The position numbers and the translations under genes are program-made. Positions 1 through 35,444 of a DNA stretch of 35,444 bases are shown here, one piece after another. A model generated the notes under the pieces. That model searched no databases. It was given only the letters and a program-made list of their open reading frames with translations, and was not told the origin of the DNA. Origin of the DNA: a virus; the IMG/VR virus record IMGVR_UViG_3300044858_003165, positions 1-35,444 of that record. One strand, 5' to 3'. How positions within the stretch are numbered: the stretch's first letter is position 1; every line of letters begins with the position of its first letter.

Positions 1-235
1 CAGAGCGGTTCGGCAACGCCACATCGACGCGACGCCCGACGCTGTGGTCATAAACCGGGACGATGTTCCGGCGGTCGAGCAAGTCGTCGCGCGCCCAAGC
101 GGCAAACACTTCTTCGGCTGCGGCCATGACGGCCTGGATGTCATTGTTGATACGCGCCGCTGTTTCGCGCCGCTCAGCCTTCCACTCCGCTTCGCGGTGC
201 ATGGCGTTCACGTTGGCTTCGTAAACTTCGCTCAT
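1..235 (-). CDS. Hypothetical protein, 3' end outside window
   Basis: A minus-strand reading frame starts at an ATG (235-233) and stays open to the window edge, giving 78 residues. The start overlaps the stop of the upstream 34-residue gene as ATGA, so the two are probably one transcript. The visible part is charged and helical (begins MSEVYEANVNAMHREAEW) with no motif I recognise. It is the second gene of the leftward unit that faces the HTH regulator, so an early or lysogeny-related accessory role is possible but unproven. The rest of the gene lies outside the window. Confidence 0.6.
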   Translation of the reverse strand, partial: MSEVYEANVNAMHREAEWKAERRETAARINNDIQAVMAAAEEVFAAWARDDLLDRRNIVPVYDHSVGRRVDVALPNRS

Positions 236-336
236 TGCGCGCGCTCCTTCTTCGGAGCTGGCTGCGGCGGGGTTTGCGGCTGCGGCTTGGCCTTGGCCAG
301 CACGGCGCCGAAGTGTGAGCTGATGGGCTTAAGCAT
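232..336 (-). CDS. Small Pro/Ala/Lys-rich hypothetical protein (34 aa)
   Basis: This short minus-strand gene starts with ATG at 336. A GGGAGAG ribosome-binding site lies a few bases upstream and it ends in an ATGA overlap with the next leftward gene. It begins MLKPISSHFGAVLAKAKPQ; the second half is rich in proline, glutamine and lysine and probably disordered. Function is unknown. It is the first gene of the leftward transcript, and its presumed promoter overlaps operator O1 (353-367), so it is probably controlled by the divergent HTH protein. The SD and stop-start overlap support it as real despite its length. Confidence 0.55.
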   Translation of the reverse strand: MLKPISSHFGAVLAKAKPQPQTPPQPAPKKERAQ

Positions 337-352
337 GTGGTCTCTCCCTGAC

Positions 353-367
353 TGCAACCACGTTGCA
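353..367. promoter_or_regulatory. Operator O1
   Basis: This is a perfect 6-bp inverted repeat with a 3-bp spacer, TGCAAC-CAC-GTTGCA. It lies between the divergent genes where the leftward -10 region would be. Its half-site and spacing recur at 395-409, which supports recognition by a dimeric regulator, most likely the HTH protein encoded at 441-653. Confidence 0.6.
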
Positions 368-388
368 CCAAGCCAAAAACGGCGTCAA
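360..388 (-). promoter_or_regulatory. Possible leftward promoter
   Basis: The minus strand has a good -35 (TTGACG, reading 388 to 383), but the hexamer 17 bp on (CAACGT) is a poor -10. The -10 region falls inside operator O1. The promoter is inferred mainly from position: something must transcribe the leftward genes starting at 336. Confidence 0.3.
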
Positions 389-394
389 GCGAAA

Positions 395-409
395 AACAAC
401 GGGGTTGCA
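395..409. promoter_or_regulatory. Operator O2
   Basis: AACAAC-GGG-GTTGCA has the same layout as O1, with one perfect half-site and one degenerate half-site. Its centre (402) is 42 bp from that of O1 (360), about four helical turns, so dimers on both would sit on the same DNA face. It overlaps the -35 box of the rightward promoter. Confidence 0.55.
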
Positions 410-434
410 CTCTTTTTGCGAGTGTGCTTATTAT
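405..434 (+). promoter_or_regulatory. Rightward promoter of the HTH regulator, probably leaderless
   Basis: A sigma-70-like -35 TTGCAC (405-410) is followed by overlapping -10 candidates TTATTA (428-433, 17-bp spacer) and TATTAT (429-434, 18-bp spacer). Transcription should start at about 440-441, exactly at the ATG of the regulator, and no Shine-Dalgarno can be seen. The -35 box lies inside operator O2, which implies autorepression. Confidence 0.55.
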
Positions 435-440
435 CCGCCC

Positions 441-653
441 ATGAGCTTAACGGACGCGATGCTTCGCCCCAAACCCATCCCCGCTACACCCTTAGGCCGC
501 TGGTTGCGCCGCACGGGTTATACCGGAGCCGAACTGGCGCGCGTGTTGGGCGTGAACAAAGGGACGATAAGCCGAATCGTTAACAACGGTGGTCCGATGT
601 CGGATGATTTGGCCAATCGGATCAAGAAAGTTACGGGCTTGAAACGCCTCTAA
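441..653 (+). CDS. Cro/C1-type HTH transcriptional regulator (70 aa)
   Basis: A small DNA-binding protein of the lambda-repressor-like HTH class. Residues about 25-50 (YTGAELARVLGVNKGTISRI) form the helix-turn-helix, followed by a short helical dimerisation tail ending GLKRL. At 70 residues it has Cro size, with no room for the C-terminal cleavage or oligomerisation domain of a full CI repressor. I chose the ATG at 441 because the promoter's -10 ends 7 bp upstream, giving a leaderless mRNA. An in-frame ATG at 363 would start inside operator O1 and upstream of the promoter. It probably binds O1 and O2 to control its own gene and the leftward genes. Confidence 0.8.
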   Translation: MSLTDAMLRPKPIPATPLGRWLRRTGYTGAELARVLGVNKGTISRIVNNGGPMSDDLANRIKKVTGLKRL

Positions 654-736
654 GCCCGGCGCAACAATAGCGGCCCCGGCCAGCGTCTCACCGCTGACCG
701 AGGCCAAGTCATAAAACGCTTATCGGATGCAAGACG

Positions 737-832
737 ATGGAAGCGCCCTATCAAGCCCGCCCCATGCCGGGCGGCACTCTAGCACACAACGCTTGTGGAC
801 AAAACTCGTTCCGTAACGAGCGTTACGCATGA
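737..832 (+). CDS. Possible 31-aa peptide upstream of the modification operon
   Basis: A short frame (starts MEAPYQARPMPGG) whose TGA overlaps the ATG of the 829 gene as ATGA, the coupling style used throughout this phage. There is no clear ribosome-binding site, and the frame contains the DnaA-box-like word and nested inverted repeats at 794-826. It could be a leader peptide or chance. Confidence 0.25.
   Translation: MEAPYQARPMPGGTLAHNACGQNSFRNERYA
794..826. promoter_or_regulatory. DnaA-box-like 9-mer plus nested inverted repeats
   Basis: TGTGGACAA (794-802) differs at one position from the DnaA box TGTGGATAA. Next to it are two overlapping perfect inverted repeats: CTCGTT-CCGT-AACGAG (805-820) and GTAACG-AG-CGTTAC (813-826). 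They cannot both form at once. They lie just upstream of the 829 gene, at the head of the modification operon. An operator or an origin-related site are both possible. Confidence 0.35.
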
Positions 833-1005
833 CCGCCGCTGTCCCGATCCTGCTTGGCGCGTTCGCCATCATCGGCGCGGTGTTCGCCGCGATCTGGCTC
901 TTCGTGGCAAGCCAACGCGCTGACAGCGCAGAGAGCGCTGCAGATCGCGCCGCGCGCTGGCGCGAGCAGATGCGCAAGCTCTCACATGATCGGCGCTACC
1001 AATGA
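829..1005 (+). CDS. Single-pass membrane miniprotein (58 aa)
   Basis: Residues about 5-27 (VPILLGAFAIIGAVFAAIWL) form one strongly hydrophobic helix, followed by a charged amphipathic segment rich in Arg, Asp and Glu. The predicted product is an inner-membrane protein with a short N-terminus and a soluble helical tail. Its stop overlaps the methyltransferase start as ATGA, so the two are translationally coupled. No family is recognised. Small membrane proteins in early phage operons are often host-takeover or exclusion factors, but nothing here proves that. Confidence 0.65.
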   Translation: MTAAVPILLGAFAIIGAVFAAIWLFVASQRADSAESAADRAARWREQMRKLSHDRRYQ

Positions 1006-1712
1006 GCCGCGTCGAGATCATAGGCGACGCGACGCTCTACTTGGGTGACGCGCTCGAAGTGTTACCAACGTTGCAGCGCGTGGATGCTGTGGTGACTGAT
1101 CCCGTTTGGCCGAACGCGCCAGAGGGTATGTTTCCTGGCGTTGATCCTGACGCGCTTTGGCGTGAGGCGTGCGAATTGATGCCGCCGATGCGGCAGATGG
1201 TTGTCTGCCTTCGCAGCGATTGCGACCCCCGATTTTTGCGGCATGTGCCAAGCTCATTGCGATTTCAGCAAGTGGTGTGGTGTCCGTATGTCGTCCCTGG
1301 CTACACGGGACGCACGTTAGGCGGAAACGAAACCGCCTATGTGTTCGGCGATCCGATTCCGAGCGCCCCCGGCCAACGTGTGATCCCTGGCCAAGCGCCG
1401 AAAGTGCAGCCGCAAGATCGGCCAATGCAAAGAGGCGAGACGACGCATCCATGCCCTCGCTCTTTGCCGCATCAAGAGTGGCTTTTCCGCTGGTTCACGC
1501 AGCCCGGTGAAACCGTGCTTGATCCCTTCATGGGGTCTGGGACGGCGGGTGTGGCGGCGGTGAATTTCGGGCGTCCGTTCATTGGCATCGAAATCAATCT
1601 CGCGTTTTTCGACATCGCCTGCCGCCGCATTGAATCCGCTCGCAAGCAACCGCGCCTTTTTGCTGAGCCACGCGTGCAAGCGCAAACCGAACTGGAACTG
1701 ACACGAGACTGA
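1002..1712 (+). CDS. DNA methyltransferase, beta-class (N6-adenine or N4-cytosine)
   Basis: A site-specific DNA amino-methyltransferase using S-adenosylmethionine. The catalytic motif IV is DPVW (residues 33-36, a variant of DPPY/W) and comes first; the SAM-binding motif I, DPFMGSGT (174-181), is near the C-terminus, followed by GIEIN (195-199). This IV-to-I order is the beta class, which includes CcrM. At 236 aa it lacks the extra C-terminal domain of CcrM (about 358 aa), so its recognition site cannot be inferred. No endonuclease partner is present, so it is an orphan phage methylase, probably for anti-restriction or regulation. It is coupled to the 829 gene and followed by a terminator and a GcrA-like gene. 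Confidence 0.88.
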   Translation: MSRVEIIGDATLYLGDALEVLPTLQRVDAVVTDPVWPNAPEGMFPGVDPDALWREACELMPPMRQMVVCLRSDCDPRFLRHVPSSLRFQQVVWCPYVVPGYTGRTLGGNETAYVFGDPIPSAPGQRVIPGQAPKVQPQDRPMQRGETTHPCPRSLPHQEWLFRWFTQPGETVLDPFMGSGTAGVAAVNFGRPFIGIEINLAFFDIACRRIESARKQPRLFAEPRVQAQTELELTRD

Positions 1713-1716
1713 ACCG

Positions 1717-1751
1717 AAGGCGTGCGTCCACTGCGGGGCGCGCGCCTTTTT
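1717..1751 (+). terminator. Intrinsic terminator after the methyltransferase
   Basis: GGCGTGCG (1719-1726) pairs with CGCGCGCC (1739-1746) in an 8-bp stem with one U-G wobble. Flanking AA/TT extends it, and five T residues follow. The loop is 12 nt. It would attenuate read-through from the methyltransferase into the GcrA-like gene, whose SD starts about 10 nt later. Confidence 0.55.
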
Positions 1752-1770
1752 CATTGCGATGGAGGGAAGC

Positions 1771-2226
1771 ATGTGGACACCGCAACGCCTGGAAACGCTG
1801 CGCACGCTGTGGACCGAGGGCCACACGGCAAGCCAGATCGGCAACGCCCTAGGCGTGACGCGCAACAGCGTCATCGGCGTCGTGCATCGTCGCGGCTGGC
1901 AGCGACGGCTCGATCCGCAAAGCAACAGCACGGGCCGCGTTGAGCAGGTGCGCCGCGTGCGCCGCGAACGCTACGCCGCCGCGCGTCCGGCCAAAGTGCG
2001 CAAGGAAAAGCCCGCGCCAGAGCCTGCGCCAATCCCGGTCGAGCCGCTGAATGTCCCGTTTCTGGAGCGCCAGGTTGGCCAATGCCGCGCGATTACTGAC
2101 GCCACGCGCCCCGCGCAACGCGTCTGCGGTCACTTGATCGAAGGGGACGGCTCGTTCTGCCGCTGGCATCGCGCGATCTACTACGTCCCGGCCGATCCGA
2201 AGAAGAAGCCGAGGGTGCGGACGTGA
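1771..2226 (+). CDS. GcrA-family cell-cycle regulator (phage homologue)
   Basis: The N-terminus (WTPQRLETLRTLWTEGHTAS, then IGNALGVTRNSVIG and VVHRRGW, residues 2-43) matches the HTH-like DNA-binding domain of GcrA. The C-terminal domain (about 100-140) has the family's Cys/His pattern: QCRAI, VCGH and SFCRWH (C105, C119, C130, H133). The middle is a Pro/Lys linker. In Caulobacter, GcrA binds sigma-70 RNA polymerase and activates promoters carrying methylated GANTC. I start at ATG 1771 because GGAGG lies 5 nt upstream; an ATG at 1759 would have no SD. Its neighbours are a DNA methyltransferase upstream and a Mom-like gene downstream, coupled by GTGA. It may redirect host RNA polymerase to phage or host promoters. 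Confidence 0.85.
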   Translation: MWTPQRLETLRTLWTEGHTASQIGNALGVTRNSVIGVVHRRGWQRRLDPQSNSTGRVEQVRRVRRERYAAARPAKVRKEKPAPEPAPIPVEPLNVPFLERQVGQCRAITDATRPAQRVCGHLIEGDGSFCRWHRAIYYVPADPKKKPRVRT

Positions 2227-2867
2227 TCCACGAACTGAAAACCGCCGCGAAGCTTTTGTTTGGCCCCATCTCACGGCCCGAAGCCGTGCGCTTGTGCGTG
2301 TCGAAGCACTATCTGCACAGACCGCCGCCGCTTAGTCATGCGTTTGGGATTTTCGATGCTGGCAAAGCGGTTGGCGTCATCACATTTGGCATTCCTGCGA
2401 GTAGAGAGATTCTGACCGGGGCTTGCCCGACCAATCCAGAAAAGGTCATCGAACTAAACCGCCTTTGGGTGTCCGATGATTGCCCGAAAAACACTGAAAG
2501 TTGGTTTATTGCGAAGGCATTTCGCGCACTGCCGCCTCTAATCGTTGTCAGCTACGCCGACACCGCGCATGGCCATTTAGGGACAGTGTATCGCGCATCC
2601 GGTTTCCACTACGCCGGTTGGACAGACATGGACCGCAAAACGCCCCGGTTCGATTATGTCCCAGAAGATCACACTGAGAGCACGCTGTTCGGTGACGTTA
2701 CAACAAAGCGCCATTCGCGCGACGCGTTTCGCGTTGGCTTCGTTGAGAAAGTTCGGCGCCTTCCGAAGCATCGTTATTGGCGCGTCAGTGGAAATCGCCG
2801 CGAGCGCTTTCATCTCGAAAAGCTTTGTCGCTGGCCATCGCTCGCATGGAAGGCGCAAGCAGCATGA
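2223..2867 (+). CDS. Mom-like GNAT-fold DNA-modification protein
   Basis: Resembles the Mom family, whose Mu member converts adenine in DNA to a methylcarbamoyl derivative that blocks restriction enzymes. The signature regions are ELNRLWVSDDCPKNTESWF (77-95) and VSYADTAHGHLGTVYRASGF (109-128), corresponding to the conserved LxRL...PxNxxSW and SxAD...GTxYRAxGF blocks of Mom-like proteins. The fold is expected to be GNAT-like. The start is GTG at 2223, overlapping the GcrA-like stop. In Mu, mom is under Dam-methylation and Com control; here a methylase and a methylation-linked regulator precede it. A plain acetyltransferase is the alternative. The tail is basic, which suits DNA binding. Confidence 0.7.
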   Translation: MIHELKTAAKLLFGPISRPEAVRLCVSKHYLHRPPPLSHAFGIFDAGKAVGVITFGIPASREILTGACPTNPEKVIELNRLWVSDDCPKNTESWFIAKAFRALPPLIVVSYADTAHGHLGTVYRASGFHYAGWTDMDRKTPRFDYVPEDHTESTLFGDVTTKRHSRDAFRVGFVEKVRRLPKHRYWRVSGNRRERFHLEKLCRWPSLAWKAQAA

Positions 2868-4219
2868 TCCACGCAATCGACGCCGAACAAGCCGTACTAG
2901 GCGCGGTCCTGCTGAACCCGCAATGGATCGACCACGCCCAGCTCACGCCTGCGCACTTCTACGACCCCACGCACGCTGCGCTCTGGGAAGAGATGCAACA
3001 GCGCTACCGCGACGGGCGCCTGATTGACGGCGTGGCGCTTCGCGGCTTTGCGGCTGAGACGTTCAAGGAGCTAGGCGGGGTAGCCTACCTCGTAAAGCTC
3101 ATGGACCAGAGCGCGGCCATGTCGGCGCAAGTCACAGGGTACGGCGAGATCGTGCGCGATTGCGCCCGCCGCCGCGCTGTCACGGTCGCATGCGGTGAGA
3201 CTATCGCCCTCGCCAAGGAAGGGGGCCAGGACGTGCTGGCGCTGCTCGAACAGCGCTTGCAGGAGATCGCCTCAACCGACGCCGACGCCGACGCTTGGGA
3301 GAAGCTTGGCGTCATCGCCTGCGAGGCGGTGGAGCGCGCAGAGCTGGGCGAAGCGGTTGGCCTCAGCACCGGGATCTCCAAGCTCGATGAAGTCACAGGC
3401 GGCATGCAGCCCGGCACGCTCTGGGTCGTCGGCGGTGCGACCAGCATGGGCAAGAGCGTGTTCGGCGCGCACCTTGGCCGTGCGATCGCCTCACAGGGCT
3501 ACGGCGTGGGCGAGATGCATCTGGAGATGCGCCGCCTGCAAGTCGGCCTGCGCACGTCGGCCGCGCTGGCTTTCAACCCTGACCATCGCGCGGACAGCCC
3601 CTACTATCTCAGCGCCCAGCGCAACGCCCTGAAGCCCGCACAGTGGGATCAGCTACGCGGCGCGGCCAAGGCAAGCGCAAGCCTGCCGGTGTACGTGGAT
3701 GCCCGCCCAGGGCGCACGCTGAGCCAGATCGAAGCCGCAGCCCGGCGCCTGTTCCGCAAGATGCGCCGCGAAGGCGTGAAGCCCGGCGCGCTCATCATTG
3801 ACCACGAGGGCCTGATTGCCGCCGAACCCGGCGCGCGCTTCCCCAGCCAACTGGAGCGCACCAACGCGCGCTCTGAAGCGCTGCTGGCGATGGCGAAGCG
3901 CCTCAACGTCTGCGTCGTGGCGCTCTCCCAGATCACGAAGGAGGGCTCCCGCGCCGATGGCAAGGATCGGATGCCCGACAGCACTGATCTCAATTACGGC
4001 GGGGCGATCAGCCAAGCGGCCGACGTGGTCATCCTGCTTCACCGGGCCGCGTACTTCGCCGAACGCAAGATTGAGAAGGACCGGACACCCGAGGATTGGG
4101 CGGCGCTGAAGTCACGCGTCGCGACAGCCGTGGTCGACAAGGCCCGCGCCGGTCAGCGGTCGCAAGTTCAATTCCTCATGGACATGCCCACGGCGGCGGT
4201 TTGGGAGCAGAAACCATGA
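2864..4219 (+). CDS. Replicative DNA helicase, DnaB-like
   Basis: A ring helicase that would unwind the phage replication fork and recruit primase. The N-terminal DnaB domain opens with AIDAEQAVLGAVLLNPQWI (residues 4-22). The RecA-like ATPase domain has Walker A GATSMGKS (191-198), Walker B ALIIDH (309-314) and a sensor-like SQITKEGSR near 355. The C-terminal region with AADVVILLHR (385-394) is typical of DnaB. Length (451 aa) fits the family. I chose ATG 2864, overlapping the previous stop as ATGA, because the DnaB N-terminus starts right there; an in-frame upstream ATG (2777) would add 29 unrelated residues. It heads the replication module. Confidence 0.92.
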   Translation: MIHAIDAEQAVLGAVLLNPQWIDHAQLTPAHFYDPTHAALWEEMQQRYRDGRLIDGVALRGFAAETFKELGGVAYLVKLMDQSAAMSAQVTGYGEIVRDCARRRAVTVACGETIALAKEGGQDVLALLEQRLQEIASTDADADAWEKLGVIACEAVERAELGEAVGLSTGISKLDEVTGGMQPGTLWVVGGATSMGKSVFGAHLGRAIASQGYGVGEMHLEMRRLQVGLRTSAALAFNPDHRADSPYYLSAQRNALKPAQWDQLRGAAKASASLPVYVDARPGRTLSQIEAAARRLFRKMRREGVKPGALIIDHEGLIAAEPGARFPSQLERTNARSEALLAMAKRLNVCVVALSQITKEGSRADGKDRMPDSTDLNYGGAISQAADVVILLHRAAYFAERKIEKDRTPEDWAALKSRVATAVVDKARAGQRSQVQFLMDMPTAAVWEQKP

Positions 4220-5166
4220 GCGGCCTCCCCTGGTATAAGCGCGACCCCAACGCCTTCATCACAGGCTGCGAAAACGGCAACCTGACGCTGGAGGAGGTGG
4301 GCGCCTACACGCTGCTGATTGACGAGATGTACCGCCGTGGCGGGCCGCTCGTCGACGATCCTAAGCACGGCTGCGCCTACCTCCGCTGCGACCCGCGCAT
4401 CTGGTTGCGCGTCCGTGGCGCACTCATCCGCAAGGGCAAAATCTACGCCGCGTCCGGTGGCTTTTTGTCTAACCGACGCGTCGAGGAAGAGCTTCGAGCA
4501 CAGTACGATATGCGCGAAAAACGCGCCCGTGCTGCGCGTTCGGCTACCGCCAATAAAACATTACCAACAGATTACACCGCTGTAACTGAAGCGCAGCTAC
4601 GCTGTAACTCAACGGTAACTGAAGCGGAGCTATCGCCTAGCATTGAGCCTAAGTTGTTGTTTTCACACGATGTGGAGTCAGCAAATGCTCAGCAAATGCC
4701 CGGTAGAGTAAGAGTAAGAGAAGAAAGAGAGATACCTACGGTATCTGTCGGAACTGGCGTTCCGACCTCCATCGACGAACCCATTTCCGAAGCCCTCAGG
4801 GAATACAATCTGGCAGCTACGCGCGCCGGGTGGGTGAAGGCGCGTCTTCCAATCAGCACTAACCGACGGCGCCTCATCCGCGCACGCCTGCGCGACGGCG
4901 GCATGGCCGAGTGGATGGCCCAGATCGCTGACGCCGAGTCCCAGCCCTTCCTTGCCGGGGACAACAAGGACGGCTGGCGCATGGATTTGGACTTCTTCGC
5001 CAGCGAGAGCGGCCGAACCCGGATCATGGAAGGCAAGTACCGCCGCGCCCCCAAGCCGGGCGCCGTGTTCGATGCCGCCGGCGCTTTCCGCATCATGCGC
5101 GAGCACGGCTACCGGCACCCCCAACTCACAGACGAAATGATCGAAGCCCTAGGAGCGAGCGCATGA
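4216..5166 (+). CDS. DUF1376-type replication protein (possible helicase loader or initiator)
   Basis: The N-terminal 75 residues (LPWYKRDPNAFITGC, then LTLEEVGAYTLLIDEMY) match the DUF1376 (YdaU-like) domain of phage replication proteins. A linker (about 100-180) is rich in Ser, Thr and Glu, with lower GC than its surroundings. The C-terminal segment (about 190-316) carries a conserved-looking block, WMAQIADAESQPFLAGDNK then GWRMDLDFF, like the C-terminal DNA-binding part of phage initiator or DnaT-like proteins. Start ATG 4216 overlaps the helicase stop as ATGA; an upstream in-frame ATG (4096) only adds antisense-like residues. Its place directly after the helicase supports a loader or origin-binding role. 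Confidence 0.75.
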   Translation: MSGLPWYKRDPNAFITGCENGNLTLEEVGAYTLLIDEMYRRGGPLVDDPKHGCAYLRCDPRIWLRVRGALIRKGKIYAASGGFLSNRRVEEELRAQYDMREKRARAARSATANKTLPTDYTAVTEAQLRCNSTVTEAELSPSIEPKLLFSHDVESANAQQMPGRVRVREEREIPTVSVGTGVPTSIDEPISEALREYNLAATRAGWVKARLPISTNRRRLIRARLRDGGMAEWMAQIADAESQPFLAGDNKDGWRMDLDFFASESGRTRIMEGKYRRAPKPGAVFDAAGAFRIMREHGYRHPQLTDEMIEALGASA

Positions 5167-5357
5167 CCGAACGGGAGAAGGAACTACAGACCGCCGTCGA
5201 TACGTTTCTGGCGCCGATCTATGCCCGCGTCGGGCGCTTGATCGAGGAGCAGCCGGACCGCTCGCTTGCCGATCTGCTGGACGCTTACGGCGTCGAGATG
5301 ACGTGCGCCGATCTGCACCAGCTCTACCGCGCGACCGAGCAGGAGCTGGCCCAATGA
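5163..5357 (+). CDS. Small acidic helical hypothetical protein (64 aa)
   Basis: Flanked on both sides by ATGA-type four-base overlaps, which strongly supports it as a gene. It is predicted to be all-helical and acidic (MTEREKELQTAVDTFLAPIY at the N-terminus), with no recognised domain. Its position between the DUF1376 protein and the VRR-NUC nuclease suggests an accessory role in replication or recombination. Confidence 0.65.
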   Translation: MTEREKELQTAVDTFLAPIYARVGRLIEEQPDRSLADLLDAYGVEMTCADLHQLYRATEQELAQ

Positions 5358-5785
5358 TTCGAGCCGAAGAACAACTCCACCGCGCCTGCGTGGCGCATCT
5401 GCAAGCCGCGCTGCCGAAGCCGTGGATCGTCTGGCACACGCCCAACGGCGGAGGCCGCTCCAAAGCCGAAGCGGGCATCCTGAAAGCGATGGGCGTGCTG
5501 GCGGGGATGCCGGACCTGTTCGTGATGGGGCCGTATGTTGCCGGTTACGGCATCGGCGGCGACATCACCGGACCCCGGCTCATCGCAATCGAGTTTAAAG
5601 CCCCGCCCAAGCGCCTACGCAGCGGGGGGCTGTCCAAGGCCTCCCCGAGGCTTTCCCCCGCTCAGCGGGCTCGCCAAGCCGATCTAGGGGCATGTGGCGT
5701 GCCGTACCTCGTCATCGACGACATCGCGGACATGATCCAGAGCCTGCGCGCCCTGGGCGTGCCGTTGCGCGGGAGGGCGATGTGA
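5354..5785 (+). CDS. VRR-NUC domain nuclease
   Basis: A small single-domain VRR-NUC protein (143 aa) of the PD-(D/E)XK nuclease superfamily. Visible motifs are WHTPNGGGRSKAEAGILK (residues 29-46), the acidic GMPDLF (53-58) and IEFKAP (about 78-83), the D...ExK catalytic set. A C-terminal LSPAQRARQADLGACGVPYL block is the typical family tail. Such stand-alone phage enzymes are thought to act on branched DNA as Holliday-junction resolvases. Start ATG 5354 overlaps the previous stop. It would resolve recombination intermediates before headful packaging. Confidence 0.85.
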   Translation: MIRAEEQLHRACVAHLQAALPKPWIVWHTPNGGGRSKAEAGILKAMGVLAGMPDLFVMGPYVAGYGIGGDITGPRLIAIEFKAPPKRLRSGGLSKASPRLSPAQRARQADLGACGVPYLVIDDIADMIQSLRALGVPLRGRAM

Positions 5786-6111
5786 GCAAGTGGGACCGGG
5801 GCATGACCCCAGAAACGCGAGCCGCCCTAAACGCAATCGCCAAGCGCCACGGCTTCACGCTGGAGCGCCTACAGGCGCCGGGGCGTTTCAAGGCGCTCTG
5901 CATCGCGCGCGCCGATTGCTATCGCTATCTGGCGGAAAAGGATTGGAGCACGCCAGCCATAGGCGGCCTCTTCAACCGCGACCACACCACCGTTCTCTGG
6001 TGGCTTGATCCCCAGCGCACCGAGGCCAAGCGCGAGCGCTGCAAGGCCCGCTACCACGCAAAAATCAAAGCCGTAGGTGAGCGCCCAATGGGCGCGAGGA
6101 GGGCCGGATGA
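5782..6111 (+). CDS. DnaA domain-IV-like DNA-binding protein
   Basis: Residues about 38-76 resemble the DnaA C-terminal DnaA-box-binding domain. CYRYLAEKDWSTPAIGGLF followed by NRDHTTVLWWL corresponds to the DnaA signature with its IGxxFxxRDHTTV core. There is no AAA+ ATPase part; the protein is only 109 aa. It could bind DnaA boxes at a phage origin or compete with host DnaA. The start is GTG 5782, overlapping the nuclease stop as GTGA; extending upstream in the same frame (to ATG 5692) would read antisense-like sequence inside the nuclease gene. It sits inside the replication module. Confidence 0.75.
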   Translation: MSKWDRGMTPETRAALNAIAKRHGFTLERLQAPGRFKALCIARADCYRYLAEKDWSTPAIGGLFNRDHTTVLWWLDPQRTEAKRERCKARYHAKIKAVGERPMGARRAG

Positions 6112-6650
6112 GCGTTCAAGCCAAACACGCAGAGATCGAATGGCGCCGCTGGGCAGACGAGGAAACGTATTACCCGTTACGCGATGACACTCGCGCCGTT
6201 CAGCAGCACGGCCGTGTCCGGCAATACCGGGCGCGCTGGGCCATTGAGCAGGATTCCGTTCGCAAGCGGCTGACGGATGGCGAGGCGGCAGTAGCGCGCG
6301 CCGCCCGCTGGCTTTACGTCAAGACATTGGACCCTAAGCGAACGAACTTTGAGTTCGTGGACAGCGGCGGGGCCCAGAACGCCTGCGAGGCGAGGCGGCT
6401 GATGCACCGCTTCGAGAAGGACAGGTTCGCCAATTTGGAGCAAGTCAGCAGCCGCATCAAAGGCGGCAAGCAATGCTTCCACGGCATCTGTGAGGGCGAC
6501 AGCTTGGCCGAAATCCAGCGCCGGTGCGGCATGGACCGCGACCATCGGGGCTCAATCGACCTGATCAAAACCGTCCTTCGCGCACTCGAACTTTACACCG
6601 AGTTCAACGAAGCCGAGGCCGAGCGTTGGAATAATCGGAGACGCCCTTGA
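6108..6650 (+). CDS. Hypothetical protein, last gene of the early/replication operon
   Basis: 180 residues, basic and mostly helical. Residues about 133-170 (SLAEIQRRCGMDRDHRGSI and the following helix) could form an HTH. I do not recognise a family. It is the last gene before a terminator and a non-coding island that precedes the packaging genes. That is where many phages keep a late-gene regulator or antiterminator, so a regulatory role is a reasonable guess only. Start ATG 6108 overlaps the previous stop as ATGA. Confidence 0.65.
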   Translation: MSVQAKHAEIEWRRWADEETYYPLRDDTRAVQQHGRVRQYRARWAIEQDSVRKRLTDGEAAVARAARWLYVKTLDPKRTNFEFVDSGGAQNACEARRLMHRFEKDRFANLEQVSSRIKGGKQCFHGICEGDSLAEIQRRCGMDRDHRGSIDLIKTVLRALELYTEFNEAEAERWNNRRRP

Positions 6651-6694
6651 CGGCTTGCAGCAAATCAGGGCAGGAATCGTGACACTGGATTTGT

Positions 6695-6730
6695 GCGCCC
6701 GGAGAGTGAAAGCTCGTCCGGGCGCTTTCA
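6695..6730 (+). terminator. Terminator closing the early/replication operon
   Basis: GCGCCCGGA (6695-6703) and TCCGGGCGC (6717-6725) form a perfect 9-bp stem with a 13-nt loop, followed by TTTCAGTTTC. The T-tract is interrupted, so termination may be partial. It lies 45 nt after the last replication-module gene. Confidence 0.6.
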
Positions 6731-6810
6731 GTTTCTGGCGGACGCGCTCGGACGGCCCATCCCTGTCAGCCCCTTGACGCTAGCCGCTCCACCGCCCGCC
6801 AGAATCCAAC

Positions 6811-6914
6811 CCACAGCAGCCCGCCACGCTGCCGCCCTATGATCGTTCGGCAATGGTTAGCCGGATTACGGGCGGCGGCGATTTCCCTCCTTGTCCCTAA
6901 AAGGCGGGCTGCTG
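6811..6914 (+). other. Large nested inverted repeat: structured RNA, origin or packaging-site candidate
   Basis: An outer 12-bp perfect repeat pairs 6814-6825 with 6903-6914. Inside it, CGCTGCCGCCC (6827-6837) pairs with GGGCGGCGGCG (6870-6880) over 11 bp with one wobble, capped by a small CGGC/GCCG stem. The right-hand internal bulge (6881-6902) is pyrimidine-rich and holds CCTCCTT, the same as the anti-Shine-Dalgarno core. The island 6651-6935 otherwise holds a terminator and two GANTC sites (6674-6678, 6802-6806) and no convincing gene. Confidence 0.5.
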
Positions 6915-6935
6915 CGGACCCAACAGGAGCAAGAC

Positions 6936-7016
6936 ATGACCAAGCTGAATGCCAAGACCAAGAAGGCCGCCAAGGCCGCGAAGAAAGCCCCGGCCAAGAA
7001 GGCGAAGGCGCGCTAA
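6936..7016 (+). CDS. Lysine/alanine-rich basic miniprotein (26 aa), histone-H1-tail-like
   Basis: An AGGAG ribosome-binding site (6925-6929) precedes the ATG by 6 nt, and the next gene follows after 3 nt. After MTKLNAK the sequence is almost only Lys and Ala with one KAPAKK block, like the C-terminal tail of histone H1 or bacterial H1-like proteins. It has about ten lysines, one arginine and no acidic residue, so nucleic-acid binding is likely. It could condense DNA for packaging or block a host nuclease, but this is inference. It is the first gene after the structured island. Confidence 0.6.
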   Translation: MTKLNAKTKKAAKAAKKAPAKKAKAR

Positions 7017-7019
7017 ACC

Positions 7020-7469
7020 GTGGGCGAGCCAGTAAGCGCGCTCCCCGAAGCCACACGCGCAGCAGCGCTGGCCAAGGTCAAAGCGCGCGAGGACGGCATA
7101 CGCGCTCAAGCCATACGCCAAGGCCGCGAAGCCGAACGCAAGGACATGCTGCAAGCCTTGGGCATCCAGCGCATCGAGGAAGCAAGCCAGCTAGCCCAGC
7201 TCCGCGCCGAACGCGACGCGCGCCCCACGGCAGGCGAAGAAGCCAAGCACGGCAGACACCAGCGCTGGCTAGGCTTCGCCATAGGCGTGCCAGCCGGCAT
7301 GATCCTCGCCTGCGGCGCCATCTTCGCGATGCAGGGCATCATCTGGGACACCGCAACGCGCTCGTTCCGTGAGCAAGCCATGACCGGCGCGATCATCTCA
7401 AGCCAGGGTGATGGTGAGCGTAATGATGCTTACACGAACCCAGGCCAAGACGTGACGCGCAGGCCATGA
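7020..7469 (+). CDS. Membrane-anchored coiled-coil hypothetical protein (149 aa)
   Basis: Residues 10-75 are a charged helical segment rich in Ala, Arg, Glu and Gln. One transmembrane helix at about 84-107 (WLGFAIGVPAGMILACGAIF) follows, then a polar tail. The start is GTG 7020, three bases after the previous stop, with no strong SD, so translation probably re-initiates. No family is recognised. Its place between the basic miniprotein and the terminase genes is not diagnostic. Confidence 0.6.
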   Translation: MGEPVSALPEATRAAALAKVKAREDGIRAQAIRQGREAERKDMLQALGIQRIEEASQLAQLRAERDARPTAGEEAKHGRHQRWLGFAIGVPAGMILACGAIFAMQGIIWDTATRSFREQAMTGAIISSQGDGERNDAYTNPGQDVTRRP

Positions 7470-7582
7470 AGAAGCCCACCAAACAGCAAGCCAAGCGAAC
7501 GCGAGACGAAAACGCCAAGGCGATGCAAGCTAAGCAGCTTGAGAAGCTCAACGCGGCGTATGAGCGGGCGACGGGGCGTTAA
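7466..7582 (+). CDS. Basic miniprotein (38 aa)
   Basis: Starts MKKPTKQQAKRTRDENAKAM and ends in ATGR, predicted as one charged helix. Its ATG overlaps the previous TGA as ATGA, which supports it. Like the 26-aa protein nearby it is strongly basic. Function unknown; nucleic-acid binding is possible. Confidence 0.5.
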   Translation: MKKPTKQQAKRTRDENAKAMQAKQLEKLNAAYERATGR

Positions 7583-7601
7583 CTAATTTCAAGATTTCAA
7601 G

Positions 7602-7919
7602 ATGGCTAACGGACACGGCGGAGCGCGCAAAGGAGCGGGCAAGCCAAGAGGCGCGAAGACCCGAGTGACGCAAGAGGCGATCAAGCGGGCGGGCGAAGGC
7701 GAGACGCCTCTTGAGTACATGCTGCGGGTCATGCGCAGCGACGGCATCCCAGACGAGCGCCGGGACGAGATGGCCTTAGCGGCCGCGCCTTACGTTCACG
7801 CCAAGCTGCAACAGATCGAAACGAAGAACGAGACAGTGGTTCGCGAGTTCGCCGCTGAGCCGGTGACGGATGACGAATGGGAGCAGAAATACGCCAGCAG
7901 CGCGTTCGGCGTGAACTAG
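7602..7919 (+). CDS. terS: Terminase small subunit (probable)
   Basis: The N-terminus NGHGGARKGAGKPRGAKTR is the basic, glycine-rich leader typical of small phage TerS-like proteins. A helical core follows with TPLEYMLRVMRSDGIPDERRDEMALAAAPYVHAKL (in two parts, about residues 36-69), the usual pattern of this family. The C-terminal acidic stretch may contact the large subunit. It would recognise the packaging site and regulate TerL. It overlaps the TerL gene by 43 nt in another frame. The SD is weak; an 8-bp direct repeat TTTCAAGA lies just before the ATG. Confidence 0.72.
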   Translation: MANGHGGARKGAGKPRGAKTRVTQEAIKRAGEGETPLEYMLRVMRSDGIPDERRDEMALAAAPYVHAKLQQIETKNETVVREFAAEPVTDDEWEQKYASSAFGVN

Positions 7920-9328
7920 CCTGGGCGCCGCAAGCTGGGCCACAGACAGCGTTTGTTAATTGCCCGCTGAATGACGTTGTGTACGGCGGGGCGCGTGGCG
8001 GCGGTAAGACGGACGCAGCCCTAGGCGAATGGGCGCTCCACGCTGAGCGCTACGGACTCGACGCCAAAGGCTTGATGATCCGGCGCACACGCAAAGCGCT
8101 GGAGAGTACGATCGCCAGGGCTAAGCAGCTCTATCGCGGCGTGGCTCAATGGCAGGAGTCCAAGAGCCGGTTCGTATGGCGCAACGGCGCTGTGCTGGTC
8201 ATGAACTATCTGGAGCGCGACGACGATGCGGACCAGTATCAGGGTCACGACTACACGCGGGTGTACGTTGAAGAACTGACGCAGTTCGCCAGCCCTGCGC
8301 CGATCGACAAGCTACGGGCGACGCTGCGCTCTGGTGTGGGCGTGCCAACGGGCTTCCGCGGGACGTGCAATCCGGGCGGCGCCGGCCATACGTGGGTCAA
8401 GGAGCGCTATATCGACCCTGGCCCCTGGAAAGTGACGACACACACGTTTCGCTGCCCGTTCACGCATCGGGAAATCGAGACAAAGCGGGTCTTCATCCCG
8501 GCCAAGCTGAGCGATAACCCGCAGCTTCTGGAGAATGACCCGAGCTACGTAGCGCAGCTCTATCAGTCCGGTTCGCCGCAACTGGTCAGAGCGTGGCTTG
8601 AAGGCGACTGGGACGTCATCGAGGGCGCGTTCTTCCCTGAGTGGAGCGCGGCCAAGCATGTGCTTCAGCCGTTCGCCATTCCGCAGCACTGGGCGCGGAT
8701 CAGGGGCTTCGACTGGGGCTCGGCCGCGCCGTTTAGCGTAGGCTGGTGGGCTGTGGTCAGCGAAGACACGCTGCGCCCTGAGGGGATGCTGCCGCGCGGT
8801 GCGCTGGTGCGCTATCGCGAGTGGTACGGATCGAGCAGCCCGAACGTGGGCTTAAAGCTGACGGCGGAACAGGTGGCGGATGGGATCAAGGAAAGGGAGC
8901 TTGCTGGCGAGCGTGTCGCCCTTGCCGTGGCCGATCCTGCTATCTTCGCGGAGAATGGCGGTCCTAGCATCGCTGAGCGCATGGGCACGCGCGGCGTTCA
9001 CTGGACGCCCGGAGATAACAAGCGAGTGGCCCAAGTCGGCGCGGTTGGTGGCTGGGACCAAGTACGCGGCCGGCTCGTCGGCATTGATGGACGCCCGATG
9101 CTCTACAGTTTCAGCACATGCGTAGCGTGGAACCGGACGTTCCCGGCGTTGCAGCATGATACGCTCAGACCAGAAGACGTGGACACGGACGGTGAGGATC
9201 ACGCGCCGGACGAGGGCCGATATGTGTGCATGAGCAGACCGTGGACAGCGCCGACGCCTCAGAAGCCGAAGCGTCGCGATATGTGGGGAGATACTGAGAG
9301 TGGGGAAGTGAATTGGCGTACGGCGTAG
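7877..9328 (+). CDS. terL: Terminase large subunit
   Basis: The ATP-driven packaging motor and headful nuclease. Walker A is GGARGGGKT (residues 37-45), Walker B VYVEEL (129-134), and the coupling C-motif is near GTCNPGG (162-168). The nuclease domain shows FDWG (D279) and AVADP (D353), the expected RNase-H-fold acidic residues. Length (483 aa) is normal. The start is taken at ATG 7877 inside the TerS gene; this 43-nt overlap implies translational coupling. The C-terminus is followed at once by the portal gene, as in P22-like phages. Confidence 0.93.
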   Translation: MGAEIRQQRVRRELAWAPQAGPQTAFVNCPLNDVVYGGARGGGKTDAALGEWALHAERYGLDAKGLMIRRTRKALESTIARAKQLYRGVAQWQESKSRFVWRNGAVLVMNYLERDDDADQYQGHDYTRVYVEELTQFASPAPIDKLRATLRSGVGVPTGFRGTCNPGGAGHTWVKERYIDPGPWKVTTHTFRCPFTHREIETKRVFIPAKLSDNPQLLENDPSYVAQLYQSGSPQLVRAWLEGDWDVIEGAFFPEWSAAKHVLQPFAIPQHWARIRGFDWGSAAPFSVGWWAVVSEDTLRPEGMLPRGALVRYREWYGSSSPNVGLKLTAEQVADGIKERELAGERVALAVADPAIFAENGGPSIAERMGTRGVHWTPGDNKRVAQVGAVGGWDQVRGRLVGIDGRPMLYSFSTCVAWNRTFPALQHDTLRPEDVDTDGEDHAPDEGRYVCMSRPWTAPTPQKPKRRDMWGDTESGEVNWRTA

Positions 9329-11475
9329 CTGAGCAGGCGGAAGTCTCGCCTGACAACGATCAGTCGCCCGACAAGCTTGAGCACGACCGCACGCTGAGCC
9401 AGCTGGTGCGCTGGTTCGAGGAAGCCGAGCAAAGCACGCAGACGAACCGCGAAAAGGCGGAGCGCGACCGCGATTACTATGACGGCAAGCAGTGGACGGA
9501 GGAGGAGGCGGCCGAGCTGAGGAAGCGCGGTCAGCCGGTTATCGCGCTGAACGTCATCCGCGCGCGTGTGAACTACCATCTCGGCATCGAAAAGAAGCAG
9601 CGCCGCGACCCGAAGGCGTTTGGCCGTGGCCCTGAGGATCAGCTGGCAGCGGAAGTCGCCACTGAGGCGCTACGTTACGCGATGGATCGCACGGACTATC
9701 ACACCGAGCGCAGCAGAGTGTGGGAGAACATCAAGGTCGAAGGCATCGGCGCGCTGGAAGCGTCGCTTGAGCCCCGGCCGGACGGCAATTCGGACATCAA
9801 GTGGAAGCAGATTCCGTGGGATCGCTTCTTCTACGACCCGCACAGCGCCCGGGGCGACTTCGCAGACGCGCGCTACCTCGGCCAAGTCAAATGGATGGAC
9901 GAGGAAGAGGTTATCACGGACTACCCCGACGGTGGGGCCGCGCTTGATGCAGCGCTGACGGCCGCGACCGATGGCGGCTTAGGGCTGGGCGACACGTACG
10001 AGGACCGCCCGCGCTGGCAGATGTGGGCCGATCCGAAGCGCAAGCGCGTGCGGGTGGTCCAGGTCTGGTACTTGATGCAGGGCAAATGGTGTTGGGCCGA
10101 GTTCTGCAAGGGCGGCATCCTCGCAGCGGGGCCTAGCCCGTACGTGGACGACGAGGGCGATACGCTCTGCGGCATCATTGCCGAGAGCTGCTACATCGAC
10201 CGCGACAACGCACGTTACGGCGAAGTCCGTGATCTGATCGACCCGCAGGACGAAGTGAACAAGCGCCGCTCCAAGGCGCTGCACGCGGTCAATACGAACG
10301 TGGTGATCACCGAGAACGGGGCCATTCCCGACGGTGACACCGAGAAGGCGCGCCGCGAGGCGAACCGCCCTGACGGTTTCATCGTCGTGCAGCCTGGCCG
10401 GCGCTTCGAGATCGACCGCAACACCGACTTGGCGCAGGGCCAAGCCATGCTGCTGACGCAGGCTATGGCTCACATCATGAGCAGCGGCCCGAACGCGGCC
10501 TTGCTCGGCAAAGGGACGGAGGATCAGTCCGGCCGCGCTATCCAGGCGCAGCAGCAGGGCGGCATGATCGAGCTGGGCGATGGCTTGGACGTTCTGCGCC
10601 GCATGGATTGGCGCGTGTACAAGTTCACGTGGTTCGCGCTGAAGCAGTATTGGCAGGCGCCGATGTGGATTCGGGTGACCGAAGACCCGGAAGCGCCGAC
10701 TTATGTGGGTATTAACCAGCCGCAGATGGACCCGATGACGGGCCAAATGCAGATGCACAACCAGATCGCTGCGGCTGATGTGGACATCATCATCGAAGAC
10801 GCGCCGGACGTGCCGACGCTTGAGGGCGAGACGTTCGCGGCGGTCATGGACGTGCTGAGCAAGGGCGCACCGCCGCCGATGATGAAGGTCATGCTCGAGC
10901 TTCACCCTGGCCTGAAGTCCAGCGTCAAGAAGCGCATGAACACGTTTATTGACGAGATGATGCAGCAGGCGGGCCAGCAGGCGCAGGCGCAAGCGCAAGC
11001 TGAACAGATGAAGGTTCAGACCGAGGCGCAAGCCAAGGCGGCTGACGCGCGCCGTGAGGATATGCGGCTCCAGTTCGAGATGCAGGGCGGGGCCGATCAG
11101 GGCAAGGCGCAGCTTGAGCGCGAGAAGATGGCGCTGGAACGCGAGAAAATGGTTCTCGACGCACAGCAGCAGTCTGTTGAGACGGACATTAAGCGCGCTG
11201 AGCTTGCGGTGAAGATGAAGGAGCTGGAGCTTAAGATGCGCGAGATGGACTTGCGCAACGCAGAGCTACGGCAGAGCGGCGAGATTGAGCGCGCGCGTTT
11301 GGCGGATGGTCAGCAGGCGCGGTCTGAGCAGCGGGCTAGTACGCCACAATCGCAACCGCAGAATGACCGCAGCGGCGAGGCGATCGGCAAAGGTTTAGAG
11401 GCATTGGCGCAGGCTATGAGCCGGCCGAAGCGTGTGGTTCGCGGCGCCGATGGGCGCCCTGAGGGGATCGAATGA
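9313..11475 (+). CDS. Portal protein, P22 type
   Basis: The dodecameric head vertex through which DNA enters and leaves. The N-terminal two thirds match P22-like portals: DRDYYDGKQWTEEE (about 52-65), RGQPVIALNVIRARVNYHLG (about 73-92) and IPWDRFFYDPHSARG near 168. Residues from about 545 on form a long Gln/Ala/Glu/Lys coiled coil, which may be the portal barrel or a scaffold contact. The start is a TTG at 9313, preceded by GGGGAAG and overlapping TerL by 16 nt; no better start is available without losing conserved residues. Length 720 aa fits P22 portal (about 725 aa). Confidence 0.9.
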   Translation: MAYGVAEQAEVSPDNDQSPDKLEHDRTLSQLVRWFEEAEQSTQTNREKAERDRDYYDGKQWTEEEAAELRKRGQPVIALNVIRARVNYHLGIEKKQRRDPKAFGRGPEDQLAAEVATEALRYAMDRTDYHTERSRVWENIKVEGIGALEASLEPRPDGNSDIKWKQIPWDRFFYDPHSARGDFADARYLGQVKWMDEEEVITDYPDGGAALDAALTAATDGGLGLGDTYEDRPRWQMWADPKRKRVRVVQVWYLMQGKWCWAEFCKGGILAAGPSPYVDDEGDTLCGIIAESCYIDRDNARYGEVRDLIDPQDEVNKRRSKALHAVNTNVVITENGAIPDGDTEKARREANRPDGFIVVQPGRRFEIDRNTDLAQGQAMLLTQAMAHIMSSGPNAALLGKGTEDQSGRAIQAQQQGGMIELGDGLDVLRRMDWRVYKFTWFALKQYWQAPMWIRVTEDPEAPTYVGINQPQMDPMTGQMQMHNQIAAADVDIIIEDAPDVPTLEGETFAAVMDVLSKGAPPPMMKVMLELHPGLKSSVKKRMNTFIDEMMQQAGQQAQAQAQAEQMKVQTEAQAKAADARREDMRLQFEMQGGADQGKAQLEREKMALEREKMVLDAQQQSVETDIKRAELAVKMKELELKMREMDLRNAELRQSGEIERARLADGQQARSEQRASTPQSQPQNDRSGEAIGKGLEALAQAMSRPKRVVRGADGRPEGIE

Positions 11476-11912
11476 GCAAGGGTAATACTTTCGAGAACGA
11501 TCTGCTTTTGCTGATCTTCAACAACACAAACGCGGCGGATATTGGCGACGCGACGGGACTGCGCGGCTCGTCCACTGCGGGTTCGCTTTATGTGACGCTG
11601 CACACGGCTGACCCAGGTGAGGGCGGCAACGCGACCACGAACGAATGCGCCTACACGTCTTATGCGCGCGTTGCGGTGCCTCGCTCCGGCTCAAGCTGGA
11701 CGGTGACAGGCAACGCTGTGACGAACGCGGCGCTGATCCAGTTCCCGCAATGTACGGGTGGTTCGGAGACGGCGACCCACTTTGGCATCACGGTGGCTGC
11801 CTCCGGTACGTCCAAGATTCTCTACAAGGGCGCGCTTAGCGCTTCGCTGGCCATTAGCTCGGGCATTCAACCGCAATTCGGAGCAGGCGAGCTTGACGGC
11901 ACGGAGGACTGA
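11472..11912 (+). CDS. Conserved phage structural protein (LHTADPGE family)
   Basis: Shows the blocks LYVTLHTADPGEGGNATTNE (about 39-58), YARVAVPRSGSSW and ATHFGITVAASG, seen in a widespread small phage virion protein often labelled tail fibre or minor structural protein. It is beta-rich and soluble. The start overlaps the portal stop as ATGA. Its exact place in the virion is not known; the position next to the portal suggests the head-tail region. Confidence 0.65.
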   Translation: MSKGNTFENDLLLLIFNNTNAADIGDATGLRGSSTAGSLYVTLHTADPGEGGNATTNECAYTSYARVAVPRSGSSWTVTGNAVTNAALIQFPQCTGGSETATHFGITVAASGTSKILYKGALSASLAISSGIQPQFGAGELDGTED

Positions 11913-12046
11913 TGACCGACACCCCGGTTATCATCCGCTATCGCTGCCCAACCTGCGGCATTGAGGTGCGCGCAGAAGAAGGCGCGCCCTACAAGGCGTG
12001 CGCCTGCGTAGAGCCATACGAGGCTGAGCCGGAGGCGACCGAGTGA
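11912..12046 (+). CDS. Cys-rich miniprotein, possible zinc knuckle (44 aa)
   Basis: Contains CPTC (residues 12-15) and CAC (30-32), enough ligands for one zinc ribbon, followed by an acidic tail (EPYEAEPEATE). It overlaps the previous gene's stop by one base and the next gene by four (GTGA), so it is clearly embedded in the operon. Comparable small zinc-ribbon proteins are common in phages with no assigned role. Confidence 0.55.
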   Translation: MTDTPVIIRYRCPTCGIEVRAEEGAPYKACACVEPYEAEPEATE

Positions 12047-12912
12047 CCGGCTTCCGCAATCACCGCGAACTAATCGAAGCCGTTGAGGCTGGGCAGACGA
12101 CCACGTTCGGTTGGCGCAAAGCGCCGACGCAAACGACCGCGACCAATATCTGGTTTGATCTGAGCATGAGCCCAGGCAATCCGATCCCGAACTACTACGC
12201 CGCTGCGCCGCTCGCATCGAAGCGGCTGACGCAATCGAGCGACGGCGGCATCTTTCATGGCGCAGCGCCCGGTGGTTCATACACTAAGCACTTGCGTCGC
12301 TTCACGGCGCTGGTCTCGACGCCGACCACGGCAGTCCCGCTGCCGATGATCCTCTGTGACTACCTGCTATACTACTCGTTCGTGGACATGGGCACGACCG
12401 ATCAGCAGGACATGACGCAATCTGAGACGCTCTCGCGCTACACCGATGGCGAAGGCGTGCAGATCATGGCGGTTGAGGTCGCAGCCCAGATCGGCGGCCA
12501 ATCGTTCTTCGTGACCTACACCAATTCAGACGGTGTTGCTGGGCGCGTGACGCCGACAGTGACCTGCAACACGCAAGTTTCGACCGGCACGATCATCTCG
12601 ACGGCTGCGGCCACGGCTGGCAGCGCTGGCCCCTTCTTGCCACTGCAACAAGGCGACACGGGCGTCCGCTCGATCCAAAGCCTGACCATGCTCGGCGCGG
12701 ACGTTGGCCTCGTCGCGCTTGTGCTGGTGAAGCCGCTAGCGACCATCGGCGTCTATGACATTCAAGCGCCTGCGGAGAAGGACTTCGTCACCGACAATCC
12801 AGCGACGCTGCCGCGCATCTACGATGACGCCTACTTGAACCTGATCTGCTTGCCATCGGGCACGCTCGCAGCGGGCCAGATCATGGGCACGATAGAAACG
12901 GTGTGGAACTGA
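12043..12912 (+). CDS. Virion structural protein, paralogue A
   Basis: 289 residues, beta-rich. Its C-terminal two thirds are clearly homologous to the next gene's product: both share RYTDG.GV, a YTN segment, GPF-PL--GD-GVR and the ending E-D-V---P-LPRI-D type block. The family is not recognised; a head decoration, fibre or collar subunit is possible. The start is GTG 12043 in a GTGA overlap. The tandem arrangement points to gene duplication within the structural operon. Confidence 0.65.
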   Translation: MTGFRNHRELIEAVEAGQTTTFGWRKAPTQTTATNIWFDLSMSPGNPIPNYYAAAPLASKRLTQSSDGGIFHGAAPGGSYTKHLRRFTALVSTPTTAVPLPMILCDYLLYYSFVDMGTTDQQDMTQSETLSRYTDGEGVQIMAVEVAAQIGGQSFFVTYTNSDGVAGRVTPTVTCNTQVSTGTIISTAAATAGSAGPFLPLQQGDTGVRSIQSLTMLGADVGLVALVLVKPLATIGVYDIQAPAEKDFVTDNPATLPRIYDDAYLNLICLPSGTLAAGQIMGTIETVWN

Positions 12913-14072
12913 TGGCGGGCTTTAGCTCACTCGACAATCTGATCTCAAACGTCTCCAACTCGGGGAAGTTCTTTCGCGCCGATTGGAACAAGAACCACGC
13001 CACGGGCGGCACGGTGATTGCGGGCTCGTGGCAATGCCTACTCGGCGGCGCAGGCAACCCAGGCGCGAACACGCAGCTAGGCTCTGGCGTGACGCTGGTT
13101 CAGAAGCCGCTCTATGACTTCACCTCGACGGCTGGCGCGATCCAGCACGGCGGCGCGGTCAACGCAGCGTACGATGGCTACAAGGTGCTCCTGAATGCGA
13201 GCGCCTATAGCGCTGCGGCCACCACCATGCCTGCCGTGTTCATGCTGTGCGACTTCCTCTCCTATGCGACACTGACCAACGCGACGATCTCGACGGCTGG
13301 CACCAAGACATTCGCCAACACGGAAAACGTCACCTTCAGTTCCTCGTCGGGTCTGTTGATGACATCGGCCAACGACTATGACACCTACACGCCGGTTCGT
13401 TTTACCACGACCACGACGCTGCCCACCGGCCTCGTTGCAGCAACAACCTACTGGACGATCCGCGTCAGCGCGACTACCTCGCGCCTCGCAACAACGCTGC
13501 AAAACGCCATCGCGGGCACGGCCATTGCCTTCACTGACGCGGGCACCGGCACGCATACAGTTTTCGTGCGCCACCCTCGCTACACGGACGGTGCGGGCGT
13601 CATGCCATTGCTCGTTGCGTCCACGGCGGGCACGGCTGGTACGGGTACATTCCAACTTACCTACACCAACCAAGCTGGCACCGGCTCACGCACGACGCCA
13701 TCTTCGCCTGCGCTGCCAACCAACACCGCCGTTGCGCCTCTACTGACCGTTCCGTATAGCGGCACCGGCTCAGGCAAGTTCGGCCCGTTCATGCCGCTCG
13801 CTGGCGGCGACAGCGGCGTGCGCGAAGTGACCAACATCATCCTCGGCTCGGCTGGCGTCACGACAGGCGTTTACAACATGGTGTTCGCCAAGCCGCTTTT
13901 GACGCTGCCGATGACCACGCTCGGCGTGGCGGCTGAGCGCGATCTGGTGAACCAGCTTCCGTCCATGCCGCGCGTGTTTGATGGCGCGTGCTTGGGCTGG
14001 CTCTGCTACGCGGGCGCGGCTATCCCGAACAACAGCGCGTTCTATGGCCACCTTGATTTCGGCTGGTCGTGA
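12912..14072 (+). CDS. Virion structural protein, paralogue B, with inserted beta domain
   Basis: 386 residues. N- and C-terminal parts align with paralogue A (RYTDGAGV, GPFMPLAGGDSGVR, SMPRVFDGA). Between them an insertion of about 75-80 residues (about 118-200) carries PVRFTTTTTLPTGL, TTYWTI and DAGTGTHTV. This is the pattern of a small beta domain found embedded in many unrelated phage surface proteins. I start at ATG 12912, overlapping the previous stop by one base, instead of the GTG at 12903. It is probably exposed on the virion; the insert may bind host or carbohydrate. Confidence 0.68.
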   Translation: MAGFSSLDNLISNVSNSGKFFRADWNKNHATGGTVIAGSWQCLLGGAGNPGANTQLGSGVTLVQKPLYDFTSTAGAIQHGGAVNAAYDGYKVLLNASAYSAAATTMPAVFMLCDFLSYATLTNATISTAGTKTFANTENVTFSSSSGLLMTSANDYDTYTPVRFTTTTTLPTGLVAATTYWTIRVSATTSRLATTLQNAIAGTAIAFTDAGTGTHTVFVRHPRYTDGAGVMPLLVASTAGTAGTGTFQLTYTNQAGTGSRTTPSSPALPTNTAVAPLLTVPYSGTGSGKFGPFMPLAGGDSGVREVTNIILGSAGVTTGVYNMVFAKPLLTLPMTTLGVAAERDLVNQLPSMPRVFDGACLGWLCYAGAAIPNNSAFYGHLDFGWS

Positions 14073-14075
14073 TGC

Positions 14076-14885
14076 ATGGCGCTTCTCGGCAACTACTCGC
14101 TCGCCTCTAAGTCGCCGGGTCGCTTCTTCGGCGGCAACTCCACGTCTGTAGCCTCGGGTATCGGGCAGTTCTCGCCGCAGCTTCCGGGCAACTGGGGCGG
14201 AACGGGCGCGCGGCGTAATTTCGCTCTGCAAGGGGGCGCATCGGCTGCAAACGAGATCGCGGCCATACCGGACGGCTACGGCGGGACGGCATACGTCATG
14301 CCGATCCAGTCGGCGCGGATTTCGTCGCACAACGCCTCAAACGGTGTAGCGGCGTTTACAGGCAACGTCGCAGCAGGCCGCAACATTGCGGGCGAGTTCG
14401 GGGGCGTGGCTGCGTTCACCGCGACCGGGCAGTTGGTCGTTAGTGGCTCGGGCTCGTTTGCTGGTGTCGCGGCGTTTGAGGGCAATATCGTCGCTGCTTT
14501 GGCCGCGTCCGGTTCGTTTGCCGGCACGGCAAGCTTTAGCGGCGCGGTGATCGCCAAGGGCTTTGTCACCGGCGCGTTCGTTGGCTCAGCCAGCTTCAGC
14601 GCGACGCGCTACGCGACGGGCTCGCTGTCAGGCTCGTTTGCGCCAGCCATCACGCTGGAGGCGGCGGGCTTCTCTGGCTACTTGCTGGATGAGGAAGACA
14701 TTGAAACGGGCCTTACACTTCGCCAGGCGTTGCGCTTGATTACGGCGGCGGTCGGCGGTGAGGTGTCGGGCGGCGGCACGACGACGATCACGTTTAGGAA
14801 CGCTGTGGCGGATGATGCAGACCGCATCATTGCTACGGTGGACTCGAACGGGAACCGCACAGCGATAACGTACGATCTGCAATGA
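14076..14885 (+). CDS. Repeat-containing virion protein with exact 20-aa period
   Basis: Residues 88-190 are built of a 20-residue repeat with core G-[VTS]-A-[AS]-F at positions 90, 110, 130, 150 and 170, with a degenerate sixth copy at 190; GSFAG precedes several cores. The C-terminal part (about 210-268: LTLRQALRLITAAVGGEVSG, then TTTITFRN and NGNRTAITYDL) is a module found at the C-terminus of many phage structural proteins. The repeats suggest a stacked beta fold, as in a fibre or shaft. It starts 3 nt after paralogue B and overlaps the next gene as ATGA. Confidence 0.68.
   Translation: MALLGNYSLASKSPGRFFGGNSTSVASGIGQFSPQLPGNWGGTGARRNFALQGGASAANEIAAIPDGYGGTAYVMPIQSARISSHNASNGVAAFTGNVAAGRNIAGEFGGVAAFTATGQLVVSGSGSFAGVAAFEGNIVAALAASGSFAGTASFSGAVIAKGFVTGAFVGSASFSATRYATGSLSGSFAPAITLEAAGFSGYLLDEEDIETGLTLRQALRLITAAVGGEVSGGGTTTITFRNAVADDADRIIATVDSNGNRTAITYDLQ
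14343..14645 (+). repeat. Five 60-bp coding repeats plus a degenerate sixth
   Basis: In-frame units of exactly 60 nt encode the 20-aa period described for the 14076 gene. The best-conserved words are GGCTCGTTTGCTGGTG-like (GSFAG). The units differ at synonymous positions, so the array is old rather than a fresh duplication. One more unit (GSFAGAASFAG) appears in the next gene near 14973. Confidence 0.7.
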
Positions 14886-15364
14886 GCGCCTCGCACTTCG
14901 GCTCGGGCTTTTGGCCCGATGATTACTTTGGGCTCTATTTCCAGCCGGAAGCGGGCGGCGTCATCATTGGCACGCTGTCCGGTAGCTTTGCGGGGGCGGC
15001 AAGCTTTGCCGGGACGCTGGAGCAGCCGGCGGCGCAGGAGTTTGAGGGCCACGGCGCGCGGTATTGGCGCACGGTTCGCAAGAACCGCGAGAACCGGCTG
15101 CGTGAGCTTTACGAGGAAGTCCGCAGCGAGGATGTCTCGCCTGTGCTTGAGGAGCGCATCGAGGCGATCCTTGAGCCGTTTAGGCCAGCGCTTCAGCGCC
15201 CGACGCCAGAGCCGCAGCCAGAGCCGCTGCCGCCGCCCATCCAGATTGATTGGGCCGCGATCTACGCCCAAGCCGAAGCCGCTGAGCGGCTGCTGGCGGC
15301 GTTGGAAGAGGCCAAGCGAGAGATCGAGGACGAGGAGGATATCTTCCTCTTGCTCGCTGCATAG
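14882..15364 (+). CDS. Hypothetical virion-associated protein with one GSFAG repeat unit
   Basis: 160 residues. The N-terminus (FWPDDYFGLYF) and one GSFAGAASFAG unit (about 34-44) link it to the preceding repeat protein. A Pro-rich linker (about 107-122) and a charged C-terminal helix (AEAAERLLAALEEAKREIED) follow. It may cap or anchor the repeat protein. It is the last gene before a 133-bp gap ahead of the scaffold and capsid genes. Confidence 0.6.
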   Translation: MSASHFGSGFWPDDYFGLYFQPEAGGVIIGTLSGSFAGAASFAGTLEQPAAQEFEGHGARYWRTVRKNRENRLRELYEEVRSEDVSPVLEERIEAILEPFRPALQRPTPEPQPEPLPPPIQIDWAAIYAQAEAAERLLAALEEAKREIEDEEDIFLLLAA

Positions 15365-15372
15365 TTTCGCCC

Positions 15373-15394
15373 GCGCGTGAGCGACATCACGCGC
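15373..15394. other. Perfect 8-bp hairpin between structural operons
   Basis: GCGCGTGA and TCACGCGC with a 6-nt loop, just after the 14882 gene. No T-tract follows, so it is not a standard intrinsic terminator. A second small stem (CGTCC/GGACG, 15430-15446) lies downstream. It may stabilise or process the mRNA that carries the scaffold and capsid genes. Confidence 0.4.
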
Positions 15395-15497
15395 CCGCAT
15401 CGTCTCACGGTCTGAGGCGCTTTTCGTAACGTCCACGATACGGACGGCCTTCGGGCATCGCGGCATCACCGGCGCACAGGTGAAGAGGAGCTAAGAA

Positions 15498-16364
15498 TTG
15501 GCAGAGGAAGAGAAGGACGGCGCATTAGCGCCGGCTGAGCCCGTACACACGCCGCTCAGTGAGATTGTCGATAAGCCGCGCATCAGCGAGCCGCCTGCAA
15601 GGGCGATCGTTGACGAGCCCCGCCCCGAACCGCGTCAGCGCAAGCCTGAGAAGCCAGCGATCCCGGAAGGCTACGTGCCGCTCCGCGAAGTGCTGGACGA
15701 ACGGGACCGCCGCAAGCAGTCCGAGGACGAGGCGAAGCGCTACCGGACCTGGATCGAGGATCAGCAACGCAAGCTGGCGATCGAGCAGGACAAAGACCCC
15801 GCGCCGGATATGTTCCGCGACCCCAATGCGTACAATCAATGGGTAGAGCGGCAAGTCCAGAAGCGGGCCGAGTCCATCGCCAAGCAGCAGTTCGCGCCTG
15901 TGTTTGAACAGGTGTCGCAGCAGCAGCTTCGGCTGTCAGAGATGACGGCTGAGAAGCACCTTGGGCCGGACAAGTGGAAGAAGCTCAACGAGTGGATCGA
16001 GAAGCAAGGCGAACAGTTCAAAGCCTGGGCGACGAGCCAACCCGATCCGTACTTTGCAGCTTACGACCAGTACCGGCAGCGCACGACGTTCGAGCGCTTG
16101 GGCAATGACGACATCGACACTCTTATCGAAAAGGAAGTCGCAAAGCGCCTAGCCGCGCAGCGTGGCCCGATCGATCCGCCTGACGGCGACATCGAAGAGG
16201 ACGACGCAGACTTCGACGCTCCCAAGCCAAAGCCAGCAGCTCCCAAGTCTTTCGCCTCTTCGCGATCGGCAGACCCTGCGCGTGACCCTGGCGGCCGTTT
16301 CACCGGCCCCAAGCCGCTGGGTGCAATCCTCGCGGAGAAATCCCCGAACCGTCGAAAGCGCTGA
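15498..16364 (+). CDS. Capsid scaffolding protein (probable)
   Basis: 288 residues, highly charged and mostly helical (a Glu/Lys/Arg/Gln-rich central region, about 70-190), with Pro-rich ends and a basic C-terminus ending NRRKR. This composition and the place right before the capsid gene are the hallmarks of phage scaffolds, which bind coat protein inside the procapsid. The start is TTG 15498 with a strong GAGGAG 7 nt upstream. Sequence identity between scaffolds is low, so the call rests on context. Confidence 0.78.
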   Translation: MAEEEKDGALAPAEPVHTPLSEIVDKPRISEPPARAIVDEPRPEPRQRKPEKPAIPEGYVPLREVLDERDRRKQSEDEAKRYRTWIEDQQRKLAIEQDKDPAPDMFRDPNAYNQWVERQVQKRAESIAKQQFAPVFEQVSQQQLRLSEMTAEKHLGPDKWKKLNEWIEKQGEQFKAWATSQPDPYFAAYDQYRQRTTFERLGNDDIDTLIEKEVAKRLAAQRGPIDPPDGDIEEDDADFDAPKPKPAAPKSFASSRSADPARDPGGRFTGPKPLGAILAEKSPNRRKR

Positions 16365-16396
16365 CCGCATAGCGGCGGCGCTCGGAGTAAACACCA

Positions 16397-17497
16397 ATGG
16401 CTGATACGAGAGCCGCAACAGGCTTAACGCCCCAGCAGTGGGACGATAAGTTTTTCACCGAGTACTTCCAACAAAACCGCTTCTCCGATCTCATGGGAAC
16501 TGACGAAATGTCGGTGATCCAAGTGAAGGAGAACCTGAGCAAAGGCACCGGCGACTCGCTGACCTTCGCTCTGGTCAACAAGCTGACCAACGAAGCGGTC
16601 ACCGGCACGAACATGCTGGAAGGTAACGAAGAGGACATCTCGTCCCGCTCGTTCCGTCTCTACATCGAGAAGTACCGCAACGCCGTTCGCATCCCGGAGA
16701 TGGAGGAGATCAAATCCGCCATCGACCTCCGTGAAGCGGGCCGCGCAATCCTGATGGATTGGGCCAAGGAGCACACCAAAGACCTGGTCATCGACGCGCT
16801 CGAGGGCATCAACGGCGTCAACTACGCCGACGCCAGCGAGTCGCAGAAGGACGCGTGGTTGGTCGATAACGTCGATCGCGTGCAATTCGGCGCTCTGCGC
16901 TCGAACGGCTCGTCGCTCGACCACTCGGCCGCACTCGCCAACATCGACAACACCGCCGACAAGCTGACCGCTAACGCACTGACCGTGATGAAGCGGCTGG
17001 CGTTGGCTAAGCGCACGGACGGCTCGCCTCGGGTTCGCCCGGTTCGCGATCAGGGCAATGGCAAGCGCTACTATGTGGCGTTCGCGCATCCGCTCTGCTT
17101 CCGCGATCTGCGCACGGACTCGACCATCACGCAGGCTCAGCGCGAAGTGTCGCTCCAGATGGAAAACAGCCGCTTGTTCGAAGGCGGCGACATCCTCTGG
17201 GACAACATCATCGTCAAGGAAATCGACGACTTCAACACGCTCACGGGTGTTGGCGCCAGTTCGATCGACGTGGGCCGCTGCGTTCTCCTCGGTGCTCAAG
17301 CTGTCGGCGTTGCTTATGGCAAGCGTTGGCGCACGCGCACGAAGGAGTTCGACTATGGCGACAAGTACGGCATCGCCGTGGACGGCATCTATGGCTGCAA
17401 GAAAATGCAATTCGGCAAGTCGTCAGCGAGCGACACCGGCGACCTTGTCGATCACGGCACGGTCACTGGCTACTTCGCAGCCGTTGCAGACGCATAA
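16397..17497 (+). CDS. Major capsid protein, N4-gp56-like
   Basis: 366 residues with the typical blocks of the N4-gp56 capsid family: GDSLTFALVNKLTNEAVTG (about 52-70), LEGNEEDISS, RNAVRIPEMEE, then KRYYVAFAHPLCFRDLR (about 223-239) and a late GIAVDGIYGCKK. It would form the icosahedral shell on the scaffold. A GGAG site precedes ATG 16397. An HK97-fold is expected for the family. P22 coat protein (430 aa) looks less similar, so the phage appears to combine an N4-type shell with a P22-type portal and tail. Confidence 0.85.
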   Translation: MADTRAATGLTPQQWDDKFFTEYFQQNRFSDLMGTDEMSVIQVKENLSKGTGDSLTFALVNKLTNEAVTGTNMLEGNEEDISSRSFRLYIEKYRNAVRIPEMEEIKSAIDLREAGRAILMDWAKEHTKDLVIDALEGINGVNYADASESQKDAWLVDNVDRVQFGALRSNGSSLDHSAALANIDNTADKLTANALTVMKRLALAKRTDGSPRVRPVRDQGNGKRYYVAFAHPLCFRDLRTDSTITQAQREVSLQMENSRLFEGGDILWDNIIVKEIDDFNTLTGVGASSIDVGRCVLLGAQAVGVAYGKRWRTRTKEFDYGDKYGIAVDGIYGCKKMQFGKSSASDTGDLVDHGTVTGYFAAVADA

Positions 17498-17509
17498 GGA
17501 GCACGAGCA

Positions 17510-17977
17510 ATGGCTTTTCCCACAATCGACAACTCCACGCTCATCAGCCACAGCGATCTGCCGTCTGGCCTTGGGTATGGAGCAGTCCAGAACATTCACT
17601 TTTCGAAGGCGATCACGACTGCGATGCTGGCCTCTGGCTACGTCACCGCTATCGCGCTCATGCCGGCCAATACCCGTTACCTTGGCATCCTCTACGCGAA
17701 GGCGACGGACTTGGACACGAACGGCTCACCGGCTCTGGCGCTCGACCTGGGCGTCGCTGGTGTTTCGGTTACGACCTATGACGACGTGGACTGTTTCCTT
17801 GACGGTTCCACGATCGGCCAAGCTGGCACGCTGACGAGCGCGATCCTGTTTGCAGGGGCGGGCTTATTGGTCCCGGTGCCGCACTACCTGACGCTCACCG
17901 CAGCTACGGCTGCTGGCACAGCAGCGGCGGGTACGTTCACGCTGGGCATGGCCGTCGAACTGGGCGCAAGCGCCTAA
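17510..17977 (+). CDS. Capsid-associated protein, possible decoration protein
   Basis: 155 residues, Ala/Thr/Leu-rich, predicted mostly beta, opening MAFPTIDNSTLISHSDLPSG. It has its own strong AAGGAG site 12 nt after the capsid gene, so high expression like the capsid is likely. Size, composition and position fit a head decoration or cement protein. No motif confirms this. Confidence 0.6.
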   Translation: MAFPTIDNSTLISHSDLPSGLGYGAVQNIHFSKAITTAMLASGYVTAIALMPANTRYLGILYAKATDLDTNGSPALALDLGVAGVSVTTYDDVDCFLDGSTIGQAGTLTSAILFAGAGLLVPVPHYLTLTAATAAGTAAAGTFTLGMAVELGASA

Positions 17978-17978
17978 C

Positions 17979-18209
17979 ATGAAGGCTCGCTTTATCGGCG
18001 ATCCTCGGGAACTGGAGAGCGGGAAACCGCTCTCCAGGGCTCCGTCCGAGGAATGGTTCGACGTGCCGGAAGGCATGGAGGACAAGTACCGCAACAACGC
18101 TCATTACGAGACGGACGACGCGCCTGCGAAGCCCGCCCCGAAGCGTGCGCGCGCGGCTAAGCGTGCGGCGCCCAAGATCGAGACTGACGGCTGGGAGGAT
18201 GGCGAGTGA
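17979..18209 (+). CDS. Small hypothetical protein with basic Lys/Ala segment
   Basis: 76 residues. The N-terminal half (KARFIGDPRELESGKPL, then EEWFDVPEGMEDKYRNN) looks folded. The second half has a KPAPKRARAAKRAAPK stretch and an acidic end. A perfect 11-bp hairpin with a GAAA loop lies in the coding sequence at codons 12-20. The gene starts 1 nt after the previous stop and overlaps the next as GTGA. Many tailed phages have a head-completion protein here, but no similarity is visible. Confidence 0.6.
   Translation: MKARFIGDPRELESGKPLSRAPSEEWFDVPEGMEDKYRNNAHYETDDAPAKPAPKRARAAKRAAPKIETDGWEDGE
18012..18037 (+). other. Perfect 11-bp hairpin with GNRA tetraloop inside a coding region
   Basis: CTGGAGAGCGG (18012-18022) and CCGCTCTCCAG (18027-18037) enclose GAAA. 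The stem is perfect and the loop belongs to the extra-stable GNRA class. No T-tract follows, so termination is unlikely. A role in mRNA processing, stability or slowed translation downstream of the highly expressed capsid genes is possible. Confidence 0.65.
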
Positions 18210-18568
18210 GCGTCACCGTGAACGCGCTTAACCGCGGCGGTTACTCGACATACGGTCAGTCCAGCTACGATGCCCGCGCTGGCGTGGTGGTGATCAAGGC
18301 GAACGATAACGAGATTGTGGACATCACGGCCTCGTTTCCGAGCACGATCAACACCATCAACTATGACGCGGACGGCATCGAGACGACTGAGCCGTCGATT
18401 TCCTCGGCCACATTCACGGCTGAGCTTTCCAACTTCCAAGCCGGTGATCGCATCCGTTACGACGTGATGCTGAGCACAGGCGAGATGCGGCAACTGCACC
18501 TTGAGATCGCTGGCGCTTCGGTGCGTGCGGTTCTGGGGCGCTCTGGCGATTACGGCAGCTTCGTATGA
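18206..18568 (+). CDS. Hypothetical virion protein, beta-rich (120 aa)
   Basis: Starts at GTG 18206 in a GTGA overlap and ends in an ATGA overlap with the tailspike. It has regular alternating hydrophobic and polar residues (for example AGVVVIKANDNEIVDITASF), typical of a beta sandwich. It may be a small tail, fibre-adaptor or head-completion protein. No family is recognised. Confidence 0.6.
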   Translation: MSVTVNALNRGGYSTYGQSSYDARAGVVVIKANDNEIVDITASFPSTINTINYDADGIETTEPSISSATFTAELSNFQAGDRIRYDVMLSTGEMRQLHLEIAGASVRAVLGRSGDYGSFV

Positions 18569-20943
18569 CGACTAACCCGTTGAGAGTAGCGCGCGGCACA
18601 ACTGCTGCGCTGGCTGCGCGTGCGCTGAAAACTGGCGAGCTGGCGCAGAACACAGACACCGAACGCCCGCACATTGGTGACGGGAGCACCGTGGGCGGTC
18701 TGCCTGTCGCGCTGCTTAGCGATGTCACCGGCCTAGAGACGGACGGCGACACAATCGAAGTCACGGCGACCGGCTCCACAGCCGAGCGCACGCTGGCGGC
18801 GCGCTTTGGCGACATGCTCAGCGTAAAGGATTTCGGCGCACAAGGTGACGGGCGCATCTATAAGGGTGTGAACGTCACTAGCGGGGTGTTCACGCTGGTT
18901 TGCGCTGGCGCGACATTCACAGCCGCTGATGTCGGCAAGACCATCTGGATTGAGTACGCCGCAGGCGGTAGCGCGCCGCTGCGGACTCAAATCACAGGCT
19001 TTACCAATGCCACGACAGTGACGCTGTTCGCTGCCCCCGGCACGACCTTCAGCAGCGCCGCCGCCATCGTGAAGATCGGCACGGACGATACGACCGCGAT
19101 TGACGCGGCAATCGCTGCACTGAACGCGCGCGGGCAGTCGCTCTATTTCCCGCACGGCACCTACCTCTACTCCGGCACGAGCGGCCTCATCCTCGGCGAT
19201 GGCGATGCGTCGGCCCCCTCCACGTCGCAGAACATGGAGCTTATCGGCGAGATCGGCAGCACCTTCGATCTGCTCGCTGGCACCATCGAGCAAGGCACGG
19301 CGATTGAGTATTTCAGCGCGAGCGTTGCAACGCGCATGCTCTACGTCAAGGTCGCGCGCATTCGCCTTGAGAACCTCGTCTTCAACGCCACGCGCCGCGT
19401 TCAAACGATTTGGGACCTCAAGCACACCTTCTGGTCGCGCATCGAAACCTGCGGCGTGCTCTTTCCGCAGGCGGGCGGCATCGGCGCTAAGTTCGGCGCC
19501 CACTATGACGCGGCAGACATTTTCATCGGCGCGGGCGGCAACGTCGCGCACCAACTCTACATTTCGACGACCGGCGCGCTTAGCTGCGTCGCCCTCCAAG
19601 TTGGCGAGGATGCGTTTAACAACGGCCTCGACGTGGCCACATCGCGCTTTGATAATTGCTTCTTTGGTGTCAGCGACGACACCAACGCAACAAGCTGGAC
19701 ATCGTTCAACCGAGTGCCGACGGCAACGACTTCGACGTGCGTCCTACTGCGCTTTACCGACAACATCAGCTTTGACGGCTGCTTCACTTATGTAAGCGGT
19801 GAGCGGCGCGGCAATGGCATTCTGGTGAAACCGCCAAGCGGCAGCGGCAACGCCTTCAGGTTCCCGCAGTCCGTTCGCTTGAGCGGATGCCACCACGTCG
19901 GCGGCGTGTGGGTCGATAACACGGACAACACTTGGGATCCTGACGGCGGCGACGGCATTGAACGCGGCGTGTTCGTGGTCTGCGGCCACTTTGGCGATGC
20001 GGCGGACCCGTCCTATGACGGCGCGTGCAATCCGCCCGACATCTTCGGTATCGACGGCTTCACGGACGCTGGCCAAGAGTTCGGCCAGTTCAAGTATCGC
20101 AAGACGGATGCGGCCTCGCGCCGCGAAGTCATTAGCGCCACCACGACCGCACAGCCTGGAAGCCCAACAGCCGAAGACACCTACATCATCCCGAGCGGCA
20201 AGACGGGTGCATCATGGAGCACGTTCGCCAACGGCTCGATCGCGCAGTATCGCGGCGGGCGCTGGGTCGAAATTGTCCCGAGCGAAGGCTTTGAGGCTTA
20301 CGTCAAGGACACCGACATCACGCAGTCATGGACCGGCTCGGCGTGGGTCACGACGCTGGCGGGCCAGCTTGCCAGCGCTGCGGCCATTACGGGCGGCTCT
20401 GTCACCGGCATCACTGACCTTGCCATTGCGGACGGCGGGACCGGGGCCAGCACGAACCGCGCGGCGGCGCTAAACCTCAGCGTCCCTTATGTCTTGGCGC
20501 AATCATACGCGGCCGTCTCTCACACCGGGAGCACGGCAGAGGTGGCGCTGGCGACAATCTCAATCCCTGCCGGCGCGATGGGCGCCAATGGCTCGATCGA
20601 AGTCGATACGGTGTTCAGCTACACGAACAACGCCAATTTAAAGACGTTGCGCGTTCGCTTCGGCGGCGTGAGCGGGACCGAGTATTTGGTGAACAACGTC
20701 ACCACCACCGTCAGCGCCCGCGACAGTCGCCTCATCGCAAACCGCAACAGCGCAAGCTCTCAAGTCGGCGGCTATAGCGTCGGCATTCTTTCTGGCGGCT
20801 GGGGTGGCAACGGCAACGCTGCCATCACAAGCGCCGTCAACACGGCCAACGCGGTTGATCTCGTTATCTCGGGTCAGCTTGCCAGCGCTGGCGATACGGT
20901 CACGCTGGAAGGCTACACCGTGACCCTGCGAGCCCGCGCATGA
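18565..20943 (+). CDS. Tailspike with pectate-lyase-like beta-helix
   Basis: 792 residues. Residues about 8-48 (RGTTAALAARALKTGELAQN, then HIGDGSTVGGLP) match a short virion-attachment motif common at phage fibre N-termini. SVKDFGAQGDG (86-96) is the hallmark start of a pectate-lyase-type right-handed beta-helix. DDTTAIDAAIAAL and YFPHGTYL continue it. ADGGTGAS (about 620) marks a second fibre module, and the C-terminal 150 residues look like a trimerising beta domain. It probably binds and cleaves a host surface polysaccharide. Catalytic residues cannot be assigned by eye. Confidence 0.85.
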   Translation: MTTNPLRVARGTTAALAARALKTGELAQNTDTERPHIGDGSTVGGLPVALLSDVTGLETDGDTIEVTATGSTAERTLAARFGDMLSVKDFGAQGDGRIYKGVNVTSGVFTLVCAGATFTAADVGKTIWIEYAAGGSAPLRTQITGFTNATTVTLFAAPGTTFSSAAAIVKIGTDDTTAIDAAIAALNARGQSLYFPHGTYLYSGTSGLILGDGDASAPSTSQNMELIGEIGSTFDLLAGTIEQGTAIEYFSASVATRMLYVKVARIRLENLVFNATRRVQTIWDLKHTFWSRIETCGVLFPQAGGIGAKFGAHYDAADIFIGAGGNVAHQLYISTTGALSCVALQVGEDAFNNGLDVATSRFDNCFFGVSDDTNATSWTSFNRVPTATTSTCVLLRFTDNISFDGCFTYVSGERRGNGILVKPPSGSGNAFRFPQSVRLSGCHHVGGVWVDNTDNTWDPDGGDGIERGVFVVCGHFGDAADPSYDGACNPPDIFGIDGFTDAGQEFGQFKYRKTDAASRREVISATTTAQPGSPTAEDTYIIPSGKTGASWSTFANGSIAQYRGGRWVEIVPSEGFEAYVKDTDITQSWTGSAWVTTLAGQLASAAAITGGSVTGITDLAIADGGTGASTNRAAALNLSVPYVLAQSYAAVSHTGSTAEVALATISIPAGAMGANGSIEVDTVFSYTNNANLKTLRVRFGGVSGTEYLVNNVTTTVSARDSRLIANRNSASSQVGGYSVGILSGGWGGNGNAAITSAVNTANAVDLVISGQLASAGDTVTLEGYTVTLRARA

Positions 20944-21095
20944 GACGCCCCTGCGATGATGCAATAGACGCAGCCGTAAGCGCCTTGCTGTTGGCGTCAA
21001 TGGAGACGGAAGCCTTAGAGAATGGCGACGCTGAGCGCCTTGCTGTGCAGCTTGATCTTGTGCGCCAAGCGCAAGCCCTGAGTCCGCCAGCATGA
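20940..21095 (+). CDS. Small acidic hypothetical protein (51 aa)
   Basis: Linked on both sides by ATGA overlaps, to the tailspike and to the gp4-like gene. Helical and acidic (starts MRRPCDDAIDAAVSALLLAS). No domain is recognised. The double overlap makes it a likely gene in spite of its size. Confidence 0.55.
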   Translation: MRRPCDDAIDAAVSALLLASMETEALENGDAERLAVQLDLVRQAQALSPPA

Positions 21096-21430
21096 CCACG
21101 ACCACGGCAACACTCCGCGATCTCGTCGCAGAGGACCTAGGGCTTAAGGCCGTCGATGAGGAGCTTTCGGACGAGCTTTCCGCCCGCCTGGAAGCGCGCA
21201 TTAACCACTGGAACGCCCATTACAGAGAGCTTGGCCTGTTCTGGTGGCCTGACAACGCCATCCCGGATCAGGTTGTCGGCGGCATGACGATGGTGATGGC
21301 CGCGCTCCTGTGCGGCTCGGTGCGCAAGATGGGTCAGGGCCACGAGGCCAAGCTTGAGCCGGGTTTGGCTATGATCGCTGCGCTGAAGCCGAACGCGCAG
21401 ACCGACACGCTGCGGACGCTCTACTACTGA
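21092..21430 (+). CDS. Tail accessory factor, P22 gp4-like (probable)
   Basis: 112 residues, helical. LSDELSARLEARINHWNAHY (about 26-45) and PDQVVGGMTMVMAALLCGS (about 58-76) resemble the core of gp4-type packaged-DNA stabilisation proteins, which bind the portal ring and start tail assembly. Length is shorter than P22 gp4 (about 166 aa). The next gene is gp10-like, in the same order as P22 (4, 10), which supports the call. Confidence 0.6.
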   Translation: MTTTTATLRDLVAEDLGLKAVDEELSDELSARLEARINHWNAHYRELGLFWWPDNAIPDQVVGGMTMVMAALLCGSVRKMGQGHEAKLEPGLAMIAALKPNAQTDTLRTLYY

Positions 21431-22824
21431 TGCGGACACAAATCGCGGTCATCGGCGGCGAAGGTCGCGGCGCCCGCACGTTCGCGTCATCTAAGACGCT
21501 GGTGAACTGCTTTCTGGAAGCCGCCGCAGGGCGTCCGGTGCTCTATGGCGGGCCAGGCTTTGCGTCGCGCGTAACGCTGGCGACGTCGCCCGTGCGTGGC
21601 GTTTACACCTTTGGTGACGTGCTGCTCGTCGTCAGCGGCAACCGGCTCTACACGGTCACTGAGGGCGGCACGGCGACCGATCGCGGCGAAGTGCTGGGGT
21701 CAGAGTACGTGGACATCAGCGACAACGGCATCGAAGCCGTCATCGTCGCGCGGGACGCGGAGAAGAAATACTACTGGAACGGGACCACGTTTGGCGAAAT
21801 CACGGACGCGGATGTCGGCATCCTGTCCAGCGTGGACTTCATCGACCAGTACATCGTCGGCTCTATTAAGGACTCGTCGCAGTTCCAGATCAGCGCGCTT
21901 GCTGACGTCACGGACTGGAACGCGCTCGACATCGCGACGTCAGAAACGCGGCCGGACAAGCTCTTAGGCGTGTGGGTCGATAACCGCGACCTGTTGCTCT
22001 TGGGCGAGCGCACGATTGAGGGCTGGTATAACTCGGGCGCGGCCGACTTCCCGTTCGAGCGTTCGCAGCTTTTCTTTGAACTTGGCTTGATGGGCCGCGA
22101 CTGCATCGCCGCAGTCGATAACACCGTCTGCTTCCTTGCCGAGGATGGCACGGTGCGGGCGATCCGGGGCGGCACACCAGTGATCATCTCGACGCCGGCC
22201 ATCGCCAACATCATCGCACGCTGGAACGACCCCAGCACGGCGCGAGCGTTCTCGTTCACGCTGCGCAATCACCAATTCTGGGCGCTGCGCCATGCTGACG
22301 GCTGCGTGGTCTGGGACGCGTCCGCGCCTCCGGGCGACGATAGCTGGCATGTGCGCAAGTCCTACGGCGCGGCAACGTGGAAGATCGCGTTCGCGCAGCG
22401 CGCTTGGGGCGTCACGATCCTGGGCGATGCGACGAGCGGCAAGCTCTACACGCTGGACGCCGACACGCACACGGAAGCTGGCGCTGTCATGGAGCGCTAT
22501 CTGGTGACGGACACGCTGGGGCCGGGCGAGTATTTCACGCTGAACAGTATCGAGGCGTTGATCGAGCCGGGTGTGGGCCTGCTGAGCGGTCAGGGCTCCG
22601 ATCCGAAGGTGTGGCTGCGCCTGTCAAGAAACGGCGGTCACACGTTCGGCGCACGCATGGAGCGGCGTATCGGTGAGCGCGGCGACTATGAAAAGCGCAT
22701 CACATGGAATGGCGGCTTTGGCCCGTTCCGGCCGCAGGGCGGCGTGCTGGAGCTTGGTATCTCTGACCCTGTGCCGTTCGTGCTGAAGGGCGCATGGGCT
22801 GACTTTACGGCGGACGTGTCGTGA
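21430..22824 (+). CDS. Packaged-DNA stabilisation protein, P22 gp10-like
   Basis: 464 residues, beta-rich throughout. Matches the gp10 tail-hub family: the start with TLVNCFLEAAAGRPVLYGGPG (in part, about 23-42), VRGVYTFGDVLLVVSGN, SVDFIDQYIVGSIKDSSQF and RTIEGWYNSG. It would form the hexameric hub that closes the portal after packaging and carries the spikes. The ATG at 21430 shares one base with the previous stop. Length agrees with P22 gp10 (472 aa). Confidence 0.87.
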   Translation: MRTQIAVIGGEGRGARTFASSKTLVNCFLEAAAGRPVLYGGPGFASRVTLATSPVRGVYTFGDVLLVVSGNRLYTVTEGGTATDRGEVLGSEYVDISDNGIEAVIVARDAEKKYYWNGTTFGEITDADVGILSSVDFIDQYIVGSIKDSSQFQISALADVTDWNALDIATSETRPDKLLGVWVDNRDLLLLGERTIEGWYNSGAADFPFERSQLFFELGLMGRDCIAAVDNTVCFLAEDGTVRAIRGGTPVIISTPAIANIIARWNDPSTARAFSFTLRNHQFWALRHADGCVVWDASAPPGDDSWHVRKSYGAATWKIAFAQRAWGVTILGDATSGKLYTLDADTHTEAGAVMERYLVTDTLGPGEYFTLNSIEALIEPGVGLLSGQGSDPKVWLRLSRNGGHTFGARMERRIGERGDYEKRITWNGGFGPFRPQGGVLELGISDPVPFVLKGAWADFTADVS

Positions 22825-23363
22825 CGCTTTCCCTGCCAAAGCCCCCTAAGGAGCCGGACTTCACCAACCCCCGCGATGTGGCGCGGTGGTCGAAGGACTT
22901 GCGAGACTACCTGAACCGCGTGGCGACAGTCGTGGCGCAGGCGGCGGTTGAGCTTGCCGACGCGCAGCCTTTGTCGCCGACGCTGACGGCTCTGGACAAT
23001 CTGAGCGCCACGGCTGGCCTCGTTGAGCAAACCGGCGCCGACACGTTCACCAAGCGCGCGATCGGCGTGGGCGCGAGCACAAGCATCCCGACGCGGGCGC
23101 ACGCTGACGCGCGCTATGCGCTGGCGTCCGAGGTTGAGGACTACGTGACCGGCCCCGCGAGCGCGACGGACAACGCCGTGGCGCGCTTCGATGCTACGAC
23201 CGGCAAGCTGGTGCAGAACAGCGCCGTCACGATCGACGATGACGGCGTGCTGGCGGGCCATCGTATCGGTGCGTGGACGAGCAACGCGGATGCCGCGGTC
23301 AACGGTTACGTCACGGTGACGGACAATAGCGGCACCAGCCGCAAGCTGGCGACGATCGCGTGA
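22821..23363 (+). CDS. Fibre-like tail protein, possible tail plug/needle substitute
   Basis: 180 residues. An N-terminal helical segment (DVARWSKDLRDYLNRVATVV) is followed by fibre-type repeats: LTALDNLSATAGLVEQTGAD and ATDNAVARFDATTGKLVQNS. It follows the gp10-like gene, the place of the P22 tail needle gene 26. The sequence looks like a short trimeric fibre rather than a gp26 coiled coil. The start is GTG 22821 in a GTGA overlap. Confidence 0.6.
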   Translation: MTLSLPKPPKEPDFTNPRDVARWSKDLRDYLNRVATVVAQAAVELADAQPLSPTLTALDNLSATAGLVEQTGADTFTKRAIGVGASTSIPTRAHADARYALASEVEDYVTGPASATDNAVARFDATTGKLVQNSAVTIDDDGVLAGHRIGAWTSNADAAVNGYVTVTDNSGTSRKLATIA

Positions 23364-23803
23364 TCCGCGAAGCCACGCACAGCGACATTCCGCGCCTCTT
23401 GTTCATGGGCCGCGAGTTCTGGGACCAGACGCCGTGGCGCGTGCTGGGCGCCTTCAGCGATGAGAGCGCGGGCGCTGCGTTCGCTTCGTTCATCGATGGC
23501 GACATGACCGCAATCTTCGTGACCGTGGACGAGACGGACAGCGCCATCGGCGCGGTCGCGGTGATCTGCGGCACAAACTGGATGACGGGCGCCCCTGTCG
23601 CGCAAGAGCTTTTCTGGTGGGTGGAACCGCAAGCGGCAAAGCAAGCTGTGGCGCTTTGGAAGCGCGCGGAGGCGTGGGCCGGCGAACACGACGCGCCGCT
23701 TAGCATGGTTCGTTTGAATGGGATGCGGGATGAGGCGTTGGACCGCCTCTACCGGATGCGAGGCTATGAGGTGATGGAACACACGTATCTGAGGATCGCA
23801 TAA
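23360..23803 (+). CDS. GNAT-family N-acetyltransferase
   Basis: 147 residues with GNAT layout: MIREATHSDIPRLLFMGREF at the N-terminus (beta1-alpha1), IFVTVDETDSAIGAVAVIC (about 52-70, beta2-beta4 region) and a C-terminal LYRMRGYEVMEHTYLRI (beta6-beta7). The acetyl-CoA loop is not the classical RGxGxG. The start is GTG 23360. GNAT genes occur in the tail or ejection cluster of many podoviruses, where the substrate is unknown; self-modification of virion proteins or modification of a host target are possibilities. Confidence 0.72.
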   Translation: MIREATHSDIPRLLFMGREFWDQTPWRVLGAFSDESAGAAFASFIDGDMTAIFVTVDETDSAIGAVAVICGTNWMTGAPVAQELFWWVEPQAAKQAVALWKRAEAWAGEHDAPLSMVRLNGMRDEALDRLYRMRGYEVMEHTYLRIA

Positions 23804-24768
23804 TGGCGGGCATCACGACTTCATTGATCGTCGGTGGCGCCACTTTGGCATCCGGCGCTATGGCGTCTAGCGCGCAAGCGCGCGCCGGTCGCCGCGCCGC
23901 AGACGCGCAGACGCAAGCCTCGCAAGCCGAGATCGCGCTTCAGCGTGAGCAGTACCAAGACACGCGCAATTTAAGCCGCCCTGTCGCGGAAGCGGGCAAT
24001 TCAGCCCGCGCGCGCCAGATGCTCATGCAGGGCATGAGCCCTGAAGAGGTGCGCTCGTTTCTCAGCCAAAGCCAAAGCGCATGGGCAGGCGGGCCGGGCG
24101 GCGTCAATGTTGCGCCAACGGACGAACTGCGCACGCGCTACCCTGATTTGTACGCGGAATGGACCAATCCCGGCACGGACGGCATTGCCGGGAACATGAA
24201 CCGCACGCCGAACTTTGCCGACTTTGTCGGTCAGCGCGGCATGAACACAGCGCCGACGCAATCGACGCCGGGCGGCGGTGGGAGCAATTTGGATTGGGTC
24301 GATAACTGGACCTATGAATCTTCGTCGCCGTCTTACGATTTCCGCTTGAACCAAGGGACGCAGGCGCTTGAGCGATCGGCTGCGGCGCGCGGGCGGCTGT
24401 TCTCAGGTGCAACGGGCCGCGCCCTGCAAGAGTACGGGCAGAACTTCGCATCCCAGGAGTTCGAGAACGATTTTAACCGCCTGGGCGCGCTCTCTGGCGC
24501 AGGCACGAACGCACAGAACATGACGATCAACGCGGGCCAGAACTACGCCAACCAGGCGGGCAACGCGCTTCAGAACGCGGGCAATGCACGCGCCAGCGGC
24601 TACCTCGCGCAGGGCAACGCCAGCGCGAACTTCTGGGGCAACACTGTGCCGGGCGCGCTGGGCTCGTTCGGCGGCTTTGGGAAATGGGGCGGTGGTGGTG
24701 GCGGTGGTGGTGGCGGCGGTGGCCCTGACACCAGCGGCTGGGGCAGCGGCTTTCCGAGGTGGGGATAG
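23803..24768 (+). CDS. DNA ejection protein 1 (internal virion, P22 gp7/gp20-like)
   Basis: 321 residues. The N-terminal hydrophobic, Ala-rich helix (LIVGGATLASGAMASSAQAR) and the QASQAEIALQREQYQDTRN segment are typical of phage DNA-transfer proteins. So is the ALERSAAARGRLFSGATGRA then LQEYGQNFASQEFENDFNR block (about 188-225). The C-terminus is glycine-rich with 12 consecutive Gly codons. It would be ejected with the DNA to form part of the cell-envelope channel. The start shares one base with the GNAT stop (TAATG). Confidence 0.8.
   Translation: MAGITTSLIVGGATLASGAMASSAQARAGRRAADAQTQASQAEIALQREQYQDTRNLSRPVAEAGNSARARQMLMQGMSPEEVRSFLSQSQSAWAGGPGGVNVAPTDELRTRYPDLYAEWTNPGTDGIAGNMNRTPNFADFVGQRGMNTAPTQSTPGGGGSNLDWVDNWTYESSSPSYDFRLNQGTQALERSAAARGRLFSGATGRALQEYGQNFASQEFENDFNRLGALSGAGTNAQNMTINAGQNYANQAGNALQNAGNARASGYLAQGNASANFWGNTVPGALGSFGGFGKWGGGGGGGGGGGGPDTSGWGSGFPRWG
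24688..24723 (+). repeat. GGY codon microsatellite (12 glycines)
   Basis: Twelve in-frame GGT/GGC codons near the 3' end of the first ejection gene. The codons alternate between GGT and GGC, so pure-repeat slippage is limited, but unit gain or loss would keep the frame and change only linker length. Confidence 0.8.
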
Positions 24769-24771
24769 ATA

Positions 24772-26046
24772 ATGGTCGGCTATAACCAAAACATGCCCGA
24801 CGTTTGGGGCTCGTTCGCGAACGGCATGGAAGTCGGCGGCGCGCTGCGTCGGCGTCAGCAGCAGGACCAGTACGGCGAAGCGTATCAGCAGGGCGGATGG
24901 GAAGCTGTCGGCGATGCAGCGGGCGGTCAGGGTGATCTGCAAACCGCAGAGGGCGCGCAAGCGGTCGCCTCGCAGCAAGAAGAGAACATGCGCGAAGCCG
25001 CATTGGCGAACGCAACAATCTTGCAGCGCGCTCACCGCTCGCTTGCGGGCCTTGACGAAGCGACACGCGCGGAGCGTTTCGCGCAACTGCGCCCGCAGCT
25101 CAGTCAGTACGTGGATGAAAACGCGCTGAACCAAGTGGACACATCGGACGCAGGCTGGGCGACGCTTGGTCAATCCATTGAAGCAGCTATTGGTCAGTTC
25201 CAAGAATATGATCAGGTCATCAATGCGGGCAATGGCCGCGTGATCGGAATGCGGCGCGACGGCACGCAAGTTGTCATCAGCGAGGGCGAGCCGCAATGGC
25301 AGACAAACGGCACGCGGCCTTATCGCATTGTTAACGGCGCTGTTGAGCTTGGGCAGGGCGAAATTCCGCGCCCGCAAGCGGGTGGTAGCGATGGCCTGTT
25401 GCCCGGCGCGCTCGCTCCGTACCAGTTCAACCCTGATGGCACTCTGCGCCCGATCCAGGGTGGCCCCGCCGATCTTCGGCAGACTGCGGAAGGTCGCGCG
25501 CAAGCGCAGCGCCTCCAATCGTCAGAGTCGCAGCTTTCAAATGGCGTTGCAGTGCTGAACGATGTCTTGGGTCTGCGCCCCGGTGATACGAACCCCGATT
25601 CAACGCCCGCCGCTGGTGTTGGCGATGTTTCTTCTGACAGCGCTGGCGTCTGGGCGAACCGCTTCCGCGAATGGGGCTTCAATCAAAGCGGCACGGACTT
25701 GAACGAGGCGCTTGAGCCCGTTCGCGCAATCCTCGCGTTCGAAAATCTTGCCGAGATGCGGCGCAATAGCACCACTGGCGGGGCTTTGGGCTCAATTGCC
25801 GTTCGCGAACTGGATTTGCTCGGCAGTACCGTTCGAAGCCTGTCAACGGCGCAGAGGCCAGAGCAACTGCGCGAAAACCTTCTTGCGGTTCGCCGCCAGT
25901 TTCTTCGCACGCAGCGCGCGATTGCGGCTGCGCGCGCAGAGATGGATGGGGGCGGCGAACAGGCGGCGGCGCCCGTCAATGACGGCACAGACGCGCCGCA
26001 ACCACGCACGCGCCGCTGGAACTCCGCGACGGGCTCCTTCGAATGA
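24772..26046 (+). CDS. DNA ejection protein 2 (probable)
   Basis: 424 residues, rich in Gln, Ala and Glu and mostly helical. It begins NMPDVWGSFANGMEVGGALR, the start pattern of phage internal proteins that lie after the first DNA-transfer protein. A helical block at about 85-150 and QLSNGVAVLNDVLGLRPGDT near 255 follow. It starts 3 nt after the previous gene and overlaps the next as ATGA. Role inferred from position and composition: part of the ejected conduit. Confidence 0.65.
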   Translation: MVGYNQNMPDVWGSFANGMEVGGALRRRQQQDQYGEAYQQGGWEAVGDAAGGQGDLQTAEGAQAVASQQEENMREAALANATILQRAHRSLAGLDEATRAERFAQLRPQLSQYVDENALNQVDTSDAGWATLGQSIEAAIGQFQEYDQVINAGNGRVIGMRRDGTQVVISEGEPQWQTNGTRPYRIVNGAVELGQGEIPRPQAGGSDGLLPGALAPYQFNPDGTLRPIQGGPADLRQTAEGRAQAQRLQSSESQLSNGVAVLNDVLGLRPGDTNPDSTPAAGVGDVSSDSAGVWANRFREWGFNQSGTDLNEALEPVRAILAFENLAEMRRNSTTGGALGSIAVRELDLLGSTVRSLSTAQRPEQLRENLLAVRRQFLRTQRAIAAARAEMDGGGEQAAAPVNDGTDAPQPRTRRWNSATGSFE

Positions 26047-28403
26047 CGACTCGCATCGAGGTCACAGACGGCCAAGGCCGTGTGGTCGAAGTGCTGGAGT
26101 TTGACGACGGCACGCCGGAAGCGGAAATCAACCGCGCGATGGCCGAGTATCAGCGTATGGCGGACGCGCGGCAACGCGCACCGAATGCTGGCGGGCTTGC
26201 TGCAAGTGCGCGGCAGGCGGTAGGGCCAACGCCCCAGCGCGGCCAATCGCGCGACCTACAAACCGAGTTCACGCAGACGCTGGCCTCGATCAATCGCGGC
26301 ATCCCGTTTGCCCAAGACGTGCAGAACGTCATTCGCGGCGGCGTGTCGATGGCGCAGGGCGGCACGTTCCAAGAGGGCGTGGACCAGCAGCGCCGGGAGA
26401 ACCGCGAGCTACAGTCAGACTTCCGTACGCGCCGTCCGTACGCTGCGGCGTTCGCTGAAGGCACTGGCAACGCTGTGCCGGTGATCGCCACGATGGGCGC
26501 AGCCGCGCCTGCAACGGTGCCGACGCAGACCGCATCGCGCGGCTTGCCGCTTCTGACGGAACAAGCTTGGCGCGGCTTGGCCGGCACGGTTCCAACTACA
26601 TCGCGCGGCCTGCCGCTTTGGATGCAACAAACAGTGCGCGGAGCCTCCACCGGCTCAGCGCAGGGCGCAATTTATGGCGGCACAACTGGCGATGCGCCTA
26701 ATCTGGGCTGGGAAGGGCGCTTGGGCCGAGCGAACCAAGGCGCGGCTCTTGGTGGCGGTTTGGGCGCTGCGGCGCCAACCGTCAGTAACACAGTTACAGG
26801 CACGGCGAGCGTTGTGGGTAGCCTTGCAGAGCCTGCATGGCGCGCTGCGATGCGTGGGGGCGGCGCGCTGCGTCGTGCAGCCGAGCAAATCCCGACGCCT
26901 GCGCCAAACAGCGTTGGCATGTCGGGCGTTAATTTGGCGGCGCGTCCAAGCGCCGGGGCTTTGCGCCCACCGCCCGCGCCGCCGCCACCCCCGGTGGAGC
27001 CAATTCATCCGGCGCAAATCAACTTCATCGACAGGCTTCGCCGCTCTGAGCGCATGAGCGTCGACGATGTGCAGCACGCGCTGGAGCAAGCGCGAGAGCG
27101 CCCGCAGGGGCAGGCCGTTATTGATCTGTTCAGAAACACCGGAACGCGTACATTCCGGCCAATCGTTCAAGGGCCGGGGCAGACAAGCGGCAGAGCCGAA
27201 GACTTTACGCAAGAACGCTTCCGCGAAGCGGCGGGGCGGGTCTTCAATGCAATCAGAAGGGGCCTTGGCGTGGGCGAAAGCAGAACGCAAGCGATTGCGC
27301 GGCTTGACAGTGATTACGCAGACATCGCGCAGAGGCTCTACAATCCGCTCTGGGCTCGCCCAACAACTCCGCAGCAGATGGAGGCCTTCCAGCGCGATCT
27401 TCAGCCGATTATGCGCGATCCAATCATGCAAGCTGCGATCCGTCGCGGTGAGCGTATCTTCGAGCGCGAGCGCCTTTTGGGTATGCACCCCGAAGAGTCC
27501 ACGCTTGAGTTAGGGCGAAACCTCCCGCGCTACATGCACTACGTTAAGCTTGGTCTTGATGATGTGGTGCGCATCGGCCGTCGCGGCGGCGATTCCGTCG
27601 ATAACATCCCGGCGATAGAGGCGACCGAATTAACGGGCGTTAACGCACTTCGCAGCCGCTTTATTGAGCGAATGGACGAGATCGTCCCAGGGTATCAGCA
27701 AGCGCGTCGCCAATGGGCAGGCCGCGCAGCGGCGGAAGATGCCCTTGATGAGGGCGGGGACATGCTGGGGATGCGACCCGAGGAAGTACAACAGCGCTTT
27801 GACCAATTGCGCGCCAGGAATGAAAACTTCCTTATTGACCATCTGCGGATTGGGCTTGCGGACGAGATCATCAACGCAACGCGCGGCGGCACCAATCGGA
27901 ACGTCAATGTTGCGCGCGCTCTTGATGATCCGAATTATCAGCAAGTCATCGCCGCCGCGTTTGATACGCCAGCGCAAGCGGCTGAGTTCTTGTCTCTGAT
28001 AAACGGCGCCAACAGGGGAAGCCCCGGCCTCTACAGGCTCTTGAACAATGCGATTCAGTGGCAGGGCGGTTCAAGCTCGGTCGCTAATGCGCTCCACGCT
28101 GCTGATGGCGCGACACAAGCGGGCGTCGATGCTGGCGTTAATCTTTTGCGCGGAAACCCCGCAGGAGCGGCGCAGCGGGGCATCGATTGGGCGCGCAATC
28201 AAGCCACTCTCGGCATGATGGAGCGCGCAAACAATCGTCGCGGCGAAGTCGCTTTGCGCCGTATTGACACGGAAGAGTCGCGCGGCTTCGCGCTGGAAGT
28301 TGTGCGCTTGCTGCGCGAACGCGAAGTCGCGGAAGCCGCAGCTAGAGCGGCTGCAAGTCAATCAAGCTCGCAGGCTGGCATCGTGGGCGGCACGCGCGAA
28401 TGA
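26043..28403 (+). CDS. Large DNA ejection / internal virion protein
   Basis: 786 residues. The N-terminal motif VVEVLEFDDGTPEAEINRAM (about 14-33) is a short module common at the start of phage internal or tail proteins. Central hydrophobic Gly/Ala segments (about 150-260) could insert in membranes. The C-terminal half is a long helical domain, similar in style to phage ejection proteins that cross the inner membrane. Several poorly conserved Pro linkers break it up (near 310). No lytic transglycosylase motif is evident. Confidence 0.68.
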   Translation: MTTRIEVTDGQGRVVEVLEFDDGTPEAEINRAMAEYQRMADARQRAPNAGGLAASARQAVGPTPQRGQSRDLQTEFTQTLASINRGIPFAQDVQNVIRGGVSMAQGGTFQEGVDQQRRENRELQSDFRTRRPYAAAFAEGTGNAVPVIATMGAAAPATVPTQTASRGLPLLTEQAWRGLAGTVPTTSRGLPLWMQQTVRGASTGSAQGAIYGGTTGDAPNLGWEGRLGRANQGAALGGGLGAAAPTVSNTVTGTASVVGSLAEPAWRAAMRGGGALRRAAEQIPTPAPNSVGMSGVNLAARPSAGALRPPPAPPPPPVEPIHPAQINFIDRLRRSERMSVDDVQHALEQARERPQGQAVIDLFRNTGTRTFRPIVQGPGQTSGRAEDFTQERFREAAGRVFNAIRRGLGVGESRTQAIARLDSDYADIAQRLYNPLWARPTTPQQMEAFQRDLQPIMRDPIMQAAIRRGERIFERERLLGMHPEESTLELGRNLPRYMHYVKLGLDDVVRIGRRGGDSVDNIPAIEATELTGVNALRSRFIERMDEIVPGYQQARRQWAGRAAAEDALDEGGDMLGMRPEEVQQRFDQLRARNENFLIDHLRIGLADEIINATRGGTNRNVNVARALDDPNYQQVIAAAFDTPAQAAEFLSLINGANRGSPGLYRLLNNAIQWQGGSSSVANALHAADGATQAGVDAGVNLLRGNPAGAAQRGIDWARNQATLGMMERANNRRGEVALRRIDTEESRGFALEVVRLLREREVAEAAARAAASQSSSQAGIVGGTRE

Positions 28404-29386
28404 CCGATTGGTTGAACCGCGCGCGCGCTGAAGCGTTCCGCAACCGCGACCGCTTCACCACGCGCCGGCCAATCGACCCAAGCTCACCCACCACGTCCGT
28501 AGCGGGCCAGATCGCGCCCACGATCCGCCGCGAGGACTTGCGCCCGCTTCCTACGCGCGAGGAGCAGCGCGCGGCGTATGACGCAGCCCAGCGCGACCGC
28601 CAAAGGCCACGCGCCCCGGAGGCGTATCAGGACCCGCGCAACCAGTTCGCGGAGGCGGGTGGCATGGCGCTCGAAGCAACGGGCCTGCCTGCTGTTCGCA
28701 GGTCTGCGCGTGCGTTTGCTTCGGGCGATCCCCAGACGGGGGTAGAGGAAGGCGCTATGGGCGCGCTTAGCTTGGCTACGCTTGGCGTAGGCGGGCGCGG
28801 TGCGCGTGCGCAGCAGCCGCGTCCTGCGCCGCCGATGCGTGCGCCTATGCCGGAAGCGCCGCCACAAGGCGGCGCTCTGCGTCCGCCGCCTCGCCAGCTC
28901 GGCACGGCGTCAGACGGCAGCGTCATGCCGGTGCGTGAGCCGCAGCCGTTCCGGCAGAGCATGGTCGGCGGCAGCGATGATCTGGCGGAAGCGGCGAGGC
29001 CGCGCGGCGCGCTCGACGCGGGCAATGGGGGGGCTGTCAGGCTTTATCGCGGCATAACAAATGGTCAGTTAGGTGGTCGTTACTGGACGCGCGATCCTGA
29101 ATATGCAAGCCGTCAGGCGCTCGGCCAAGGCGACCGAGACGGCCTAGCCGTTATGTCTGCCGACGCGACATTCCGCAATCCATATCGCGTGCGAGATGCT
29201 AGTGAAAGCACAATGCTTGAAATGCCCGAGATTGGGCGGGGCCAAGCGTGGATAGACTCGCTTAGGGCGCAAGGTCACGATGCGATCATTGATGACCTTG
29301 GCAATCAGATTTACGTTCTAGATGACAGCATTTTGACGCCGGCATTCGGCCGCGCCAGAAGCCCCACGCCACCGAGGCAGCAATGA
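28400..29386 (+). CDS. Ejection-cluster protein with C-terminal ADP-ribosyltransferase-like domain
   Basis: 328 residues in two parts. Residues 1-205 are disordered, Pro/Arg/Ala-rich, like the neighbouring ejection proteins. Residues about 212-315 look like the ART domains found in phage polyvalent and toxin proteins: RLYRG (214-218), GRYWTRDPEYA (226-236), FRNPYRV (258-264), a LRAQGHDAIIDDLG block (288-301) and IYVLDDSILTP (304-314). The third catalytic acidic residue cannot be assigned with confidence. The domain's DNA looks less GC-rich than the rest, and a run of seven G marks the junction. Co-ejection with DNA to modify a host target, as T4 Alt does, is the inference. Confidence 0.6.
   Translation: MTDWLNRARAEAFRNRDRFTTRRPIDPSSPTTSVAGQIAPTIRREDLRPLPTREEQRAAYDAAQRDRQRPRAPEAYQDPRNQFAEAGGMALEATGLPAVRRSARAFASGDPQTGVEEGAMGALSLATLGVGGRGARAQQPRPAPPMRAPMPEAPPQGGALRPPPRQLGTASDGSVMPVREPQPFRQSMVGGSDDLAEAARPRGALDAGNGGAVRLYRGITNGQLGGRYWTRDPEYASRQALGQGDRDGLAVMSADATFRNPYRVRDASESTMLEMPEIGRGQAWIDSLRAQGHDAIIDDLGNQIYVLDDSILTPAFGRARSPTPPRQQ
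29027..29033 (+). repeat. G7 homopolymer at the domain junction
   Basis: Seven consecutive G residues immediately before the codons for AVRLYRG in the 28400 gene. A one-base slip in either direction leads to a stop codon within about 70 nt, removing the ART-like domain. Confidence 0.8.
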
Positions 29387-29985
29387 CAGAACGCCCCCGC
29401 ATCCGCCGGCCGCCGCCGCGCCGCGAACCAACCAACGGCAACGAGGGCGCGCTATCTGCGTTCCTGGGCCGCATGATCGGCGCGCCGAACGTGATGGGGC
29501 CAAAGATGGGCCTTCCAGCGCGTCCGCCGCAGTACCCTGTGGCGCCGCCCTATCCCGGAGCGCCGCCTGCGCCACCGCCGCTGCCGCCAGAATTGCCATT
29601 CGATAGAGAGCTTCGCCTTTCTGCGATCCCCTTCGAGGAAGCGCGGGCGCGGCCAAGCGAGGGCGCTTTGGACATGAGCCCACGCGGTGGCCTGCCGATC
29701 ATCAGCGAGCCTGCTGCGCGTGGCATGGAGCCCCCAAGCGCGCCGCCGATGCCGCAAGAGCCTGAGCGCTTGTCTCCGATGGGCCTGCCGGAGTCCCGTT
29801 ACATTGCCCCACCGGACCCGGCGTTTGCGGCGGCATTGTCGCGCTCGCTGGATCAACTGGACGGCTACCGCGCCGCCAATCAGCGCGAACTGGATGTGCT
29901 CCGCGAACGCCGCGACCGCTATGTTGGACAGGTTGGCGCACTAGAGCGCCGCCGCCGCGGCGGTACGGGCGGCGGGGGCTACTAG
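29383..29985 (+). CDS. Pro-rich hypothetical protein, end of ejection cluster
   Basis: 200 residues. The first two thirds are Pro/Arg/Glu-rich and disordered (for example PPYPGAPPAPPPLPP, about 56-70). The last 55 residues form a charged helix (SLDQLDGYRAANQRELDVLR) ending in a Gly-rich tail. It overlaps the ART-like gene as ATGA. Its stop shares a CTAG tetranucleotide with the stop of the convergent lipoprotein gene. No function assigned; a virion-internal protein or chaperone for the previous gene is possible. Confidence 0.6.
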   Translation: MTERPRIRRPPPRREPTNGNEGALSAFLGRMIGAPNVMGPKMGLPARPPQYPVAPPYPGAPPAPPPLPPELPFDRELRLSAIPFEEARARPSEGALDMSPRGGLPIISEPAARGMEPPSAPPMPQEPERLSPMGLPESRYIAPPDPAFAAALSRSLDQLDGYRAANQRELDVLRERRDRYVGQVGALERRRRGGTGGGGY

Positions 29986-30167
29986 CCCTCGCAAAAGTAA
30001 ACGCGTGGCCCATCCTGCTCGCGCTCTGAGCGCAGCTTGGTTGAGTCATCGCACAGAACGTAAGGACCGAGTTCTTCCGCTGCGGCTGGGGCTTCCAATG
30101 CCGGGGCTTCCGGTGCGGGTGGAGGCGTACACGCCGACAGGGCGGCGATGATGAAAATGCGGCGCAT
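29982..30167 (-). CDS. Small lipoprotein (61 aa)
   Basis: MRRIFIIAALSAC is a short lipoprotein signal with lipobox LSAC (lipidated Cys13), leaving a mature peptide of 49 residues. That part is a Pro/Ala/Glu linker and a C-terminal piece with two cysteines (VLCDDSTKL and YFCEG) that could form a disulfide in the periplasm. An SD GGAG lies 8 nt upstream of the ATG. It follows the membrane-protein gene on the same strand, beyond a terminator. Surface or periplasmic lipoproteins of prophages often block superinfection, so that role is plausible. Confidence 0.65.
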   Translation of the reverse strand: MRRIFIIAALSACTPPPAPEAPALEAPAAAEELGPYVLCDDSTKLRSEREQDGPRVYFCEG

Positions 30168-30178
30168 GGTTGGCGCTC

Positions 30179-30216
30179 CAAAAAGAAGCGGCCCCGCACG
30201 TTAGCACGGGGCCGCT
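30179..30216 (-). terminator. Intrinsic terminator of the minus-strand membrane-protein gene
   Basis: Read leftward, AGCGGCCCCG (30216-30207) pairs with CGGGGCCGCT (30196-30187) in a perfect 10-bp stem, followed by TTCTTTTT. It lies between the membrane protein and the lipoprotein, so the lipoprotein needs read-through or its own promoter. The lipoprotein SD starts immediately after the T-tract. Confidence 0.75.
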
Positions 30217-30219
30217 GAG

Positions 30220-30897
30220 TTACTTAGTGACGACGAGGCGGGGCTTGGCGGCTTTCGCAGCCTTGCGCGCCTTACGGGTTGCGGCAGCTTTCTGCCCGCG
30301 CTCCTTGAACATCAGCGCCATCCGCTCCTCAGCGGTTATAGGCGCTGGCACTCGGAACTTCTCGGCCGCGAAGTTCAGTAGGCCGAGCAAAACGAGTGCG
30401 AACCAAAGCTCGCCGTCAAGCGGGCTCAAGTTCGCGTTCGTGGGACGGACCAAGCGGCGGGCTGCTTCCTGGATTTCCCAGGAGTCCACCGTTTGCTCCG
30501 AGATCGTCAGGCTGGCCTGCGCGGCAAGCGCCTGATCGACTTCGTATGCCGGGGATGCGTGGTAAGCGTCCCAAGCGGTCTGATCGTTGTGGAGCTTCAC
30601 GGCGCTTCCGAAGAAGAACACCGGGAAGCACAAGAAGGCGATCGCGATCAGGCGAACGATGCCAGCTTGGCGGCGGACGGACTTGCGTTCGTCTGCCTTC
30701 ATCTGGCCGATCAGGGTAAAACCGAGAGCGGCGAGGATAGCGCCCAGGATGGTGATGGCGGCGAATTGGACGCCTTCGACCGGGGTGGCCTGGGTTTGGT
30801 ACGCGAACAGGGCGCTCTTGCTCTCCACGGAGAGGATGAGCACCCACAGGCTGACGGTGATCGCCGCCTGCTGAAGGTGGTGGGTCTTAATTTGCAT
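30220..30897 (-). CDS. Polytopic membrane protein (225 aa), probable accessory/exclusion gene
   Basis: Four likely membrane helices at about 11-33, 43-65, 79-101 and 162-179, with a periplasmic-type loop (about 102-160) and a strongly basic C-terminal tail (KAAATRKARKAAKAAKPR). No family is recognised. It is expressed leftward from a strong promoter (TTGACA-17-TATCTT) with SD GGGAGA, divergent from an RHH regulator whose presumed operators lie in this promoter. The layout is that of a regulated accessory gene, such as superinfection exclusion or lysogenic conversion, rather than a virion gene. Confidence 0.68.
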   Translation of the reverse strand: MQIKTHHLQQAAITVSLWVLILSVESKSALFAYQTQATPVEGVQFAAITILGAILAALGFTLIGQMKADERKSVRRQAGIVRLIAIAFLCFPVFFFGSAVKLHNDQTAWDAYHASPAYEVDQALAAQASLTISEQTVDSWEIQEAARRLVRPTNANLSPLDGELWFALVLLGLLNFAAEKFRVPAPITAEERMALMFKERGQKAAATRKARKAAKAAKPRLVVTK

Positions 30898-30922
30898 GGT
30901 GGTCTCCCTTAACCATGCGCCT

Positions 30923-30951
30923 AAGATAGCCGGTGGCTAGCCGCTTGTCAA
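30923..30951 (-). promoter_or_regulatory. Strong leftward promoter
   Basis: On the minus strand, TTGACA (30951-30946), a 17-bp spacer and TATCTT (30928-30923). It has a consensus -35 and a good -10. A GGCTAGCC palindrome (30935-30942) lies in the spacer. Confidence 0.75.
30935..30942. promoter_or_regulatory. RHH operator, left copy (GGCTAGCC)
   Basis: Perfect 8-bp palindrome in the spacer of the leftward promoter. The second copy is 23 bp away, near two helical turns. A further TAGCC half-site lies at 30927-30931. Arrays of short palindromes are usual for ribbon-helix-helix repressors. Confidence 0.6.
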
Positions 30952-30973
30952 CCCACTGGCTAGCCGGTATGGT
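30945..30973 (+). promoter_or_regulatory. Rightward promoter of the RHH regulator, leaderless
   Basis: TTGTCA (30945-30950), a 17-bp spacer and TATGGT (30968-30973). The predicted start, about 7 nt later, is the ATG at 30980. Its -35 overlaps the leftward -35 almost completely, so the two promoters should exclude each other. Confidence 0.65.
30958..30965. promoter_or_regulatory. RHH operator, right copy (GGCTAGCC)
   Basis: Second perfect palindrome, in the spacer of the rightward promoter, placed almost symmetrically to the left copy about the shared -35 region. Confidence 0.6.
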
Positions 30974-30979
30974 GCGCCT

Positions 30980-31174
30980 ATGGCAGAGCACCTGAAAAAG
31001 CAGTTAGCGGTTCGACTGGATGATGAATCGCACAAGCGGCTGAACCGGCTGGCGAAGCGCCACGGCGGGAAGGCCGCGACAATCGAGGCGGCGCTGAGGC
31101 TGCTGGATGGACGAAATGACATGACCGACGAGGAAGCCATCGAGTGGCTTCGATGTCGGCTCAAAATGAAATGA
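30980..31174 (+). CDS. Ribbon-helix-helix (CopG/Arc-like) regulator (64 aa)
   Basis: KKQLAVRLDDESHKRLNRLA (residues 6-25) then a KHGGKAATIEAALRLL helix is the beta-alpha-alpha layout of RHH repressors. The strand KQLAVRL would insert into the DNA major groove as a dimer. The C-terminal extension is short and acidic then basic. The mRNA appears leaderless, with ATG at the predicted transcription start and no SD. It probably represses its own and the divergent promoter through the GGCTAGCC sites. An antitoxin is an alternative, but no toxin gene is next to it. A terminator follows directly. Confidence 0.78.
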   Translation: MAEHLKKQLAVRLDDESHKRLNRLAKRHGGKAATIEAALRLLDGRNDMTDEEAIEWLRCRLKMK

Positions 31175-31179
31175 ACCCC

Positions 31180-31209
31180 AGGGCCTCGCGAAAGCGGGGC
31201 CTTTTTCTT
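31180..31209 (+). terminator. Intrinsic terminator of the RHH gene
   Basis: GGCCTCGC (31182-31189), GAAA tetraloop, GCGGGGCC (31194-31201): an 8-bp stem with one U-G pair, then TTTTTCTT. The SD GGAG of the next gene follows directly (31210-31213). Confidence 0.8.
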
Positions 31210-31220
31210 GGAGCATGTGA

Positions 31221-32093
31221 GTGCCTGGATATCGCTTAGACGTGCCGTGGCCGTTTGCCTTGACGACCGCAGCGCTGACGCGCACCGGCGCGAAGATCAC
31301 GGTGTATGAGAACAACACCACAACGAAGGTGAACCTGTTTTCAGATCGCGCCGCGACAGTCGCTGCGGCCAATCCGATCGAGAGCGTCGCGGGGTACTTC
31401 CCTGTGCGCTATGTCGCCACCGCTGCGCTGCATACGCTGCTGTGGGAGGACACAGACGGCACGGATCGCCTCACGGCCAACGACATCGCGCCATTCCAAG
31501 ACTCCATGCAATCGAACGCGAGCAACCAAGCGCTTGACCCCGGCCTGACAGCCTTCGCCGCGCTGACCATCGCAGCCAACAAACTGCCGTATGGCACCGG
31601 CTCCGACACGTTTGCGACGACGGACTTCACCGCCTTCATGCGGACGCTGCTGGACGACGCCGACGCGGCGACGGCCTGCACGACGCTGGGCGCATGGCAG
31701 ACGGCCAATACGGCAAGCGCCGCCAATATTCGCGCCAACACGGCGGATAAGGTGATTGACACGGACGCGGCGTGGTCATCACTCGCGCCGGTAGCGCTGA
31801 CCGATGCGGCGACGGTCGCGATGGACATGAACGCGGGGCTTAACTTTACGCTGGCGATTGCGGGCAACCGCACACTAGGCCAGCCGACGAACCAGAAGCA
31901 GGGGCAAACCGGCTGGATCGAGATCACGCAGGATGGTGCAGGATCGCGCACGCTGGCTTATCACTCATCGTGGAAGTTCGCTGGCGGCTCCGATCCGGTG
32001 TTGTCAACGGCGGCGGGCGCGATTGACGTTCTGCATTATAACGTACTTGCAACGGATCGGATCGAGGCGACGCTTGTGAAGGCGATCGCCTGA
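31221..32093 (+). CDS. Tail fibre-like protein (290 aa)
   Basis: Starts at GTG 31221 with GGAG 7 nt upstream; the nearby ATG at 31215 is followed at once by TGA. The N-terminus ([20 protein letters not shown]) and the [20 protein letters not shown] then [20 protein letters not shown] segment (about 110-150) are typical of phage fibre or receptor-binding proteins. The C-terminal part is beta-rich ([20 protein letters not shown]). It may be a second receptor-binding fibre besides the tailspike. Confidence 0.7.
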
Positions 32094-32500
32094 TGCCGTT
32101 GCCTTTTATGATGAGCGCATTCCCGGCAGGGGAAGCGATGGCAAGCGCCCCAAGCGGTGCGGCGATTACGCTGAGCGGCACGCTCAACGCGACCGATACA
32201 AGCAGCACGATCAACTCGACCGCGCGCACAGTCACAGTCCCGGCAGGCAATAGCGGCATCATCCGCTTTACCGATCTGCAAGCGCTTGGCGACGGCGCGA
32301 TCTTGCGTCTGTCAAAAAACGGCGGCGCTTACGACACGCTGTTCGACGGATACGAAGAGACGTTCGCCAACGGTGACACCATTCTGCTCTCTGCCATCGG
32401 CGCGCTTAACCCCGGTGACGGCGTGCAGATCACGCTGATCGACGCCACGAACGGTTCGCAGATTGCGACCCACGGCACGCCACAGATTTACCGAGTGTGA
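32093..32500 (+). CDS. Small virion-associated protein, beta-rich (135 aa)
   Basis: Begins right at the fibre stop, sharing one base. After a short hydrophobic N-terminus it has Thr/Ser-rich strands (SGTLNATDTSSTINSTARTV) and a GNSGIIRFTDLQALGDGAIL block, as in fibre-tip or chaperone-like domains. No family is recognised. Its position suggests a partner of the 31221 fibre. Confidence 0.6.
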   Translation: MPLPFMMSAFPAGEAMASAPSGAAITLSGTLNATDTSSTINSTARTVTVPAGNSGIIRFTDLQALGDGAILRLSKNGGAYDTLFDGYEETFANGDTILLSAIGALNPGDGVQITLIDATNGSQIATHGTPQIYRV

Positions 32501-32508
32501 GGACACAC

Positions 32509-33438
32509 ATGAACGCACGAGCAGAACTCGGCCGCGAGGCTGAAGCGATCCTGTACGCGGGAGGCTTCCGCAATGCCGCCGCCAAGCATCACGGCCCGTT
32601 CTGGACGCTCTACGGCGTGTTCGCCGGCAACGAGCACAGCGGGGCCACGCACAAGCAGGCGAACCCGCAAGACCCGCGCGAGCTGGCGCGTGTGCTGGTC
32701 GCGCGGGTGCAGGCCGAGCCGGACGTGATCGCGGACGAGCCCGAGGCGCCGGAAACGGTGGAGGAGACATTCGCGCCAGGCGAGGGGCCGTTTGACCCGC
32801 AGCCCGAACCGGAGCAGATTCCAGCGCATGAGACACACGGCGAAACTGGCGAAGTTGCGGCGCAAGATGATGAAGTTTACGCCGCTGTCGAGCCTTACAA
32901 TTCAGGGCCAGTGTTCGATGCTGACACTTCCTCCGGGCATGGTGAAAGCGACGATGACGAACAGCCGGGGCGAGATGATCCCGGAGCGGTTCTCGACGCC
33001 GACTACACGCTGCCCGAAATCGAGCTAATCCCGCCCGAGCTTGACCCTGACTTCGGGGCCGAGCTTCTGGAGTTTGAAGGCGAGCTGGCTGCTGAGCCCG
33101 AGCCGGAAGCGTCCGGCGCGTTCATCTTTGGCGACAATCTCGATCAGAAGCGCACGGCGGCGATTGGCCTTGTCGTGCAAGCCGCCATCGTACGGATGCC
33201 AGCGATCACGCCGGCAGACGACGCCCGCCTCGCAGAGCTTCGCAATTTCACGCTGGGCGTCTCTGAGGGGCGCTGGGCGAACGATCCGAGCAAGCAGGCC
33301 GAGCTAGAGGGGCTTGAGCTGATCGCGTCGTTGGCGCGTCAGGTTGAGGCTGCGCGCGACGCCAAGGTGGCGTTCCTCGTCTCCGCGACGCGCGAGCAGA
33401 TCGAGGCGTTCGACCCTGAGAGCGATTGGCCTGCATGA
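32509..33438 (+). CDS. Acidic hypothetical protein (309 aa)
   Basis: The N-terminal 55 residues (ARAELGREAEAILYAGGFRN then HGPFWTLYGVF) look folded. Residues about 65-205 are an acidic, disordered Glu/Asp/Pro linker, and the C-terminal 105 residues (DQKRTAAIGLVVQAAIVRMP onwards) form helices. I chose ATG 32509 with GAGG 6 nt upstream; a GTG at 32497 would overlap the previous stop as GTGA and add 4 residues. Function unknown; the context is between fibre and lysis genes. Confidence 0.6.
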   Translation: MNARAELGREAEAILYAGGFRNAAAKHHGPFWTLYGVFAGNEHSGATHKQANPQDPRELARVLVARVQAEPDVIADEPEAPETVEETFAPGEGPFDPQPEPEQIPAHETHGETGEVAAQDDEVYAAVEPYNSGPVFDADTSSGHGESDDDEQPGRDDPGAVLDADYTLPEIELIPPELDPDFGAELLEFEGELAAEPEPEASGAFIFGDNLDQKRTAAIGLVVQAAIVRMPAITPADDARLAELRNFTLGVSEGRWANDPSKQAELEGLELIASLARQVEAARDAKVAFLVSATREQIEAFDPESDWPA

Positions 33439-33812
33439 CCCCGCCGCGCCCTGAAGGCTGGCTCCACCGCGCGCCGCGCCCGCTCGTCATGTGGCTGGCC
33501 GTGCTCATGGTGGTCTGCGTCATCGCCTTCTTCATCGCCATCGGCACAGCCATCGCCACGGCGTTCCAGCGCGCCGCCGAGACGGGCCAGCCGGTCCCGG
33601 ACATGAGCGGGGGCCTTGCCGCCGTCATGACGGGCCTCGCGGCGCTCCTGCCTGCGCTGGCGTCGTTCTGGCAAATCTTCAACCAGCGCCACATTGAGCG
33701 CAGGGACGAAATCGCGCGCGGGGGTGCGCCTAGCCCTTTTCCCCAAGCCGCGCCGCCGCCCGAGCCTTCGCCAACTGGCGGGCTCGTCAACAACGAGGCC
33801 CTAGAGCAATGA
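33435..33812 (+). CDS. Holin candidate, two membrane helices (125 aa)
   Basis: Two hydrophobic helices at about 17-44 (WLAVLMVVCVIAFFIAIGTA) and about 60-80 (GLAAVMTGLAALLPALASFW), then a charged segment and a Pro-rich tail. Size and topology suit a class II-type holin. It lies directly ahead of the spanin pair, with ATGA overlaps on both sides. No endolysin gene is present nearby, which weakens but does not exclude the call. Confidence 0.6.
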   Translation: MTPPRPEGWLHRAPRPLVMWLAVLMVVCVIAFFIAIGTAIATAFQRAAETGQPVPDMSGGLAAVMTGLAALLPALASFWQIFNQRHIERRDEIARGGAPSPFPQAAPPPEPSPTGGLVNNEALEQ

Positions 33813-34603
33813 CCATGCACCCCGTCCCTGCGCGTCTCATCCGTGGAGCGCGCCGGACAGGGGCGTTCGTGTGGCGCAAGGTCCGCGACCCGCTGGGGCG
33901 CCGCCGCCACGTCACCGAGGGCCAGGAAGTCACAGCCCAGGAAACGCGGACCATGCTGGGCCTCATGGCCGACGCCAACGCCGCTGGCGCGTCCATGACC
34001 GACGAACAGCGGCTTATGCTGATCCAGGCAGCACCCGGGATGCGCGCGCGCGAGGCGGTGCTGCTGAGCATCCCGAACCGATCGACGGTGGAGGAGAACG
34101 AGCTGCACATGATCCGGCGCGAGATGGCGGCGCTGGAGGGGCGTCCGGTGGTTCAACCGCGGCGCTTCCTCCCGGCCATCCCTGCGGTCGCGGGCTTTGC
34201 CGTGCGCCCCTGGATGCTCTGGGGCGGCGCGCTGGCCGCTGTGGCGCTCTGGGGCGGATACAATGACGTGCGCGCGGGCAGGGCTGAGAACCGGCGCGAC
34301 GAGGCCGAGGCCAACCTAGCGCGCGCCGAGCGCACCTTGGCCGCAACAACGACAGAGCGCGATTTGCTTGCTGACGCTGTTGCCTCTGCGGACGCACAGA
34401 CCCAACGAACAGCCGAGACGATTGAAGCAGAGCGCGCCCGGCGACTAGCGGCCGAACGCGAAGCCCGGAGGATCAGGAATGAAATGGAACGTGCGCGCGC
34501 TGGCGCTGGCTCCGTCGATTATGGGTTTGGGAGCGTGCGGGACACTGGGGCTGGATCGCCCGGCGCCGGTGGTGGTGACGCAGCCGGTCGTGATCCCGGC
34601 TGA
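33809..34603 (+). CDS. Inner-membrane spanin, Rz-like (264 aa)
   Basis: One membrane helix at about 132-151 (VRPWMLWGGALAAVALWGGY), then a periplasmic coiled coil (about 155-230, repeated ERA/EAERARR heptads) and a Gly-rich tail. This is the i-spanin layout, and the partner lipoprotein starts inside the gene in another frame, as in Rz/Rz1. Unusually, about 130 residues precede the membrane helix; classical Rz starts with it. The long cytoplasmic part includes a helical region (40-110). Confidence 0.65.
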   Translation: MTMHPVPARLIRGARRTGAFVWRKVRDPLGRRRHVTEGQEVTAQETRTMLGLMADANAAGASMTDEQRLMLIQAAPGMRAREAVLLSIPNRSTVEENELHMIRREMAALEGRPVVQPRRFLPAIPAVAGFAVRPWMLWGGALAAVALWGGYNDVRAGRAENRRDEAEANLARAERTLAATTTERDLLADAVASADAQTQRTAETIEAERARRLAAEREARRIRNEMERARAGAGSVDYGFGSVRDTGAGSPGAGGGDAAGRDPG

Positions 34604-34823
34604 GTGCCGCCTTGATCCGGTGGAGCCCCGCGAGGTTTCTGAGCCGTCTCTCCTTCCTGAAAGCGGCGTCACGCCGATGGAAGTCGCCCGCAATTCGCTA
34701 GCAAACGCGCGGCTGGCTTTCCTGTTCTGGCAGGACAAGGCGTCGGCCGAGCGCGAGGCGCGCGAGACGAACGCTGCGACGCAAAGCGCGTGTGCGGCAT
34801 GGGCGCGGAGGCAGGACCAATGA
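34479..34823 (+). CDS. Outer-membrane spanin lipoprotein, Rz1-like (114 aa)
   Basis: Signal peptide with lipobox LGAC (residues 17-20) after MKWNVRALALAPSIMG; the mature protein starts at Cys20 and has a Pro-rich start (DRPAPVVVTQPVVIP). The gene starts in the +1 frame 125 nt before the end of the Rz-like gene and runs 220 nt past it, the partly overlapping arrangement known for spanin pairs. AGG/AGGA words lie upstream of the ATG. Together with the i-spanin it would fuse inner and outer membranes at lysis. Confidence 0.72.
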   Translation: MKWNVRALALAPSIMGLGACGTLGLDRPAPVVVTQPVVIPAECRLDPVEPREVSEPSLLPESGVTPMEVARNSLANARLAFLFWQDKASAEREARETNAATQSACAAWARRQDQ

Positions 34824-34891
34824 CCGGCCTTCTCTTCGTGTGCGCCGTCATCTGCATTTTGTGCGTCGGCTTTTGGATCGCTGGGAAATGA
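34820..34891 (+). CDS. Single-helix membrane miniprotein (23 aa)
   Basis: Almost the whole peptide is one hydrophobic helix with three cysteines (TGLLFVCAVICILCVGFWIAG). Its start and stop overlap both neighbours as ATGA. It lies in the lysis cassette, so it may be a small holin or antiholin-like modulator. Confidence 0.5.
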   Translation: MTGLLFVCAVICILCVGFWIAGK

Positions 34892-35307
34892 TGGAGCGGG
34901 ATTTGGACAATGGGCTGGGGCAATACGTTACCTACCGCGAGCACATCGCCGCGAAAGAGGAGGCGCAGAAGCGTCAGTCAGCCGTGGAAATGGAAGTGGC
35001 CACAATCCGGGCAGCGCTCATGCACTTGCCCGATGACGTGCGAAAACTGACGGACGCGGTGCAGACGCTGGCCTCAAAGATGCCAGCACAATCGGGCCAG
35101 ACCGACTCTCTGGCGCAAGCCATCAATGCGCAATCGCTGGCGATGCAGCGCATGTTTGACACGATGAAGCAGCATCCAACCACGGCTGCGGAGCTGTTGA
35201 AATTACTGAACACCCAGCCGCCCGGTTCAAGCGGCAAGACCTGGGCTCTCGTCGGTGCGCTCGCAATGGTTGCGCTCTTCTTGGGCTGGCAGGCATTTTC
35301 AGGATAG
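34888..35307 (+). CDS. Tail-anchored coiled-coil membrane protein (139 aa)
   Basis: A long helical, charged segment (about 15-110) followed by one C-terminal membrane helix (TWALVGALAMVALFLGW, 118-134). This tail-anchored layout occurs in phage lysis cassettes and fits a holin or antiholin of type III topology, although it is longer than usual. I start at ATG 34888 (ATGA overlap); ATG 34891 is equally possible. An upstream frame extension would read through the spanin region and is unlikely. Confidence 0.58.
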   Translation: MMERDLDNGLGQYVTYREHIAAKEEAQKRQSAVEMEVATIRAALMHLPDDVRKLTDAVQTLASKMPAQSGQTDSLAQAINAQSLAMQRMFDTMKQHPTTAAELLKLLNTQPPGSSGKTWALVGALAMVALFLGWQAFSG

Positions 35308-35311
35308 GTGA

Positions 35312-35444
35312 ATGATCGAAAAGCTGAAAGAGGCGGCGGCTTCCGCGCGCCTGAAAGCTGGCGTGTGGATGCGTGAGCGCAAGGAGAAGCAGGAAGCGCA
35401 GAAGGCGCTGAACAGCGAGCACGGCCACGGGCGCTTTTTCCTTC
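35312..35444 (+). CDS. Basic helical hypothetical protein, 3' end outside window
   Basis: ATG 35312, with AGGATAGGTGA upstream as a weak SD, opens a frame that runs to the window end (44 residues visible). It starts MIEKLKEAAASARLKAGVWM and then has Lys/Arg/Glu-rich helix. Function cannot be judged. Endolysin or integration genes, absent from the rest of the window, may lie beyond this point. Confidence 0.5.
   Translation, partial: MIEKLKEAAASARLKAGVWMRERKEKQEAQKALNSEHGHGRFFL

Follow-up and report, generated by a model that had tools for sequence, protein, structure and literature searches.

The CcrM-GcrA system of Caulobacter crescentus (structures 7ye1, 5yiv and 5yix; CcrM, 6pbd) resembles the phage locus studied here in the domain plan and recognition helix of GcrA and in the β class and fold of the DNA methyltransferase (MTase). 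It differs in that the MTase of the window, i.e. the whole stretch of 35,444 bases analyzed (virus record IMGVR_UViG_3300044858_003165), is phage-encoded, comprises 236 amino acids, lacks the C-terminal part of CcrM and carries a DPVW motif, and in that the sigma-interacting domain (SID) of the window GcrA is devoid of the WPIGDP sequence. Phage-encoded GcrA has been proposed to up-regulate host replication genes in phiCbK-like Caulobacter phages (PMC3556154) and in Agrobacterium phage Atu_ph08 (PMC6630229); in the available parts of both reports, an adjoining MTase or stand-alone DnaA domain IV (DnaA-IV) gene is not described as a linked unit.

The gene order of the window (MTase, DnaB, primosomal protein, DnaA-IV) is also found in Sinorhizobium phage phiLM21 (NC_029046), which, however, lacks GcrA, has an MTase from an unrelated family and has no annotated Mom; some phiLM21-like prophages carry GcrA (PMC12429752). 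In Synechococcus phage Ssp-JY42 (PP438432), a single early region encodes, in this order, GcrA, DnaB and a DnaA C-terminal protein as in the window, but neither an MTase nor Mom was found in the 13 kb examined, and the named host is a cyanobacterium. Either the activity of GcrA extends beyond the alphaproteobacteria or this host was named in error; the GcrA and DnaA C-terminal protein genes of this phage (locus L246 of our collection) are located at 3885-4496 and 8175-8591. Finally, the Mom protein of phage Mu belongs to the same family as the product of 2223-2867 (PF25680; PDB 8bv8), whereas its gene neighborhood differs, mom overlapping gcrA in the window. Each part of the locus is already known in phages.

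Gene content of the early region

All early genes (1002-6650) lie on the plus strand (Table 1), and downstream of them follow genes for a putative small terminase subunit, TerL, portal, head and tail proteins. From gcrA to position 6650 consecutive genes overlap by a few bases, and they are therefore likely to be co-expressed as a single transcript. Among 50,697 deposited phages, none was retrieved as a near relative by megablast with the first 20 kb of the window. The early module is repeated in a 10 kb IMG/VR contig, which is near-identical wherever proteins were compared. The host is probably an alphaproteobacterium; since a search of genome contigs with TerL gave only distant relatives from Clostridia, this assignment draws on the presence of GcrA and on the depletion of GANTC described below.

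Two further features were observed. The gap upstream of the MTase gene contains, at 794-821, an operator-like inverted repeat (CTCGTT...AACGAG) adjoining TTGTCCACA, which on the minus strand is one mismatch away from a DnaA box. Inside the DUF1376 gene, the GC content drops to 44-50% at 4541-4700 (63% for the genome), and this AT-rich dip, in which an 18-nt sequence is directly repeated (4582 and 4615), is a possible candidate for a replication origin.

Table 1. Features of the early region of the window, with the evidence for each assignment
Feature	Position	Strand	Evidence
Small HTH (Cro/Xre-like) regulator, 70 aa, upstream of the module	441..653	+	HTH_3 E 1.5e-4, below cut-off; PHROG HTH families
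β-Class DNA MTase, 236 aa, motif IV VTDPVWPN, motif I DPFMGSGT	1002..1712	+	PF01555 (N6_N4_Mtase) 51.5 bits (cut-off 26.7); phrog_67 E 8e-34; AlphaFold pLDDT 80; Foldseek; clade alignment
Intrinsic-terminator-like hairpin with T run, between MTase and gcrA	1716..1749	+	Fold of 1712-1765: -27.6 kcal/mol, z -3.2
GcrA-family protein, 151 aa, N-terminal DNA-binding domain and C-terminal sigma-interacting-like domain	1771..2226	+	PF07750 62 bits (cut-off 26.9), profile positions 3-152 of 155; 7ye1 phmmer E 2e-13; structure match
Mom-type DNA modification protein, start overlaps gcrA stop (GTGA)	2223..2867	+	PF25680 121 bits (cut-off 27.1), E 5e-35; phrog_1384 E 2e-41; PDB 8bv8 (methylcarbamoylase Mom) E 2e-10
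DnaB-family replicative helicase, start overlaps Mom stop	2864..4219	+	PF03796 E 2e-38; PF00772 E 1e-18
DUF1376 primosomal/helicase-loader-like protein	4216..5166	+	PF07120 E 3e-12; phrog_9327 E 3e-18
VRR-NUC-like nuclease	5354..5785	+	PF08774 17.1 bits, below cut-off; phrog_824 (function unknown) E 3e-24
Stand-alone DnaA-IV, 109 aa, start overlaps VRR-NUC stop	5782..6111	+	PF08299 29 bits (cut-off 31.5, just missed), E 1e-6; family profile to 1j1v E 4e-27
180-aa protein, last gene of the overlapping early operon	6108..6650	+	No Pfam, PHROG or NCBIfam family match

MTase, GcrA, Mom and DnaA-IV proteins

A preliminary description of this DNA had proposed that its early region encodes a β-class DNA methyltransferase, a full-length GcrA and a protein consisting of a DnaA-box-binding-like domain alone, and all three identifications were borne out. 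The predicted fold of the MTase was nearest to those of M1.HpyAVI, M.BceJIV and CcrM (Foldseek E values of about 1e-12 to 1e-11), and motif IV (DPVW, residues 33-36) precedes motif I (DPFMGSGT, residues 174-181). Although the canonical motif IV, (D/N/S)PP(Y/F/W), is absent and replaced by DPVW, the enzyme belongs in the β class by its fold and its other motifs. The sequence VTDPVWPN (1092-1115) was invariant in all 10 aligned members of a clade (loci L004-L014 among them), the others being 38-56% identical to the window MTase. As motif I and many further invariant residues are retained, the enzymes of this clade are probably active, judged from their sequences. A literature search for the VTDPVWPN motif retrieved nothing relevant, and the clade represents an unusual active-site variant that is open to assay.

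The same description had pointed to CcrM methylation as one arm of the Caulobacter cell-cycle circuit; an identity of the MTase with CcrM was rejected. The protein scored 40.5 bits against the CcrM model NF050803 (equivalog cut-off 830), to which it aligned at positions 199-254 of 350 only, and with 236 versus about 350 amino acids it is devoid of the C-terminal part of CcrM. A relationship to the GANTC-specific enzyme of phiLM21 was likewise discarded, as no homology between the two proteins was found.

For GcrA, the predicted structure fitted both solved domains of the C. crescentus protein. The DNA-binding domain deviated by 0.7 Å from, and was 58% identical to, that of C. crescentus GcrA on methylated DNA (5yiv), and the SID deviated by 2.3 Å from 5yix, so that both functional domains are kept in the modeled protein. 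The recognition helix reads TRNSVIG (TRNAVIG in Caulobacter), and this near-identity suggests that the specificity of GcrA is conserved. In the SID, the residues C, C, C and H were invariant across the aligned phage GcrA proteins including that of the window, in which CRAITDAT takes the place of the C(R/K)WPxGDP found in Caulobacter and many phage GcrA proteins. The score against the host equivalog NF050816 was 62.5 bits and did not reach the cut-off of 280; the protein is a member of the GcrA family and not the host equivalog.

The stand-alone DnaA-IV of the window gave no match in a tblastn search against deposited phages. A profile built from the protein and its phage relatives matched domain IV of E. 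coli DnaA (1j1v), and the DnaA-box contact residues are kept (R43, D67, H68, T69 and T70; R...DHTT). These correspond to R399, D433, H434, T435 and T436 of E. coli DnaA, and the equivalent of H439 is a tryptophan. An AAA+ ATPase domain is absent from the protein, which matched the full-length DnaA model at positions 353-410 of 437 only.

The Mom gene between gcrA and dnaB was absent from the preliminary description. Its GTG start codon lies within the GTGA that also contains the gcrA stop codon, and the MTase gene, directly upstream of gcrA, is parted from it by a strong terminator-like hairpin that may serve as a termination or antitermination control point. Dam methylation governs mom expression in phage Mu. 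By analogy, the timing of mom and of the replication operon could be set by an epigenetic switch made up of the MTase and GcrA, with GcrA activating a promoter only after its methylation by the phage MTase; the overlap of the two genes and the position of the hairpin would fit such a switch. The gcrA-mom overlap was, however, seen only in the window phage and near-identical contigs, and the MTase-gcrA gap contains no GANTC, so we regard a switch of this type as very improbable. A general linkage of gcrA and mom was rejected, as Mom was found in none of 39 further gcrA loci.

Target sites in the phage genome

The GANTC sequence occurs 39 times in the phage genome versus 103 expected, the lowest ratio among 254 words of the same form. 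In the coding sequence, 32 GANTC sites were counted versus 56 ± 6 after synonymous shuffling, and the extended GcrA-type site YGANTCR was present 9 times versus 47 expected. The depletion of GANTC is general among these phages and may mostly be a marker of host type. For DnaA-IV, neither a perfect DnaA box, nor TTWTNCACA, nor a cluster of boxes beyond the null expectation was found in the genome, which led us to reject DnaA boxes as the basis of a phage origin. Given canonical specificities, the sites of GcrA and DnaA-IV would be located mainly on the host chromosome, which is favored as the target because the phage genome is so strongly depleted of GANTC.

Numerous 6-base palindromes are missing, or almost missing, from the window (CCATGG, 0 versus 12.6 expected; CCGCGG, 5 versus 38.8), as restriction avoidance would give.

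Gene linkage in gcrA-bearing phages and possible roles

Viral contigs bearing gcrA were gathered twice with different query alignments, giving a first set of 65 non-redundant loci (the window and 64 others) and a second set of 39 loci with ≤60% GcrA identity to the first. Most of the records are fragments. Genes were scored as adjacent when they shared a strand and lay no more than 300 bp apart, and the expected numbers were derived from uniform placement, which underestimates how strongly early genes cluster by nature. On this basis, an MTase gene was adjacent to gcrA in 10 of the 65 loci of set 1 including the window (9 of 64 without it; 1.1 expected, p 3e-7) and in 6 of the 39 loci of set 2 (0.7 expected). 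DnaA-IV was the immediate same-strand neighbor of gcrA in three of the 64 loci besides the window in set 1 and in 7 of 39 in set 2 (0.5 expected), whereas DnaB was adjacent to gcrA in none of the 39 loci of set 2. When adjacency of MTase genes (15/40) was compared with that of DnaB (4/25), the excess was marginal (p 0.055).

The MTases adjacent to gcrA fall into two unrelated families. Half of those in set 1 belong to phrog_799, the family of the phiLM21 MTase, which is reported to be GANTC-specific (PMC5537653). Several of the adjacent MTases have SPPF or SPPY motifs, which are not diagnostic of adenine enzymes. No description of a recurrent MTase-gcrA pairing in phages was found in the searchable literature, which is weak evidence of novelty. 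In both sets, gcrA pairs repeatedly with an MTase or DnaA-IV gene in independent phages.

Compact triples, with MTase, gcrA and DnaA-IV within 1.6-1.7 kb, were present in four loci (L154, L085, L153 and L004) in four different orders, and the identities of the genes were confirmed by Pfam and PHROG models. An enrichment of triples over independent carriage was rejected, as none of three tests was significant: 7 of 60 loci versus 5.4 expected (p 0.25), 11 of 65 in set 1 (p 0.13), and 3 of 39 in set 2 with no enrichment. DnaA-IV was nearly as common in portal-related control phages, almost all of them lacking gcrA (9/34, 26%), as in gcrA phages (17/50, 34%). The earlier suggestion that the three parts act together is partly supported, by the recurrent gcrA-MTase and gcrA-DnaA-IV pairs and not by the triple, and a takeover of host replication timing by them is hypothetical. 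A fair reading of these data is pairwise linkage within a compact replication module and not an obligate three-part machine.

The frequency of DnaA-IV in the control phages and the lack of triple enrichment also fit a rival explanation, in which the genes are independent, ordinary parts of an early module: the MTase and Mom, both modification enzymes, would act against restriction, GcrA would be a middle-gene activator and DnaA-IV a part of the phage initiator, with no takeover of the cell cycle. The missing palindromes are consistent with restriction pressure, and where a locus had both gcrA and DnaB, gcrA almost always preceded DnaB on the same strand. This explanation has to account for MTase and DnaA-IV genes as recurrent immediate neighbors of gcrA in two independent sets, and with GcrA-type sites nearly lacking and no DnaA-box clusters, targets within the phage genome would call for altered specificities. 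We consider it possible, though not probable.

On balance, we think the locus somewhat more probably represents an early operon for replication and host control in a probable alphaproteobacterial phage, with parts that form an interchangeable toolkit and not an obligate three-part machine. Evidence unfavorable to this view comprises the missing enrichment of triples, the frequency of DnaA-IV in control phages, the marginal excess of MTase over DnaB adjacency, the hairpin between the MTase gene and gcrA, the SPPF/SPPY motifs of several neighboring MTases, the CRAITDAT segment of the window SID and the generality of the GANTC depletion. In such an operon, the phage GcrA would bind the sigma70 RNA polymerase of the host and, given its near-identical recognition helix, may steer the polymerase to methylated GANTC-type promoters, thereby increasing the expression of S-phase and replication genes in the host, perhaps together with that of a few phage promoters. 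The MTase and Mom would modify DNA, and the MTase may keep GcrA sites methylated when the host CcrM is absent. DnaA-IV would bind DnaA boxes; its simplest role would be to compete with host DnaA at oriC, an alternative being that of an accessory in phage initiation. A stronger version, which we regard as tentative and rather doubtful, is a portable writer-reader pair, i.e. a methylase beside gcrA and often joined by a DnaA-box binder, which has been assembled repeatedly from unrelated methylase families and forces or holds the alphaproteobacterial host in a replication-competent state during infection.

Epigenetic control of the cell cycle has one of its model cases in GcrA and CcrM. The placement of gcrA beside either partner in phages hints at exchangeable phage tools with a link to the host cell cycle. 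If phages repeatedly bring an adjacent writer and reader, they would provide minimal, separable versions of the GcrA-CcrM circuit and with them a direct test of the viral reprogramming of the alphaproteobacterial cell cycle.

Follow-up and report, generated by a model that had tools for sequence, protein, structure and literature searches.

The 35,444-base window analysed here (IMG/VR virus record IMGVR_UViG_3300044858_003165, positions 1 to 35,444) raises the question of what role a gene-free stretch plays at the point where the replication-side half of the genome meets the head, tail and lysis genes. The stretch spans 6651–6935 (285 nt): the upstream open reading frame (ORF; 6108–6650) stops at 6650, with no further plausible gene before 6936, which bears out the gene-free interval marked in an earlier, sequence-only reading. 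That reading had set the gap against a genome of genes overlapping by four bases, an arrangement that holds for part of the genome and not throughout, and 584–1001 (418 nt) is a longer gap in the same window. To the left of 6651–6935 lie a methyltransferase, GcrA, Mom, a DnaB-like helicase and a primosomal protein, together with weak matches to a VRR-nuclease-like and a DnaA-C-like protein; to the right lie terminase, portal, head and tail genes and a weak spanin-like match. The N6/N4 methyltransferase, GcrA and Mom genes adjoin one another at 1002–2867, a phage-borne cluster that points to modified DNA and to a host among the alphaproteobacteria; because the phage carries GcrA, an alphaproteobacterium is probably its host.

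Three hairpins, designated T, H1 and H2, stand in a row on the plus strand of the gap, followed by the AGGAG ribosome-binding site of the first late ORF (6925–6929, invariant in all aligned rows) and the ATG of that ORF (6936–7016), which encodes 26 residues rich in lysine and alanine and has versions of 26–27 residues in relatives. Hairpin T (6695–6735 with its U-rich tail) resembles an intrinsic terminator, with a stem of 6695–6703/6717–6725 extended by inner pairs 6704–6706/6713–6715 and with five T among the next eight nucleotides. It contains a bulge and was not listed by a hairpin scan of the sequence, which permits none. Hairpin H1 (6733–6804, arms 6733–6744/6793–6804) is nearly invariant in sequence and had been missed in the sequence-only reading. 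Hairpin H2 (6811–6917) comprises an outer stem, a 22-nt one-sided loop, an inner stem and apical stems. Its outer arms (6814–6825/6903–6914) pair at 12 of 12 positions and extend to 6811–6825/6903–6917 with one mismatch, its inner arms (6827–6837/6870–6880) form 11 pairs including one G–U, and its apical stems are 6840–6844/6864–6868 and 6848–6851/6860–6863. The nested 12 bp outer, 11 bp inner and apical stems reported earlier were recovered at the same positions by pairing and folding, and the terminator-like hairpin placed at 6695–6730 agrees with the stem, the fold and the U-rich tail.

The folding of the gap is stronger than its composition predicts. Compared with dinucleotide shuffles (n = 200), the whole gap has a z-score of −5.0, with 0/200 shuffles as stable, and H2 alone reaches −5.3, again with none of 200 shuffles as stable. 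When all 110-nt windows of the genome were ranked by stability regressed on GC content, H2 came first on the plus strand and third on the minus strand. Second on the minus strand was 671–780, within the 584–1001 gap, which also contains the complementary arms 634–651/742–759; the other folds unusually stable for their GC content (30391–30500, 17981–18090 and 28421–28530) are mostly in or beside genes. A search of the whole window against Rfam gave no match at or above the gathering threshold, the sub-threshold matches being at chance level only. Two other readings of the hairpins were discarded: the spacer of a promoter within H1 (TTGACG to CAGAAT) would be 20 nt long, and coding within H2 (ORF 6839–7372) is disrupted among relatives by loop insertions and deletions of one or two bases. 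H1 also contains CCCCTTGACG, which has a boxA-like look.

H2 ends 7 nt upstream of the ribosome-binding site. A CUCCU in its loop (6887–6891, plus strand) is complementary to the AGGAG at 6925–6929, and the two could, speculatively, form a pseudoknot; in the L093 and L116 types the loop motif is reduced to CUCC.

A search with the outer-stem pattern matched 14 viral contigs, 13 of which are true relatives, all from uncultured phages; one contig (L117) shared the outer-stem pattern only and was set aside. Across the resulting alignment (the window plus 13 relatives, 14 rows with 6 distinct H2 sequences) 92% of the H2 pairs are kept, two inner pairs have both partners replaced (G–C/A–U and C–G/U–A) and one more changes from C–G to U–G. 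The covariation and percentage-paired scores were reached in 10 of 500 shuffle controls, and the observed count of double-sided pairs in 208 of 500. Covariation in relatives, which the sequence-only reading had proposed as a check, shows in two compensatory inner-pair changes; such pair counts are frequent in shuffles, and with few independent changes behind it the covariation in H2 is suggestive. The outer stem never varies in the 14 rows, an invariance that is uninformative as to pairing and is partly imposed by the search pattern; protein-based searches found no relative spanning the region without the invariant outer stem. The spacing from the leader to the ribosome-binding site is likewise invariant across the rows. 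The conserved fold with its two compensatory changes supports the suggestion, made from the sequence alone, that the gap holds a structured RNA.

Wider searches left this family as it stood. Motif scans for the H2 loop and for H1 recovered, chance matches aside, only this same family, and a second protein-based scan added no relatives. The TerL relatives of the window do not carry the element, a plasmid collection gave no match to it, and named phages gave no DNA match to it, their matches being confined to the Lys/Ala-rich coding stretch of the 26-residue ORF. The H1–H2 leader, absent from Rfam and from the named phages and plasmids searched, is apparently a previously undescribed RNA element. 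The number of leader hairpins varies: contig L118 has one extra (2681–2780), placed between H1 and H2 and built on a similar core (TGTCAG...CCCC...TTGAC), which was found in none of the compared loci outside that contig.

The genes on both sides of the leader are exchanged around it. Contigs L082 and L083 match the window at 98–99.5% identity as far as the final base (7469) of a gene (7020–7469, plus strand) for a 149-residue protein with a hydrophobic stretch, the last gene ahead of the exchanged packaging genes; beyond it they carry an unrelated packaging module in which proteins of 434 and 127 residues replace the terminase genes of the window, and further contigs with the element have yet other packaging modules. 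The module joint is sharp (7469/7470 in the window, 1786 in L082 and 6362 in L083). In another contig (L200) this leader, with its ribosome-binding site, is followed by a different ORF, so it is the operon rather than any particular first gene that the leader serves. The 149-residue protein gave no tblastn match in named phages, and a reading of it as a spanin was dropped, as it has no family match and the spanin-like gene sits at 33809–34603 instead. The 3' end of its gene (peptide YTNPGQDVTRRP) recurs at the C-terminal end of another ORF that differs in the rest of its sequence (L112 3166–3204 and 3519–3572; also in L113–L115), and this repeat may mark a site of recombination or a signal ahead of the packaging genes.

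On the upstream side, the block 6646–6730, which includes T, shows no DNA match between groups, and DNA conservation begins sharply at 6731, with H1 92–99% and H2 77–100% identical across groups. The upstream gene and this block are exchanged together, and the H1–H2 leader (6731–6917) stays.

These exchanges bear on whether the element acts as DNA. A packaging (pac/cos) site or a site of replication initiation, both proposed in the sequence-only reading, would fit the position between replication and packaging genes, and inverted repeats exist on DNA too. A packaging site is disfavoured because the same unchanged element precedes terminase modules unrelated to each other, and a replication site has little in its favour, since the element persists beside differing replication genes and no repeat array was found. 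The one hint of a replication site is the minimum of the cumulative GC skew near 5–7 kb, which may merely reflect late transcription. The change of C–G to U–G and a conserved U–G pair also fit an RNA of the plus strand, and a DNA site of either kind is very improbable. A recombination linker or small mobile hairpin unit with no role in expression would accommodate the exchange of genes on both flanks and the extra hairpin of L118, but it leaves unexplained why pairs of the inner helix change in a compensatory way and why the distance to the ribosome-binding site is constant, and it too is given very little weight.

The block that is exchanged with the upstream gene begins with a box, TTGAC-N9-CAAATC (6647–6666, plus strand), that is a candidate late promoter −35 element and regulator site. 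It has a single exact match in the window and is present in every group despite differing flanking genes (as TTGAC-N8/9-CAAATC, with TTGCC in L093), at 159–167 nt upstream of H2 in all groups and at 258 nt in L118. A copy with one mismatch lies on the minus strand at 606–625, inside the 584–1001 gap. If TTGAC is a −35 element, CAAATC would fall between −35 and −10, where the sites of Q and AlpA are located (PMC6606751, PMC7969949, PMC9371919). A promoter scan found no σ70-type promoter, no convincing −10 was recognized downstream of TTGAC and the aligned initial regions of the groups share no −10-like (pause-site) sequence. The box does not fit a CtrA site (TTAA-N7-TTAA), and a GANTC near it is not kept across groups. 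A hairpin of differing sequence occupies the place of T in all groups, with a U-rich tail in three of the four types; the L093 and L119 types have a T lacking a good U tract. Judged by its stem, tail and position between the candidate promoter and the late genes, T qualifies as a putative intrinsic terminator.

Upstream of the box lies the gene at 6108–6650 (plus strand), which encodes a 180-residue protein predicted to be all-helical with a C-terminal helix-turn-helix and occupies the place that Q has in lambda. A Q-type antiterminator was proposed for it from position alone, before its predicted fold was compared with the PDB. The protein has no match in Pfam, PHROGs or NCBIfam, and tblastn of the Q-like proteins against named phages gave none. 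Three groups have proteins of 172–180 residues at this position, with mutual identities of 20–29%; in the L112 group the protein is longer (243 residues) and its kinship to this family is unclear. The AF2 model of the window protein (pTM 0.68) has AlpA as its first PDB row (7xya; Z = 5.6 over 100 residues, r.m.s.d. 5.6, 6% identity), tied with σ region 4 proteins and about equalled by response-regulator helix-turn-helix domains. The model of its relative in L089 (26% identical to the window protein; pTM 0.45) has Q21 first (6p1c; Z = 6.4 over 102 residues, r.m.s.d. 4.2), AlpA second (7xyb; Z = 5.4) and lambda Q in eighteenth place (Z = 3.5). The leading values of 5.6 and 6.4 are both below a safe threshold, in a range that common helical arrangements can give, and both models share the same few aligned sequences. 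Foldseek on its own found nothing significant for the models. A Q21/AlpA-like fold is thus weakly indicated by the predicted structures for this fast-diverging family, which appears undescribed as far as searched.

The explanation favoured here, on which confidence is evenly balanced, is that the gap is an early/late switch resembling lambda PR'–tR', governed by Q-type antitermination and followed by the conserved structured leader of a late operon of ∼28 kb. A promoter near 6647 would give a short transcript ending at T. The Q-type protein encoded by 6108–6650 would load onto RNA polymerase at this promoter, and the loaded polymerase could then read through T into a single ∼28 kb operon running from terminase to lysis. 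The read-through RNA would start with H1 and H2 and so reach the first ribosome-binding site by way of the leader, whose role is most likely protection or processing of the 5' end of the late mRNA or control of the first start site. The parts of such a switch, the conserved fold of the leader and the joint exchange of the Q-like gene and T can be read from the sequences compared. The position of the gap at the head of the head, tail and lysis genes supports the switch, as do the fold comparisons, with Q21 then AlpA leading for the L089 relative and AlpA for the window protein; the earlier suggestion of a late-promoter control region is strengthened by the same position and predicted fold.

A plain operon boundary would account for T and the leader with no antiterminator at all: T would end early transcription, the late promoter would lie elsewhere or depend on an ordinary activator, H1–H2 would protect or process the late mRNA and the helix-turn-helix protein would be a conventional regulator. 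Its resemblance to σ region 4 and response-regulator domains, about as good as that to AlpA, is compatible with such a boundary. Against it, the L089 relative has Q21 and AlpA as its first two PDB rows, and the box and T lie directly behind the Q-like gene and are exchanged with it. A plain boundary is accordingly considered unlikely, while retaining appreciable weight.

The favoured switch shares with the late control regions of lambdoid phages (the Q gene, PR' and tR' of lambda, 21 and 82) the order of antiterminator-like gene, candidate promoter, terminator hairpin and long late operon, a box that would fall between −35 and −10 of that promoter and the joint exchange of gene and control block. 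It differs in the window protein, for which no sequence similarity to Q was detected, in lacking a recognized −10 or −10-like pause site and in the conserved two-hairpin leader that stands behind the terminator. CAAATC, moreover, stays constant across upstream proteins that share only 20–29% identity, whereas a cognate Q site would be expected to vary. With the AlpA system of Pseudomonas aeruginosa (the alpB promoter, ABE and tB) the window would share a site between −35 and −10 and a terminator just downstream, and the best structural match of its protein is AlpA itself, although at a Z of only 5.6 with 6% identity; the box differs, and AlpA controls a chromosomal lysis operon rather than phage late genes.

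Structured 5' leaders stabilize or process phage mRNAs, as at RNase III sites. H1–H2 resembles such leaders as a long, mostly double-stranded hairpin structure near the first ribosome-binding site, but its sequence is far more conserved than this role alone requires. That conservation, extreme for H1 across groups with a completely different upstream block, and the presence of two adjacent hairpins ahead of a ∼28 kb operon would suit a cis-acting antitermination RNA that modifies RNA polymerase, as the put RNAs of HK022 do; these are about 70 nt long, likewise consist of two strongly conserved stem-loops in a leader before a long operon and act at a distance (PMC9378689). H1–H2, however, is much larger (∼187 nt) and differently built, precedes a late and not an early operon, has no Rfam match and lies downstream of T, so that no action on T is possible; a put-like RNA is improbable. 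A broader proposal, that late expression requires H1–H2 as a cis-acting phage RNA of a new class, either put-like in concert with a Q-type protein or a leader in which a pseudoknot gates the start site, is likewise improbable.

Detailed knowledge of Q-type late antitermination comes from a small number of gammaproteobacterial phages and from AlpA. The kind of system proposed here is already known, and the protein family and the leader appear to be new as far as tested. If the switch is real, a Q-like family unrelated in sequence, with its own box and terminator, in a phage whose host is probably an alphaproteobacterium, would widen the range of Q-type late control.
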